Below, piece by piece: positions 1 through 64,000 of a DNA stretch of 64,000 nt. Position 1 is the first letter of the stretch. Every line of letters begins with the position of its first letter. The translations under genes were made by a program, and so were the position numbers. This DNA comes from Nemania diffusa (lineage: Eukaryota; Ascomycota; Sordariomycetes; Xylariales; Xylariaceae): NCBI GenBank assembly GCA_038501195.1, contig JBBPUQ010000002.1, forward strand, positions 558,001 to 622,000, written 5' to 3'. The notes beneath the pieces were generated by a model. That model was not told the origin of the DNA. It was given only the letters and a program-made list of their open reading frames with translations, and searched no databases.

Positions 1-1948
1 GCATCGATAGTGAAGATTGTAAACCTATTTTGATTAGATTTTGGTTCCCAACTCTCTGAAGTAGTAGTTACGTAGTAAGGATAGTCAACGGTAACAATAC
101 GTCATCATTCATGTTGGCGGCTAGTAAAACAGTGCGGGCGACATAGCTACAAGTGGTACAGGCTGATTAGCTAAGTCAGATGGAGTCTGAAATTTTCCTA
201 TATATTTAGCTAATAGTCTAGAAGCGTAGATTTCTAGAGGGCAGTTTACAAGGTCTACTAGCCCAAAGTGGTCAGTAACACCAAAAATACGCGATTGTTT
301 TTCCCAAGCTGCCTGCCTTTTTCTCTTTAAATCTCTAGAAGTAATTGAGATAGCAGTGGTCAGCCCTCTAGAGTACGGTATAGGTGTTTTGCCTCATTCT
401 GTTTCAGTAAAGCATTTCCACTCATTCTCGTCGCAATAGCTATAAAAGGGACGTTAGGAGAGGTGCCAGGCTTTATAATCAGTAGATGACTTGAATCTGC
501 TAGGAACTTTACTTGTAGAGTGAGTGGGAGGCTTAGTTGCAGCTAGGAATGAGGGTACAGTATAGAGCTCGATAGATCGATCAAGTAATTCCTGCCGCTC
601 GGGCAAGTAAGTGCATCAGCCACTCTACAACCTGTTAAGTAGAGGTGCCGAAAATGCACCGAAAGGGATGGAATTTACAGATATCATCACGAGTGACCAG
701 AAAAACTTGCACTGTTTGCGCGCCAGAAGCTCCCTCTCGTGTCTCGTATGATATCCTCTCGTCTTGCTATAAACCATTCTGTCCTATGTTACTATTACTA
801 GTGGTATGTCGATTCTTTCTCACTTATTGGACAAGGTCTAGAAAATTCACTCAGTTTTTCGCTTCGCTGGTGAATTCATAACATAGCAACCCAGAGCATG
901 TCTTGGATCTAATATTAGATGTACCACCCCCTTTTACCTTAGCTGTGACATATGCCCTCTCGTGTCATGTAGGCCCTCGCGGGTCAGCATAAATACGGTC
1001 TCGCGTGAACCAATGACTCCTCTACTTTCCATTGCTGAAACTTCATTAAGATTGTTAAAGCGGCTACAATATTTTAGGGGCCGCTAAAATCACAAAAACG
1101 AACGAACCAGGCCTTGTGATAACTACCCCGAAAATCCCGTACGATATACAGTAGCTTTTATGTTTCGTAAATAGCCCGTCAATAAAACATAATACGCTTG
1201 TCTAATTAAAAATAATAATTGCGCTCCTAGTGTATTAGCATCGAAAGAAGTGGTTAAGCCTAAACAGTTAGCCTTGCCTACCTACACCTGCCATACTTCA
1301 TGGCTAACTCTTGGCTTACCCGTGTTATTTTCCATAATTCAGATTGTAGTACGATAAAACTATATGCTTACGGTTGAATTTATAAACCTTTCTTATCGTA
1401 TTTTGTTTTGGTTTTCATCTTTATTTTTTCATAGTCATGACTATTTTACTGATCACGAAGGGGTCGAGAAGAACTTTTCAAAAAATGGCAGATATATCTC
1501 TGTCTGCTCAAGTGCTGTCACCATTGTTTCACCATTTATAATCGTATTACAGTATTCATTTCTTGTGGTCTCGAGAACAACTGTGCAATCTTTTACAAAA
1601 ACATCGGACAGAACTCGTCGCAGCAAACTATTCATTCGTTGTAGTACTGTTAGCAAACAAAATACACAAGAATACAACAATTCTGAGCGGCAAGACCGTC
1701 CTTGCTTTTCTATATAATGTAGTGTTTTCTCCAGCAAAGCTATGGTTGAATCTTTCAATTCTGTATCCAAATCATCACTTCATGCGATACAACTCTTTCT
1801 ACCAATCCAGCAGTCTACTCCATACACCGTTCCGCCGATTAAAATATTCTCATACAACTCCGTGGCAGCCTCTGACCTCCAAGGCCTATACTTTCAACGC
1901 TTCCGTAGTTCAGTATTAAAGCTTACTGAGGCTGAACTATTTGCAACC
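1..1948. other. gene-poor left end
   Basis: No convincing complete gene is seen. The interval contains a partial copy of a dispersed repeat (310-419) and an antisense open stretch (1453-1770, minus strand) with helix-like composition but no start context or recognisable family. Composition is AT-rich with frequent stops in all frames. Confidence 0.5.
310..419 (+). repeat. dispersed repeat, partial copy (copy 3)
   Basis: This stretch matches the 3' third of the repeats at 2345-2622 and 42479-42770. They share the ATCTCTAGAAGT block, a GTGGTCAG core, CCTCTAGAG and a terminal GTTTCAGTA(A/C)AGCATTT. The last part, after GTTTCAG, is shared with the 42.5-kb copy but not with the 2.3-kb copy, which helps define the true 3' end of the repeat. 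Confidence 0.7.
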
Positions 1949-2323
1949 ATGCCTTCCAACAAGCAGAAATCTGGCAAACTAGATAAAAAGGAAAGGAAAG
2001 TCTTTATCGAGTATCTAGAGAATGCTAATGCTTCGCTTGCACACCTCACCGACGATTGGGAAGATATCGCCGTTCCTATCCACGGAGAAGGGCGTCCAAC
2101 AACTTACAGGGGCGAGACGTTCCATGTTGAGGTTTGGCGGGATAAGAGAGATGGCTCTTATAAGTCTCGTATTATGATAGGGAAGAAGGGAAGCTCAAAG
2201 AGGCTTGTCGAAAATAGCCAACTCAACCATGGATTCAATGAGCCTCCAATTGCCGAGGTGATCAATGCTCACAAGCGGCAGTACGGGATTGATGTCAGCA
2301 GTCCAACTCCAACTGATATTTGA
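1949..2323 (+). CDS. hypothetical protein, 124 aa
   Basis: A single open frame of 124 residues starts at an ATG preceded by CAACC. The frame extends 207 nt further upstream to another ATG (1742), but that N-terminal part is low in coding character, so the downstream start is preferred. The product is charged, Lys/Glu-rich at its N terminus, with a central part (VEVWRDKRDGSYKSRIMIGK) that looks like beta strands. No signal peptide, membrane segment or known domain is recognised. The stop lies about 20 bp before a dispersed repeat copy, so the repeat would form its 3' UTR. It could be a gene carried by or interrupted by that repeat. Confidence 0.4.
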   Translation: MPSNKQKSGKLDKKERKVFIEYLENANASLAHLTDDWEDIAVPIHGEGRPTTYRGETFHVEVWRDKRDGSYKSRIMIGKKGSSKRLVENSQLNHGFNEPPIAEVINAHKRQYGIDVSSPTPTDI

Positions 2324-2344
2324 AGGCAATCCGGAAAGAGATAG

Positions 2345-2622
2345 TGAGACGGTGTGGGTGACCTGACCATATGGGGATTAGATTGATTAGGTCATCGAGT
2401 CCTAGTTTTTCTTTTCTTTATTTAAGACAGTTAGCCGAAGCTAGCACTTCTTACAGAGAGTCACGCCTCTCAGCGGTCCCTTTGGGGGTCCGCTACTCCT
2501 CAATATATGTTTGCATTGCCTATTTACTGTTTTCTTAAGCCTCAAATCTCTAGAAGTGATCGATATAACAGTGGTCAGTCCTCTAGAGTGCGTAGTGTAT
2601 GTATGTTACATGCTTCGTTTCA
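2345..2622 (+). repeat. dispersed repeat, full copy (copy 1)
   Basis: This 278-bp copy begins TGAGACGGTGTGGGTGACC and ends TGCTTCGTTTCA. The first 55 bases are almost identical to those of copy 2 at 42479. It contains a GC-rich hairpin (GCGGTCCC / GGGGGTCCGC, about 2473-2495) and a downstream pair of CTCTAGA-type half sites (about 2547 and 2580). It has no coding frame. The family is unknown: it could be a short non-autonomous element or the 3' tail of a longer transposon. Confidence 0.8.
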
Positions 2623-3261
2623 ATAGTCTACTGTTAAATGTAGTTGTACGTATAGCAAATACAGCCTGTGCCTTATACTACACAGGATTAATAAAATCAA
2701 ATACTAAATTTTTTAAAAAAGACTCTTTTATAAAAAATATCAAAAATAAAAAGCTCGGGTCTCTCAGGTGAGCTAGGGCTCAGTTTGTCTGTATAGGTAC
2801 TCAATATTAAGCATCAGTATTTTAGTGGAAGCAACAATTGTATTGTGAAATCTAACTAAGCGAACGGACGGGCCTGGTTCGTCCGTCATAGCAAGAGACT
2901 GCTATTGTTACGTCGATGTTGCGACGACTTCGTATCAGTACCACTGGTGTGGATTGCTCTGATTCGATGTGCTTGATCCTAACGGAGATACAAGCTCGCA
3001 GAATGCAAAGTTTTAACTAGACCAAAGAATGTCTAAATGGATTGAAATCAAGGTGCGTCCCGGTCCCTAACCCTCCTTGATATCGCGAGCAACCCGCTTA
3101 AATACTCCGACATAGCTGTAGGGCTGTTCTTGTTGCGACTAACTAAAATGAGCATGATGCCTACGTCGAAAGAGTAGAGGTTTCAAAGCCAGAGAATTGA
3201 AAGAAAAACTTACTGTGACGGATCGATTCATCGCACTCGTCTCATCATCTGGTATCAGAAT
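2623..3261. other. intergenic, AT-rich then mixed
   Basis: An AT-rich run (about 2690-2760, long A and T tracts) follows the repeat. After it come about 500 bp without an open frame or recognisable signal. No gene is supported. Confidence 0.4.
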
Positions 3262-3564
3262 CTACGCGACATTGACAGTGCTCGCAGAAACTAGGTCGTA
3301 GTCGCTCTGGGGAGGATCGCCTCGCTTAATTTCTTCTTCTCGGGCAAGCCGGATGGGTTGCTCCCATGGTCGTCGACGGCTATCCTCCGAGGGCGGTGGT
3401 GTGAGCTGTCGAGTAGGCAATTCTGCTTTGGCCGATGCAGGGGGCGCTGGCTGAGATGCGTCGAGGACTGACCCAATATCAGCGCCGGCAGTTGGTAAGG
3501 CATTGACCGTTCGCCCCATTAGGAGAACAAGGGCCCAGGCTGAATACAGCGCTTTTAGAAACAT
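3262..3564 (-). CDS. small secreted protein, 100 aa
   Basis: A single-exon frame of 100 codons on the minus strand starts at ATG (3564). The N terminus (MFLKALYSAWALVLLMG) is a plausible signal peptide, with cleavage likely after VNA near residue 22. The mature part is short, Pro-rich (TPPPSEDSRRRP) and Arg/Asp-rich, and has no cysteines. No domain is recognised, so no function is assigned. Size, secretion signal and location in a gene-poor AT-rich region are typical of candidate effectors. A 3' exon cannot be excluded, because a GT-containing segment follows the last codons. Confidence 0.5.
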   Translation of the reverse strand: MFLKALYSAWALVLLMGRTVNALPTAGADIGSVLDASQPAPPASAKAELPTRQLTPPPSEDSRRRPWEQPIRLAREEEIKRGDPPQSDYDLVSASTVNVA

Positions 3565-5456
3565 TTTGAGGAGAGATTTGGTGTATGTCTAACTTCTAAG
3601 GTAAGATTGATAATTTGGTCTACAGTCTATAAAGCATTACTAAGACATGGAAGGTCCTTGTTTATATGTTTTATATACCCCGATTTCGGACTATATCATT
3701 TGAATTTCATGTATTGAAGTAAGCTATTGCTAGAAGGATTGGAATTTATATTATAATCGAAACAAACGTCAGTATGTACTGTTAATCAGGAGATAATATC
3801 ATATCGGATTTAACTCCGTCTCTGTCGAATGACATGCTTACCTTTTACTATATATGGGTTGAAACTGCGTAGATTCCATATACCGGGGTCCCCCATGTTA
3901 AACGGTCCATGCTTTTTCACTCGGGACAGATTCGGGCGAGCGGGTAGACCGAGTATACACTGCGGATCTCTATTAGCTACACCAGGTAACTCACTCGCAA
4001 GAGATAGGGCTACCCGTGATCTAATCTTTAACGTTTGCAAGGCTTACATTATTTACCTATGGGATATGGTTCTCGTTGGCTGGAGATCTAGTGGCAAGTG
4101 TGTGCTACCAGCTACTAAACTATGCACTTCGGCTTCATGACTACTAGGCAGAGAAACGACGAGGTTATTTTAATGAAAATGTTCGACTCGGCTAAAAGTT
4201 CGGATGACGGATTACCCATCAGTCAATGTAAGATCAGTACCTTTATTCTAACCACTTATTAAAGAAATAGCTAAGCAATGTAGTCTGTATGCACGGCTCT
4301 TTTGAGAACCGCCGCGTGGATCAAGGAGCTAGGCCACGCGAGAGCATTGAGATTAGAGCCTTCGTTTGCTATGAGTGAAGTTTTTCGAAGCTAGGTCAAG
4401 AAATACAAAGGTGTCACTTATTTGAAGTGCATGCACCCTAATACTACAACTTTACCCTAATAGAAATATATGCATGCTATATTGAAGCAGACAGCAAGAC
4501 CTTGCTCTACAGCACACTCCAGGGCACTATAATCGCAGTAGATAGAACTGGTATTGGGGGAGCGTGAGCGTAGTAGGCTAATCTACGAGTCGCAGATAAG
4601 TTGATAGACAGCTATCGCGGTATGCCTTTGCAACTAAGGCGATAAGGCCTCGTAGACTAGCCTAAAACAGCCCAAACTAAAAACTAAAAACAAAACAAAA
4701 CTAAAAAACACAACTTGCTATCCTAGCTTTCAATCTATCTCTTTCTGCTAGTTATAAGGGAGGTGGGCAGGTAAAAACAGTATCGTAATCGCTACGATTG
4801 TGCCTCGAGAAGTGTGCGTTGTAGTGTAGAAGTTGTGTGGTGGGCCCTGTAGGCCTGTAGAACCACCTATCTAAGGGATGTTTAGAACGGGATATGTCGT
4901 CTTCTACTTGCAAACATTGAGAATTCCAAGATAGGAAACTTTCTTTGCCACGAAGTGCATGCATTAGTGCCTCGTCCATGTATGCATTCGAGATACCATT
5001 ACCTACCGCTACGTTAAACAGGCGCGTATTGTGTGTTGCTCTTTTGACAATACCTGTCACATGTATACATTAGCGCCTCCCGAGAGTTGTTTGCCTGATC
5101 ATTCTGTGTACCTACCTCAAGTATGAATCATTATCATTCATCTATATGTGGGGCGATTTTGTCTCACCTGTGACGTTGGACACTTTCTCCATTCCTCATC
5201 AAAGCTCGGCCTCACATGCTTTGCCAACTACCATTTAAACCCCAGAAATTCTTTGCAAAACTCCAAGTAACCGCCTTTCTGCTTCTTTTTTTCTAAGCAT
5301 CTAGTGCCTTCCCTCACCCCCCATAACTCATTTCTTCTGGCGTCTATCTTCAGACACTGTCTAGATCTGAACAGTTCACTTTGTTGTTCAGCCCAGTCCC
5401 TCCCTTTGCATCTTGACAAAACGGCATCCACTGCCACGATTACCCTTATCACCAAC
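3565..5456. other. gene-free interval with a both-strand open segment
   Basis: No gene is assigned. Between 3810 and 4140 the sequence is open on both strands (103 codons plus, 76 codons minus), is less AT-rich than its flanks and matches no family I know. Near 4292-4320 a GC-rich stem can be drawn (CGGCTCT / AGAACCG). Poly-A-rich sequence lies at 4675-4710. The last 200 bp before 5457 are CT-rich and probably form the leader of the next gene. Confidence 0.4.
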
Positions 5457-7052
5457 ATGGCTTCTCCCGACAGTAGCCAGACACCGAAGCTACCGAGTGC
5501 TCACGACCAAGAATCTGCCGAGTCAAGAAGCCTGGAGGCAGTTATGGAAAACATGTCGGAAATCGCCCCATTCACTTGCGTCAGCAGTGTTGGCTGTGAG
5601 GCCGATTGCTACGTGGCTGATAAAATGAGAACCAGTATTGAAGTCGTCTCCAAATCTATATCAGAAGTCGACCTGGGCACTTGCGATAATGACCAGCACC
5701 CGAGGCAACACACCGCTATGAAATCGGGACCCTCTACAATAAACAACGAGGAAACTACCGTGGTAGCTCCAGTCCAAGACCAAACGGTGGACCGAAGAAA
5801 GCTTCACGGCGATCCTCTCCAAGAGGATGGCAGCCTTTCGGGAGATCATCCTGACGAAGGATATGCTTCTCTAAGCGTCAGCGACTCAGAAACTCCCCAA
5901 AGCTCCTTTACTATAGAGCAGCCCAAAGTGGCCGAGATCACCGAGAACCCCTATACTGTGGGGCAGGTGTTCGAGCTAAAGACCCCGACGGGAGGAATCG
6001 TTTTCGCAACCGTAACAAAACTTTATTCTCATACCATGTCACCAGTTATGGCAGTTCAGTTGGAAAATTGGACCGGGCCCCAGGAAGTAGTCCTCAAACT
6101 CTATGATCGACGGTTCGGAAACTTCCGGAAGGAGTCATCATACAGTAGGGATCCGCCAGTGCCACATACTGCACAGGCAGAAGCGGCATGGCAGAGATAC
6201 ATACGCGATGGATTGGCCGAGCCTCCGATCAAAGAACTTGAGTACGAAAGTTACGAGCCGCATAATTCACAATATGACACCATAAACGACAGCACAAGTA
6301 ACAGTGACGATAACGCCGAAGGCGATACCGAAGACGACAGCGAAGATGACAGCGAAGAGGACAGCGAAGACGAGGTTGACGATAGACCCGAATGGGAGAT
6401 AGTAGGAGAGCAAGAAGAGTCACATTACCAGTATATAATAGAAAGCTACACCGCAGAAGTCCGGGCGTACAAGGAATTGCAAGAATTGCAAGGCCGCAGT
6501 ATTCCTAAGTTCTTCTCCACCGTCGTTTTCGACATGCCTTCTGCCCAACCGGACCTTCCAGCCTCATACTTCCAAGTACCCGGCATCTTGATCGAGAAGA
6601 TCAATGGTTTCGCGCTCTGCGACCTTCTCGAGAATACACCAAAGGACAGCCCTTCCCTGTGGCAGAAAATAAGCCAGGACGCGACCGATATCGTAAAAAA
6701 AATCAACGATCTTGGGGTCTTCAATGATGATTCCCTGCCAAGGAACGTCGTGGTTTCCCCCTTGGGAGAAGGGCGATTTCAGCCGTACTTAGTTGACTTG
6801 GGGACGGCCGAATTCAAACCCGATTTTACTCGCAGGTGTATCTTTAATTTTGAGACTCTTCCTCCATGTATGTGCTGGAGGTGCACAGTAAATACCATGC
6901 GTAATCCATCACAACTTGCTTCCGCTATGTATGTCATGGTAAAGCAAGCTACGGGCCATATTCTGAAGATAAATTCCCGTTGTCGGACGACTAAGGAGGC
7001 TTATCCAGAATTTTTCAATCCCGATGGTTCTTTTCGAACTGAGAGACTTTGA
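5457..7052 (+). CDS. kinase-like fold protein with acidic tract
   Basis: This single-exon frame of 531 aa starts at ATG 5457 (context ACCAACATGG); open sequence upstream lacks an ATG. Residues 1-155 are low complexity. The remainder resembles a diverged fungal protein-kinase-like fold: a beta3-type Lys in VVLKLYDRR (about 211), a helix-C-type Glu in TAEVRAYKELQ (about 334), a hinge-like GILIEKINGF, a catalytic-loop-like NDDSLPRNVVV (about 423-433) and VDLGTAEF (about 445) in place of DFG. The usual HRD is absent and the DFG Phe is replaced by Leu, so it may be a pseudokinase or an atypical kinase. An insert of Asp/Glu/Ser repeats (about 278-311) is encoded by a short tandem DNA repeat. The substrate is unknown. 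Confidence 0.7.
   Translation: MASPDSSQTPKLPSAHDQESAESRSLEAVMENMSEIAPFTCVSSVGCEADCYVADKMRTSIEVVSKSISEVDLGTCDNDQHPRQHTAMKSGPSTINNEETTVVAPVQDQTVDRRKLHGDPLQEDGSLSGDHPDEGYASLSVSDSETPQSSFTIEQPKVAEITENPYTVGQVFELKTPTGGIVFATVTKLYSHTMSPVMAVQLENWTGPQEVVLKLYDRRFGNFRKESSYSRDPPVPHTAQAEAAWQRYIRDGLAEPPIKELEYESYEPHNSQYDTINDSTSNSDDNAEGDTEDDSEDDSEEDSEDEVDDRPEWEIVGEQEESHYQYIIESYTAEVRAYKELQELQGRSIPKFFSTVVFDMPSAQPDLPASYFQVPGILIEKINGFALCDLLENTPKDSPSLWQKISQDATDIVKKINDLGVFNDDSLPRNVVVSPLGEGRFQPYLVDLGTAEFKPDFTRRCIFNFETLPPCMCWRCTVNTMRNPSQLASAMYVMVKQATGHILKINSRCRTTKEAYPEFFNPDGSFRTERL
6290..6390 (+). repeat. acidic-codon tandem repeat in coding sequence
   Basis: Imperfect repeats of GACAGCGAAGA(T/G)-type units encode D-S-E-D/E blocks inside the kinase-like gene. 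Units are 9-12 bp, so length changes stay in frame. Confidence 0.7.
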
Positions 7053-10000
7053 TGGGATTGAAGATCCTGTTGCAGGGTTAAAGAATTGATTCCATGGGAG
7101 CTCCAATAAGGAAGTGGCCTTGGTGGGAAAATTACATTTCTCTAAGGGCTCACGTGGCCTAGGAATCAATATCTATAATAAACAACATCCCTCAAGCGTA
7201 GCGTTAGATAAAACAACTAAGCAACACTCAATGAACAACCTGAATTGCTTACCTATTCTGCATACAGTATCGCACAATTAACAGCGCCCCTTTTACAATA
7301 GAAACGTAAGTGTTATTTACCTACACTAGATGGGTTACCCGTAACTATCAAAGTCCTTTTATGCCACAGGGTGGAGATTGATAAGTAAGATATTGTTCCA
7401 ACTAGTAGATCTTGTCATTTACTAAGGCTTCAATTTTCGTAATCGTCTAGCAGCGGCTCGCTCGAACTAGAGAAGCAAAACCCCGTGCACTGAATAGATC
7501 CTGTTCCTCCTAGTCCAATTGGGCAGTTGTTATTCTTCATCCTACTCATGTCTTAGCTACATGGCGCACAAGAGATTGGACATGGTCCGACTGAGTAGGT
7601 ACGCTACTTTAAATACGCGTAGAGTATGTGAACCAGTGAATGCTAAGTCGCTTCTGACTCCCCAATAGTAAGTACTTGTGAACCTTTCCGAGCTATATCG
7701 ATACTTTATGGCTAAGGAGTAAATGATATTCAAGATGCCGCGCTTTCACACTCCTTGCATGAAGGAGTAGGGTGCTCCTCCCTGTCCCTCAATTGATACC
7801 TGAAGCTCTCGAACTTGTCCAGATCCTGTTCAGTCATATTACTCGCCGCTTTCCAGACTTGTGACTCTTCCATTCAATAGTTTGTCATAGCCGACTAGGA
7901 TCGAAGTTCGTCTTTCTTTCTTTACCTTCGTTTCTGTCCTTCACGCCTCTGTTCTAGTCGCAAAGTGCTGAGCTACAAGCACTTGTCAATATGCCGGTGG
8001 AAGATAATTCCAAGTCTGGCGATGACGCACACCTACTTGCTGTATGTGATTATTTGGCATCCAATCAGGTCAATCTCAGGTGAGAAAAGAACCAGACCCT
8101 ATAGGGTAGTTACATCTATGGATCTGCCTATATATATAGGACCTTCATGATGAAATGAATGATATATAGGCGTACTATTCAGCTTCCTAACTATCATATT
8201 GAAGTGGGAGGGCCTGCTTATATACACGAACGAGATGTCTGAGCCGTTTTATTCTACGCACTCTCTACAAAGAGTGACTCCTTGACCTAGCATACTTTCA
8301 ACATTCCGGCCCTGCTTATGGACCTGGAGGATCAGGAATCAATGGATATATCTATTGACTCCTATAATACACCCTTCTCCCTAGCCCCTACACGACTTCT
8401 ATTCACTCTGTGACCTAATCATCTGACAGTTAATGTCTGCCAACCATACACGGTATATTCCCACCACCTTGCGAGAGCATACTGGCACGGGGATCGGATG
8501 ATGATTCGTCAATGTTCGCCTAAGGCGGAGGCAATGTTCGACTTTATCCTTGAGCTGCACAGAGCATGTGATGGACAGTGGCACTAGTACCGTCAGTCTG
8601 GTTTGAGGTAAAGGGTTCCCAATACATGGCTCAACTTTTCAGTCATATTCTTGTCCAACTTTGGCAACTATTTTGTGAGTTTGGTAGTACCTTTGAATGT
8701 ATGATTAGTCAATCGAACCGCTCTATCTAGGCGCCAAGGGCGATGGTGACCACAAGGTCGTTCCCATACTCTCCAATCATGTCCTCTGTGACATGGCAAA
8801 AATCTTCCCCAAAGCAAGCACAAAGCTGGAGTAGATAATAGTTCCAATGACGACGCCACAGCCTAGCTGCTTTGGATACCCTAAAGACACAAGTCAGTCC
8901 TACTACTGTCTCAGCGACAAGCATATCACAAAGCCAGAAATAGAGGCCGTCTCCAACTTGATGAAAGTCAGAAACATAGCTCCAGAAAACACTCGTCTCC
9001 TAAAACGTACAGTAAGTAGTCCTTCGGAACATGAGATCTCCTATTTCTGAGGTTCCTTAAGCATCTGCCGAGAGAGACCATAAACTCATCTCCTTGTCTT
9101 TTAAGGTTTTTCTTTGTCGTGGAGACCATGGCATGGAAATGGAAAAGATCTGAGTCGACCTATCCAAAGCACGCGAGAATTTTGCCAATAGGACGCAAAA
9201 TATTGCTCTCTCGCATCTTATCCAAAGCTTCAGCACAGGAGACTATGAAACATTCCGCGAAGCCCACAAGGCATAGGTGGCTAGCAAAGGCACCCGCGTA
9301 GAACACTACATAGGACTCCTCTTCAGATACCACGACCCTCACGGCCTCAGAGAAAAGTGGTGTGCTGCAGCTGGCATCCCGTCTCTTACCGAAAGTTCTA
9401 ACTCGCCTTCGCTGCAGTGATCCAGCCTTAGCATCTATTTCGAGCATTGTCTCGAAGGCCACAAACATCACCATCGTGACTGCCTAGGTGATCGTGTCGC
9501 TCATAATCACCAAGCTACCCATCTTTCGAATCGTTCATTCCAATCTTGTTATTATGTTATAGCCTCGGATATACGTCCCAACTGATCTCGGTCTCGGTGG
9601 CATCAGCCCCTTCTTCAAGCGCCGTCGCTGCAGCAAGCTTTTGCTGCGTACTCGTTCGTATTCGATTTCCTGTTAACTGCTATTGCGATTAGCGATATCC
9701 TTTTCTATAACATTTTTGGAGAGATTGGCGGGGAAAGCCCAAGTATCGAGGTAAGGCAAATTTTCCAAGAATACATCGCGCAACTATGGTTTCTCGCGAG
9801 CAAGCGTATGCTAGCCGCAATATTCTCACTGGCTTGTAGGATTGGGAGTCGTTATTGTAGTCGGCCGTGCTTGAAATGCTAAGGAAGAGGGGTCGTGACG
9901 CTATCTCTAGCTTGATCGTCGGATGGCAGCGCCCTCCAGGGGGGAGAGGCTATGTTACGTTGAAAAATCACCAGGCAAATACTTGGGATAGTTGCTGATT

Positions 10001-12811
10001 TAGTGCTGCAGATAAATTTAACCCATATGTAAGGTATCGGGATGCATTGAGAAAGGTCGAAGACGAGTTCACTCGCTTTGAAGCAGTTGTAACGTTTGTT
10101 GTTGGGCGGAAGATATTCCACGGTTCACGTGTTACTCGAAAAAAAAAACATAGGCATTGAGATCCGGTATAGGCTCGCTAATCAACAGCGCTTAAAGGGG
10201 AAGCCTACCTAGAAAAGGCTAGTATTAAGCATTTAAAATTTTGAAGTTATAGTAATTAGTGTAGCTAAGCACTGCCATTGTTCGAGCCCAACTTCTCCTT
10301 GCTCCGTATACATGCCCACCCGATGTGTTAGAAAGAGAAGAATCAATTACGCTCATTTTGTTGGAAGAGAAGGTAGTGAGCTTAAGTAAGCACAGAGAAT
10401 AATACTGCGAGATTTGATTAAGGTACTATGTTGGCAAGATTAGCCAAACATATGCAGCGCTAGAATTCACGATGTTTCAGGCTGGTACTTCAGGGGATGC
10501 GTTCGGCGGATCTCAGGTTGGATGGCTTCAATCCATCAATATTCGAGTCTTGTCTGTGTTATATCACCAGCCATTAGGAATAGTAGCGGCAGTTATGGAA
10601 ACATAATGACCCAACAGAAGGGATCCCCATCCCGTAGTTTGCACGGGTTAGTTGTCTTCTGGTATATTGTGCGAATACTTGGGAGGTAATATCCTACAAC
10701 CGATCACCATATCACCAATCACAAAGGGCTACATGGCGCTGCTATTGATGGTCAAATTTGAAGGAGGGGACAATACCAACAAAAGTCCAAATCCAGCATT
10801 ATCGGCCTAGTTTGATCACTTGCTGGTACACGCAAACAGCCAGTTCCAGTGCCGGGTCACCAATATAGCCACCTCCCCGGTAACCTAACCTCGAATCTTC
10901 AGGTGTTCTATTGACCAACAATCTTTTGCCCCCGCCTCTACATTGAAACAAGGTAACTCTTACAGTTCGATACACTGGCACATCATGTATTGAGAAGTTG
11001 GTTGCGCTTGCTCTACATCTTCAGGCTATATATACATGATACTAAAATTTTACCTCTACCTACAGATGAAAGAAGTTGATGGGGAAACCTAGCACTTCGC
11101 CTCCCTTGCTCTTCAATGTGAACAGGGCAAAAACTATGGCTAGTTCCCTACACCCCCTGGAGGTGGGTTCTATCCAGCCTACCATGCAGATTCTCTAGAT
11201 AAAGATGGGAGATTGGACTTCGATGATATGATTCTTCATGTCAATCGTCAATATGAGAAAGTCATACAGAAGCTCAGATGATTGCCAGTTTGCTCCAGAT
11301 ATCCCTGCCACAGTAACAGCGACACAGTGAGGCATTCTGTAGGCGCTCTAGTAAGTACAGCTCAATGGGGAATGGGCTAGCGGAGAATCCATGTTGCCTG
11401 TTCTTGGGTACTCGCCGACAGCGAATGGAACTGCGGATGAACAGGACCAAAAGCCACTGTGTTCCGGGCGCTGCCACGTGTTACCCGTGACCTTCGGGCA
11501 TTCGGGCTCTCTCTAGATATATGATGCGTAATTCAAGTATGTCACTCTAGCTTCTGAGTAAGCGTACGAGTCTACGTCTCTGAGCGAGTACTGGTGTAGC
11601 AACAAGACGGCTAGTTTCTGCGCCGTTATTCGCTAACTCTGTTGTTCCCGCCACTGAGGTCTCCAAAGTTCTCTCCGTGCTTTGAGGCGAGACAGGTCTT
11701 ACTCGAGTAGGAAAAGCACGATGCCTGCCTTCACCACATCCCTTGGATCGTGAAGGGTGACCACGAGAGATATAGCACCACGCCAGAATCAACGAATAAA
11801 CATCACTTGAATCCTCAATAGGAACCTGATCGTCAGCGGGAAGAGCCGCATTATATTAAGTCGACATGGCCTAAGACGCTAGTTTATATCCTAGTAAACA
11901 ATATCCATTCGCCACCGGCATTGTTGACATCACAGCGGCTGTATATTTGAACTCCTTGCGTCCGTGTGTCCCTACATATCAATAGTTTATCTGCCTTTGC
12001 TCTCTTTATGGTTTCAAGTGTTGTAGCATCTGCTTGGAGTGCTAGGGTGGCCCCCACATTGGATTTTGTGATCCACGTACGAAATGAACTCCCCATGTAC
12101 CGTTGATGTAAAATCACCTATAGGTTCTACCCGACGATCTCTTCTATTTCTCTTTTCCCCGTACTCGTCTAGAAAGTCAGCAGGCAACACATGTTGTGCA
12201 ACATTTATTCCTGGTACACTGATATGTTCCCATCACAATGTCCACCCCAGCGCTAATATCAACAAGATGGTGTAATGCTTTTCTTCGTAGGACTTGCAGC
12301 TGATGTCGAGTTCCCTATGCTTCTGATCCTGTATATATTTGAGCCCGAGAATTTATGAATAACCTAGAAAGCTTCATCTCCCCCATCTTTCATATTATCC
12401 CCCTATTTCATGACAATAGATCGTTTCACCATAATTAAAGCCCATTCTCACTACTCCATTTCCAAGAATATTCCTAAGGATACTATTTCCCCAAGGACAC
12501 TAACAAAATGCCACCAATGGAAACCCAAGCATGGCCCTCGAGGAGCCTTTCCGTTGTGAAGGGACCAATAACTAAGTTTTATTTTATCCCGATAACTGGG
12601 GTAGGTAATACTTCTAATACCTGGGGCTCTAATACTGACTTTACTACAAGCTACAAGAGGGTACCCACTTCAGGGACTTATGGAACCACCTGAAGGAAGT
12701 TATTAAAAGAATAGAGTGGATTGAGATCCATCCAGGCTCTTGTGACGGATGGATCTGTGTCTATAAACCCAAAAATTTTGTTGCAACTATCGGTATGGCT
12801 AGTTTGAATGA
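7053..12811. other. 5.7-kb interval without a convincing gene
   Basis: Six-frame reading gives only short frames. On the minus strand, 8727-9474 holds fragments with long hydrophobic runs (for example in 8727-8924 and 9160-9474) that could be the remnant of a membrane protein gene, but frames change repeatedly and no family is recognised. Minus-strand fragments at 10799-10981 and 11884-12117 are likewise unassigned. A plus-strand frame starting at 12508 could supply a 5' exon for the next gene, but no phase-consistent splice join was found. No tRNA was recognised. Confidence 0.4.
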
Positions 12812-13600
12812 CATCGTCCCAAATACATACTGACCTCACTACCCCCAGATGCACTTCGCCTGCCAGTGTATGTGAAGGCGACAAAAGCTGCAAAGCCCAT
12901 ACACACATGCGACAAAAACGAGAGCGAGGCAATCATAATTAAAGCACCCCAGCGTCTCACCCGCTATTTATCGATTATTCTAAACCATGTCACGGCTTGG
13001 ACGAGCCAACCTCCCAATGAGGTACCGAGCGCTCCCGAGTCGACCACTACAAGTAACTCGCCCGTCATAGCTCACGGAACCTACATTCCCGGTACCGACC
13101 ATAAGCAAACGACACCCCATAAAGAGTGTGCCCCAGTTATAGCCCACGGAACTTGGATTCCTGGTATTGGCCACAGAAGACCTGAGCCAGCTTCACCCAT
13201 TCATAGTCCTATCGAAGATTACGGAATCTATCTACCTCCTCAGGTTTACCCCCAGCCCTTCTGGGGCGACACCTACACCACGCCCGAGTGGCCATGTTGG
13301 GGCCAGAGCCCCTCAACACAATATTCTGAGCCTGCAGGGTACCCATTCTTGCAGGCCTTCCATACGGTAAGCCTGAGTGGGTTTCACTACCTCACCAGCA
13401 TAAGACAAATAGAAAAGCTAGTAGCCCAGATTGCTAAGAGGCGCAGACTGAGAGATAGCCGATACTGGGTCATAGGAGGGGTTACCGTTATCCTCAAGTA
13501 CAAATGTGACGCACGAAAGATGAGAGAAGCTCTTGATGGCAAGAGATTGAACGGTTTGCCAATCACAGCCACACGCGGAAACTTGATTTGGGAGTTTTAG
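12812..13600 (+). CDS. RRM-like protein with duplicated motif, 5' end unresolved
   Basis: An open frame runs from about 12812 to TAG at 13600 and has no ATG near its start, so an upstream exon is expected. The coding part has a Pro/Thr-rich half containing a duplicated motif, VIAHGTYIPG then VIAHGTWIPG about 30 residues later. The C-terminal 80 residues (a TVSLSGF strand, a helix with RRRLRDSR, VTVILKYK, MREALDGKRLNG) have the strand-helix order of a degenerate RNA-recognition motif. The RRM assignment is inference from pattern only. The 3' flank is T-rich, as in fungal 3' UTRs. Confidence 0.5.
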   Translation, partial: HRPKYILTSLPPDALRLPVYVKATKAAKPIHTCDKNESEAIIIKAPQRLTRYLSIILNHVTAWTSQPPNEVPSAPESTTTSNSPVIAHGTYIPGTDHKQTTPHKECAPVIAHGTWIPGIGHRRPEPASPIHSPIEDYGIYLPPQVYPQPFWGDTYTTPEWPCWGQSPSTQYSEPAGYPFLQAFHTVSLSGFHYLTSIRQIEKLVAQIAKRRRLRDSRYWVIGGVTVILKYKCDARKMREALDGKRLNGLPITATRGNLIWEF

Positions 13601-15301
13601 CAGGGAAAGAAACAAGGGCTATGAGGGTTATGGGGGGTTTGGTGTTTTGTCCGGTGTTGTTTGCCTTTTTATTTTTCTTATTTCCTTATTAATTCCCTAC
13701 GAATTTCGTCTTCGATCTTTTTTTGAATGTTTCCTTTTCGGGTGTTTGGCAAAACAATCTTCTATTTTCCTTACTCTTAATGTGTGTTGACTAGAACATG
13801 GTAGCGCTTTAACAATTTAATTTACTTTGCATTCGTCAGGAGAAAAAACGTGAATGGCTTCTTCTTTGGCGTGAATTGATGGGGAGTTGGTAGATTGCCT
13901 GGCTTTGTAAAGACATGTCTTCATGCTCCACGGTGTAAAACTTGATGCCTCAGGCACAAACACTGTAGACCTTCTGCATTGGGCTACCTAAAACTATGAT
14001 TTTCCCCATTTATAAACCTCAATTCAATGCTGGATTCAACAACTTAGCGCCATTTAGCACTAAAGGGAACTACGATTAAACTAATGTAGTGAGCGATTTA
14101 CTTTCACTAAACCCTTTAACATAATTGTATCAGCAGCCTACCGTATCTAACCCCTCGCCCCATTTCGACTGTTAATTTTAGCCCTCACTCATGCAGGCAC
14201 TGTATAGATTTTCACGTTCCTCGGTATTGCATATAAAAGCACAACTATAGCTCTGCACATTTGTTCGTTCGATATTTTACAGTTCTATTGCAGAATTAGC
14301 TAACCTACAAAGTTACCACAAGGTACAAGTACGTAGGTACTTGTCCACGTAGCTTGTAGTGGTTGGGCGTCAACAAGGCCCCACTGAAGCAAACTGGCAC
14401 GAGTAGCCAGCACGTCTTCTGACAGGGCCGCTGAATGCCTAGCCCAGCATGAACCCGCCTGCTGGACCGGATTGGTCCGCTTCTCTTCCTTGGACGGCAA
14501 CTGATTGGCCGGTGTCTGTTCACGCCCCTCTTATTTTGGGTTGCCCTCGACCTTTGACATCGACATTCAACCCCTCCTCCATCCCCCAACACATCATCAC
14601 ATCTGCCCAGTACATCCATCCATCCATCTAGTGTGCATCTTTCTCGTTTCTCCATTACTTGACAAGTGACTTGGCAATAACCGTGTTCTACAGCTTCCAG
14701 CTCTCTGCTTCTCGCAGAATCATCGTCTTGATACTTACTCTTCCAACTCGCAGCTCCCGGTCGCGTTTCTTGATTTCCTGGTCTCATCACGATCCAGAAT
14801 CAACACGCTCCTCGCTCCCCGCTCCCTGCCCCCTCCTGCTCCTCTTCCACTGCCGCTTCCCCTTTACCGCTTCACGTCTTTACCAGATCTCGAGACTATC
14901 CTCTAGACTAGGTGTACTTTGGACTGAATTCTACCCCACTACATTCCCCCGACGGTCGCTTCTCGGGCCTTAGTGCCACTTGCCCAACGAAGTGTCGTCC
15001 GAGCTTGAACTCACCCCAGGTTTATCCATTCTCCAACCTTCTGCTCGACTCCTCTTACGCTTGAGTCACGGAAGGTGTGAAGTAACTCCTATTTGCCCCC
15101 TGTCTTTCTCCCTTAACTCTATTCCTAGGTGATCAAACAGTCTCTCTACCAGCTGTCGCAGCCATAGCATCGCTGCCCAAGTCCATAGCATAGTCAATAT
15201 AAGAGACAGTATTATCAGAGCTTTTCACTCTTGCCACTGCGACTCTCCTGCGCGTTTATCGTTGTCCTACTTTCTCACTCCCACACCGCTCTCGCAGCAG
15301 A

Positions 15302-15374
15302 AAGACAGAAAGACACAGACGAACAGACATACATACAGACAGACAGACAGACAAACAGACATACACACAGACAG
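15302..15374 (+). repeat. (ACAG)n microsatellite in a leader
   Basis: Imperfect ACAG/ACAT/ACAA tetranucleotide repeats cover about 70 bp. They lie 110-180 bp before the start codon of the Gln-rich gene, inside the probable 5' UTR. Confidence 0.85.
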
Positions 15375-15419
15375 CCGTCGCAGTTTATCGGATTTGCATC
15401 GCTCCATCTGTTTTAGCAA

Positions 15420-15483
15420 GTGAGTATCTGTCCTTTTTGTTGGTTGTCTCTTAGGCATTCGCTGACTCTCCCCAACTATCTAG
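15420..15483 (+). promoter_or_regulatory. probable 5' UTR intron
   Basis: GTGAGTATC follows CAA, and CTATCTAG lies two bases before the start codon ATG at 15486. Both fit intron consensus, and the 64-bp length matches other introns in the window. Confidence 0.5.
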
Positions 15484-15485
15484 AT

Positions 15486-16449
15486 ATGGCATTCACACAG
15501 GCAAATGTGCAATCTAGCGAGGAGCTCGCTAGTCTTTTCGCTCGCAACATGACGTTCCAACAATCACAGCCAGCTCAGCAGACTACTCAACTGCCACTGA
15601 GCCAGCAGCAGCCCGAGCCGGAACCTATTAAATACTCCATTTCCCAACACTACCACCACTCCGCTCACACTGTTAATCAAGATCCCCCGGCTTCGGAACC
15701 CCAGCGCTCATTCTCAGTGCCCCCACAATCGCAGCCCTCGGCAGAGCAGATTTTAAGTCGTCATGGTATAGATCCTCTGTGTTTGTCTCCGCAGCAACTG
15801 GATCTATTTAAAACTGCCGATACTCCTCAGCAGATACGCTTAATCGAGCTTTGGCAAATATGCCCCCCTAAAAACTCGCAAGAAACTAATACAACCGTGG
15901 CCTGGACAAACACAACAGTCAAGAAAGAGGAAGCTATTGCGCAACTCCACTATGAGCTGCAGGCTGCAGAGGAAGCGGCTCGGAGAAACTCTTTGATGAG
16001 CTGTACGCATTTCGAGTCTTTTATTTCCACTCCTCCCCCCGTGTCACGTGTTCCCCCACATACCCCTAACCCCTCCAAGGTTCGGGGTCTAGATGGTTGT
16101 TTACAATAAGGGGTAATTTCTAACTTTGGTCTTGATAGTGGACGGCACCCCACTAACACCTGTTCAAACGACGGACGGTCATTGGGTTAACACGGCATAT
16201 GTTGAACCATACATGATGTCAGGGTATGAGATGATGGCTCGGCGTGAGTATGAGGAATCAGCGAGGCGGCAGCTGCAGGAAGAGATGTCAAAGCCGAAGG
16301 AAGTCTTCAACCATTTCGGGTCCCCTGTTGGTACCGGCAACTATCGCCTAGCCACAGATCCCGTCTATGCCAACGATTGGACTCTGCGACAACAGGCCAT
16401 GGAGGACCAATACGGTGCGTTCCAGCAGATGGGTGATATGGAGCTCTAG
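15486..16449 (+). CDS. Gln-rich conserved hypothetical protein, 2 exons
   Basis: Exon 1 is 15486-16002 and exon 2 is 16139-16449; the intron has donor GTACGC, a CTAAC branch site and acceptor TAG. The joined frame gives 275 residues. The N-terminal half is Gln/Pro/Ser-rich and the region around residue 95-125 (ILSRHGIDPLCLSP) is more ordered. An Ala/Glu-rich helix (QLHYELQAAEEAARR) follows, then a C-terminal part with WVNTAYVEPYMM and a charged helix (REYEESARRQLQEEM). There is no signal peptide or membrane segment, so a nuclear or cytoplasmic role is likely. No named domain is recognised; the Gln-rich composition suggests a transcription-associated factor, which is inference. Confidence 0.65.
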
Positions 16450-17915
16450 TCTTGTAAATATCATGCTCTTGCCAGTTCAATGCTGATGGGGGTCGTGCGA
16501 CATACCCTCCGTATACTTAGGGCATACCTAGTCTAGTCTACCTCAGAGAGTGTATAGCCAGATAGCTCTATAGCTGGAAGTGGTGGAGGGAGCCAACAAC
16601 TGCATGAGCATAGCACATTTCTAGTCGAGCCGGGGGCGAGGAAAGGATTGATGGCTCTGCCTACATTACATACTCTTGAATTCATGTCTTAGGACGGCGT
16701 TGAGGGATGTCGGTGTGGGCTTTTCCCTAGTTATTCTTGTTTCCTTCGCAATCCCGCGCTTTTTCTCTGTTGTCTCTCCCCGATCCGAGCATATTTATGC
16801 TATGTACAACTAACTTCCGATGATCTAAAGCTCTATAGGTTCCTGAGGTTTAGTACATTTATTATATGCGAGGTACGTCGGCCCCGAGACCATTGGCCTT
16901 CCTTCACAATTCATTATCAGCTGTCATTTACTGTATCGTTTCGATACCAATTTACCCCATACCCAGTCCGTCCCTTAATATCAACCGTTCGCCTCTCCTT
17001 GCATCTCGTTATACTCTATTCGTTTTCCTGCGTCAGATTTAGCATGTGCAGGAAAATACTGGGGATCTCCTCTCCCTTGGTAAATCAGCATGGGTGAGAA
17101 GAAAAATAAGTTATCAGATCAATATACACTGTCCTATATATACTCAGCACCTCTAGATAAAGCAGTAGTTAAGTGGACGAACGCGGGGGGCGATATGCCA
17201 CCGTCTTGCATTGCATGCCCCTCTTCATAGACACTAGCCGCTATAGATCTCGATCTATATCGACGCGTAAACGTGCAACGTGAGAACCTCCCTACATTTC
17301 GCTAGAACACCTGATATACCGGCAAATGCACCACGGTGGCAAGGTCTGCTGCGCCCCGCGAAACCCAAACCAAGCTCATGGTTGCAGAGTGATAAGGCTC
17401 CACGAGACGGGTTCACTCGGCTATCTACTAGCTAGTTTGCGGGGGCATAATACATGTCAAGTGCGTAGACACGGCTGGCGGGGCAAACAAGGCTTACATT
17501 TGGCCGAGGCCGCACGAGGCTTACGAAGTGGTCTGGTTATTCTGGCTAGAGGATCCCGATGGCGCCATCCAGGTCATGAACGTATCCGGCATACTGTGCG
17601 TGTAGGACGCTAGCATGTTTCAGAGAGAAAGCTCTCCTCGTTGCACCCGTCTGCCCGCGTAAAGGGCCCGAGCAAACACGCCTTCACGAGGCAAGGGAGG
17701 GACTGGAGTCCTACTATAGTGGCCAATGGGGGCCGAAAGCCCGTTGTATATATATTGCTTGTCAAGAAAGCGGGATGCACGAGGGGGTTAGGAAATGAGG
17801 ACTATGTACATTGGATAGATGGGCGTGAGACACGGGTTGTTGACTGAATGGGGGATTGATACCGGAGGCAAGATCTCGCGCGTCTGTGTGATGCATTTGT
17901 GTGTACTGTGCTGTA
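16450..17915. other. intergenic
   Basis: This interval holds the 3' flanks of two convergent genes. Short plus-strand frames at 17326-17847 have no start context or family similarity. No RNA gene or repeat is recognised. Confidence 0.4.
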
Positions 17916-19462
17916 CTACCGCTTCTTGCTCCGCTTCTTCGCCTTGTTGCTGCTGCTGCTGCTCTGCGCCTGGCTCCCCGTCGCCTTGGGCTGGGGCAGG
18001 TCCTCGACGCTCTTCTCGAGCAGCTCGAAGTCGTCGGCCGAGTCCGTCGAGGGCGTGCGCTGTGCCGCGGCCGCGTCCGAGTCGGCCGAGTCGTCCTCCA
18101 GGTCCTGTGCGTCGTCTGCCTCGGCACCCGCGGGTGGGGCACCAGTTACTTTGCGCGTCGTGAACGCGTAGAGCCAGCCTGGGAGCTTGTAGAGCGCCGT
18201 GTCCTTCCATGTGGGCGGGGGGAGTTCGTTGGGCTAGATAATCCGCTGTTAGCTTTCACACTTCGCAAGGGGGTTTCTTCATAGATGGATAAGAGATAGA
18301 AGGGGAAGAGGATGAGGAGACGTACGTCAAGCAGAAACTCGTGGACGGTTCCCTCGCTGTCTTCCTGCTCGAGATAGACGTCGCCGAGGGAGTCCACGAC
18401 GAGGATCTTGCCGTTCTCAGCCACGATGCGCTTCTTGGCGCCCGTCGGTCCAGGGCCCGCCTGCGCCTGCGCCTGCGGCACGGGCGTCGCGCTGCCGCTC
18501 GCCTGCTGGCTGCTCCGTCCCGCCTTGGCGCGGCTAGACCGCTTGCCGTCCTTGCCCGACTCCTTGCGCGTCTCGCGCTCTTGGAACCTACGCTGCTTGC
18601 GGTTCAGGGCGATAGGCGGCTGCTGCTGCTGCTGCTGCTCATCGTCGCCCCCCGCCTGCGGCTGCTGCGGCGGCGGGGTGGCGGTCCCAGGGGCACCAGC
18701 GGCGGCGGCGTCGAGGCCGGGGATGGCGAAGTTGTCACCCCAGGCGGCGTGGCGCGCGAACTTGATGTAGCGCTCGACGAACTCGCGCTGGCGGCGCCAG
18801 CTCATGTACAGGGCGATGTAGTGGAAGCCGCCGCCGCCGACGAGCAGGCAGCCGACGAGCACGGTGCCGAGCCCCGGGCGGTAGCGGCTGTAGTAGTACT
18901 CGGTGCCCTTCCACGTGGGGAAGCCGTTCCTGAGGAAGTGGTCGTAGCGGTCGCGGCCGGCGCCCCGCAGCACGTTGGTCACGATCGACAGGCGCGCCTG
19001 GCGCTCCGAGGCCTTCTTCACGGCCGCCTTGAGCTGCGACGCGCTGGGGGGCTTGGCCACCTTCACGCCGGGGGTCCCCTTGGCGGCCTTGTTCTGCTTG
19101 GCGCGGTCCGCCATCATCTGCTGGCGCACCTTGTCGGGGTGCAGCGCGCGCGACTTGCGCTTGTACGCCTTGTTGATCTCGTCTTGTGTCGCTGACGGTG
19201 CGACGCCGAGGAACCCGTAGAATGTCATGTCCGGCCCTTCGTGTGTGGCGAGCTCATCGCGGACGCGGAAAATCTCGCGGTCTGTGGAAGGAGAGGATGT
19301 GAGTTAGACAGAGAGAAACAAGAGGCCGGATAGGGTGCGATGAATTGGTTTCCTGGGGTGCATGAATGGATGTTCATCTTCTTGCATACCTTCTTTTGAC
19401 CATGCCGCCGTGAGAGGCGTTAACAAGGCCACGAGGCCAAGGGTTAACGTAGAAAACTTCAT
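17916..19462 (-). CDS. erj5: ER-membrane DnaJ protein, Erj5-like
   Basis: There are three exons on the minus strand: 19462-19390, 19281-18326 and 18233-17916 (introns 108 and 92 bp, all joins in phase), giving 448 aa. The first 20 residues (MKFSTLTLGLVALLTPLTAA) form a signal peptide. The J domain follows at about residues 42-120, with the diagnostic HPD in SRALHPDK. A hydrophobic segment (GTVLVGCLLVGGGGF) is the membrane anchor, followed by a conserved RYIKFAR. The C-terminal half holds a Gln tract, Lys/Arg-rich stretches and an acidic/Ser tail ending in basic residues. The family stimulates Hsp70 ATPase (Kar2/BiP) at the ER. Low-complexity expansions are unusually long. GC content is clearly higher than in neighbouring intergenic DNA. 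Confidence 0.85.
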
Positions 19463-20706
19463 TGTGATCTTTTGTGCACGGTGGTATTATCGTTTTCGAT
19501 GGTCGTGTTCGGCGGTTGCGTCGTCGATTACCATCCAGGTTAAAATTCAACTCCCAAACCGACGTCAAGGATGACGAAAGGCAAAAGGTTAATGAAGACA
19601 GACAACAGTGATGGTATATATACTCTGTACTACAGGCGGTCTGCGTTATTCAACGCAAGACCCCGGACGAGAACACACGCGCGGACAATTGATGGTCATG
19701 CGCATCAATGTGAGTGTATGTCGTATATATATTCTGTAGCGTACCCCAGAATTGTGCTGTGGAGGACAGGACAATTGGCTTGCTGTCCTCTTTTTCTTTT
19801 TTTTTCTTTGCCAGGGTCGAAGACTCGATATGGAGAGGTGTCGAAATCGGGTTCAGGCGAGTGGAGATCCGGCAGCTCTTCCAGGCCCACTTATTACCTA
19901 TTCATGGTCGAATTCAGGGGTTGTCGTTTTGAGAGGACCTACCCTATATACACCCTTTTCTATCTTGCCCTGCATCAGATATCTAGATAGCAGCTAGACT
20001 AAATGGGTGATAATGCTGTGATGAGTTTCTCTTTTTTGGCGTCCGCCTCTACTTGCCCAATTTAATCCTCGCCAATGATAGCCTCATATAAGCGTGCCCA
20101 GAAAAGCCATGGACATTAAACCCAGAAACCTCTCCATCCTACAACAACGCCACAGTACCATACTTACATAGTCTCTTGATATTACTCCGCAAATGAACCT
20201 GGGTTGGTCTCTATGTAGTCTACGTTCCAAAGTGAGATGATCCGCACGAATATTATACAATACTACATGAGTGAATGGCTACGATGCGAATCAATCTCAC
20301 CTCTTATCTATCACACTGGAACTAGCCAATGGGCAAGGTAGACTATTTTGAAATTCCTTGGAACTGTGCCGGGTATATTGATATATCAGCGACGATGCAA
20401 CATCATCACCGGTAGTAGGGCAACCCTGTCGTTCTGAGAAACAATTACCGAGATGCGGGGATGGCTGAATCTTACCGAACCCGCAAGTATGGGGATGTGA
20501 CGATCCTGCTATTGGTTCACCTGTGCAGCTGGGACGGTCATCTTGGAGAACGAGCCATGGCCCATGACGAATTTCCTATTCCCACGGGCTAGATCCCATG
20601 GTACCGTTCTCATAAATCCCCGGGTTTCCTGCTTGCCTCTGCCCAGCTCCTCTAGTGTAAGCTACTCGCATCCTCCCGGTGTAAACTGATAGCTGACCTT
20701 GTCACC
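19463..20706. other. divergent promoter region
   Basis: This 1.24-kb interval separates the divergent J-protein and sugar transporter genes. Short AT-rich runs occur (TATATATACTC near 19615 and another TATATATATT near 19725). No gene is supported. Confidence 0.45.
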
Positions 20707-22462
20707 ATGTCGACGTCTAAACTAGTCGAGACCTCACTTTGGGCAAATAGAAAATGTCTCCTGATATGTGCTACTGTCGCCATAGCGAACATGCAGTACG
20801 GATTAGACTCCGCTGCTATCGGAGCTCTCCAGGCGATGCCGGGGTTCCTAGCCGTGTTCGGCTATCCTGACCCTGATCAACCCGGTGGTTACGGGATAGA
20901 CGTGAGAACATCTCTTATCATCTTCATACTGTCTACTAATAGTAGTCACAGGGCACATTCCAAAGGCTTATAGGCTCTCTCCTAACTCTAGGCGCCTTTA
21001 TCTCCTCCCTCGTAGCTGGTATCTTCGCCCATTACTTCGGCAGAAAGGCAGCTCTGTGGTCGGCCTGCGTCTTGAACACAGTTGCCTGCATCATCCAGAT
21101 CTCCACGACAAGCAAGGTGGCCGTGTACATCGGCCGCCTCATCCTCGGCCTGGCGAACGGGTTCCTCGTCACCTTCTCCAACATCTACACAGCCGAGGCG
21201 GCGCCTGCCCATCTGCGCGCCGTCATGGTAGCGCTGTTCTCGGAATGGGTGAATATCGGGAGCATCATCGGGAGCGCGGTGACGAACAGGACCAAGAACT
21301 TCCTCACGAAGTCGTCCTATGAAATCCCGCTCGGGACGCTCTTTATCGTACCCACCCTCCTGTCCATTGGCCTTCTGTTTGTTCCGGAAAGTCCGCGGTA
21401 TTTACTGTACAGAGGCGATACTGAGGAGGCGCGGAAGGCCCTGGAGACCCTGAGAGGGGACTCCTTGTTGCCAGAGGATCTAGAAGTCGAATGGGTAGAA
21501 ATGGTGAAAGGTATTGACGAGGAGAAGCGATTGTCTGAGAAGATAGGGGCTCTAGACATGTTCAAAGGTGCGTATTCCCGTCTGCCCGCAAGGTCCCAGC
21601 ACAGACTAATTTCCCCATAGGGACCGAGCTCCGTCGCACACTCCTGTGCTACGGCGTGATCGCCACCCAAACCGGCGCCGGCTCCTGGTTCGTGATCAGC
21701 TACTCGACCTACTTCATGATCGTCGCCGGCCTCTCCGTCGACGAAGCCTTCAAGTTCTCCGTCATGAACACCGTGCTGGGCTTCGTCGGCGTCAACGTGG
21801 GCATGTACCTCATGCGCCACGTCATGGGGCGACGGACTATCCTCATGACCGGCGCGCTCGTGCAGGGCGCCGCCATGCTAGGCCTCGCCGTGTCCGCCAC
21901 CGTGGCGCCCGGCACCTACGCCGCGCGCAGCTGCCTGATCGCCTTCGTGGCCATCTACCTGTTCTCGTACAACGCGTTCGTGGGCGACGCCACGTACCCC
22001 ACGGCCACGGAGCTCGTGAGCACGAGGCTGAGGTCGTGGTCGGTCGGGTCGGCGATTAGTATTGGGTACTTCCTCGCGTGGCTGACGTCGTTCTTCTCGC
22101 CGTACTTTATCAATCCCGAGAACCTCAACTGGGTGAGTAGCGGGGTTCCTTTGTTATTTTATTGCGATGCCGCACTGCCGATTGTAGAAGCTGACTGGTT
22201 ACGTTCGCAGGGTGCTAAGTACGGGTATATCTGGGCGGGATCCAATCTGGCTTGCTTCGTGTTCTTCTATCTATTCGTGCCTGAGACGAAGGGCCGGACT
22301 TTGGAGGAGATCGACGAGCTGTTTAATAATCGGGTGTCGGTTCGGAACTTTAAGACGTATCAAACTAATATTATTAGCGAAGCATTGAAGGATGTCAAGG
22401 AGCGGAGTGGGGGCCTCGAGGAGGGTACCTCGCCAGTTACCGAGCATGTTGATCACGTTTAA
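20707..22462 (+). CDS. MFS sugar transporter, 4 exons
   Basis: Exons are 20707-20901, 20952-21567, 21621-22132 and 22211-22462; the introns of 50, 53 and 78 bp all have GT/AG ends and keep phase, giving 524 aa. Family marks of the sugar porter group are present: HYFGRK in the loop after the second membrane helix, PESPRYLLYRG at the end of the sixth and PETKGRTLEEIDELF at the C terminus. About twelve hydrophobic segments are visible. The protein would import hexoses or di/oligosaccharides by proton symport at the plasma membrane; closeness to maltose/alpha-glucoside permeases is possible, but the substrate cannot be read from sequence. The last intron has no stop in frame, so retention would add 26 residues. 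Confidence 0.85.
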
Positions 22463-24117
22463 TCTCAAGACCACGAATCCAAGATGTAGTGAATAGAGAG
22501 TTACGGGTGATTAACTGATGGTGGACATATGAAGTAGAGGGGCTTAGAAATATACTATTATTTACACTAACCTTCTTTGGCTACAGAGACCCTTCACCGT
22601 TTATAGCTTTAGGTACATAGATGGGAAGCTTACAGCACTGTAATAGTTTTACTTCCCGAGGGCTGGCGTCCATCAACCGCTGAGGCTAGGATGTTATTAA
22701 GTTATCTACCAAGTGATAAAACAACGATTCAGCTCTACTAATTCTCTCAGTAGACTAGGATTTCAACACCAGGCAGAATGGGAACGTAAGTTCAACCTAG
22801 GAGATAATGGCTTAGCATTCAGCTCGAATCGATCAATACTATAGACTCATATCTCAACTCTGTGTTCGTAGCCTTAGCTCACCTCGCCAAATGCCTTGGA
22901 TCAACAACAGTGGTCACACGAGTATCCTAATAGCAAAGTCTAGGGGGGCATCAAAGATAGCTACAATCAACAAGGTAGAGCCCCCATGCCCGCAGCAATG
23001 TTTGGATGCCGCTCTATGTTCCAAATCCTCAGTTTGTTCGAACCGCCGATATCAAATCTCCCGTGGGAAGCACCATTACGTGGTACTAGAAGTTACACAA
23101 TAACCGCCCCAGCGATATTTACTGATTGCTACGAAGAGGGTCTAACGCCAGAGGCTACACGACCACACGATTTTACCTCGCTTGCTACGACCAAACTAGG
23201 CAATATGTATATCGTATTAGTTCCACAACTACTCATACGCGCCGATCTCTCGTAGGGTTTTATTGTGCTTTACGATGATTGACTTACTGATACCCTGATG
23301 TGGACCGAGTGGAATGTTACTATATGTTACCCAACTGTTGACTACTAACTGATCATGGGACAAGGACACAACTATAAACCGTAACAGCAAATACAATTAC
23401 TAATACAAGCACTAAAAGATCTATGGGCGTAGTTTGTACTCGAGTTGTACGTTCCCATGTCACACATTGTCGAAGTTGCGCAAGCCAACATATTCTGCTC
23501 GGTCTTGCTCCGAGTACCTCGCCCCTTAATTTTACCGAAGGGGTAATATCGCCACCCTTGATTATTAAGCACAAGTTCTTGGCCTTTCAACAATATCGAT
23601 ATTATCACTAGGTCATAATGGTAGATGGCTGGAAACGGGATGCCTCTACTTCATCTCGGCTGAGCTTAGTTTGTTCGCTATGGATGTTACGAGCCCCTGT
23701 TATTCCGCAAATCTTAAGAAATATCCATGACTAATAGAATAATAGCACAACAACCACCAACAGAACCAAATGAAGCTAAGATTTCAAGTTGTAATGAAAG
23801 ACGACAAGGGAAATAGGAATAAATTAATGAACGAACTGGGTCTGACTAACAGACTCCTCATGTGCCTGAATGTACTCCCTATCTCAATAACTGTTTCATT
23901 TGTATAATGATTGGGGCCATTGAATAAAGTAGCCACCACGGAGGAAAGAGAGAGAAAGAGTCGTACGATTGCCTTGTATAATCCTGCATATGGAAAACGT
24001 TCTTACGAGTAGCGTCGATAAGAAGCCCAAGTGTCATAGGGGCTAGGCTCCGTAGTGAATAGATAAACATGTCGAAAGCCACAGAGGTAGACGGGATCTA
24101 CCTTCATAGGGTGTGGG
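22463..24117. other. intergenic, AT-rich
   Basis: No gene is recognised in 1.65 kb. Short frames at 22891-23255 and 23353-23611 occur on both strands and lack family similarity or plausible splice structure. No clear repeat is seen. Confidence 0.4.
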
Positions 24118-24418
24118 CTAATAGGGCTGGGTTGTTTGAATGAGTGATGGCTCCGCTACGTCACTCAATCGGTAATATCCAATGAGTCTAGTGAGAGAGC
24201 GAGACCTTCGGTTATTTCCTACGTCATTGAACACAGCAAAGCATCCCTTTATATAATGTTATTCCACTCGAACTTCAGATTAGACAAATATTTGAACTTA
24301 CCTGCGGTGATGCAAGTACCAACTGTCGTATACGTGTTAGTCAGATTGTAACATCAATGAGGTGCATTTGAGAGAGACCTACCTATTCCAAGCCCTCCTG
24401 AGGTAAGACCTCCTATCA

Positions 24419-24454
24419 CGGGTCCAACCAGGGGTCCAACCAGGGGTCCAACCC
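24419..24454 (-). repeat. triplicated short unit in GTPase tail
   Basis: The unit GGGGTCCAACCA is repeated about three times in tandem. Read on the minus strand it encodes the V-G-P-L repeats in the C-terminal tail of the MITE-split GTPase. Confidence 0.7.
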
Positions 24455-25672
24455 ATTGGTGCTTGACCTTCTCAGTAGTATCTAGCTTAGATTGTGTCTC
24501 GAGTCTCAAGTTTTGTAGCTCCAATCTTAGCTTCTGTATTTCACTCTCTCTTTCATTCAGATATTCCTCTCGTTCGCTTAAATGACGATCACGATATTCG
24601 CGCTCTCTACGGCGGTACTCTTCCTCCTTTTCTCCTAGTGTTTTCTTCCATTGCTTTTGCATGGCCGAAACTTGCTCAGTAAACCGTTGCAACTGTTTTT
24701 GGTGGATCCCCAGGAGGGGTAGTCGCATTGCGTCTATTGCCTGATTGCTTTCTTTGAGCATCCTGGGAATGTCCGAGTCTTGTTCCAGTTGTGCATGTAC
24801 TGGTTCATGTTCTAGTGTTCTGTTCTTCCTGTAGGCAATTCCTAAACCTTCCAGTTGCTTTTCTAAAGATTGTTGAGATTTCTTTAAGTCCTGTTGGAGC
24901 AATTTCCCTGCCGAGGTCTCATTGAGGGTTAAATTTAAATCCACCATCTCGTGTTGGATTTCTAGCGTGATTTGTGTATCCTTCCATGCGTCAAATATCC
25001 TGGTTAGGATCTTCTTTGCAGATGTACGCCTCTGGGATAGTGTCTGGCACTCGCTGTGACTAATAATCTGCGAACCCTTTTCGAGCATGTCATGTACATA
25101 CGTGTTTCGAAGTTGTTGCTGTCTGCTGCACTGTTTAGTATACTCGATTCCGGAATGGTCAGAAGACCACATAGTAGTCACTACTGCAACGTTCCCAAAC
25201 GCTTCTTCTCCACAAAGGGCCTTCATCATCTCTAGATTACGTCTAGTTGAGCGCCCGATTCTGGTATTAGAAATAGAATGAAGGTAGAGAACACCGTTGA
25301 TCGAGACGTTGTTGGCGTAGGATGCTGAGAGATAGTGTACCACTGTTGTGAGAGTCTCAACATCTTCTCGATTCGTGTCCTTTATGAATAAATTAGCAAC
25401 AGTCGTTAGTAAATAATTCTATATTCAAGCAAGGATCAGATTGTTGACTACTTACATCAAAGCCGGGTGTATCAATAAGATAAACATCACGACTCTGTAG
25501 CTCACTACGAAATATTGCCACTGAGTTTGTGCCTGCTCGAGTTAAGTTTCATGCTGTTAGTTCGCCGTTGAACTCTGTATAGAGTTCTATAAACTCACAA
25601 GAAGCTAGATCATGTCCAATCTGCGCGTCTTGCCCAGTGCAGTCAGCGATGAAAGAACTTTTGCCTGACCCT

Positions 25673-26156
25673 GTCATCCCCAGGGTTGTGATTTAGTACC
25701 TTAGTAATTAGGACTAATTTAGTATTACTAGATTAGTACTTACTTTAGTACTAATTTTTAAAGTACTAAGCTAGTATTAGTACTATTTCGAAAATACTAA
25801 TATTAATTTAGTAATACTAAGTTAGTATTTAGTATAATACTAAGTACTAAAATATTCACTTATATAAGCTATAAACGTTTGTATATAAGAATAATTACCT
25901 AGGTAAATCAAGTGGTCTGTGCGCAGTTGTGGCTTTATAGCTGTGGCTTTATAATGCAAGCAGTTAAAATAGTGGCTAAGCAGTAAATTTTAGTACTTAA
26001 TATTAGTATTAGTATTTCTTAGTATTTTAGTATTAGTCTTAGTATTAAGTAATACTAAACTAAGTTAGTCTTAGTACTAGGTAGTACTAAACTAAGTTAG
26101 TATTAGTACTGACTAATACTAAATTAGTATTACTAAATCACAACCCTGGTCATCCC
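25673..26156. mobile_element. hAT-like MITE with 8-bp target duplication
   Basis: The element spans 25681-26148 (468 bp). Its ends are perfect 18-bp inverted repeats: CAGGGTTGTGATTTAGTA at the left and its reverse complement at the right. It is flanked by the direct repeat GTCATCCC (25673-25680 and 26149-26156). Eight-base duplications and CAGGG-type ends are typical of the hAT superfamily. The interior is AT-rich, full of TAGTAT/TAGTAC subterminal motifs on both sides, and has no coding frame, so it is non-autonomous. Removing one target copy and the element restores the GTPase G1 reading frame across the site. Confidence 0.93.
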
Positions 26157-26199
26157 TGTAGCAGTTTCAGACCACGATATGATTTTCTGACGAGTTCAT

Positions 26200-26864
26200 C
26201 AAAACCAACCCATGATCATTAGAAAAACAGAACCCGGCCTGTAACCGAATCCAGTCAGCAAAAGGAGGGAAATGTGTGCTGGGCCGGCGGGGGGGGGGGG
26301 GGGGGGGGGGGTTGGCGTACTTCGGCCTCTGAGCCCCCACGAACGCCAAGAAGTTCGCAGCCTCAATTGCGAAAATGCTAGACATTTCATTACTTTCACT
26401 TGTGAAATTACAGCGTGTATTGGATTGAAGACATATAGGAGCGAGTGCAACAAGAGCTCTAATGTGCCTTAAGGGCTCGGGCGGAGTTTAATTAGCAATC
26501 AAGTAATAATAGCTCATGGCTAGCCGCCACGTCAGATAAGATGAAGTTGATGCCTAAAAAAGGCTGAAACCAATAATATGCAACAGCAACCAAGCCACAA
26601 TTGCTACCTATTTAAGGAGAATACGACCGAATATCCCCAACCCCGCACAGGTCTACGTATAACTTCTTTCCTACTACATTTCACGCAATGCCGTTGCTCT
26701 ATTAAGTATTTCTAGGGGATGATTGGAAAACGCACGAATAGGCTCCCACTTGAATATTCCCGAATATTATCTCTATTGTAACCTATTTGTCGATTCTGGA
26801 CTTATCGCCAACGCTAGGAGCTAAACTATTAACCACGCACGGCAGGGTGCAGTTTCAGACGAAA
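26200..26864. promoter_or_regulatory. shared region between head-to-head GTPase genes
   Basis: This interval separates the two divergent GTPase copies. It contains an uninterrupted run of 23 G (26289-26311). A minus-strand frame through the G run gives only a poly-Pro artefact. The promoter of the intact copy must lie in the right part. Confidence 0.45.
26289..26311 (+). repeat. G23 homopolymer
   Basis: Twenty-three consecutive G bases are present on the plus strand. The tract could form G-quadruplex DNA, and its exact length is prone to sequencing error. Confidence 0.9.
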
Positions 26865-28216
26865 ATGATATCAGGATCACCCGCAATATATTTTAATGGG
26901 GAGACTCCCAAGTAAGTGGTGCTCTGTCTACCTATATACTTACTGTTATGAGACTTACTTCGTTAGTGCGGATGACATTGTGATCGCTTTGATGGGCATG
27001 ACCGGCTCAGGCAAAAGCTCTCTGATCAGCCTTTGCACTGACCAAGCAGTTGAAATTGGCCACGGTCTCCAATCTTGTAGGTCCTGATTCCAATGATGCA
27101 CCCTGAAGAGATCGAATTTGATGTTAATGAAAGACACATGTAGGCACGCAGAACGTACAAAGCTATTCCTTTTGTCATCCAAAATTCCGTTCCGGTCGTA
27201 TTTACCTCGTCGATACCCCGGGCTTCGACGATAGCAACCGGAGCGATACGGAGACTCTCCGAACACTAGCCGCGTGGCTGACGGCAACCTATAGGAGCGG
27301 CATCAAACTCTCTGGCATCATATATGTGCACCGAATCGACCAAACAAGAATGCAAGGGTCTGCAGTGAAGAATGCTCATCTTTTTAAGCAGCTATGTGGC
27401 GATAATGCATTAAAAAAGGTAGTTTTAGTCACAACAATGTGGGACAAAACGCCAGGTGATCTTGCGGAGAGCCGAGAAAAACAAATGAAGGAAACCGATA
27501 AATATTGGGGCAGAATGATCGCTCGGGTAAGATAATCCAAAGTCCACTGTTTGACTCTGAGAGCTTATTAAAGTTTGAATAGGGAAGCCAAGTCATGCGT
27601 CACGACAATACACGCAAGTCCGCATTCGCACTAATCGAGAGCTTTATAAAAGTTGACTCAAAGATTGTTCTCGGGATCCAAAGCGAAATGGTTGATGACC
27701 TCAAGAGCCTGGAAAGTACTAACATAGGGAATGCGATCAAAGAAATGCTAGTCCAACAGAATGCACAATATAAGAAGGAGCTTCAAAGTATCGTTGCCGA
27801 GCTTAAGGAAGCTATGATGAGCAAAGAAGAAGCCCAAGATTTATTGGAGGCTAGGCTTGATGTAGAAAAGAACATTCAGCAAGTGAGTATTAGCTTCCGT
27901 TTAACGCAACTCGCAAATGTGGATGTTTGTATACCTGGTTCGCATGTTTGCCCCCATTACTACATTGTCAACTTACGTCAGTCCCCAAGGCAAAATACTA
28001 ATAGCCGTCATTGGACAGGTGGAGCTCAATCTCAAGCAACTGCTCGAGACAAGAATAAAAGAACTACAAGAGTCTCAACGTCCGAAAGAACAACCACTAC
28101 CTGGACCCCGCGGCCAAACCTCTCCTAGCATAGCGGAACCCCGACGACTACCAGGGTTGACCCCAGAGATAGTTGCTCGATTACATGCCAGCAAGCGCAA
28201 AAAAAAGTGGTTTTAG
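26865..28216 (+). CDS. AIG1/GIMAP-like P-loop GTPase, intact copy, 5 exons
   Basis: Exons are 26865-26911, 26967-27076, 27144-27526, 27583-27882 and 28019-28216; every join keeps frame, giving 345 aa. G1 is GMTGSGKS (26-33), G3 is DTPG (76-79) and the G4-region motif is TTMWD (about 151). After the G domain comes a charged alpha-helical region likely to be a coiled coil (KKELQSIVAELKEAM, LLEARLDVEKN). A short Pro-rich linker and a basic C terminus (KRKKKW) follow. The organisation matches the broken paralogue at 24118-26199, but the Gly-rich tail is replaced by the basic end. In animals and plants AIG1-type GTPases act in immune and membrane processes; a fungal role is inference. The exon 4/5 intron (136 bp) is the least certain join. 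Confidence 0.8.
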
Positions 28217-28641
28217 TATCAAGTTGTAATTGTTGGGGTAACGGGGGATTGGTGGCAGTTCTGCTTAACTGTCACAGACCACACCTAGATTCAAACAGCT
28301 GAATCCCATGGTCGGTGCACAGTGTGGCTAGCTAGTGGCTGGAGTGGCTGGTGAGGCCTTGGCAGTTTGCTCGGACCCAATTTATGCAAGTGATTTGTAG
28401 TTAAATTATTCACTAGTTTTTATCTGCGGTAGTTTTTTAACGAGCTTTTTTCAAAAATAAAATAAAACTCTACTGCTTTAGAACTATCTAGGTACCAAAA
28501 CCTTTCCTGTGCTTACGCTAGATTCAGTGCTTTGCCAGTAGAAGCATTAGGGACCATCAGGAACGGTTAGTTCGATCCACCCCTCCTTTTAGTTTCAATT
28601 TCCTGTTCATGCAAATTCTTGAAGCAGAGTCACCCGTTACT
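28217..28641. other. intergenic, convergent 3' flanks
   Basis: An AT-rich stretch lies around 28395-28480. No gene or repeat is recognised. Confidence 0.4.
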
Positions 28642-30345
28642 TCAGTATGTTTCCACCCAGAAAGGCTCAGCCGCATCCAGCTGCCTCTTTACGCTAGAAC
28701 GTGATCGGCCCTTGACTGGATGATCATCTACAGAAGTATATGGTGGGCTATTTGATTGCCTAGAACGCTTCGTACTAGTTTGTGTGTTCCTGAAGCTCGA
28801 CGTCAAGCCCCGAAGACGGGTCGCCAAAATCTGCCGCCACAGACGCTTAGCTTGCATCTGGAGAATTCTCATCTGCCTCCAGGTACCGGGGAAGGCTGGG
28901 CACTTCAGCAATACTCTGAGTCCGTGTTTCTTGTGTAGGGCTATCCTGAGCATCTTGGGGAATGTATCTTGGATGGTCCACAACTGCACTAGAGCTTGCG
29001 GCATTGTCATGTGCTTCACAAATATTGGGGTGAGCTTCACCCGACCATGCATCAACTTGCCTAGCTACAGCGTTGACATCCTTAATAAAGCGGTCTCGGT
29101 AGTGTTTTGCTAGGTCTCTCGCATTCCTCACGGCTGTAGCTGCACGTCGAAATTCATCAATCCTGAACCTAGACGTCATGGCCCAGACATTAATCTGAGT
29201 CATATGATATTCGGGCGGTCCTCCCACTGTAGTTGGCGCGGTTAGATGGTGGGCGTACAACTTCAGGAAACCGTCCATGTAGGTCGTGCTGAATGTATAA
29301 GGATTGTTATCATAGACCGGTTCGTCCTTGCCGTAGTTCTGCAGGCTGTGTATGGCACGGGATCCTATCGCTCCGTCGTAGCGAGCTTGCAGTCTTACCA
29401 CCGCTGGAATTACATCCGGGCCTTTTACTTCTACGAAGAAGTTTGGCGCTATTGGCTTGTCCTCCACAACTGATGGTATGATATGACGACTGAGCTGTAC
29501 GCGAGCGGATAGAGCTAGCTCTTCAGGGGACGACCCAAAATACATGTCTGGCTTAGCTGCGGCAATTGTCCCGTCTGTGAGATGCTCAAGGTTTCCAAAA
29601 ACTGTGTTCGTAGCAAGTGGGTGGTCAGGCTTCTTTGGGCGAGAATTGTAGGGAGTATGTCTGCTAATATATCGTCTTCATCTTTCGCTCGTTCAGCCTC
29701 TCTCTGGAATGTCTTGATTGCATTATCGGGAAATCGGGATGGCGATAGCGATAGCCTAGGCACTGCTAATGCTTCTTCAATATGCGTCAAATCTGGCTCT
29801 GGCGACGGATAAAGTGGGTAGATTTGATGGTCTGTCATATGCTGATCGAAGTCGCGGCCGTAAGGTGCGGATTTCTCGGTCTTGCTTGTTGACGAAGTGG
29901 GAAGGATACAAGCTGGGTTTCTCAATTTAATCTCACGGATCGGCTCCGGATACTAGATCGCCTCGTTAGAAAGACACCTCACAGAGAGAATTTGGCCTCT
30001 CCTTACACCTCGAAGATGACACAGGTCTGGGCCGCCGTGCCTTGCGAACCGGATAATGTCTTTAGGGTTGGTAGAGGTACGTGCCTGATGAGGCGAGGGA
30101 GGTGAGGGAGGAGGGCGTCGAATCTTGATCCGTCGGCCGAACTCTTTTAATGCCCTGCGGGTTAGCTTAACTTTTGAGAGTCTGTCCCAAAATTCGGGAG
30201 GATATGTCCAAGATGCCCACGCATCGAGTTCGGTTTCGCTTCTAGTCTTGATCGGCTTGATCTTTTTCGCTGGGGGGAGGTTTCGTGAGCAGCCTACTTG
30301 CGAAACTTCCTCTCCGTGCCTCTTTCCATTCTGCGATATCGCCAT
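28642..30345 (-). pseudogene. DUF7924-type fungal protein gene with frameshift
   Basis: Exon 1 is 30345-30007; after a 54-bp intron (29953-30006) the frame resumes with YPEPIREIKL at 29952. The product resembles an abundant fungal family that I associate with the label DUF7924 (name from memory). Its marks are FARHGGPDL(C)HLRG followed by YPEP, DFDQHMTDH, the LSLSPSRF/AKDEDD region, LEHLTDGTIAA, YFGSSPEEL, IAPNFFVEVKGPD and YGKDEPVYDNN. Between ADILPTIL (about 29650) and LATNTVFGNLEHLTDG (about 29610) the frame shifts by a net one missing base. The C-terminal part changes frame again near 28830-28790, where a Ser/Arg/Lys-rich tail ends at 28642. The function of the family is unknown; it often lies in repeat-rich accessory DNA. 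Confidence 0.7.
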
Positions 30346-31007
30346 GACCAGCCGGACATATTGGAGATAAACGGGAAAGTTAAGACGAGCAGTTAAATGA
30401 GGCGCAGAGTACTACGCGTCTTTGATGTTGTTTGCTCGGCGGCCTTTAAGGATTAACGATGGGCCTGAAATAGCGTGACACACACTAAATGGATACATGC
30501 AGTAAGGGAGAGGGCTTGCTTCTAAGTTACTCGCAACCAATCATACTAGTCTATTGAAATATTGTTCATCACATTGAAGTACAGAAAGCATCAAAAGCGG
30601 GAAGCTTGACCAATCACCTACTATCTAGAAGTGCCACAGGTTTTATAGGTTCAGAAGTTCGCGGACTTTGTGAAACTCGTAACGCTCCAGTGCCTTATTT
30701 TTTTCTTCTTGCATTTCAGTCTACAGCACACAGCAGATTTGTCTAATTCACATTCCTCAAAGGCCCGCCCCGGCAATTGATACCCCGCATGTCGAGCCCC
30801 CCGTTTCTTCAAATCCCTAGCGTCTCATGACACCAAACTGCGTCCCTCTCCGCATGAGTAATGCTGAAAAGCATATCCGAAAACTCCCCTACAGACCAAA
30901 TGTCAAGAACTATACTTTACAGATTGGTACTAAATACCCGCCAGACATAGCGGTGAGTTGTTCAACCACCATCATCTCTCACGTTGCTCTTTCCGCAAAC
31001 CGCTTAT
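30346..31007. other. divergent intergenic region
   Basis: The region lies between the DUF7924-type relic and an SDR gene. A CT-rich segment precedes the SDR start. No gene is recognised. Confidence 0.4.
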
Positions 31008-31927
31008 ATGCCTTTGTACGCACCCCCAGACGTTAACACACCCGTGTTAAGCCAATTTTCCCTAGCGGGTAAGATCGCGGCCGTCACAGGCGGTGCTCGG
31101 GGTATAGGAGTTGAGGTTGTGCGCGGGTTGGCGGAAGCCGGCGCCGACGTGGCCCTCATCTACTCAAGTAGTTCAGATGCGCCCGAGATAGCGGCGCATA
31201 TTGCTTCGGACACGGGCGTCAGAGTTGAGGCGTTCCAGTGCGACGTGCGGAGTCGCGAAGACGCCGCGAGGGCGATCAACCACATCGCAGCGGAGTTTGG
31301 AAAGGGCCGGCTGGATATCATGGTCGCTAACGCTGGTGTGTGCGCCAACATCCCCAACCTGGAATATACGGAAGAGACGTGGCAGCACAATAACAGTGTT
31401 AACCTTGACGGAGTCATGTGGACCGCACAAGCTGCCGGGAAGATTTTCAAGCAGCAAGGCAAGGGCAACCTCATAATAACTGCGTCCGTGAGCGCTATAT
31501 TGGTGAACATCCCGCAGACGCAGGCAGCGTATAACGCCTCTAAAGCCGCCGTTGTCCACTTGGCGAAGAGTCTTGCTGTTGAGTGGGTGGAGTTTGCGCG
31601 CGTGAACTGCATCTCTCCCGGGTTTATCATGATGGAAAGTATGTATCCAATCCGCATTCCAAATTCTCCGACTTCGAAACTGATCTAAGCTCGATAGTGC
31701 TTACGAGGCAACCCAAGGAACGATTTGATAAATGGCTCTCGATGATCCCGGCTAATCGAATCTGCCACGCCGCTGAGCTGAAGAGTGTACGTTTCCTACG
31801 TTTGCTTCGTCGTCACTACTACCTTTTCTAAACACGACGACAGGCGTACGTTTTCCTAGCCAGCGACGCATGTTGTTATATGACTGGCGCAAATATTGTG
31901 ATTGACGGAGGCTACACACTCCCGTGA
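31008..31927 (+). CDS. SDR, mannitol dehydrogenase / sorbose reductase-like
   Basis: Exons are 31008-31638, 31698-31786 and 31844-31927 (introns 59 and 57 bp, phase-consistent), giving 267 aa. It is a classical short-chain dehydrogenase: the cofactor loop TGGARGIG, NAG in ANAGVC, the catalytic Ser in ITASVSA, YNASK as YxxxK, and the C-terminal VNCISPGFI and TGANIVIDGGYT. These last blocks and the overall length match fungal NADP(H)-dependent mannitol dehydrogenase / sorbose reductase-type enzymes that interconvert keto-sugars and polyols in the cytosol. Substrate identity is inference. All catalytic residues are present, so it appears functional. It lies about 40 bp from the degraded repeat copy 4. 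Confidence 0.85.
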
Positions 31928-31963
31928 TCAAATGTATCTCATTAAGAAATACTTGGGTAATAT

Positions 31964-32185
31964 AGTGAAGCAAAGCGTATAATACATACATACTACGCAT
32001 TCTAAAGAACTGACCACTGTTATATCAATCACTTTTAAAGATTTAAAGCTAAAGCAAAAACAGGATTTTAATAACATAAACATATATATTACAGTAGTGA
32101 GCTTTTTAAAGAAAGCTTTAAAAATATATGTTAGTTATAAAAAGTACGAGTTTTAGCTAAATATTTTAAATAAATAAAAAAGTAA
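31964..32185 (-). repeat. dispersed repeat, RIP-like degraded copy (copy 4)
   Basis: Reverse-complemented, this AT-rich island aligns with copies 1 and 2. For example AGTGATTGATATAACAGTGG stands against AGTGATCGATATAACAGTGG, and TTTAGAATGCGTAGT against TCTAGAGTGCGTAGT. Further upstream TATTTAGCTAAAACT matches CAGTTAGCCGAAGCT. Differences are mostly C-to-T and G-to-A, including loss of the GC hairpin. The first 50-60 bases of the repeat are not recognisable. Boundaries are approximate. Confidence 0.75.
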
Positions 32186-32332
32186 GTTTTGTGCGCTAGC
32201 GCAGTTTATCGTCATGTTTAGGAGCCCTCATTCGATTATGGACCTCAAAGTGAGCCGGCAGATCCTAGTTGGTAAGCGAATGACTGCAGCTGCCGCTACG
32301 GTTTCAGCCTTTCCGGCGAGAAAGCGAGAAAC

Positions 32333-33084
32333 CTAGCTCATCGTGACTCCCGGCATAATAATCTTTGCGAACCGTTTTTTATTATTATACCAAACAACGA
32401 TTTCTTTCCATTCCACGTTTTTCTTTTCAATTTCAAGCCACTGTTTCCGACTAACCTCACAGTAGATAATCTCTTCTTCAGGCGGCGTCATATCGTCTGC
32501 TGGCTGCAATAATAAACTCGTGGTTTTTGTTGTAAAGGTCTCGGGCTTCGATGTAAGGCCGAGCATAATCTTTAGGTCATCGGCGGATGATATGCTAGTC
32601 CCGTTCCGAATGACAATAGGGTAATATGTTTCTGGTATTTCGAGACCTTTTCTGATACCTTTACGCCATCTCTTCTGAATTTCCTTGTCTTTGCTTTTCG
32701 TCTTTTCTTTACTATGCGTGATCGATTGCAAAAACGGCGTGAATAAGGCTTGCAACTTGCGGGTTGTTTTCTTGGCTAGTGGTCGATAAAATCGCTTCGG
32801 TCGCCGGTGGGGACCAGATTCGGAATGCAGTGCTGAGTCCATATTAAACAAGATTCAAACTTCGGTGTCGTGTTGGCATTTGAAACGCAAGATTCAACAT
32901 AGAGCGTTAAAAAGTCTATGGACGATGGTAGAATCTTTTCTATACCAATTTTGGAAGAAGGGCAATATGTAAAGCCGGACAGATCTTTAGTTACAGGCCT
33001 TGGCGGAAACAGTATACGTATATGCGAAGGCTTGCATCTAGAGTCAGACGAGGGGGGCACAATTTCCGAGCTTCGGAATTTCAT
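32333..33084 (-). pseudogene. hypothetical protein, two overlapping frames
   Basis: A minus-strand frame starts at ATG 33084 and runs 102 codons (stop 32776). A second overlapping frame covers 32851-32333 (172 codons), Lys/Arg-rich (KKTTRKLQ, KEKTKSKDKEIQKRWRKG) with a C-terminal EIEKKNVEWKEIVVWY. Together they read like one protein broken by a frameshift or an unrecognised splice near 32780-32850. No domain, signal peptide or membrane segment is recognised. An alternative is that the second frame alone is a gene starting at ATG 32851 or 32842. Confidence 0.4.
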
Positions 33085-33237
33085 TGGATAGCTATGCAGC
33101 CCCTATGATGACTATGATCCACTTTTCTATCACGCGGATAATTATCATTGGGTTAAACATGGTGGTAAACTGCTCACCATAAAGCTGATTAGACGACGTG
33201 TGAGCAATGATTGTTTACGCGCGTACCGTAATCCACC

Positions 33238-33969
33238 TCACCACCCGTCGCTAGCCTCATCACAGACATAAGTCCCGCCGACCTCCGCCGGGTTGCCTTC
33301 CGTAGCGGCCCGCACAACCACCTTAGCGCCGTCGCTAGCTTCCTTGCGGCCCTGGCCGCCCGTGAACTTGGTGCCGCACATGCCCGGAGCGGCCGCAACG
33401 ACGGTGATGCCGTCGCCCGCGAACTTGACTGACTGCGCGTCCGTGATCATGTTGAGCGCGGCCTTGGAAGACCGGTAGTCGGGCGCGTACCACGTGGCCG
33501 CGTTGAACGCGTATCCCTTCTTACCCGTCATGGAGATCAGCCCCAGGCCGGAGGTGACGTTCACGATGCGCCGGTGGGCGTACTTGGAGGCCTTGAGCAA
33601 GGGCAGAAAGGCATCGGTGACGCAAGCCACGCCGAACACGTTCACCTCGAAGACGGCGCCGAACTGCTCGCGGACGCCGATGCCGGCGTTGTTGATAAGG
33701 ATGCCGAGGCTGCCGAACTTGGTCTGGACCGTCTGCGCCGCCACCGTGATGGACGCGTCGTCAGTCACGTCGAGCGTCAGGGGCGTCAGAGCCGTCGTGT
33801 CGGCTGCGCCCTCGCTTGCTAGCTTCTCGATGGCTGCCGACGCGTTGGCCGCCCTGCGCGCCGAGACTAGCACATGGTATTTGCCTGAGCTGGCCAGTAA
33901 CTGCGAGACGGCGTAGCCGATGCCTTGGTTTGCTCCTGTCACTAGGACTGTGGCCTTGGTTGATGCCAT
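33238..33969 (-). CDS. short-chain dehydrogenase, carbonyl reductase-like
   Basis: This single-exon minus-strand gene encodes 243 aa and starts at MASTKATVLVTG; the open frame continues upstream without another ATG. Cofactor loop TGANQGIG, LTLDVTDDAS, NNAGIG, catalytic region NVTSGLG and YRSSK (Tyr and Lys) are all present. The arrangement and length fit the carbonyl-reductase-like SDR group using NADP(H). The C terminus is short after APGMCGTKF and ends in GGTYVCDEA. It lies 360 bp from and divergent to the PKS relic, so it might once have been a tailoring enzyme of that cluster; this is inference. Codon usage is GC-rich, like the PKS relic. Confidence 0.85.
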   Translation of the reverse strand: MASTKATVLVTGANQGIGYAVSQLLASSGKYHVLVSARRAANASAAIEKLASEGAADTTALTPLTLDVTDDASITVAAQTVQTKFGSLGILINNAGIGVREQFGAVFEVNVFGVACVTDAFLPLLKASKYAHRRIVNVTSGLGLISMTGKKGYAFNAATWYAPDYRSSKAALNMITDAQSVKFAGDGITVVAAAPGMCGTKFTGGQGRKEASDGAKVVVRAATEGNPAEVGGTYVCDEASDGW

Positions 33970-34328
33970 GCTGTACGGGGTAGAGGATAGTAAGATTGCT
34001 AGAGGAGTCTGCTGTGGGGTTGTTGATAAAGTTGCGGGCGACAAAGTGGGATGAGGTTTTGTGTCTTTTGTGCCTCAGTTGTTTCCGGGATTTTCGGCGG
34101 ATTGCCGAGCGTAGGTGACGTGAGGGGATTACCTCGTCAGAGACCTTGTCCAGCGTTGCCTACCCTGTCGCTGACGGATAGGCAACTCTCGTCCTCGCCC
34201 ACGCCAAACCTGCCAAGTCGGATTAGGATGCTTTGAAGAAGCACAATTTCTTGACTTTTAAGTGAGACGAGACAGCTCTAGCTCCAGCACTCGCAAACGC
34301 TCCCCACACCCTCCAAGGTGTTGCCCCT

Positions 34329-36992
34329 ATGTATGTCACATTGGACGCGCTCACAGTCGACCATATCCCCGCTAGCACTATCGTGTTCACTCTGTGTGAA
34401 GTGAAGAAGCCTCTGCTCTCCACTATCTCGGATGCGGACATGGACAAGGTCAAGCTCATGACCGATCGAGCCGCGTCTCTAGTGTGGGTCACGAATGGTA
34501 ACACCCTCCAAGGTGGATGTCCGGACTACGCACTTGTGTCTGGTCTTGCTCGCTCGTTGATTTTAGAGCAGCCATCTCCGCTTCTACACCTTCGACGTTG
34601 ACGAGCCTGAGATTGGCCCTGAAATCACTGCCCGTCACCTCATCGCTACCTTGAACCAGCGGGCAGCACCATCGATCGCGAATTCGCGCAGCAGAAGGGC
34701 GCCGTCTGTGTCAGCCGCTTCGTGCCGGACACCGGTATCAACAGCTTCGAGCCAAGCAGGGCCTCGAGATGGCTACGCTGACGCTCAAAGACGCTGGACG
34801 CGTCCGCCTCGGAATCGAGAGCGTCGGACAATTCGACACGCTGTACTTCAAGCAGTTGACTCTACCCGAGCTCAGTCCCAACGAAGTCCGTATTCGCGTT
34901 GCCTCGGTCGGTGTTAACGCCAAGGACTTCTACGTCCTCGCCGGCCGTGTAGACACGCCGAATGCGACTTGTCAACTCGAATGTACCGGCACCGTCGAAA
35001 AAGTTGGCTCGGCGGTCAAGGGCTTCGCTATCAGCGACACTGTCATCGCCATGGCACCCACGCACTTCGAGACCATCCAGACCCTGCCCAAATGGGCCTG
35101 CTTCAAGCTCCAACCGGATGAGGACCTCAACATCGCCACGACGCTATCGGTGCCCTACGCGACCGCCATCTACGCGCTCCACCACCGCTCCAACCTGCGC
35201 AGCGGCGAGAGCGTGCTTATCCACTCAGGAGCCGGTGGCGAAGGCATCGCAGCGATCCAAGTTGCCAAGCTAGCGGGCGCCCAGGTCTTCACAACCGTGT
35301 CGACAGAAGAGAAAAAGAAGTATCTCGTCGACAACTTAGGCGTTAAGCCCGAGAACGTCTTCAGCTCCCGCGACACGTCCTTCCAGGAAGTCATCCTCCA
35401 AGCCACAGCAGGCCGTGGTGTCGACGGCAGGACGCCTCGAGATGGACCAGTTCCTCAAAAACACCACCTTCATTGCCTTCGACCTAAGCTACCTGTACAA
35501 TTCAACCGACGCCCGCATGCACCAGACATGGAACGACCTGCTGGCAAGGACCATGGCGCTCTACCGCGCAGGCGCGATCAAGGCCATCGAGCCCCTTCAG
35601 GTCTTCGACTTGTCCGAGGCGGCGGCCGCGTTCCGCTCGTTCTCGTCGCGCGCCCGCATCAGCCGCATTGCGATCAACCTCCAAAAGCCAGATGCCGAGA
35701 TCCGCGTGCAGCGCCTGCGCCACGAGACGGTGTTTTCCGGGGAGAAGAGCTATATCATGGTCGGGTGCCTGGGCGGTCTGGGCCGCACCGTCTCCCGCTG
35801 GATGGTGCAGCGCGGCGCAAGGAAGTTCGTCTTCCTCGGCCGTTCGGGCACTGCTAAGCCTGCTGCTAAGGCTCTTATTGACGACCTAGAAGCTGCCGGT
35901 GCTCGGTGCACCGTCGTCAAGGGCGGTGTCTGTAACGGGAAGGATGTAATAGCTACTATTGCTGCTGCTGAAGGGGATACCGGCGGTGTTGTCCAGGCAG
36001 CTCTGGGTTTAAATGTAAGTTTTTTTACCCCACCATTACTCGTCTTACCTTCTGTGGCTATATGTTCACTTGCTAAACAATTTCTCCAAATTTACAGGAA
36101 GCCATTTTTTCAACCATGTCAAACCACTATTGGCATACGGGTATTGATCCCAAAGTTCAAGGGACATGGTATCTACACAACGCGCTGCGGGCTTCGAGAC
36201 ATGACAAGAACTTAGACCTATTCGCCCTTACATCTTCTATCTCAGGCACCGTTGGCACGGCTACAGAGTCGAATTACTGCTCAGCGAATCACTTCCTAGA
36301 CCTATTCGCGCGGCACCGGCGTAGCCAAGGCCTACTAGCCGTGTCGATAGGCCTAGGCATGATCTCCGAGGTAGGCTACCTGCACGACAACCCCGAGATA
36401 GAGGCCTTGCTCAAGCGCAAGGGCATCCACCCCATCGACGCCGACGAGCTCGTGCAGCTTCTGGACCTGGCGCTCAGCTCGTCGGCCGAGACCGCAATCC
36501 CCGGCATCCACCACCCCCACCGACGCCCTGGCGTCCGTGCACCTGCCCACAGGCCTCGAGCCCACGGGCCTCAAGGAGCTGCGCCGCATGGGCTTTGACG
36601 GCGACAACCCGACGCTCGACGACCCGCGGGCGGCGCTGCTGGCTCGCGCATTGTACGGCGATGGGGACACGGACCGCGCCGCGCAGGAGGGGCGGTACCC
36701 CGTACCCGTGGCCAAGGGCCTCAAGGACGGGCTGACGCTTGCTGAGGCGGTTCTCAATTTCATTCGACATCGGTTTGGGAACTTAGTGCTTATCAAGTAC
36801 GATGCTGTGGACGTCGCGAAGCCCCTTAGCGACTATGGCATGGATAGTATGCTGGCTGCCGAGTTCCGCACCTGGTTCTGGAGCTCCATGGCGGTTGATG
36901 TCCCGCTTTTATTGCTGCTGGGTAAGACTTGTAATTTGATGGGCTTGGCTGATATGGCTGTTGCTACGCTCGAGGCTGGGGAAGAGGAGTAA
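34329..36992 (+). pseudogene. highly reducing polyketide synthase relic (ER-KR-ACP end)
   Basis: Only the C-terminal third of an HR-PKS remains. The order is: linker with LVWVTNG and ALVSGLAR..EQPS (34470-34577); an enoylreductase domain (34769-35700) with NAKDFYVLAGR, ATALSVPYATAIYAL-like and SGAGGEGIAAIQVAK-type motifs; a ketoreductase (35735-36480) with GCLGGLG, FLGRSG, ALTSSISGTVG and a 83-bp intron at 36015-36097; and an acyl carrier protein with DYGMDSM (Ser for phosphopantetheine, about 36835). KS, AT, DH and methyltransferase domains are absent. Frames change near 34577, 34670 and 34745, in the ER domain at 35423 (about 30 codons missing before AGRLEMDQF) and near 36510. The relic is not AT-biased, so decay is by deletion rather than RIP. 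Confidence 0.88.
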
Positions 36993-37679
36993 GATATGAA
37001 GCTGTTTTCTTCTACAGTACCTCGACTTAAATTTCAGTGAGAATCCGACTTGGAGTCCAAAGTTGGGTAATGACGGGGCGGCGACGCGTAAAGCCGGTCC
37101 GCCATTTCGTTCGCTCTCTACAGCGATATCTATTGTTAGAAATAGGAATGTCTGCACAGAGCTCTGTCACAACGGCATGACCGCCGGCTAGGATGAGAGC
37201 ATACCATACTGCCTATGATCACGGGTTTATTAAAATAATAAAGAGATATTCTAAAATATTATAATTCATATTATTTAAATTTATAATTAAAAAATAAAAC
37301 ATTCTATTATTTAAAACTATTATCTCATTCGATGATTAAAAAGGAGAATCTTAGTCTCACGGATAACTACATATTGGGACCCATCTTCCCTCCAAACCGC
37401 ATGCTACCCTTGTAACATAATTAATAATTATTACGATATGCAACAAGTATAAGTAACCCATCTATCAGTAGTTTTCATGTGTGCTCAAACGTCGCCCACT
37501 ACCAAGCATCGCATCTTATTAAGCAACGATCGTTCAGCCTAAGTTCTGGTAACGCAGCTAGCCAGGCGGGTAACCTTAGCAACTTATTTAACATATATTA
37601 CGTGTTTGTTGTCATCTTAATAGCCTTCCTGCCTTTTTCATTGCTAGCTCACCTCTCATTAGAAGCTTAATAAGGCAAT
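36993..37679. other. AT-rich island and intergenic
   Basis: An extremely AT-rich stretch (about 37215-37350) lies downstream of the PKS relic. It does not align clearly with the dispersed repeat. No gene is recognised before the next start at 37680. Confidence 0.5.
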
Positions 37680-38924
37680 ATGGCATTGCCCCATCACCGC
37701 CATCAATCATGACTCGAAGGCATCATCAACCTCTCTTCACACCCAATACCCTTAGACGCAGAGCTACGCGACCATGCTAGCTGTAGATTTTACGAAATTT
37801 GCCAGCACTTCGACACCGGGCTAATATGTAAAGGAGATTACAGCCGGCCTCGGCTTGTTCGTTATACCTATGAATATTCGCTCTCTCAAGAATCTAGAGA
37901 TTATTTCTTACGCTTTTTCTTTAGAGCCGTCGATCTTCAGATCGATGGGAATGAGCCTATCCGTTTCGAGGATATCCGCTCAAATTTCTTTGACTTTGCG
38001 GAGCATCTTTTTGGCAACTTTTTTTTACCTAGTAAATAATGCCTTATCGCGGTATTCACGCCACTCTTACTAATAATCTTCTAGTGAAAGCCTCTACGAA
38101 GAAAACACCGCAGCCGTCCCCAGCCCTTCATTCTGCAGCTTTGAAAGCACAGGGCGAGCAACAGTATGTCGGAACCGGATCTCGTTTATCAGTTCTTCGG
38201 AGGGACTGTCTTATCCGTGACCGTCATCGTTGTGTGATATCGCGAGTTTTTGACCTTGCCGAAGCTGATGAACGCTACGATACTCCGGGCGGCGCCCAAG
38301 ACGACGACGGGAATCTTCTATCGGATGAACCAGACGATCCAGCGTATATTGAAGTGGCTCACATCCTACCACACTCCCTCACGCAAGTCAACCGAGAGGG
38401 TAAATTAGTAAGTATTTCCCACGTAAACGAGCCTTTCTAGCTAAACTTTTGTCCAGGATCCTTCTAAAAAATTAGCACTTGCGATACTTGATATGTTCGA
38501 TGTTGGTGTCGCAGACCTAATTCAAGGCCCGGAAATCGACCGCCCACGCAACGCTATTACACTTACTCCTCAGCATCATCTCTCGTTTGGTAGTTTCAAG
38601 GTTTACTTTGAACCTGTTCCTAACGCCGATCACACTTATACAATCAAAACATTCCATAAACAGAATTATGTCCGGCGAGCACCATTTCCTGTTACCCGTG
38701 AGCTTTATCTCACACCTAAGCGAACCATCGAGCCTCCGTCGCGTCGACTGCTAGCTATCCACTGTGCTATTGCACATATTCTACATCTTTCAGGGGCCGG
38801 CGATTACATCGATAAAATCTACCGTGACATAGAGGAATACGGGGTGCAGGCGGATGGGTCTACTCCGCTTGGTTGGCTTGTATCTCTAGTTATCAGCGAG
38901 CAAAGCCCTTCTATTTGTACTTAG
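37680..38924 (+). pseudogene. HNH-endonuclease-type fungal protein with one in-frame stop
   Basis: Exons are 37680-38031, 38085-38407 and 38457-38924 (introns 53 and 49 bp, joins in phase), 381 codons in all. The frame from ATG 37680 is open throughout except for TGA at 37710, codon 11. The middle shows RDRHRCVISRVFDL followed by VEVAHILPHSL-type and LTPQHHLSFGSFKVYF blocks, the marks of the HNH-type domain found in many fungal accessory proteins (His in AHI.PHS and the later HHLSFG). The function in fungi is unknown; nuclease activity is inferred from the motif. The single stop could be a recent mutation, a sequencing error or evidence that translation starts downstream; no in-frame ATG with good context lies before the conserved part. 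Confidence 0.7.
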
Positions 38925-39131
38925 AAAGTAAAACAGTAAGCTGCAGTTTTACGGACTAACCGCGGCCCAGACCCTATGCACTACTGTGATGGCGACTACT
39001 AATGATCTATGCCCATAGAAGTCTTTTTCATTTATAGAGATTGTCACATCACTCAGACAGCGTGGACCCCCTATCAAAGCTCACAGTCAATACTACCCTA
39101 TCTAAGTCATGGCATGAAGGACCTGCCGTAG

Positions 39132-40172
39132 CTAGGCATCAACCATCTTAGTCGAATCAGTCCACAGCTGGCGGGCCAGAGCCTCATCAAAAGCATGCGG
39201 CGCGTACCCCACGATGTCGGGGACATGGTCATATTCGCCCCCCGGGTGCGGGCCAGCCACCTCACAGTTCTCTAGATAGATTGCCCCTTTCCCTTCTAAC
39301 TCCTTCCCCACGGCAGCCAAGACGACGGTCGCGGCGCCCTGCGCAGGGCTCTTCATCAGCTTGCGGTTCTCTCGGGCGTACTCGGCTGACTCGTGTGCAG
39401 GGAGATGGCGCTGGATGCCTGACGGGCAGGCGCCGGGCATCACAGATAAGGCGTGGAGCCCGCGCGTACCGTAGCGGCTGTCGATCTGGTTCGCTGTGTA
39501 GATGTTGGCCGTCTTGCTCTGGGAATACGCACCCCACATGTCGTAGTCCTCGGGCCGATTGACGTAATTGTAGTCGTCGGTGCGGATGCCCCCGCCGCGA
39601 TGGCCGCTGCTGGACACCATGACGACGCGGGAGTTGAAGTCGGCCGAGGAGCTCGACAGGAGGACGTTGCGCACGAGCTTAAACAGCAGGAAGTGGGCCA
39701 GGTGGTTCACAGCGAACTGGGTTTCGTAGCTGTCTACGGTGCGGGTCAGGCGGGGAACGGCCATGACCCCGGCATTGCAGATAAGGATATTCAGCTGCGA
39801 GGTCTTTGCGAGGAGGCGGCTCACGCCAGCTCTAACACTAGCTAGGGAGCTCTGGTCCATCTCGATGATCTCGGCCTGGCCCGGCTTCAGGATACCAGCA
39901 AGAGCGGCTTCAGCGGCGGGCACGTTTCGTGCAGTGAGATACAGGGTCGCGCCAGTGGTGGCAAGCGCCTTGGCCACCTCGACCCCAATGCCCGAAGAGC
40001 ACCCTGTGATGAGGATGACTTTGCCTGCCAGTTGGCCTGTAAGTTGCTGGTCCTGGACAATCTGTAGAGCCGTCGGCCGTGCATCGCCAGGGCCGTTGGT
40101 CGACTTGTGCAACTCAGCGTATCTCGAAGACATGGCGGAAGAGGTATCCAATGATTGCATAATATTACGCAT
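39132..40172 (-). CDS. SDR, retinol dehydrogenase / WWOX-like
   Basis: This single exon encodes 346 aa from ATG 40172 to TAG 39132. The Rossmann motif TGCSSGIG begins near residue 57 and is followed by LTARNV, MDQSSLASVR, CNAGVM, VVMVSSSGHRGG (catalytic Ser) and YSQSK (Tyr/Lys). The long form with a 50-residue N-terminal extension and AVNHLAHFLL is typical of fungal SDRs related to retinol dehydrogenases and WW-domain oxidoreductases, NAD(P)H-dependent enzymes of unknown substrate. All catalytic residues are present. Like the other two SDRs in this region it flanks the PKS relic and might be a tailoring enzyme; that link is inference. Confidence 0.85.
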   Translation of the reverse strand: MRNIMQSLDTSSAMSSRYAELHKSTNGPGDARPTALQIVQDQQLTGQLAGKVILITGCSSGIGVEVAKALATTGATLYLTARNVPAAEAALAGILKPGQAEIIEMDQSSLASVRAGVSRLLAKTSQLNILICNAGVMAVPRLTRTVDSYETQFAVNHLAHFLLFKLVRNVLLSSSSADFNSRVVMVSSSGHRGGGIRTDDYNYVNRPEDYDMWGAYSQSKTANIYTANQIDSRYGTRGLHALSVMPGACPSGIQRHLPAHESAEYARENRKLMKSPAQGAATVVLAAVGKELEGKGAIYLENCEVAGPHPGGEYDHVPDIVGYAPHAFDEALARQLWTDSTKMVDA

Positions 40173-40755
40173 GAAACGTGTGTAGAATCCCTAATTACCG
40201 AGAGGAACAGCAGGACAATATGGTCGATTCTTAACTTGGGTTGGTTTGTGCACAGTGTGCCTGACGGAGACTGACGGATGTCGTGGTGGTGACACTGCAG
40301 CTGCCCGCGTCCGACTTATACCTATCAGGGGCGTCCTTAGGATTTAAGGGATAAGTCACAAAAGTCGATATGACTACGTTCAGAGTATCCCAAACCCAAG
40401 CGACAGGTCATAGGAGGGATGGGATCAGTGATATCACAAATACGAGTCACTACGGTATTGACACCCCCTATCCCCGAACTCCCCTACTATGCCACTTTGT
40501 CACTACAAGGGGCCGGTCACAAGAGCTCCCGCAAGGCCACTGCCGAATCCTCAGATGAATGAGTTCCATCCTGTTCAAATGTGAACATCACCATGCAGAC
40601 CAAGATCATGCCTGTCATATGGTATCATCGTCACTAATGCAAGGCAAGCCCTTCTATTAGTCTATATAGACCCTTAGTTCCAGTGATTGAATCATTCCCA
40701 TTGACTAATACCTATACCAAAATCTTAGTGAACTCATTTCGAAAATATGTCTAGA
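40173..40755. other. intergenic
   Basis: This is the promoter side of the SDR gene and 3' flank of the nucleoside permease. Nothing else is recognised. Confidence 0.4.
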
Positions 40756-41992
40756 CTAATTCACGAATAATTCATGTTCATTCACGATTTCTTTGGGCAA
40801 GAAGTCAGGCGTCCCCCCCAGAGAACCAAATACGTCACCGATGTAGTTCTGTGCCGAGATCCCGTCATGAAAAGTCTCAGTCCAACCTTCGAGTATCCCA
40901 TGGACAATCTTCGTACCAGCCAGATATAGATTTTGGAGGGCATCGGCGCCCACTTGCGAATCGAGCATCAGGGGAATAGGGATGGGTTTGTTATCATGGG
41001 GACCGCGATCGAAGTTGGAACCCGATCTGGTGACAATGATACGGGAAAAGTCGACTTTGTCTTGAAGCGCCGCCCGGAGCAGTGCAGCCAGAACTGCCGA
41101 GTCTTCTTGCGCCGTCATGACGTATTGGGCTTTGCCGTTCGTGTAAGCGCTGCTGGTCTTGCCCATGGCGTCGCTCAGGAGATTGCCATGCCAGAAAGTA
41201 TTGGATGACAGGGCGTCGCCCTCGATAACACCAGGTGGTAGAGTAGCAAGGTGATACTTGTCGTCCAACGACCCAGAGAATAGAGCTCGGGTCTCCTGAG
41301 ATCGCTCCGAATCCACCAGCAACGCTCTGCTAGCAAGGAGCATCGCGCGTCGTCTCAATTCCTCGTTGAGTTCGAAGACCTCGGAGCCATGGAGGAGCGA
41401 CGGGAAGGTCGCGGGCGAGTCGGCACCGGAAGGTATGTACCCCGTGGACCAGGACGGGGAAATCTGTCTCGCATCGAACTCTTGCTGAGTGTCGACCTGT
41501 ACGACGAACTTGGCAAACGCGACAGTACCTATCGTAGCCTGCCGCGGGTTGACACCTGCGATGCCCGAGATCAGGAAGTACGTTTTGACCAGATCAAACT
41601 TCCCCGACGACACCAGCGCTGCGACCGACAGCGCCGCATTGATCACTTGTTTCTCATGCGGTCAATCAATGCCTCTCTGTTGACAGGCTGCTGGGTTGAC
41701 TCACAAGCAGTTCCGAGGACGAGTAGACACACCCGTCCGTCTTCTGTTGCTCTCACATCGCCGTAGCCACGCGACAAGCCTGGAAGCGGGATACTCCTAC
41801 TGAACTTGAACTCGCTGTCATCAGAAAGCCAATTTTCAGCTTCTTTGTGAAACTATATCGTAAGCAGTAAGCAATTATCTGCATTAACATGACTAGTTTT
41901 CTCCTTACCATCGCAAAAATGAAGATCTGCGGTGCAATTTTCGTGCTTACAGCATGGCCATTATCGCCGAGGGGCTGCTGGACAGTTTGCAT
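40756..41992 (-). CDS. purine nucleoside permease (NUP family), suspected frame lesion
   Basis: Exons on the minus strand are 41992-41909, 41842-41705 and 41645-40756. The first encodes KIAPQIFIFAM, the second ENWLSDDSEFKF, IPLPGLS and DGRVCLLVLGTA, the third INAALSVAALV, FDLVKTYFLISGIAGVNP, FVVQVDTQQEFDARQ and WHGNLLSDAM. These match the NUP family, fungal proteins linked to purine nucleoside uptake. Exons 2 and 3 join in phase (T|TG). Exons 1 and 2 do not: the donor ATG|GTAAGG leaves phase 0 while exon 2 needs one preceding base (family sequence FxMEAENW suggests a lost G). Either the gene is inactivated by a one-base deletion or the assembly lacks a base. There is no obvious signal peptide. 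Confidence 0.75.
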
Positions 41993-42478
41993 CGTGATCA
42001 CTCAGCCAGTGAATAAAAGGTGTCTTCGCGAGTTGGTGGGTTACTGCGCGCGCTCTAGTAAAATGGCGGTTTATTCTGTCGTCTTGTTCCGACAACCGAA
42101 TTGAAAAGGGTCTGCTTACCCTCAGTGGATTAAAAGTACCGACTGGGAGACCTTGAGAACCTCGAGAATTGAGGCTCTTGAAGTACTACTACTACCCCTG
42201 CGGTGAATGGAGTAATCGTATGCCCGACCCCTCCCTCTCGTCCGTTGCAAGTATGTGCTGTCATTGGTCCCAGCAAAACACAACTCATCCATGTGTATGA
42301 GTTAGCTATGCGCGTTATGTGACTAGTCTTCGTCGGGACGTCGGTACCTCGTTTCTTTCCTACGTGTATCAAGAAGCATGTTGATTTACGGAAACACGAC
42401 ATAGCTAAATTTGGGTTTGCTAAGCAAAACGCTTCAGTTATCACCGGGGCCGAGGAAAAGTATCAAGTAATGTGGTAC
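41993..42478. other. intergenic
   Basis: No gene is recognised. A minus-strand frame at 42130-42444 has no family similarity. Confidence 0.4.
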
Positions 42479-42770
42479 TGAGACGGTATGGGTGACCTGA
42501 CCATATGGGGATTAGATTGATTAGGTCATCGAGTTTTAGTTTTTCTTTTCTTTATTTTAGATAGTTAACCTAGGCTAGTACTTCTGACAAGAGGGCATGC
42601 TTCTCGGCGGCCCCCTTCGGGGGTCTGATACTCTACAATGTACGTTTGCGTTACCAAATTGCTACTTTCTTTAGCCTCAAATCTCTAGAAGTGATCGATA
42701 TGACCGTGGTCAGTCCTCTAGAGTGCGTAGTGTGTATGTATTACACGCTTCGTTTCAGTACAGCATTTGC
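42479..42770 (+). repeat. dispersed repeat, full copy (copy 2)
   Basis: It begins TGAGACGGTATGGGTGACC, and its first 55 bases are nearly identical to copy 1. The GC-rich hairpin is better preserved here (CCCCCTTCGGGGG, about 42611-42623). The CTCTAGA half sites are present (about 42686 and 42718), and the end (GTTTCAGTACAGCATTT) extends beyond copy 1 and matches copy 3. No coding frame is present. Confidence 0.8.
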
Positions 42771-43434
42771 TGATTAACCTAAGAGAAGCTAAAGATGTTT
42801 CGATCTTAATTCACCATTAAACAACACGCTACCTTTAACCTTTGATTGGCATATGCATCCCCTTCTTCCTGATCAGGGCCAATCATAATATGGGAATATC
42901 TAGGAAATACAGACGAAAAATCTAGCAGAATGCGACGGTCCACTCGAACACCTAAGTCGTAAATGGCTATGAGATATCGCCCTATTAAACGGCGACGCAA
43001 AAATACAATAAGAAATATTACCAACAGAGTAGTTTTCTACTACCCATTTAGGAAATTAGCCTCTATTATCTAGACTAGCGCCTATATGCGAAGCTTATAT
43101 AATAGAAAGAAAATATTATGGTGAGACAAAGACTCAGACCATAGGTTAAGAGTTTTGTTATTCTTTTTCATTCTATTAAAATTGATGCGGATACAACGTG
43201 ATGAAGGGTGGATCAGAATGATTTTAGGCCATCGTTTCTTTGAGATTTTTGTGATAAATTGAACAAAGGAGCATGAATCCCATTCAACCGAAAACGGTTG
43301 TGTGGGATTATCTTGGAGGTATGTAGAAGTGAGGTTTGATACCTCATATCCGCTCAATACTTGCATTTTAGTTGTTACTATTGTCCTTCATAATCCAGAT
43401 AAGCTCCTCAAGGAAATCACCGCCGAATTTGAGA
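42771..43434. other. intergenic, AT-rich
   Basis: A short minus-strand frame (42806-43024) has some coding-like composition but no recognised family. The last 150 bp form the leader of the kinase gene. Confidence 0.4.
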
Positions 43435-45540
43435 ATGTCAAATACTGGTCCTCAGGGAGCTCCGGGGAGCTCCCAGGGGGCACCGGGGAGTTCCCAGGGG
43501 GCACCGGGGAGTTCCCAGAGGGCGCCAGGGAGTTCCCAGAGGGTGCCCGAGAGTTCCCATGGGACGCATGGCTCGTGGGCGACTATACCCGTGCGCACCC
43601 GTTGGCCGGAAGGGAGTTCCCAGGGGAGGTCCATGAATTCGCTGGGGACATCCATGAGTTCCCGGGAGCAAGCCCTAAGTTCCTTTGGGCCTCCCATTGG
43701 GTTTCCGGCGCCGCCCCCAGGTTCTCAGGGACCACCCCCAGGTTTTCAGGCACCGCCCCCGGGCTTTCAGGCACCGCCCCCTGGCTTTCAGGAGCCAGCG
43801 CCGCTACCGGACTCTCCGGTACCCATTCATTTTCAGGAGCATCCGCCGCACAATCCTTTTGCCCCAGGCGGTGCCTATGGTCCAGCAGAAATGAGGGTTT
43901 TCGGATCGCAGGCTGGGGACATGGTAGACCTTCTCGCCCGTCATCAAATCCAGGACGTTATGCGCCGGGCTCAAGCACGGGTTGTGCGGGTGCAAGACCA
44001 GGCTAACGAGGCTCAAGCCCGAGTTGAGCAGGCCCAAGCCGCGGCCGAGGAAGCTCTAGCCCAGGTTGCGCAGGCTCAGGCGCAGGTAGAACAAGCACGG
44101 CAAGATCGACTGCGGTGGGAAAGCCGGCACGATCGGCTGCAGCAGACCGTAGTCGCCACCATACACCGCGAAATTAAGGCTAGCTTTGCATCTTCGAGAC
44201 TCTGGGAATTTGAGAGGAGTCTGGGGAATGGCAGCTTTGGTGCGACAATGCTACTAAAGGACAAGGATCCTTTAAATAGGCGCGGCCACAGAAGAGTCGT
44301 TCTCAAGCGTGTCATTCAGGAACAACTGGGAAATCAGGATTTTGCCGCTGAGATAGGAGCTCTCAAGGTAAGGAAAACGGCCTACACTAGAGTTGTAGAA
44401 AGTGTGCTAATTTCAGCACTTTCAGGCTATGCGAGGTAACGCACATCACGTCCAGATACTTGGCGCTACCGACGATGTGGCCGAATTTGCCCCGACATAC
44501 AGGTCCAGGTTCAATCGCGCTGTGAAGCGTTTCGTAGGGGCGTTTAAGATAGGGCTGTTTTCAAACCCTACGAGCAACGTATTCAGGGCCATGAGCGTCA
44601 CTAGGGGCCCAGCGATGTTATTAGAATTCGTGGAAAACGGAGACCTGATCCGATTCCAAGAGAGAGCAGACGCACTGGGTATCATTTTGCCTAACCGTCT
44701 TCTCTGGAGCTTCTACCTCTGTTGTAAGAATTCATTCTCGTTGGCTGTGGCCACTCGGAAATTTCGAATTTTCTGTGCTAATAAAACTAAGTTGTGAGGG
44801 CGGTTATTGGGCTAGCCTACCCAAGGGATGGTCCTCCAGACGCACCGCAAGAAACGGAAGAGATAGGAGTGAATGGCCGTCCCAGAGGGATAACGCATAA
44901 TGATATTGCTACCCGAAATATTGTGGTTGGCGAGAGCGAAGGCGTTTTATCAGAGCGTAAGTAATTTCTATTCTTTTCTTATAGGAAAGCCACATGTCTT
45001 TCTCTGGGTCTCCAATTCAAGTGATAATTGCTAACTTTTAAATCCATATTAGACTTTCCGGCACCCAAACTCAAACTGATTGACTTTGGGATGGCTAGGG
45101 AGGGTAATGACGTTGATCACGCTATAACGCGCAATACTACTATGATATCTGGGGTAAGCAAGATCCTCGAAACTCTCATTGGAACCCCTTCCTAACGAAA
45201 GCAATCAAAGGTCATGCTAGCGTTGATAAAGGGGTCTCCGGATGTTGTATGGAACGGAGCACACCCGGTGTTGCATAACGGGAATTGGACCTATGCTGTA
45301 GATATGTTACCTCCGCTTAACCAGCGGGGTAATAGTACGGCTAACCTAGACCCCGACCTACGAGATCTCCTTGCTGATGTTATGGCTGCCAGCGAAGCGC
45401 AGCGACCTTCGCTGGCGCAACTGCTGCGACGGGTTCAAGAAGGTGCGGCGAAGCCTGCAGCCGCGTATCTCGATCGGTGGTTGGAGGAGTCGGATCATAC
45501 GATCGAACGGATACTTAATCAAATAATTAATGATGCATAA
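43435..45540 (+). CDS. protein kinase with heptapeptide repeats and coiled coil, 5 exons
   Basis: Exons are 43435-44367, 44426-44723, 44792-44956, 45053-45153 and 45211-45540, all in phase, giving 608 aa. Residues 1-120 hold two minisatellite-encoded repeats: QGAPGSS heptads, then PPGFQAP heptads. An Ala/Gln/Glu-rich coiled coil follows at about 170-235. The kinase domain has glycine loop LGNGSFGA, Lys in VVLKRV, helix-C Glu in DFAAEIGALK, hinge LLEFVENGDL, catalytic loop HNDIATRN (HND for HRD) and LIDFGMARE. Asp, Asn and DFG are intact, so catalysis is plausible. The activation segment and APE region are short before VVWNGAHPVL. Fungal kinases of this type occur in accessory regions; substrate unknown. 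The exon 2/3 acceptor is the least certain join. Confidence 0.8.
43456..43561 (+). repeat. 21-bp coding minisatellite 1
   Basis: About five tandem units of GGGAGTTCCCA(G/A)(G/A)GGGC-type sequence occur, 21 bp each and decaying toward the 3' end. Each unit encodes QGAPGSS or a variant (QRAPGSS, QRVPESS) in the kinase N terminus. Confidence 0.85.
43711..43795 (+). repeat. 21-bp coding minisatellite 2
   Basis: About four tandem 21-bp units of CCCCC(A/T/G)GG(T/C)TTTCAGGCACC type encode PPGFQAP in the same gene. Unit length and frame match those of minisatellite 1, but the sequence is different. Confidence 0.85.
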
Positions 45541-46421
45541 TCGGCCATTATTAATACAATTCATGCCCGTTCAGATACATGGGAAGGCTATTTAATCTAC
45601 TCAGTTCATTAAGATTTGGTTGATTATTTTCCATATGTGTATCTAGCTAGATAACAGCCCGCCCAGGGCTCTTACCAGTAGACAGGCAAGGCAGGACCTT
45701 TAAACCAATTCAATTGGCTTACTATGATGCTTTAAAGGAATGGTTAGATGCATATGTGGTTAGATTCGGGACCGTTGGGGCGCGGAGAATGCTTTGTATG
45801 ATCCGTCTTATTATACAACAACGAGTGGAATAGCCTCCGCGAGTTACAGAGTTACAGGGACAGCAAAATCAAGGCTGCATAGTCAATAAATGATAGACAG
45901 ATGAAATTTAGTCACACATGTATTGGTGCTAATGTATGATTCTACTTAATTACGACAAGCTTTACATGTAAAAACTACGTGAAATGAATATAAACACTCA
46001 CAACTCTTCAAATTACCCAAGTTGATGAGCACCGAGACTTCCTTATAGATTAGATATATGACCCGGTTACGGCAGGAAACCTCAAGTTATGACTTCAAAG
46101 CTGCCGTCATCAAATACTCATTTATATCAAGAAGAAGGACAGAGCGGTGGCACACCTTCCCTGAACCCTTTCTGGAATGTGCTACCCGGGAATAAAGTTG
46201 GCGCACCTAAGGCAGGTCTACTTATCTCGCTCATTCAAAACAATGCGTGGGCAAACGACCTCTCTATTCTTCAACATTACCCCAATATACAATCAAGAGC
46301 ATTAGTTGCTTTTTTGGACTACTATTGATCGTCTATTCCCACCACTCTTCGTATGCAACGCAACATCACTACCGCAGTTGATTCTTAGACATCTACAAGC
46401 ACTCTAGTTAGTCTTAGCAAT
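45541..46421. other. intergenic with one small frame
   Basis: A 79-codon ATG frame at 46089-46328 has a C-terminal part (ILQHYPNIQSRALVAFLDYY) loosely like a DUF433 helix pair. Without further support it is not annotated as a gene. The rest is AT-rich. Confidence 0.35.
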
Positions 46422-47095
46422 ATGAAGCTTTCCCAGATCTCCCTCGTCATTGCGGCAACCCCCGCTGCCCTAGCAGACTTCTGGATGGTGTATCAGCGCC
46501 GATATGCACAAATTGGCCGCATTGAGACAACCTCGTACGGCACGTCCTTCGTCCACGACATGAAACCATGGACCTGCGAGGATGACACGTTCACGCACCG
46601 TATATTTCCAGATCGCTGGAATGTCAGCAATGATAAGTACGGTGTACAATTCGATCCCTGGGACCCCCTGCCTGGGCCGTTGTGGCACGATCCGCTCCTC
46701 AGTGTCGAGATCAATCTGCATCCGAGTTCGATAGGACAGCAGAGTAAGTGTATCTAAATGCCGGGATTTTACCCAGGCTTGTAATTTATTGACACTGATT
46801 TTATATTCTAGCTATCTCTTCTGATCTTGATTATGCCATGATCGACGCCAACAACGAGAAGTCTGGACAGTGCTATTTGAATCGGACTTTCGTCTTCGAC
46901 TTGGATTGTTGGATGCAACCTCCTGATCCCAGCATAGAACTGTTCCATGTAAACGTCAATGGGTCATCAATGTTCTTCTATGAGTCTGATATTGAAGTTA
47001 ACGAGGAAACCTTTGCGTGGAATTCAGCACTGTCAGATCACCAGGATGCAATGTTGCGTCACAAAATTCCAGTTGCTCCAACAGGAGGCCAGTGA
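46422..47095 (+). CDS. small secreted protein, 201 aa
   Basis: Exons are 46422-46743 and 46812-47095 (68-bp intron, donor GTAAGT, acceptor CTAG, phase-consistent). Residues 1-18 (MKLSQISLVIAATPAALA) form a clear signal peptide. The mature chain has three visible cysteines (in PWTCED, GQCYLN and LDCWMQ) and many aromatic residues; one N-glycosylation motif lies at NRT and another at NGS. There is no membrane segment after the signal. No family is recognised; a secreted virulence or niche protein is possible but not shown. Location beside the accessory region is consistent with that. Confidence 0.75.
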
Positions 47096-47629
47096 TGGTA
47101 TTTAGTTACTAGGATTGCTTTTTTGAGGCGATGTAGTATGAAGTAGAATAAGATCCGGGAGTTGCAGGCATTGATAGAGTTAGGTGATGAAGCTTTGGGA
47201 TGTGTCGGGGAGCGGTAATCACAACAACCCATTAGGAGTTTAGGTACATGCATTGATTGAAAGAATAGACATGCCATCGTTCAAGATGCAATACGGACGG
47301 AAATCTTGAAATTTTTTGAATCCGTTAAACGACATTTCTGTGACATGAGAAAATGCAACATTTGGACCGGTAGAGTGCAAAAGCTCTGGCTTCTTTATAC
47401 TACTTCACGCTCTATATATCGATATACATTGAATTCTTATCCGCTAACGAGTCCGCTGCAATACGAGTCCGCTAAACTGCATATTTCAAGCCGTACCATA
47501 ACTCTCCCTCGTAAAAAGCGAAGAAAGACGAACATTGATAATCAGCAATCCGCACATCCCGAACCAAATCCTAGGAACTCATCCGCACCGCCTCGACAGT
47601 AGATCCCATCCAAAGCAGAAGACCATCCC
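47096..47629. other. intergenic
   Basis: This is the 3' flank of two convergent genes. A 98-codon plus-strand frame (47306-47602) is Lys/Arg/Ser-rich and has no supporting evidence. Confidence 0.4.
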
Positions 47630-49024
47630 CTAGCCCTCCCACACATAATCCTGCTCAACACCGCCCTCAATCTGCCCCCTCAGCGCCCACCCATAATCCC
47701 CCGCATTCGGCGTGCGCAGCAGCGTGTGGATGTGGAACTTGGCCGGCTCGCCATTCGTCAGGAAGACGCCGGAGTGGTGATCGAACTCGGCGACGACGAC
47801 CGGGCTCTGCACGCGGTAGTAGAACGCGTCGTCGTCGCCGTACCCCCCGATCCAGCAGAAGTACGTCTCGCCAAACGCCGCCTTGGCGTCGCCGAGCCGC
47901 AGCTCCCGCGCCCGGGATGGCAGGTACAGGAAGTACTGCTCGAGGATGCCGACCACGAGCGCCTGCTGCGCGGCGCTGAGAGACGACACGAGCACGCCCT
48001 CGTAGGGCACGACGCGGTTATCGCGGTACGCGCCGCAGAGGTGGCGCTGATCATCGTGGTTCCAGCGGCCCTTCGGCATCGCGGGATCCTTCAGCGCCTC
48101 ATAAACCCTTGCCGTGCGCCTCGTCTCCTCATCCAAGCTCTGCATAAGCCTCAACCCAAGCGCCTCCTCAACATCCAGGATGCGCGTGCCCTGAAACGGG
48201 CCCTCGTCAATCACATTCGGCTCCGCCCCCGTGAACCACGGCGACACCACGATCTGCGAGCGGTAGAGAAACACACTCAAACACAAATGATGCCCGTAGA
48301 ACGAGAAGCCCCACGGCCGCGTGCTAGACGGCAGCCCGAACAGCACGAAGTTGTAGCTGAGCGCGTTCATGACGCGCGGCGCGCCCACGAGGTCCCCGAG
48401 GAACCCGTTGATGCGCATCGCGCCGAGCGCCTTGGCGTAGCCCTCGGGCGACAGCGCCTCGCGCAGCACGGCGAGCACGGCGTCGCGGAGGGCGGGGGCG
48501 ACGGCGTCGAGGCGCACGCCCTTGTCGCTGAGGAGGAACTCGGGGTTCGACCACGTGCGCCACTCGGGCGAGTCGATGTGCAGCAGCGTCTTGGCGGCTT
48601 GGGTTGGGGTTAGTTGGGCCACGACGGCGTCTGCGGCCGCGACGATGCGGGCGATGGGCACGCCTTCGTCGCGGAGGGGGAAGAGGTTTGGGCGGACGGT
48701 GCCTTTTGTTCTGTTAGCTTCACTCACTCACCCACTCACTCACGATTTGTTTGAATTTGTCAATGCAAGTTAAGTAGTAAGTGGGAATTGGCACGAGATG
48801 AGTCGCCTACCATCATTCGTGATCCCCTTGAACGGCTCCTGCAGCAACTTCCGCCAATGCGTGTAAAGCCCATAGAGCCACGGCGGGCCCTGCTTCTCCA
48901 CGAGCTCCTTTGCGTGGCCGTGGGCGTCGTTCTGGGCTATGGTGGTGAAGCGCGGGGTGGTGAGGTCCGGGAGATATTTGCGGAAATCGCCAAGTTGCGC
49001 GTCCTGGTTCGTTGGCGCGGCCAT
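47630..49024 (-). CDS. DUF3500 domain protein
   Basis: Exon 1 is 49024-48811 and exon 2 is 48702-47630; the 108-bp intron uses donor GTAGGC and acceptor AAAAG, and the join reads GITNDG-TVRPNLFPLRD in frame, giving 428 aa. DUF3500 marks are present: RIVAAADAVVAQLTP, WRTWSNPEFLL, MRINGFLGDLVGAP, YNFVLFG, GFSFYGHHLCLSVF, PWFTGAEPNVIDEGP and the C-terminal HIHTLLRTPNAGDYG. The family is found in fungi and bacteria; its biochemical role is not established. No signal peptide is seen. The gene is GC-rich and looks intact. Confidence 0.88.
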
Positions 49025-49990
49025 GGTTCTCCCTGTATTTATTACTGGGTAATCTCAGGCGTTTGATTCGAGCACATGTATGTTAGTCTACGAGTAGGGA
49101 TGTGAGGTGTATCTGTAGCGGGGACTACATCAAGCTCGCCTTTTAGCGATCTTGGTTCTGGAATATTGGGTTAATATTGGGGTTCAGATGCGGAGATCTT
49201 AACCGACAGACACTACACTAACCTATGTGGTTCCAAGAGTTTGGGTCGGCATGGAGATGATGGGGACTGGCTACTACTGGGTAACTAATGGCCTTCTCTG
49301 GAGAGCATTAATATAGTAGTTTGTTATCTAGCTCTATAAGTTGTAGGTTCATCTTCAACCTCTGAATTATGTCTCTCTCACGTCGGACATTTTTAAACCT
49401 CCTGAATGGAAAGAATAAGTCGGACACGAAGATCGAGGAATCAGACCATCTCCAGAGTGGATTGCGGGGTGGAGTCATCGGCTGGTCTAACGGACTATGG
49501 TGCGTGATGACGGCCGAAAATTCACCCTGAGTTGATTACACAGAACACATAGATACGCATAGTGAGTATTCACAGAGACGAAGTCGAATACAGCGAACCC
49601 AAAGCGTCGAAAAATCCAAGCAGCTGAACATCATGACTCGCCCATAATCATTGCTTGTCACACTTTTCTAGTGTTTGTTATGTAAAATATACAGGATCCA
49701 GAGAGCCCGCCGTTTTGTGTACCTCATTTAGACATGCTAGCCTTTGCTCATGCAAAACTCCCACCAGTAAATGACGCCTTACTCTGCTGCTCCGAAATCC
49801 ACCGTGAACTCAAACTATGGCACCTCAAACAATATGATGCCGCATAATGCTTCCAAGTGTCATGCCCCATAGCGACGTCTACAAATACACCAAAGGAGCT
49901 GGGAGTCATTGGGCGGCCGTGCGACCCAATAGTATACACTTAAGTATGATAGCGGAGCGAGGGAGGGAAAAATAAACACGGTTAGCGACC
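49025..49990. other. intergenic
   Basis: This is 5' to the DUF3500 gene and 3' to swr1. One short minus-strand frame (49748-49939) is unsupported. No repeat or RNA gene is recognised. Confidence 0.4.
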
Positions 49991-52900
49991 CTAACGCTTC
50001 CGCGTGTCTTTGCCCTTTTTGCTTTTGCTCTTTTTCTTGTCTTTAGGGAACTCGAGCGCTGCCCCCTCAAGCTGTTTACTCATCGTTGCTAGCATGTAGT
50101 CGTCAACTGTATGCATTCTCTCGCCCCATGCATTGCTCTCGATCTCCTGCATTGTCTCCTCTGCATCGATTGAGGCCGAGAAGAGACCCAGATTTGATCG
50201 ACCTACCCCGTGACCATCCTGCGTGACGGGCGTACCCTGCCGCGTACTAGAGGCTCCAGAGGCATTTGCAGTCAAAGGTTTCTCCGCAAAATCCGCCTCA
50301 TCTTCTTGAATTTCCTTCTCAGCTACATGCGCGGCAGCAACGTCTTCTCGATCCTCAGCTTGTTCTAGCACACGCCCTACCGTGCGTTGGTCCGTGCTCT
50401 CTACGCCGCCGAGAACGCGGTCCATTGCATCTCCGACTACATCGACCTCATCGGTTGCGCTGCTTATGATGTTTCGCACAGAAAGTTTGTTGAAGTAATC
50501 CGTGGTGAAGCCACCTTCCTGAATCACGATATCATCAAGCATCTGTTTTTGACTCGCTTTCCGTAGGATGTTGGCCTCAATCGTATGCTCGCTCACGAGC
50601 CGATAGATATGCACATCCCGAGTTTGACCAATACGATGGCACCGATCTTGGCACTGCTTGTCCATAGCCGGATTCCAATCCTGGTCGTAGAAGATGACAG
50701 TATCGGCACCAGTAAGATTGATTCCTAATCCACCGGAACGAGTGGAGAGGATGAAGCAGAGAATGCGTGGATCGTGATTAAACCTGTCGGTTAAAATTTG
50801 ACGCTGTTCCACCTTTGTTGCGCCATCAAGACGAAGATATTTGTGTCCATGGATGTTTAAGAATTGTTCCAATACATCTAGGACTTTCGTCATTTGTGTG
50901 AAGATAAGAGCTCGATGGCCACCAGCTTGAAGTTTGCGCAATAATTTGTCAAGAACCTGAAGCTTGCCACAATCGTACTGTAGAAGGCGTTTATCCGGAA
51001 ACTGTATACTTAGTTTCATGCGTGACTCGTGCCATGGGTCTAGAGGAGGCTCCTTGGGTAGAAAAGGAGCATAACGGACTGGGGCGGATAATGTGAGGTT
51101 CGCCTCTTCAAACAATTCGACTTGTCTAGAACCCAGAATGAACTTATCGAGGTCCCTTGTGACAACAGCAGGAGTAATGCAGGCGAATTTAGAGATGGTA
51201 GCTCTCATTGAAGCCGCACGTTGGTCTAGGGTGGGCACTATTGATCGAAGAATCGGGGAATCTTCTTCGAACCAGCTCATAATCTTTTGTGGTATCCTGG
51301 GACGCGATTTGAAAGGGCGCTGTTCGACGCCCAGCGTTAAAAAGTTCGTAAGCTGCTGACCATAGATAGGCCGCTGTTGGCGACGGAAACCATTCGTATA
51401 GACACAATGCTGCAACTCTTCCAAGCGGCCCCATCGTCCTATACTATCCAGATATGTGATGTTCGATTCCACAGTCGAAGGGTCGAGGGTTATTTCAGCA
51501 GCATGGGCACGACCCTCTTGAGTCTGTTGAAATTCCAAAAGCGTCCTGTCAGAACTAAGTTCGAACACGCGATCACAAACGGCCGCTGATAGGGTCTCGA
51601 ATTGTCTTGGTATCAAGTTGAGGAACCCTAGATTGGCCGTACTACCAGGGCAGTTGGCGAGAAATTTTCTCTGAAGAAGGCTCTCTGTCGCCGCAAATTC
51701 AGCAACCACGGATCTAGGTTGCCGAAATGAGGTCATGATAGGACGTTCGATAAACAAATCGGGGTGATTGCAGACCTTCCGTAGTTGCATAAGACAATTA
51801 ATGACGGATATATAGTTTCCTGATGCGAGTGCGTCCCTCGTGTCGGTGCGAGCTAGGAAGCCATCATACAGCTCGCGTTGGCGTCGTGACAACCGACAAA
51901 GCTCAACGTGTTCGTACTTCGCCGGCATTTGCTTCTCAACATCTGCCTTAAGTCGCCTCAATAGATAGGGTCGCAAGACCTTGTGAAGTTTTGCGATAAT
52001 AGCACGCGCTTCATCATCCATTTGCTCCCGACCGCTCTCCAAAATCTGCGACTCTGGTTTGTGGAACCAATCTTGAAATTCTGCAAGGTCTGCAAAGCCA
52101 CCTACTCCATTTTCGGACGGCATCAGAAAGAACAATAAAGACCAGAGCTCAGTCAGGTTATTCTGTAATGGTGTTCCCGTAAGCAAAAGCCGCGCTTGGG
52201 TATTGAAGCCTAACAGAGTCTGCCAGCGTTTCGATTTGAAATTCTTGATGTTATGCGCCTCGTCTAAGATCATGTAGTGCCACTGTCGGCGTTTGAACAC
52301 TTGTTGATCTTGAAGAACAATCTGGTAAGACGTGATGCACACGTTCCATATATCATCCGTCTTCCATCCTTGGCGCTTCCGTTTTCTCTCATCGATGCTT
52401 CCATAGTACGAGAGTACCTTGAAGCCAGGACACCACTTCTTGAACTCCATCTCCCAATTGAGCATCACACTTGTAGGGACAATGACGAGATGCGGCCCCC
52501 ATACTTCGTGGTGGCAAGCAAGATGGGCTAATAAAGCAATGGTCTGGATGGTTTTGCCGAGGCCCATTTCGTCTGCGAGAATTCCATTCGTCTGGTTTTT
52601 GTAAAGACCCGCAAGCCAATCTAATCCATGATGCTGGTACTCGCGTAAATCACCGCGTAACAAAAATGGAACTTCTGTCTTAGGTGATTGGGAAGGAGGT
52701 GTAGTAGACCTGCTCACGCCGGATTTCATCACTGACGAGGCCGTATCTACGTCCGAGGGTTTAGTGTCTGACGTTCGGGGTGATTGGCTAGGATCTCGAC
52801 TAGTAGAATTGGTCGCGGCATCCGTTTCCGAAATTTGAGTGTGTGTAACTTCCATGATAGAAACTGCTGCTGTTGACTGCTTGCGTGAAAAGCTAGCCTC

Positions 52901-55285
52901 TTCTTGTGTGCTGTGTTCCTTCGTGTGCTCAACAGTATCGATTATCTCCATTTCAATATCATTAGACTGAAATGCACAGTCTATGGCGATTGGAGCATCC
53001 GGCCGGTCACCATTGACAGTGATAGGAGGACCAAGTGCATCACGAGATGGCGTAGCCGCAGTTACTGATATGTCGTCGTATGTGATTATCAGTTTTGTGG
53101 GTTTGGTGGGGTGCTCAATTATTTGCCCGTCATTCGAAGTCGCCTGAGCACTGAGGCTTGTGGTAGTATGTTCTGATACGATATTTTCATCCGTCACGGG
53201 ATTCCCGGCCGCTACACCAGGGTCGTTGGCTACCAAATTCTCTACTTCTTTCGCGACCACATCGTCAGGGGCTAGCTGCTGATTCTGCGTGGAAGCATCC
53301 TCTTTTAGCTTCTTCAGCTCTGCTTTCCCGAAAAACAGACCAAGGAGACCAGCTGGCTCTTCGTCGTCCTCGTCGTCGTTAGAACCATCGCCCTCGTCAT
53401 CGCTAGCACTACCATCCTCTTCTGCACTATTCATACTCTCGTCGCTTGAGGTCATGTCATCATCCATGTCCACTGACTCATCACTTGTCTCGTCGGGATT
53501 GTCGTCATGCACCTCTTGTCTGTCTGTATGTAATCTCTCGTCGCTCTCTTCGGTCTCGGGGGCGGAAATATCGGGTATATTCGCATATTTCTGTCGAAGT
53601 TGATCTTGCGTTAGGCCTTCGTCGGATACGATCGACTTTACGTCGTCGTCATCATCAGACGATGACATATTATCCTCATCACTCGCCGCGTGAGCCTCCG
53701 GATCGGTTTCTTCTTCAGAATCTATGTCCATTTCATCACCGCCGTCTTCATCGTCAAAGTCTTCGAGATCCTGGTCTTCCTCTTCACCATCATCGTCTGA
53801 CAAGCCATCAGAGTCAACGCGAGCTCGCCGAGCCTGAAGCTTGAGCTCCGACATGCTGACTGCTTCATTTAAAGCAGCCTTTACTCGCTTTTGTTCTGCA
53901 GCTTCCCACTCCTCCAACCGCCTCCGATTTATCTCAGCCCTAATGTTGTCCCAAGTGCCCGCAAGAGCCTTAATGACGATTTTGTAGCGTGTTATGCACT
54001 CTATTCGGGCCTCGGCCTCGATCTCCTCCGCCGTTTTGGGTTGACGACGAAGCCACTCATCCTTACAAGCCTCAGCAAGCTTTTTTGCCGTAGCTTTATG
54101 CCTTTGATGTTCCATGACCATCAACTTCCGGAAATTCGCCATCTGCTTGACAAGATGATCCATATGCGCCCATTGCCGAGGGGGCTCCTCCGCAGGCTCT
54201 GGCGCAAAGAGACTCAATCGTCCTTCACTTAGGAGGCCACCGGGCTCGACCTCTTTCTCGATGCGCAGGATGATGCGGGCATCCTTCTCGGCCATGTCTT
54301 GTGTGTATGGAGGCCCATCATCTGCGAGATCTAACCAGCCGCCTTCTCGGACATCGAGTGCTGGGGCCCGAGTTATGTACTCGTCAAACGTGGAAGCAGT
54401 TTTAGGTCGCGCAATAGTTTGGCCGGGAAGAACATGGACTTGGGCCGGGTGGACAATGGGAATAGACGGAATCTTGACACGTAACCGGATCCTAGTAGGC
54501 CGCGACGAGTTCGGGCTCCCTGCAAGCTCAGAGCTTCGAGTTGTGGTATCCATGCTATCTCTTCGTGTTCTGGAACTTCGCCGGGTGGGAAGCGAGCGCT
54601 TTGGGGATTCTGGGGGCGGGCGAGAGGGCGTGGAGGCGGGTTTTGGCTTAGGCGATGGCTTTTGGGCAGCGCTTAACGACTTCCTCGCACTCGACCTAGT
54701 TGCGGAGGATGTCGTCTTGGTGGAGGGTGGCCGAGGGGTAGACGCGTTTCTTTGTGTGCCATGCATGCTTGTAGGTACGCTTGTACGCCGATCCTTCGGG
54801 TTTGGGGAGGTTTGTATGCCGTTGAGACTACGCCTCGTCATCCTTTTCGTGCTTGGAGGCTGCAGTTGTATAGGAATCGCGTTGGTTCGCGCCGATCTCC
54901 GCTTTCCATCTTCGATGAAAGTGGTAGGGCCTTCTGCCCCTATCTTCTTCCATGGTGGTGACTCGACCTTGGGGCGACGGATAGGCTTGGGCGGTGTTGT
55001 CTCGCGCACACGACGTCGCTTGGCGGGCCGCTCGTCGTCGTGGCCATCATGGTCGTCGTTGTCGACTTGTCCGGCGGGAGGTGTAGCCTTCCCGGGGCCG
55101 TCGTCGCCGTTCGTCTCGGGTTTTGCAGGTGGGTCGCCGTCATTTTGATGATCTGGTTGGGCTGTGTTGTGAGTGGTGGTGGCGGGCGATGTGGGTGCAG
55201 GCGGTGGTGAAGTGTCGATGTCGGCGTGGTCGCCGTTGTGGTGGTGTGTTGGTGCAGCAGACTGGGTCGACGCGGTGCTCGTCAT
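49991..55285 (-). CDS. swr1: Swr1, catalytic ATPase of the SWR1 chromatin remodeler
   Basis: A single exon of 1,764 aa starts at ATG 55285 (MTSTASTQSA); the open frame extends 38 codons upstream without an ATG. Low-complexity residues 1-330 include KRRRVRETTPP. An HSA helix for actin/Arp binding lies near 370-440 (MDHLVKQMANFRKL), then long acidic Asp/Glu/Ser stretches at about 490-670. The first ATPase lobe at about 880-1180 has DEMGLGKT (near 903) and DEAHN (near 1005). A family-specific insertion follows, and the second lobe at about 1440-1590 has RLDGATKVEQRQ and CHRIGQT. The C terminus is basic. The enzyme exchanges H2A-H2B for H2A.Z-H2B in nucleosomes, in the nucleus. Split lobes with a large insert, HSA domain and length separate it from Ino80 and Snf2. 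Confidence 0.95.
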   Translation of the reverse strand: MTSTASTQSAAPTHHHNGDHADIDTSPPPAPTSPATTTHNTAQPDHQNDGDPPAKPETNGDDGPGKATPPAGQVDNDDHDGHDDERPAKRRRVRETTPPKPIRRPKVESPPWKKIGAEGPTTFIEDGKRRSARTNAIPIQLQPPSTKRMTRRSLNGIQTSPNPKDRRTSVPTSMHGTQRNASTPRPPSTKTTSSATRSSARKSLSAAQKPSPKPKPASTPSRPPPESPKRSLPTRRSSRTRRDSMDTTTRSSELAGSPNSSRPTRIRLRVKIPSIPIVHPAQVHVLPGQTIARPKTASTFDEYITRAPALDVREGGWLDLADDGPPYTQDMAEKDARIILRIEKEVEPGGLLSEGRLSLFAPEPAEEPPRQWAHMDHLVKQMANFRKLMVMEHQRHKATAKKLAEACKDEWLRRQPKTAEEIEAEARIECITRYKIVIKALAGTWDNIRAEINRRRLEEWEAAEQKRVKAALNEAVSMSELKLQARRARVDSDGLSDDDGEEEDQDLEDFDDEDGGDEMDIDSEEETDPEAHAASDEDNMSSSDDDDDVKSIVSDEGLTQDQLRQKYANIPDISAPETEESDERLHTDRQEVHDDNPDETSDESVDMDDDMTSSDESMNSAEEDGSASDDEGDGSNDDEDDEEPAGLLGLFFGKAELKKLKEDASTQNQQLAPDDVVAKEVENLVANDPGVAAGNPVTDENIVSEHTTTSLSAQATSNDGQIIEHPTKPTKLIITYDDISVTAATPSRDALGPPITVNGDRPDAPIAIDCAFQSNDIEMEIIDTVEHTKEHSTQEEASFSRKQSTAAVSIMEVTHTQISETDAATNSTSRDPSQSPRTSDTKPSDVDTASSVMKSGVSRSTTPPSQSPKTEVPFLLRGDLREYQHHGLDWLAGLYKNQTNGILADEMGLGKTIQTIALLAHLACHHEVWGPHLVIVPTSVMLNWEMEFKKWCPGFKVLSYYGSIDERKRKRQGWKTDDIWNVCITSYQIVLQDQQVFKRRQWHYMILDEAHNIKNFKSKRWQTLLGFNTQARLLLTGTPLQNNLTELWSLLFFLMPSENGVGGFADLAEFQDWFHKPESQILESGREQMDDEARAIIAKLHKVLRPYLLRRLKADVEKQMPAKYEHVELCRLSRRQRELYDGFLARTDTRDALASGNYISVINCLMQLRKVCNHPDLFIERPIMTSFRQPRSVVAEFAATESLLQRKFLANCPGSTANLGFLNLIPRQFETLSAAVCDRVFELSSDRTLLEFQQTQEGRAHAAEITLDPSTVESNITYLDSIGRWGRLEELQHCVYTNGFRRQQRPIYGQQLTNFLTLGVEQRPFKSRPRIPQKIMSWFEEDSPILRSIVPTLDQRAASMRATISKFACITPAVVTRDLDKFILGSRQVELFEEANLTLSAPVRYAPFLPKEPPLDPWHESRMKLSIQFPDKRLLQYDCGKLQVLDKLLRKLQAGGHRALIFTQMTKVLDVLEQFLNIHGHKYLRLDGATKVEQRQILTDRFNHDPRILCFILSTRSGGLGINLTGADTVIFYDQDWNPAMDKQCQDRCHRIGQTRDVHIYRLVSEHTIEANILRKASQKQMLDDIVIQEGGFTTDYFNKLSVRNIISSATDEVDVVGDAMDRVLGGVESTDQRTVGRVLEQAEDREDVAAAHVAEKEIQEDEADFAEKPLTANASGASSTRQGTPVTQDGHGVGRSNLGLFSASIDAEETMQEIESNAWGERMHTVDDYMLATMSKQLEGAALEFPKDKKKSKSKKGKDTRKR

Positions 55286-55866
55286 AGCTGTCCGGGGTGT
55301 CTCGAGCAATGGGAGCACCGAGATCTCAGCGAAATAGGCATTTGAGGAGGTAAAAATTACGTCTACGGATAGGAAATCAACAGCAGGTTTAGATATCAAG
55401 TTCTGGCCATTCCCGGCCCTCTATGTCGATGGGTATGATGGAATTTGTGCTGAAAACACCGCTTCCCCGTAGAATGATGATGATTCGAAAAATTTCGCCC
55501 TCAACCTCCGCCTCGCGCGCACCCCAGTTTGAACTGCTAGCACCCACAGTGGCCCGTGCTCCTACTCCCCGGCGGGGCATTAGCGGCTGTGTCTCCACAT
55601 TTACCGCTGACTACCAGCGCTGTAGCATTCTGTCCAATCAACGTCACTAGAGCGAGCTCACTCAGCCTACAGCTCCAAGATGCCTGCTCTACACTTCAAT
55701 TCCCTCGGTATCTGTCAAAGCACAACCATCATCATCACCTCGGCGTCGCTACCCACCAAACCATAGAGGGTATTGCGGACGCAAAAGCGCCAGTGTAGGT
55801 TTCAATTGGTATCGCCCAGGTCTTGCGTGCCGCTGCTCATTGGCTAATATGTTGTCCCCCGACTAG
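55286..55866. promoter_or_regulatory. divergent promoter between swr1 and complex I subunit
   Basis: A 581-bp interval separates two start codons on opposite strands, so it must contain both promoters. It is GC-balanced and CT-rich toward the complex I gene. No specific binding site is assigned. Confidence 0.6.
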
Positions 55867-56482
55867 ATGCTCTCTCAACGAGTTGCCAGGACTTCGGTCC
55901 TGCGCGCAGCCTCCATGGCCGCCTCGCGACGACTACCCATTGTTCAGCAGCGAACCTTCTTTCCAGAATATACCAGCAAGAAGATCTTGGATGAGAAATA
56001 CCCCGATAATCCCACCTTCACCGACGCCGAAGACCCGGGCATGAATGGCGGCTACGTCAACCCGCCACCCGTCAAGCGACAGTTCCGCGACCCCCATGCC
56101 GACTGGTGGGACAAACAGGACCGCAGGAACTTTGGCGAGCCCGTGCACGAGGACGCCGATACGCTCGGAATATTCAGTACGTATGAATATACTTGGGTCA
56201 ACTCAAAAACAGCGTTTGCGCAGATTGGCACCTTCGTCGTAGCTTTCCTAGGCGTATGCTGGGTCGTTGGCAAACTATACCCCGATAAGCAAACTATACC
56301 CCGAGAATTTGAAGGCGGCCTGCAGCGGGAACTTGGCGGTCCTGGGACTATTAGGGTGAGTTCATTTCCCGGGCATCTACATAGGCTTAATTCCGACTCG
56401 AGCACGTATGCTGACAATTTGTTCACAGGCCAGAGCCATTGGAGATCCAGATCCGTACCAATCTGAGGAGAGTGAAGAATAA
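55867..56482 (+). CDS. ndufb8: NADH:ubiquinone oxidoreductase subunit, NDUFB8-like
   Basis: Exons are 55867-56355 and 56429-56482 (73-bp intron, GTGAGT/ACAG), 180 aa. The N terminus (MLSQRVARTSVLRAASMAASRR) is Arg/Ser/Ala-rich and lacks acids, as in a mitochondrial targeting peptide. The mature part has the fungal family blocks DEKYPDNPTFTDAEDPGMNGGY, read as adjoining short motifs, then HADWWDKQDRRNFGEPVHED and YTWV. One membrane helix (AFAQIGTFVVAFLGVCWVVG) follows, then PREFEGGLQRELGG. It is an accessory subunit of the complex I membrane arm in the inner mitochondrial membrane. Two overlapping direct repeats (AAACTATACCCCGA, 19 bp apart, near 56272-56305) are read in different frames. Confidence 0.85.
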
Positions 56483-57741
56483 AATCGCCTGTACACATAC
56501 TCGAGCAACCATCAATCAAATGTGCATAAGAACCGCCAAGAAGGGACGAGCCCCCAGTCTTAATCGTGGATGGCCTAGAACTTCTTTCAGTGTTAGGCTT
56601 TGCGACATACTACGTCTCCTTTGTTTGGATCGATTGAAATATACCATGATCCCATGTGCTTAGCCTTGTTACCCGTGTATATATGTAGCAGCGCATTTCA
56701 CATGACTCTAACTAATGCACAGCAGAAGCAGTTACATGGTCTACTAGAAATAACCTAAGGCATAGGCCCATCCAAGGCAAATTCACAACCTTAGTAACTT
56801 ATATCGCAGGGCAGCAATATAAGAGAAGTCAGCATGCTAATGGCTACAGCGTACAGCAACGTCACTTCAAATGTTAGCAATGTTCGCCACCTACAGTCAG
56901 TGTAGTTTAAGTTGAGGCCGATTCCATTTGGCTTCCTACCTATTGTATAGCCATACCAAGTATAGAACTCTCTTCCTCTTTTTTTTCTTGGAAATCTAGG
57001 TACTACTCAAAAACCTATAGTGCTTAGGCTGGATGCTTGACTGGGTAGGTATGCCCTAGCAACTGTACCTGCTCATCGAATTCGGTATTGCGCACACAAA
57101 AGCTTCAAAAGTGGGTACGGGAGCTTACGATCCTCAAATCAGTTGGATTCCATGTGATGGTAGGTACCTAGAAGGTGATCTAGATGGGGCTAAGAGCCTC
57201 GTGGTATTGGGGAAGCGGCAGCGTTGAAGCAATTGCCATATCTGCCACGGCTCGCAACTTCCCAGGTCAAGCTGCCATTCCCTATTCTATTACGGTACTC
57301 TGCCTGCCAGGTGACTTGGTTAGTACTTCATCTTGCCTGCCGCGGAGAATGGTTGACTTCAAGGTTCTGTCCATCTTGCAACATCCCATTGCGTCGTAGT
57401 AGGTACATACCTTATCTAGGTAGGTTTGTGTGAGGTACCGGTTAAGCAGGCAGCGTGGACCAACAGATGATTCTTTTCTCAGGCCAGGATCCCCATTTCA
57501 TCCTCACCTCTCCCCCCTTTCTTCACCACCAGTTTCCCTGCATCAAGTATCAACTCATCTACCGATACATCTCGGTTGACAATACCTCGGCCGTAGGAAA
57601 CACTCCTCTGCCAGGTATTACTTTGCTCGCCATTCCACCATCTTGCTTGTTATGCCGTTTCATTGACACTCCTTTCCCACTGCTTCGTCTTCTTGGCTGG
57701 AATACTTAACCGACTTCATCTATCAATCAATCTCCGCCACA
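56483..57741. other. intergenic
   Basis: This 1.26-kb interval has no recognised gene. The final 300 bp are CT-rich and probably contain the leader of the next gene. Short frames at 57184-57433 are unsupported. Confidence 0.45.
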
Positions 57742-59896
57742 ATGCGGTTCGAGGAATGGGACGTGCTACTATTTCCAAAGGACTCCAAGGTCCCCATGAA
57801 GGAGTTCAAGACCAATTGCCATGTCGTCCACGACACAGGTATGCTGTTCCCTACCTCCATAGACGACAAGCACACTCGCCCCCTCACTGCTGTCGCTGTA
57901 AAACCAGTGCGGGAGACGGTAGCATCAGGCTAACACGTCAACCAACTCTTGACAGAATTCGCCTATACCAATGGCTCCTTCGGCCTGCCTACTATGACTT
58001 GCTTCATGCCTAATCTTCCACCTGGAACCCCTTTCAGCATATCTCTTCATTCGTGGAAGACACCGGATATCAGCCAATTCACTCGGAACTACAGCAAGCA
58101 CCCAGAGCTAGTCAAGTTCGAGGCCCGGGTCTTAGTTGATGGCCGCCTAGTCGCGTACGTTTCCCACGCCTCTCTAATCCGAGAAATGAAAAGTATCTAA
58201 CCTTGTCTCTTTGTAGGACATCTTCGTTCAGTCGCAACGGTCTATGGCCTCAACTCATTGATCATAGTTTTGGTGCGTCAAGCTAGCACATTCGTGATAG
58301 TTAGATACGAGCTAACTTTACCCCTAGAGTTCACTAAAAACGGTGACCTTGAGATTCTCAAATTTCCCCAGTTCCGGAGCGAGCTGCTCCGGCAGAGTTA
58401 CTGGAGCCCGGCAGACGAGGTCGGGCGTATCAAGATTATTATCAGCGAGGGTTTCCCACGAGATTCTCTCACAGTGCCTATTGAACGAGTCAAGAACATT
58501 GTAGCCTTCTCTTTCCAGCATGCCCCGCTTGGTAAAACTTGAATTCTCCTGTTCGATAATAAGGCTTAGAGCTAACGGTTGCCTGCATAGACATCCTAGA
58601 GAGCTCCGGTATTGCCTGGCCAAATCCCGCGATGTGGCGTCGTGGTCCATTCAACCCGACTATGCCGACTCCGTCCCAGCCGCATGAGGATGGCCCGGAA
58701 GCCCATCTCCACTCTCCACGCCGACACTCCAGTTTCGTCAAGAGCACAGCCGGCCCCTCCGGATCCTCTGGGTACAACTCGACAAGCGCAAATGTGTCTC
58801 AACTAAACCCCAACAACTTCATTGGAAACATGCCGAATACCCAGAGTCTTCTGCAACGTGGTATCAACGGGTCACAGGCCGGGTATATAGACCCTTTCAA
58901 CCCGGCCAAGGCCGACATGCCTTCTTATTTTGATTGGTCAAATACCTTTGGTGTGGTCGGGCACTCTCAGACAGCCGACGTGGGAAAGGCAAAGGCCTCA
59001 AGCCGTAGGGCCAACACGCATAGCAAGATATCGGCATCTGATGCTAGCATGCCAGACTACAGCTCGTCCGGCTCGACTAGCGCCCAGCTGATGACTGATT
59101 TTCAGCCAATGAGTTTTGTCGTTTCGCATATCGATGAGTCTGATACCAGCAACCTCGCACCCAAAGTACCAGCAAACAGCCCAACAACTTTGGTTGAGGC
59201 GAGCTTTGTCGATGGTCTTGAACTCGATATGAACAAATTGGGGACTCCGGGGAGTAAGTTCGTACTTCACCATTTTTCTCACCTCTTGCCCCCTATGCGA
59301 GAGTCTCGTATTAATAGTTGCCAGATACCCCACCCCCTACTGATTTCTTCACCACTAGTACGACCAATTTCTCAACTGAACTAGCTACGTCTCTCACCCA
59401 TTCGCTTTTAAACCAACCTCATCCCCTACCAGTTCAGGGATCGAATATCGCCAATCCAGCTCCGGAGATTAAATCGCGAAAGGAGAACAGACTAAATCAT
59501 GACGCTTTCATCGAAGCAAACCTAGATCATATTGACATGCGTAAGGTGTCACAGTCAGTTTATGGCCAATTAGACAAGACCAGCCACGGTACGAACAGTA
59601 CAAGTAACTCACCGCCGAGTCAAAGTTCCTTCTCTGGTGTCTTCTCTCACCGGTCTTTTTCCGGCCCAGAGTTTGGAAATGACTTAACGAACTCGGGTAT
59701 TCTATTTACTAATGGGAACACTGAACCAAATTCAGCGACCGAAGGCCGCATTGGCAGCGGCTCTGACAAGGGGATCAAACGCACTCGCCAGTTTACACCA
59801 GCAAGCGCCAAGGCAATCGATGACGAAGATGAACCTCGACGCAGTAGCCCCAGAGTTAGAAATGGGCTAGGAGAACAGGTCGTTGAAACAAACTAA
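57742..59896 (+). CDS. conserved fungal protein, 6 exons, 596 aa
   Basis: Exons are 57742-57838, 57956-58154, 58217-58272, 58328-58531, 58591-59253 and 59325-59896; all five introns have GT/AG ends and keep phase. The N-terminal 200 residues form an ordered, beta-rich domain (RFEEWDVLLFPKDS, FAYTNGSFGLPTMTCF, PFSISLHSW, FEARVLVDGRLVA, FSRNGLWPQ, YWSPADEVGRIKIIISEGF, FSFQHAPLDILE) that I recall as conserved in filamentous ascomycetes without an assigned function. The rest is Ser/Asn/Pro-rich and disordered, ending with a basic segment (GIKRTRQFTPASAK, EPRRSSPRVR) that may be a nuclear signal. There is no signal peptide or membrane helix. A nuclear regulatory role is a guess from composition. 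Confidence 0.8.
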
Positions 59897-61430
59897 TGCG
59901 AGTATACTAATATGCCATCTGCTCTCGCATTAACGAGGGCAAACAAGCTCAATTTTGGAAGGATCATTGAATATCCCATCTTCTTGGACTCGCCATGAGA
60001 GATACATTCAGTAGTGCTATCTAGATTTTTTTCGACAGCGGTATTACACTGATACTGCTGAGGTATATACTTTTGCACCGCAGCTCTAGAGTCAGACCCT
60101 GAAGGAATTATTGTAGCCGAACGGAGTGGTGCTAAATGGCGGATACTTCTATGTGGCTGGAAAAGTGAACTGGCTGCATATTCCACTACATCCGGGGTGG
60201 CTGAAGGCGTTTTACTGGACATCGTGTACAATAGCCTCCGGGTCAGCCAAAATTGATGATTCGTGCATCAGTATAATCTCGTCGTTCTGCGTTGTATCGC
60301 CATCTACGACTGTATTATTTCGTTGTAATTCAGCAAATTAAAATCATAAATCTTAGTCATATAGATTCAAACGGTTAGTTTATATCATGAATTTCTCATC
60401 TGTATGGCTCTGTCGCATCTGTCGGTGCAGCCCAACAACGCCGCGTGATACAGAGTAAGTTGTATGAGTATTAGAGAGTGATCAGTGCTCTGTTTGATTG
60501 CCGTTCCTGGAGTATTGCTAGCCAAGGCATTGATTGGTCAATTCTTGCATGCCTTACTCAATCTGGCAATCTTTTGGGGCGGTTGCATCGTGATCGACGC
60601 AGCCAAGATCGGGACGTTCGTCCCGAGTTGTCTGATCGTGATGGATGATGAGAGGTGGGGGTACCTATGATCTCTATGTCATTCATACTGTCAACAGGTT
60701 TTTGTGATTTGGGAAAAAAAAACCCCTTGAAAAAAAAGAAAAGGTGTAAAACTTATAGGACCAATTTGCGAAGCAAAGTGGTGTTTTGGTCAAGTACTAT
60801 CTAGATGTTATAAACTTGAATAGAGCTACATTTAGGGGAACGGAAAATATCAGGAATATTATATATAGAACAGTGAATAAGGACAAGTGAAGTCCTTAGT
60901 CGGCTTGATTTATCTGCGCATCTTAGTAAGATCAACGAGCACCGGTCTAATTATGGTATACCGGTTTAAATGCATTTACTTGCACCTGTAAACATATTTA
61001 ACCAAGATGAGCGTTTCGAGCTTCGTCCCGTGTCGTCGCATCACAGTTCCGCATTCGCGCATGTTGTGGACTACTGGTATGATCACCACGACTTGCGACG
61101 CTTCAATGCGCATCGCAGATCTCGACGTCTACGCTCACGGCTCGACGGACCGAGTCATCGCACGAACAGACGCAGAGTTGGCCATCTTGGCGGCTTTGGA
61201 GGCATATAAGATCTTCTTCCCTGGCACGGGTATCGCAGTTCTGTTTTCAAAACCCCATCCCACTCTTTTTGAAGCCTCCATACTTTCGTTACGAGTAGAT
61301 CTCGACTTTTTCCCTCGCCAAGTTCTGTGAACTTCGTTCTCTTCTCGCACATACTTATTCCAGTCACTACCGCCAGTCGGTCTTTATCATTTTACCTAAC
61401 TCACCCACTTACAAAATCCCAACCGCCAAG
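59897..61430. other. intergenic
   Basis: This 1.5-kb interval includes poly-A rich sequence near 60714-60750. Short frames at 60485-60670 and 60970-61330 have no support. The last 100 bp (C/T/A-rich, ending ACCGCCAAG before ATG) look like the leader of the secreted protein gene. Confidence 0.45.
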
Positions 61431-61835
61431 ATGCAGACCAAAGCCCTCCTCCTCGCCCTCGCCGCCGCCACCGCCGCCTCAGCAGCAAGCATCCACTCCC
61501 CCCGCCAAAACAACAACAACGCCGGCGGCGCAGCGGCCAACGCGGCAGCCGACTTCGGCCAGTGCACGCCGACGATGGACTTCCAGCTGGGGCGGGCCGG
61601 CCGCAAGGCGGACGAGGGCACGTTCCTGCCGACGGACGCGCTCGTGGCCAAGGGCCAGCAGGACGCGCTCAACCCCAGCATCATCATGAACCGCATCTGC
61701 GACCAGCTGACCAACGTCTGCGACGCCAACGACGCCGCCGTCGCGGCGTGCGAGGCCGCGCAGGCGTCTACCGAGGCGCTGGGCACGCGGGACGCGAGCA
61801 CCGCCGACGCGTTCAACTCGGCTTTGGGGTTCTAG
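61431..61835 (+). CDS. small secreted protein of a common fungal family, 134 aa
   Basis: A single exon starts in a good context (CCGCCAAGATGC). Residues 1-18 (an Ala/Leu-rich run after MQTK) are a signal peptide, followed by a kex2-like SPRQ, then NNNN and Ala/Gly-rich sequence. The conserved part has CTPTMDFQLGRAGRK, LVAKGQQDALNPSII, RICDQLTNVC and ALGTRDASTADAFN. I recall multi-copy secreted proteins with this layout in many ascomycetes; the function is not known to me. Four cysteines (CTPT, RICD, NVCD, AACE) could form two disulfides. Codon usage is strongly biased to C/G third positions, which suggests high expression. Confidence 0.8.
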   Translation: MQTKALLLALAAATAASAASIHSPRQNNNNAGGAAANAAADFGQCTPTMDFQLGRAGRKADEGTFLPTDALVAKGQQDALNPSIIMNRICDQLTNVCDANDAAVAACEAAQASTEALGTRDASTADAFNSALGF

Positions 61836-62322
61836 GTTTGCGGTAAAGGGGGTGGGTGCAGAGGCTGGAAGGGAGGTGGGGAGGTCAGTCGCGTTTGGAT
61901 TGACCTTGGTTAATATGTGGGAGGGCTCGCGCGGCTTGGATCAAGATTGAATATGTTTTTGGGGCTTATGGATTGTTAGCTGGTTGTCTGTTTCATGAGA
62001 TGGCATGTCTTCCTATACAACTCATGTGATCCTGGAATTGAGAGATGTTTGTAAAAGAAGATTTCGCTACTTAACGTCGAATATAGATTTATAGATCGAA
62101 TATTCAATCCACCGGCTTAGTAGCCTCTACCGTTGGCACCTCTGTAATGTATATAACGCTCAAGCCTTTCCCCCCTGCAGCACTTTGACCCTAGGTTTTC
62201 AGATGTCCGCGCAGGTGACACTATTGGATGATCGTGATAAATCCTGATTCCGTTTCTTAGTAGTAGCGGCGTCACCGAATTACGAAGCGGTCCTGGGATA
62301 ATACAGGTATCGGCCGGTGACT
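61836..62322. other. intergenic, convergent 3' flanks
   Basis: This is the 3' region of the secreted protein gene and of the BTB gene. No gene or repeat is recognised. Confidence 0.45.
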
Positions 62323-63464
62323 TCAGTTATCAAGATCAGCATACTGGGTTCCGGTGCCGCCGTCTGCTGTATATATACTATGCCGGCCTCCATTTCGCCT
62401 CCCCGCCTCCGCTATTACTTCCGGCACCGTACATTGTCGCTTCGCAGACCGGGGGACACCCAGCCTATACATCACATTCTTATCCCCCACCGGCCTAGCG
62501 CACTCCCTGCACTTGGGACTCAGTGTCATGTAGCATTCTCTCCCGAAGTCCATAATGGGTCCCCTCTCTTCGCGGCAATGGACGCAGGACTCCTGGAGCA
62601 TTCCCCCGACCTCCGTGGACTTATGGTAGGGGCACAACATGATTTTGAAGATGTCGACCGCGAAGTCCTTGAGACCCGTCTCCCGAAATAGGACGTCGCC
62701 GGAGAGGTCAGGTCGCAGAATGGTGTAGCGCGTGAGCTTGGGAAGTAGCAGGAGTGCGGTCTTCAGGGGCCAGAATGAACTAGACCCCATGCCGTAGACT
62801 CTCTTCGCCGCGGAGAAGAAGCCTTCGAGGAACTCCCTGGTTTCCTTGGTTTGAAGCGCCTTCCAGTCATCGTCGTTTTCTTTAAAAGCCTGGCGAAGGT
62901 AGTTTTGGATATCGCGGGCCTGGGAGATTAGGTGTTCGATCATGACGTCTGCCGCACGCTTGCATAGTATGTCGAGGTTGAAAAAGTCTGCAGCGGTAAA
63001 GAGGTCGACACAAGTGCCTAGCACCGTCTTTTTATTCTGGAAAAGTTCGAGAAGGTCATCCGGGGCTGTAGGCTGAGTTAATCGGTGGCTTGTTAGTGTA
63101 GGTATACATTTACTTACCTTTTGCCGTGTATATGAAGTGGATTACCCAATTTACATGCGCCGGATCCTGCTCATGTATCTCGACAAGGTTTTCCTTGGCT
63201 TCCTGTATAAGGTGTTAGACCACAATTTGTCGGATAATGCGCAAGCCTGCCTACTTTGTATCGACCGTCTTCCAGGGCGGCTCGGAAGAATCCACAGCGT
63301 GACGTTAGGATGACGCGATGAAGCTCCCATGTTCTCTCCCCACACTTGACCGTGACATCTGAGAACTTCCCTGATGAGAGAATACTAGAGGAAGGGTCAG
63401 CCGAGCTCTTAAGATCTGAAGGCATACAATGTGTACTCTTCATCGCAGGCAGATGCCGCGGCAT
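62323..63464 (-). CDS. BTB/POZ domain protein with C-terminal Cys cluster, 3 exons
   Basis: Exons are 63464-63255, 63202-63118 and 63065-62323 (52-bp introns, in phase), giving 345 aa. The BTB fold is read from SSGKFSDVTVKCGERTWELHRVIL (as short blocks), SRCGFFRAALEDGRYKEAK, VEIHEQDPAHVNWVIHFIYTAK and the following VLGTCVDLFTAADFFNLDIL. The C-terminal third has spaced Cys/His residues (CPYHKS, CVHCREERG, REC, PKCRECARP) that could bind zinc. Such BTB proteins in fungi are numerous and may be Cullin-3 substrate adaptors, although many lack a substrate domain. An alternative start at 63480 is in another frame and hits a stop. Confidence 0.8.
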
Positions 63465-64000
63465 GTGAACGCTTGCTCATTGTGACACGAATAACTTGAA
63501 GCAATATTTGTTAAATATAGTTGTTTATATTACTAAAGATCGGAGAATACAACAGGAAGAAGTCAGAGACGCAGGCCTTTTATAGAAACGTGCAGTGAAG
63601 CGTTGAGGATAGGGAAAGGGTACACGAGGCAAGGGACGAGGTATAAAAAGGGTTCGGCGCTTATAGATTGGGTAACGGCAATTCATGATATGGTGAGGCC
63701 ATGCTCAGGCCCAATCGCAGGTAATCTATCCAATGTTTGCGTTGTGTTCTAGTGTGTCACCTCAACCGCGATTGTGGCGCCTGAGGTGCATATGACCTCT
63801 CCCTTCCAGGAGGTGAGTGTCTCATCTAAGTCACGCCGTTAGAATAGCCGCTTGTACTACCAATTATTGAGATAGGAGAAGAGCGTCAGAAATAATGTCG
63901 GTCGGCCTTTGCTATACTCTTTACCAATTTTTCAGTTTTTTTTCCCGCAAGCCGCTACATTTCTCGTAAAGATTGAAGTGATCTTTTAAACTAATCGTAA
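63465..64000. other. upstream region of the BTB gene
   Basis: No gene is recognised up to the window edge. The promoter of the BTB gene is expected here. Confidence 0.4.

What the first reader, a model, noticed from the sequence alone, without database searches (positions are those of the whole stretch)
25673..26156. hAT-like MITE inserted exactly in the P-loop of a GTPase gene
Seen: an 18-bp perfect terminal inverted repeat starting CAGGGTTGTG, 468 bp between ends, and an 8-bp direct repeat GTCATCCC on both sides. Removing one GTCATCCC and the element restores the codons GMTGSGKS. Known: 8-bp duplications and CAGGG ends fit the hAT superfamily. Inference: a fairly recent insertion inactivated this copy while its neighbour stayed intact.
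Basis: partly seen in the sequence, partly recalled or inferred. Interest (0 to 1): 0.78.

Follow-up and report, generated by a model that had tools for sequence, protein, structure and literature searches.

The report
Young hAT MITE inside GTPase P-loop
A short, non-coding jumping DNA element, one of about twenty copies in this fungal genome, appears to have landed recently in the nucleotide-binding loop of an otherwise open GTPase gene and very likely broken it; this is an ordinary kind of transposon event, neatly documented.

Summary
Window 25681-26148 is a 468-bp non-coding element with perfect 18-bp inverted ends, bounded by the 8-bp repeat GTCATCCC. Of 21 copy loci examined in this 55.6-Mb fungal genome (GTPase relatives: mostly Xylaria and Nemania), 19 have both ends and all 19 have their own exact 8-bp duplication. 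The window copy differs from both of its two nearest copies at only 2 of 468 sites, so it looks young. It splits the Thr codon of GMTGSGKS in a minus-strand GTPase gene whose other exon pieces are open; from the start of that exon the reading is MTRVVI and stop. The hAT assignment is backed by a related 512-bp MITE whose ends cap two decayed long elements (7.1 and 15.9 kb) with hAT-transposase remains and intact duplications. Against a simple parent story: those relatives insert at nnnTAnnn (8 of 8), this family does not (1 of 19), and its own transposase source was not found. The 'intact neighbour' is a distant paralogue (39-50%), not a twin. New family of a known kind.

The parts
25681..26148 (+). 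468-bp non-autonomous element (MITE), GC 26%
   Evidence: two further full-length copies at 98% identity and more at lower identity; GC; 15, 20 and 23 stops in the three frames of the gene strand
25681..25698 (+). left terminal inverted repeat CAGGGTTGTGATTTAGTA
26131..26148 (-). right terminal inverted repeat, perfect complement of the left
25673..25680 (.). 8-bp target site duplication GTCATCCC, left copy
26149..26156 (.). 8-bp target site duplication GTCATCCC, right copy
25693..25850 (.). left arm of subterminal hexamers TTAGTA/TACTAA (15 of the 29)
   Evidence: 29 in the element against mean 5.0, sd 1.9, maximum 11 in 1000 dinucleotide shuffles; none starts between element positions 166 and 309
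25990..26136 (.). right arm of subterminal hexamers (14 of the 29)
26321..26385 (-). GTPase exon 1, MSSIFAIEAANFLAFVGAQRP
   Evidence: relatives such as P0004 MSSILEIEAANFLAFVGAQRP
26210..26238 (-). GTPase exon 2, PGSVFLMIM (many relatives PDSVFLLVM)
   Evidence: too short to be matched
26149..26155 (-). first 7 bases of exon 3, upstream of the element on the gene strand
25599..25680 (-). rest of exon 3 with the P-loop, GMTGSGKSSFIADCTGQDAQIGHDLAS; its first 8 bases are the second TSD copy
   Evidence: 82% identical to P0001 over this piece
25456..25532 (-). GTPase exon 4, TNSVAIFRSELQSRDVYLIDTPGFD
   Evidence: 70% to P0001; exon end placed by hand
24383..25379 (-). GTPase exon 5, rest of the G domain and coiled coil, open
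   Evidence: 67% and 63% to P0001; the one TGA flagged is the end of the open frame at 24354, in what I read as the next intron; exon ends placed by hand; no Pfam match on its own
24302..24322 (-). short exon 6, VGTCITAG as in relatives; last exon not located
   Evidence: landmarks, sequence, relatives; placed by hand
26968..27484 (+). neighbouring GTPase paralogue, G-domain part, no disruption seen in the pieces read
   Evidence: 50% (one TGA flagged, by eye just past an intron border) and 39% to P0001

Best explanation
The element is a young copy of a non-autonomous hAT-type MITE family. A hAT transposase supplied in trans bound its ends (18-bp inverted repeats plus two arrays of TTAGTA/TACTAA hexamers, probably the binding sites of the transposase's zinc-finger domain) and inserted it through an 8-bp staggered cut at GTCATCCC, which lay at the start of the third exon of a GTPase gene, in the codons of the P-loop. 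Shown: the element, its ends, its duplications, its copies, open frames in the remainder of the gene, decayed long hAT relatives with the same end architecture. Inferred: hexamers as binding sites, loss of GTPase function, transposition by an enzyme not identified here.
For: Copies: one search finds 14 places covering positions 1-468 at 93% identity or more (window included), plus shorter or more diverged ones. Of 21 loci examined (window + 20 fetched), 19 have both ends, and 19 of 19 have an exact 8-bp TSD. Dropped from that count: L035 (decayed ends; by eye GTTTTATT flanks both sides) and L037 (one end only). The two ends are of the same subtype in 19 of 19. hAT link: a sister MITE of 512 bp (six copies at 97-100% to the query copy), beginning CAGGGTTG, 72% identical to this element over its last 160 bp or so. 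The sister's two ends cap C1:896918-904024 (7107 bp, TTTTAGCT both sides) and C2:1797421-1813345 (15,925 bp, CGTTAGGC both sides), which hold PF05699 hAT dimerisation matches at 80.8 and 45.9 bits. The 7.1-kb element has 14 and 12 of the same hexamers in its outer 200 bp at the two ends. Young: 2 of 468 sites where the window copy differs from both nearest copies; end branch 0.0043. Gene otherwise open in the pieces read.
Against: No autonomous element with this family's own ends was found; the long relatives share the 8-nt tip, the arrays and about 72% at one end. Their target choice differs: central TA in 8 of 8 duplications of the sister group (6 MITE copies, one of them with one TSD mismatch, and the 2 long elements, read by eye), 1 of 19 here (Fisher p = 4e-6). 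No related strain could be searched, so absence of the insert in relatives is known only from proteins of other species. No RNA data: the element could be spliced out in part. The 329-aa exon 5 piece alone had no Pfam match, so GTPase identity rests on homologues and motifs.
Confidence: 0.93

Rival explanations
1. The family was moved by the transposase of the 7.1-kb hAT lineage found here, now decayed, of which it is a diverged deletion derivative.
For: Shared first 8 nt CAGGGTTG, shared hexamer arrays, 72% identity over one end. The sister MITE looks like such a derivative: its positions 1-217 and 357-512 match the two ends of C1:896918-904024 at 80% and 89%.
Against: Target preference differs, central TA in 8 of 8 against 1 of 19. 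The ends differ after base 8 (TGATTTAGTA or AAATTTAGTA here, GAAATTAGTT in the sister). A second hAT lineage (C4:656000, C4:725500, C6:3469500; 36-67% identical to the first in matched pieces) is present, but its ends were not found, so it can be neither accepted nor excluded as the source.
Confidence: 0.2
2. The element acts as a new intron (an introner-like insertion) and the gene still makes a working protein.
For: It sits 7 bases from a splice acceptor, and its arms hold many TACTAA, which resembles a fungal branch point (recalled, not from a call).
Against: Stop soon after the junction and stops in all frames; with the duplication the added length, 476, is not a multiple of three. The hAT-type duplications explain the structure without splicing. 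Not tested with RNA, and I did not check whether other copies lie in genes.
Confidence: 0.04
3. The insertion is old, or the gene was already dead when it happened.
For: No direct evidence found; the gene's close relatives are proteins of other species only, so the age in this species is not measured.
Against: The gene pieces matched are open within their exons and 63-82% identical to the Xylaria protein; TSD copies identical; element nearly identical to its nearest copies.
Confidence: 0.04

Closest known systems
hAT MITEs such as Mar of Drosophila willistoni (PMC3517528; passages seen)
   Same: Short, AT-rich, without coding capacity, ends that begin CAG, 8-bp duplications, assigned to hAT, some copies inside genes
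   Different: Mar has 11-bp ends CAG(G/A)GGTAGGC and the Buster target nnnTAnnn; this family has 18-bp ends, arrays of TTAGTA, and central TA in only 1 of 19
Hermes subterminal repeats bound by BED zinc fingers (PMC10368747; passages seen)
   Same: A short motif repeated in both orientations inside the ends of a hAT element
   Different: [quoted passage not shown] here TTAGTA/TACTAA, 29 copies in two arms; binding not tested
Fusarium poae hAT-like elements and MITE (PMC4994206; passages seen)
   Same: Fungal genome with hAT-like elements (2.5-4.2 kb in its table) and a short MITE, in a paper that also treats repeat-induced mutation
   Different: That MITE is 140 bp with 712 copies; its sequence and the hAT sequences of that paper were not compared with this family
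Sister 512-bp MITE and its 7.1-kb hAT relative in the same genome
   Same: CAGGGTTG tips, hexamer arrays, 8-bp TSD
   Different: Ends diverge after 8 nt; central TA in the target in 8 of 8

Membership tests
MITE | Short, non-coding | tested here: met
   468 bp; 15, 20 and 23 stops in the three frames of the gene strand
MITE | Several copies of similar length with TIR and TSD | tested here: met
   19 of 21 loci with both ends; 12 of the 19 are 468 bp, two 467, five 361-458; 19 of 19 exact 8-bp TSD
hAT superfamily | 8-bp target site duplication | tested here: met
   19 of 19
hAT superfamily | Terminal inverted repeats of 5-27 bp | tested here: met
   18 nt perfect in 14 of 19 (window included), 15 in three, 2 and 0 in two with a changed base near the tip; range quoted from PMC3517528
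hAT superfamily | Autonomous relative with a hAT transposase between the same ends | tested here: inconclusive
   Found, decayed, for the sister MITE; for this family only a shared 8-nt tip, hexamer arrays and 72% at one end
hAT, Buster family | Target nnnTAnnn | tested here: not met
   Central TA in 1 of 19
hAT, Ac family | Target nTnnnnAn (pattern as given for Hermes; its link to Ac is recalled) | tested here: inconclusive
   T at position 2 in 8 of 19, A at position 7 in 6 of 19
P-loop GTPase family of Xylariaceae (homologues carry PF01926, many also PF04548) | P-loop GxTGSGK[ST] and DTPG motif in matching exons | tested here: met
   Window exon pieces, matched by P0001 at 82, 70, 67 and 63%; the exon 5 piece alone gave no Pfam match

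The most novel reading that the evidence does not exclude
Two hAT MITE families in one genome share their tips and their hexamer arrays yet choose different targets (central TA in 8 of 8 against 1 of 19), so a change within a hAT transposase lineage has altered target choice while end recognition stayed similar; the window insertion, which broke the only close copy found in this genome of a GTPase kept in many Xylaria species, would be a recent, perhaps still variable product of the second lineage, whose enzyme is still present or was until lately.
Probability: 0.35. Interest if true: 0.45.

Novelty: new member of a known kind. Interest (0 to 1): 0.27.

Why it matters
It is a clean case of probable gene loss by a MITE in a fungus where 6 of the 7 hAT dimerisation matches found hold stop codons, and the paired MITE families give a natural comparison of target choice among related hAT lineages. 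For the GTPase family it offers a likely natural knockout in one species.

Tried and rejected
Looked for the autonomous parent: TIR pattern with up to 2 mismatches in the whole genome (50 matches), PF05699 in the genome (7 matches), single ends followed into their flanks. The single ends at C6:828954 and C8:115245 run into stretches of 2-19% G+C. A purine/pyrimidine comparison meant to see through C-to-T decay gave 81-86% against shuffled means of 81-83% and shuffled maxima up to 86%, so it decided nothing and was dropped. A hAT at C1:434321-438278 (3958 bp, ends CAGCGCTGAACACAGGTAAA, TSD TCGACATG) lies near a MITE copy but has other ends. The open hAT-like gene at C7:1274493-1276177 showed no convincing ends within the fetched 9 kb. 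Empty sites inside the genome: neither flank has a second copy at the sensitivity.

Concerted change of both ends (GTGA on both in 9 copies, GAAA on both in 10, mixed in 0 of 19) looked curious, but the best tree built without the ends needs only one change (branch support 71/96, 70% of bootstrap trees), so common descent is enough.

Repeat-induced mutation: C-to-T changes from the majority sequence are about 8 and 7 times as frequent per site in CA and CT as the reverse change (0.118, 0.097 against 0.014), and about 3 to 4 times in CC and CG (0.045, 0.053); CA+TG is scarce (23 against mean 46.1, sd 5.2, in shuffles). A decay of RIP type is likely, but CT is hit nearly as often as CA, so the label is not certain.

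Literature: seven searches, of which only named Xylaria; I saw listings and starts of abstracts, and passages of three papers. No listed title concerned a hAT MITE of Xylaria. Only open-licence papers are held, so no claim of absence from print is made.

Full report
What is there. At 25681-26148 lies a 468-bp AT-rich element with perfect 18-bp inverted ends and GTCATCCC on both sides. No other pair in the window combines at least 12 nt of perfect inverted ends 60-3000 bp apart with an exact 8-bp direct repeat. As a single strand it folds better than all 100 shuffles (z = -8.5). It holds 29 copies of TTAGTA/TACTAA in two arms, against 5.0 on average and at most 11 in 1000 shuffles; none starts between positions 166 and 309.

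Copies. The window is C2:558001-622000 of a 55.6-Mb genome in 16 contigs. A search with the element gives 92 matching pieces, 14 of them full-length at 93% identity or more, the window included. I examined 21 loci (the window and 20 fetched). Nineteen have both ends, with lengths of 361-468 bp, and all nineteen have an exact 8-bp duplication. The two left out are L035, with decayed ends but GTTTTATT on both sides by eye, and L037, with one end. The two nearest copies are 97.9% and 97.6% identical to the window copy; at only two of 468 positions does it differ from both of them.

Kind. Eight-base duplications and short inverted ends are marks of hAT elements (passages of PMC3517528). A firmer link comes from a sister MITE of 512 bp in the same genome (six copies, 97-100%). 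It shares CAGGGTTG and the hexamers with this family and is 72% identical over about 160 bp at one end. The sister's two ends cap two long elements: C1:896918-904024, with TTTTAGCT on both sides, and C2:1797421-1813345, with CGTTAGGC on both sides. Both hold matches to the hAT dimerisation domain with stop codons inside and are AT-rich; they look dead. So the sister MITE is best read as an internally deleted hAT, and this family as its near relative. Its own parent was not found. The sister group inserts at nnnTAnnn (8 of 8), the pattern given for the Buster family in PMC3517528; this family does not (1 of 19), so another transposase probably moved it. A second, decayed hAT lineage exists in the genome, but its ends were not found.

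The gene. The open piece 24354-25343 (minus strand) has no Pfam match on its own but has 32 homologues at E <= 0.001 (28-67% identity); 22 of the 25 that bear a name are from Xylaria or Nemania. The N-terminus of the relatives, for example MSSILEIEAANFLAFVGAQRPKPDSVFLLVMGMTGSGKSS in P0006-like proteins, is found in the window in pieces: exon 1 at 26385-26321, exon 2 at 26238-26210, exon 3 from 26155, with intron borders of the usual GT-AG kind. The element enters exon 3 after seven bases, inside the Thr codon of the P-loop. Reading on gives M-T-R-V-V-I and a stop. Four pieces at this locus match P0001 at 82, 70, 67 and 63%; the only stop flagged among them is the TGA at the end of the open frame (24354), in what I read as the next intron. 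The remaining seven of the eleven matches in the genome are 23-50% identical, among them the + strand neighbour. The neighbour is therefore a distant paralogue and not a spared duplicate.

Judgement. A recent hAT-type MITE insertion that very likely inactivates a GTPase gene. It is a new family of a well-known kind; the unsettled parts are the enzyme that moved it, the difference in target choice, and whether the insertion is fixed in the species. On checking, the facts mended were wording and ranges (second hAT lineage 36-67%, identities of homologues, the Pfam miss, and a remark on the gene context of other copies that no call supported, now removed); the scores did not need to change.

Noticed in passing
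L060/L038 (C1:896918-904024) and C2:1797421-1813345 (L086, L041): Two long decayed hAT elements with intact 8-bp duplications and ends matching the 512-bp sister MITE.
   Followed up: yes
L039:3422-7379: A 3958-bp hAT-domain element with ends identical over the 20 nt shown, CAGCGCTGAACACAGGTAAA, and TSD TCGACATG, about 2.7 kb from a copy of the MITE; its dimerisation match holds two TAG.
   Followed up: partly
L061, L062, parts of L041 and L043: Stretches of several kilobases with only about 2-10% G+C, an extreme decay, perhaps repeat-induced.
   Followed up: no
L040:2494-4178: hAT-like gene at about 50% G+C with open pieces of 308, 148 and 182 aa (Pfam match on the last only), a possible intact or domesticated transposase.
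   Followed up: partly
window 26289-26312: A run of more than 20 G (C on the gene strand) inside the first intron of the broken GTPase gene.
   Followed up: no
L042-L044 (C4:656000, C4:725500, C6:3469500): A second, decayed hAT transposase lineage, 36-67% identical to the first in matched pieces; ends not found.
   Followed up: partly
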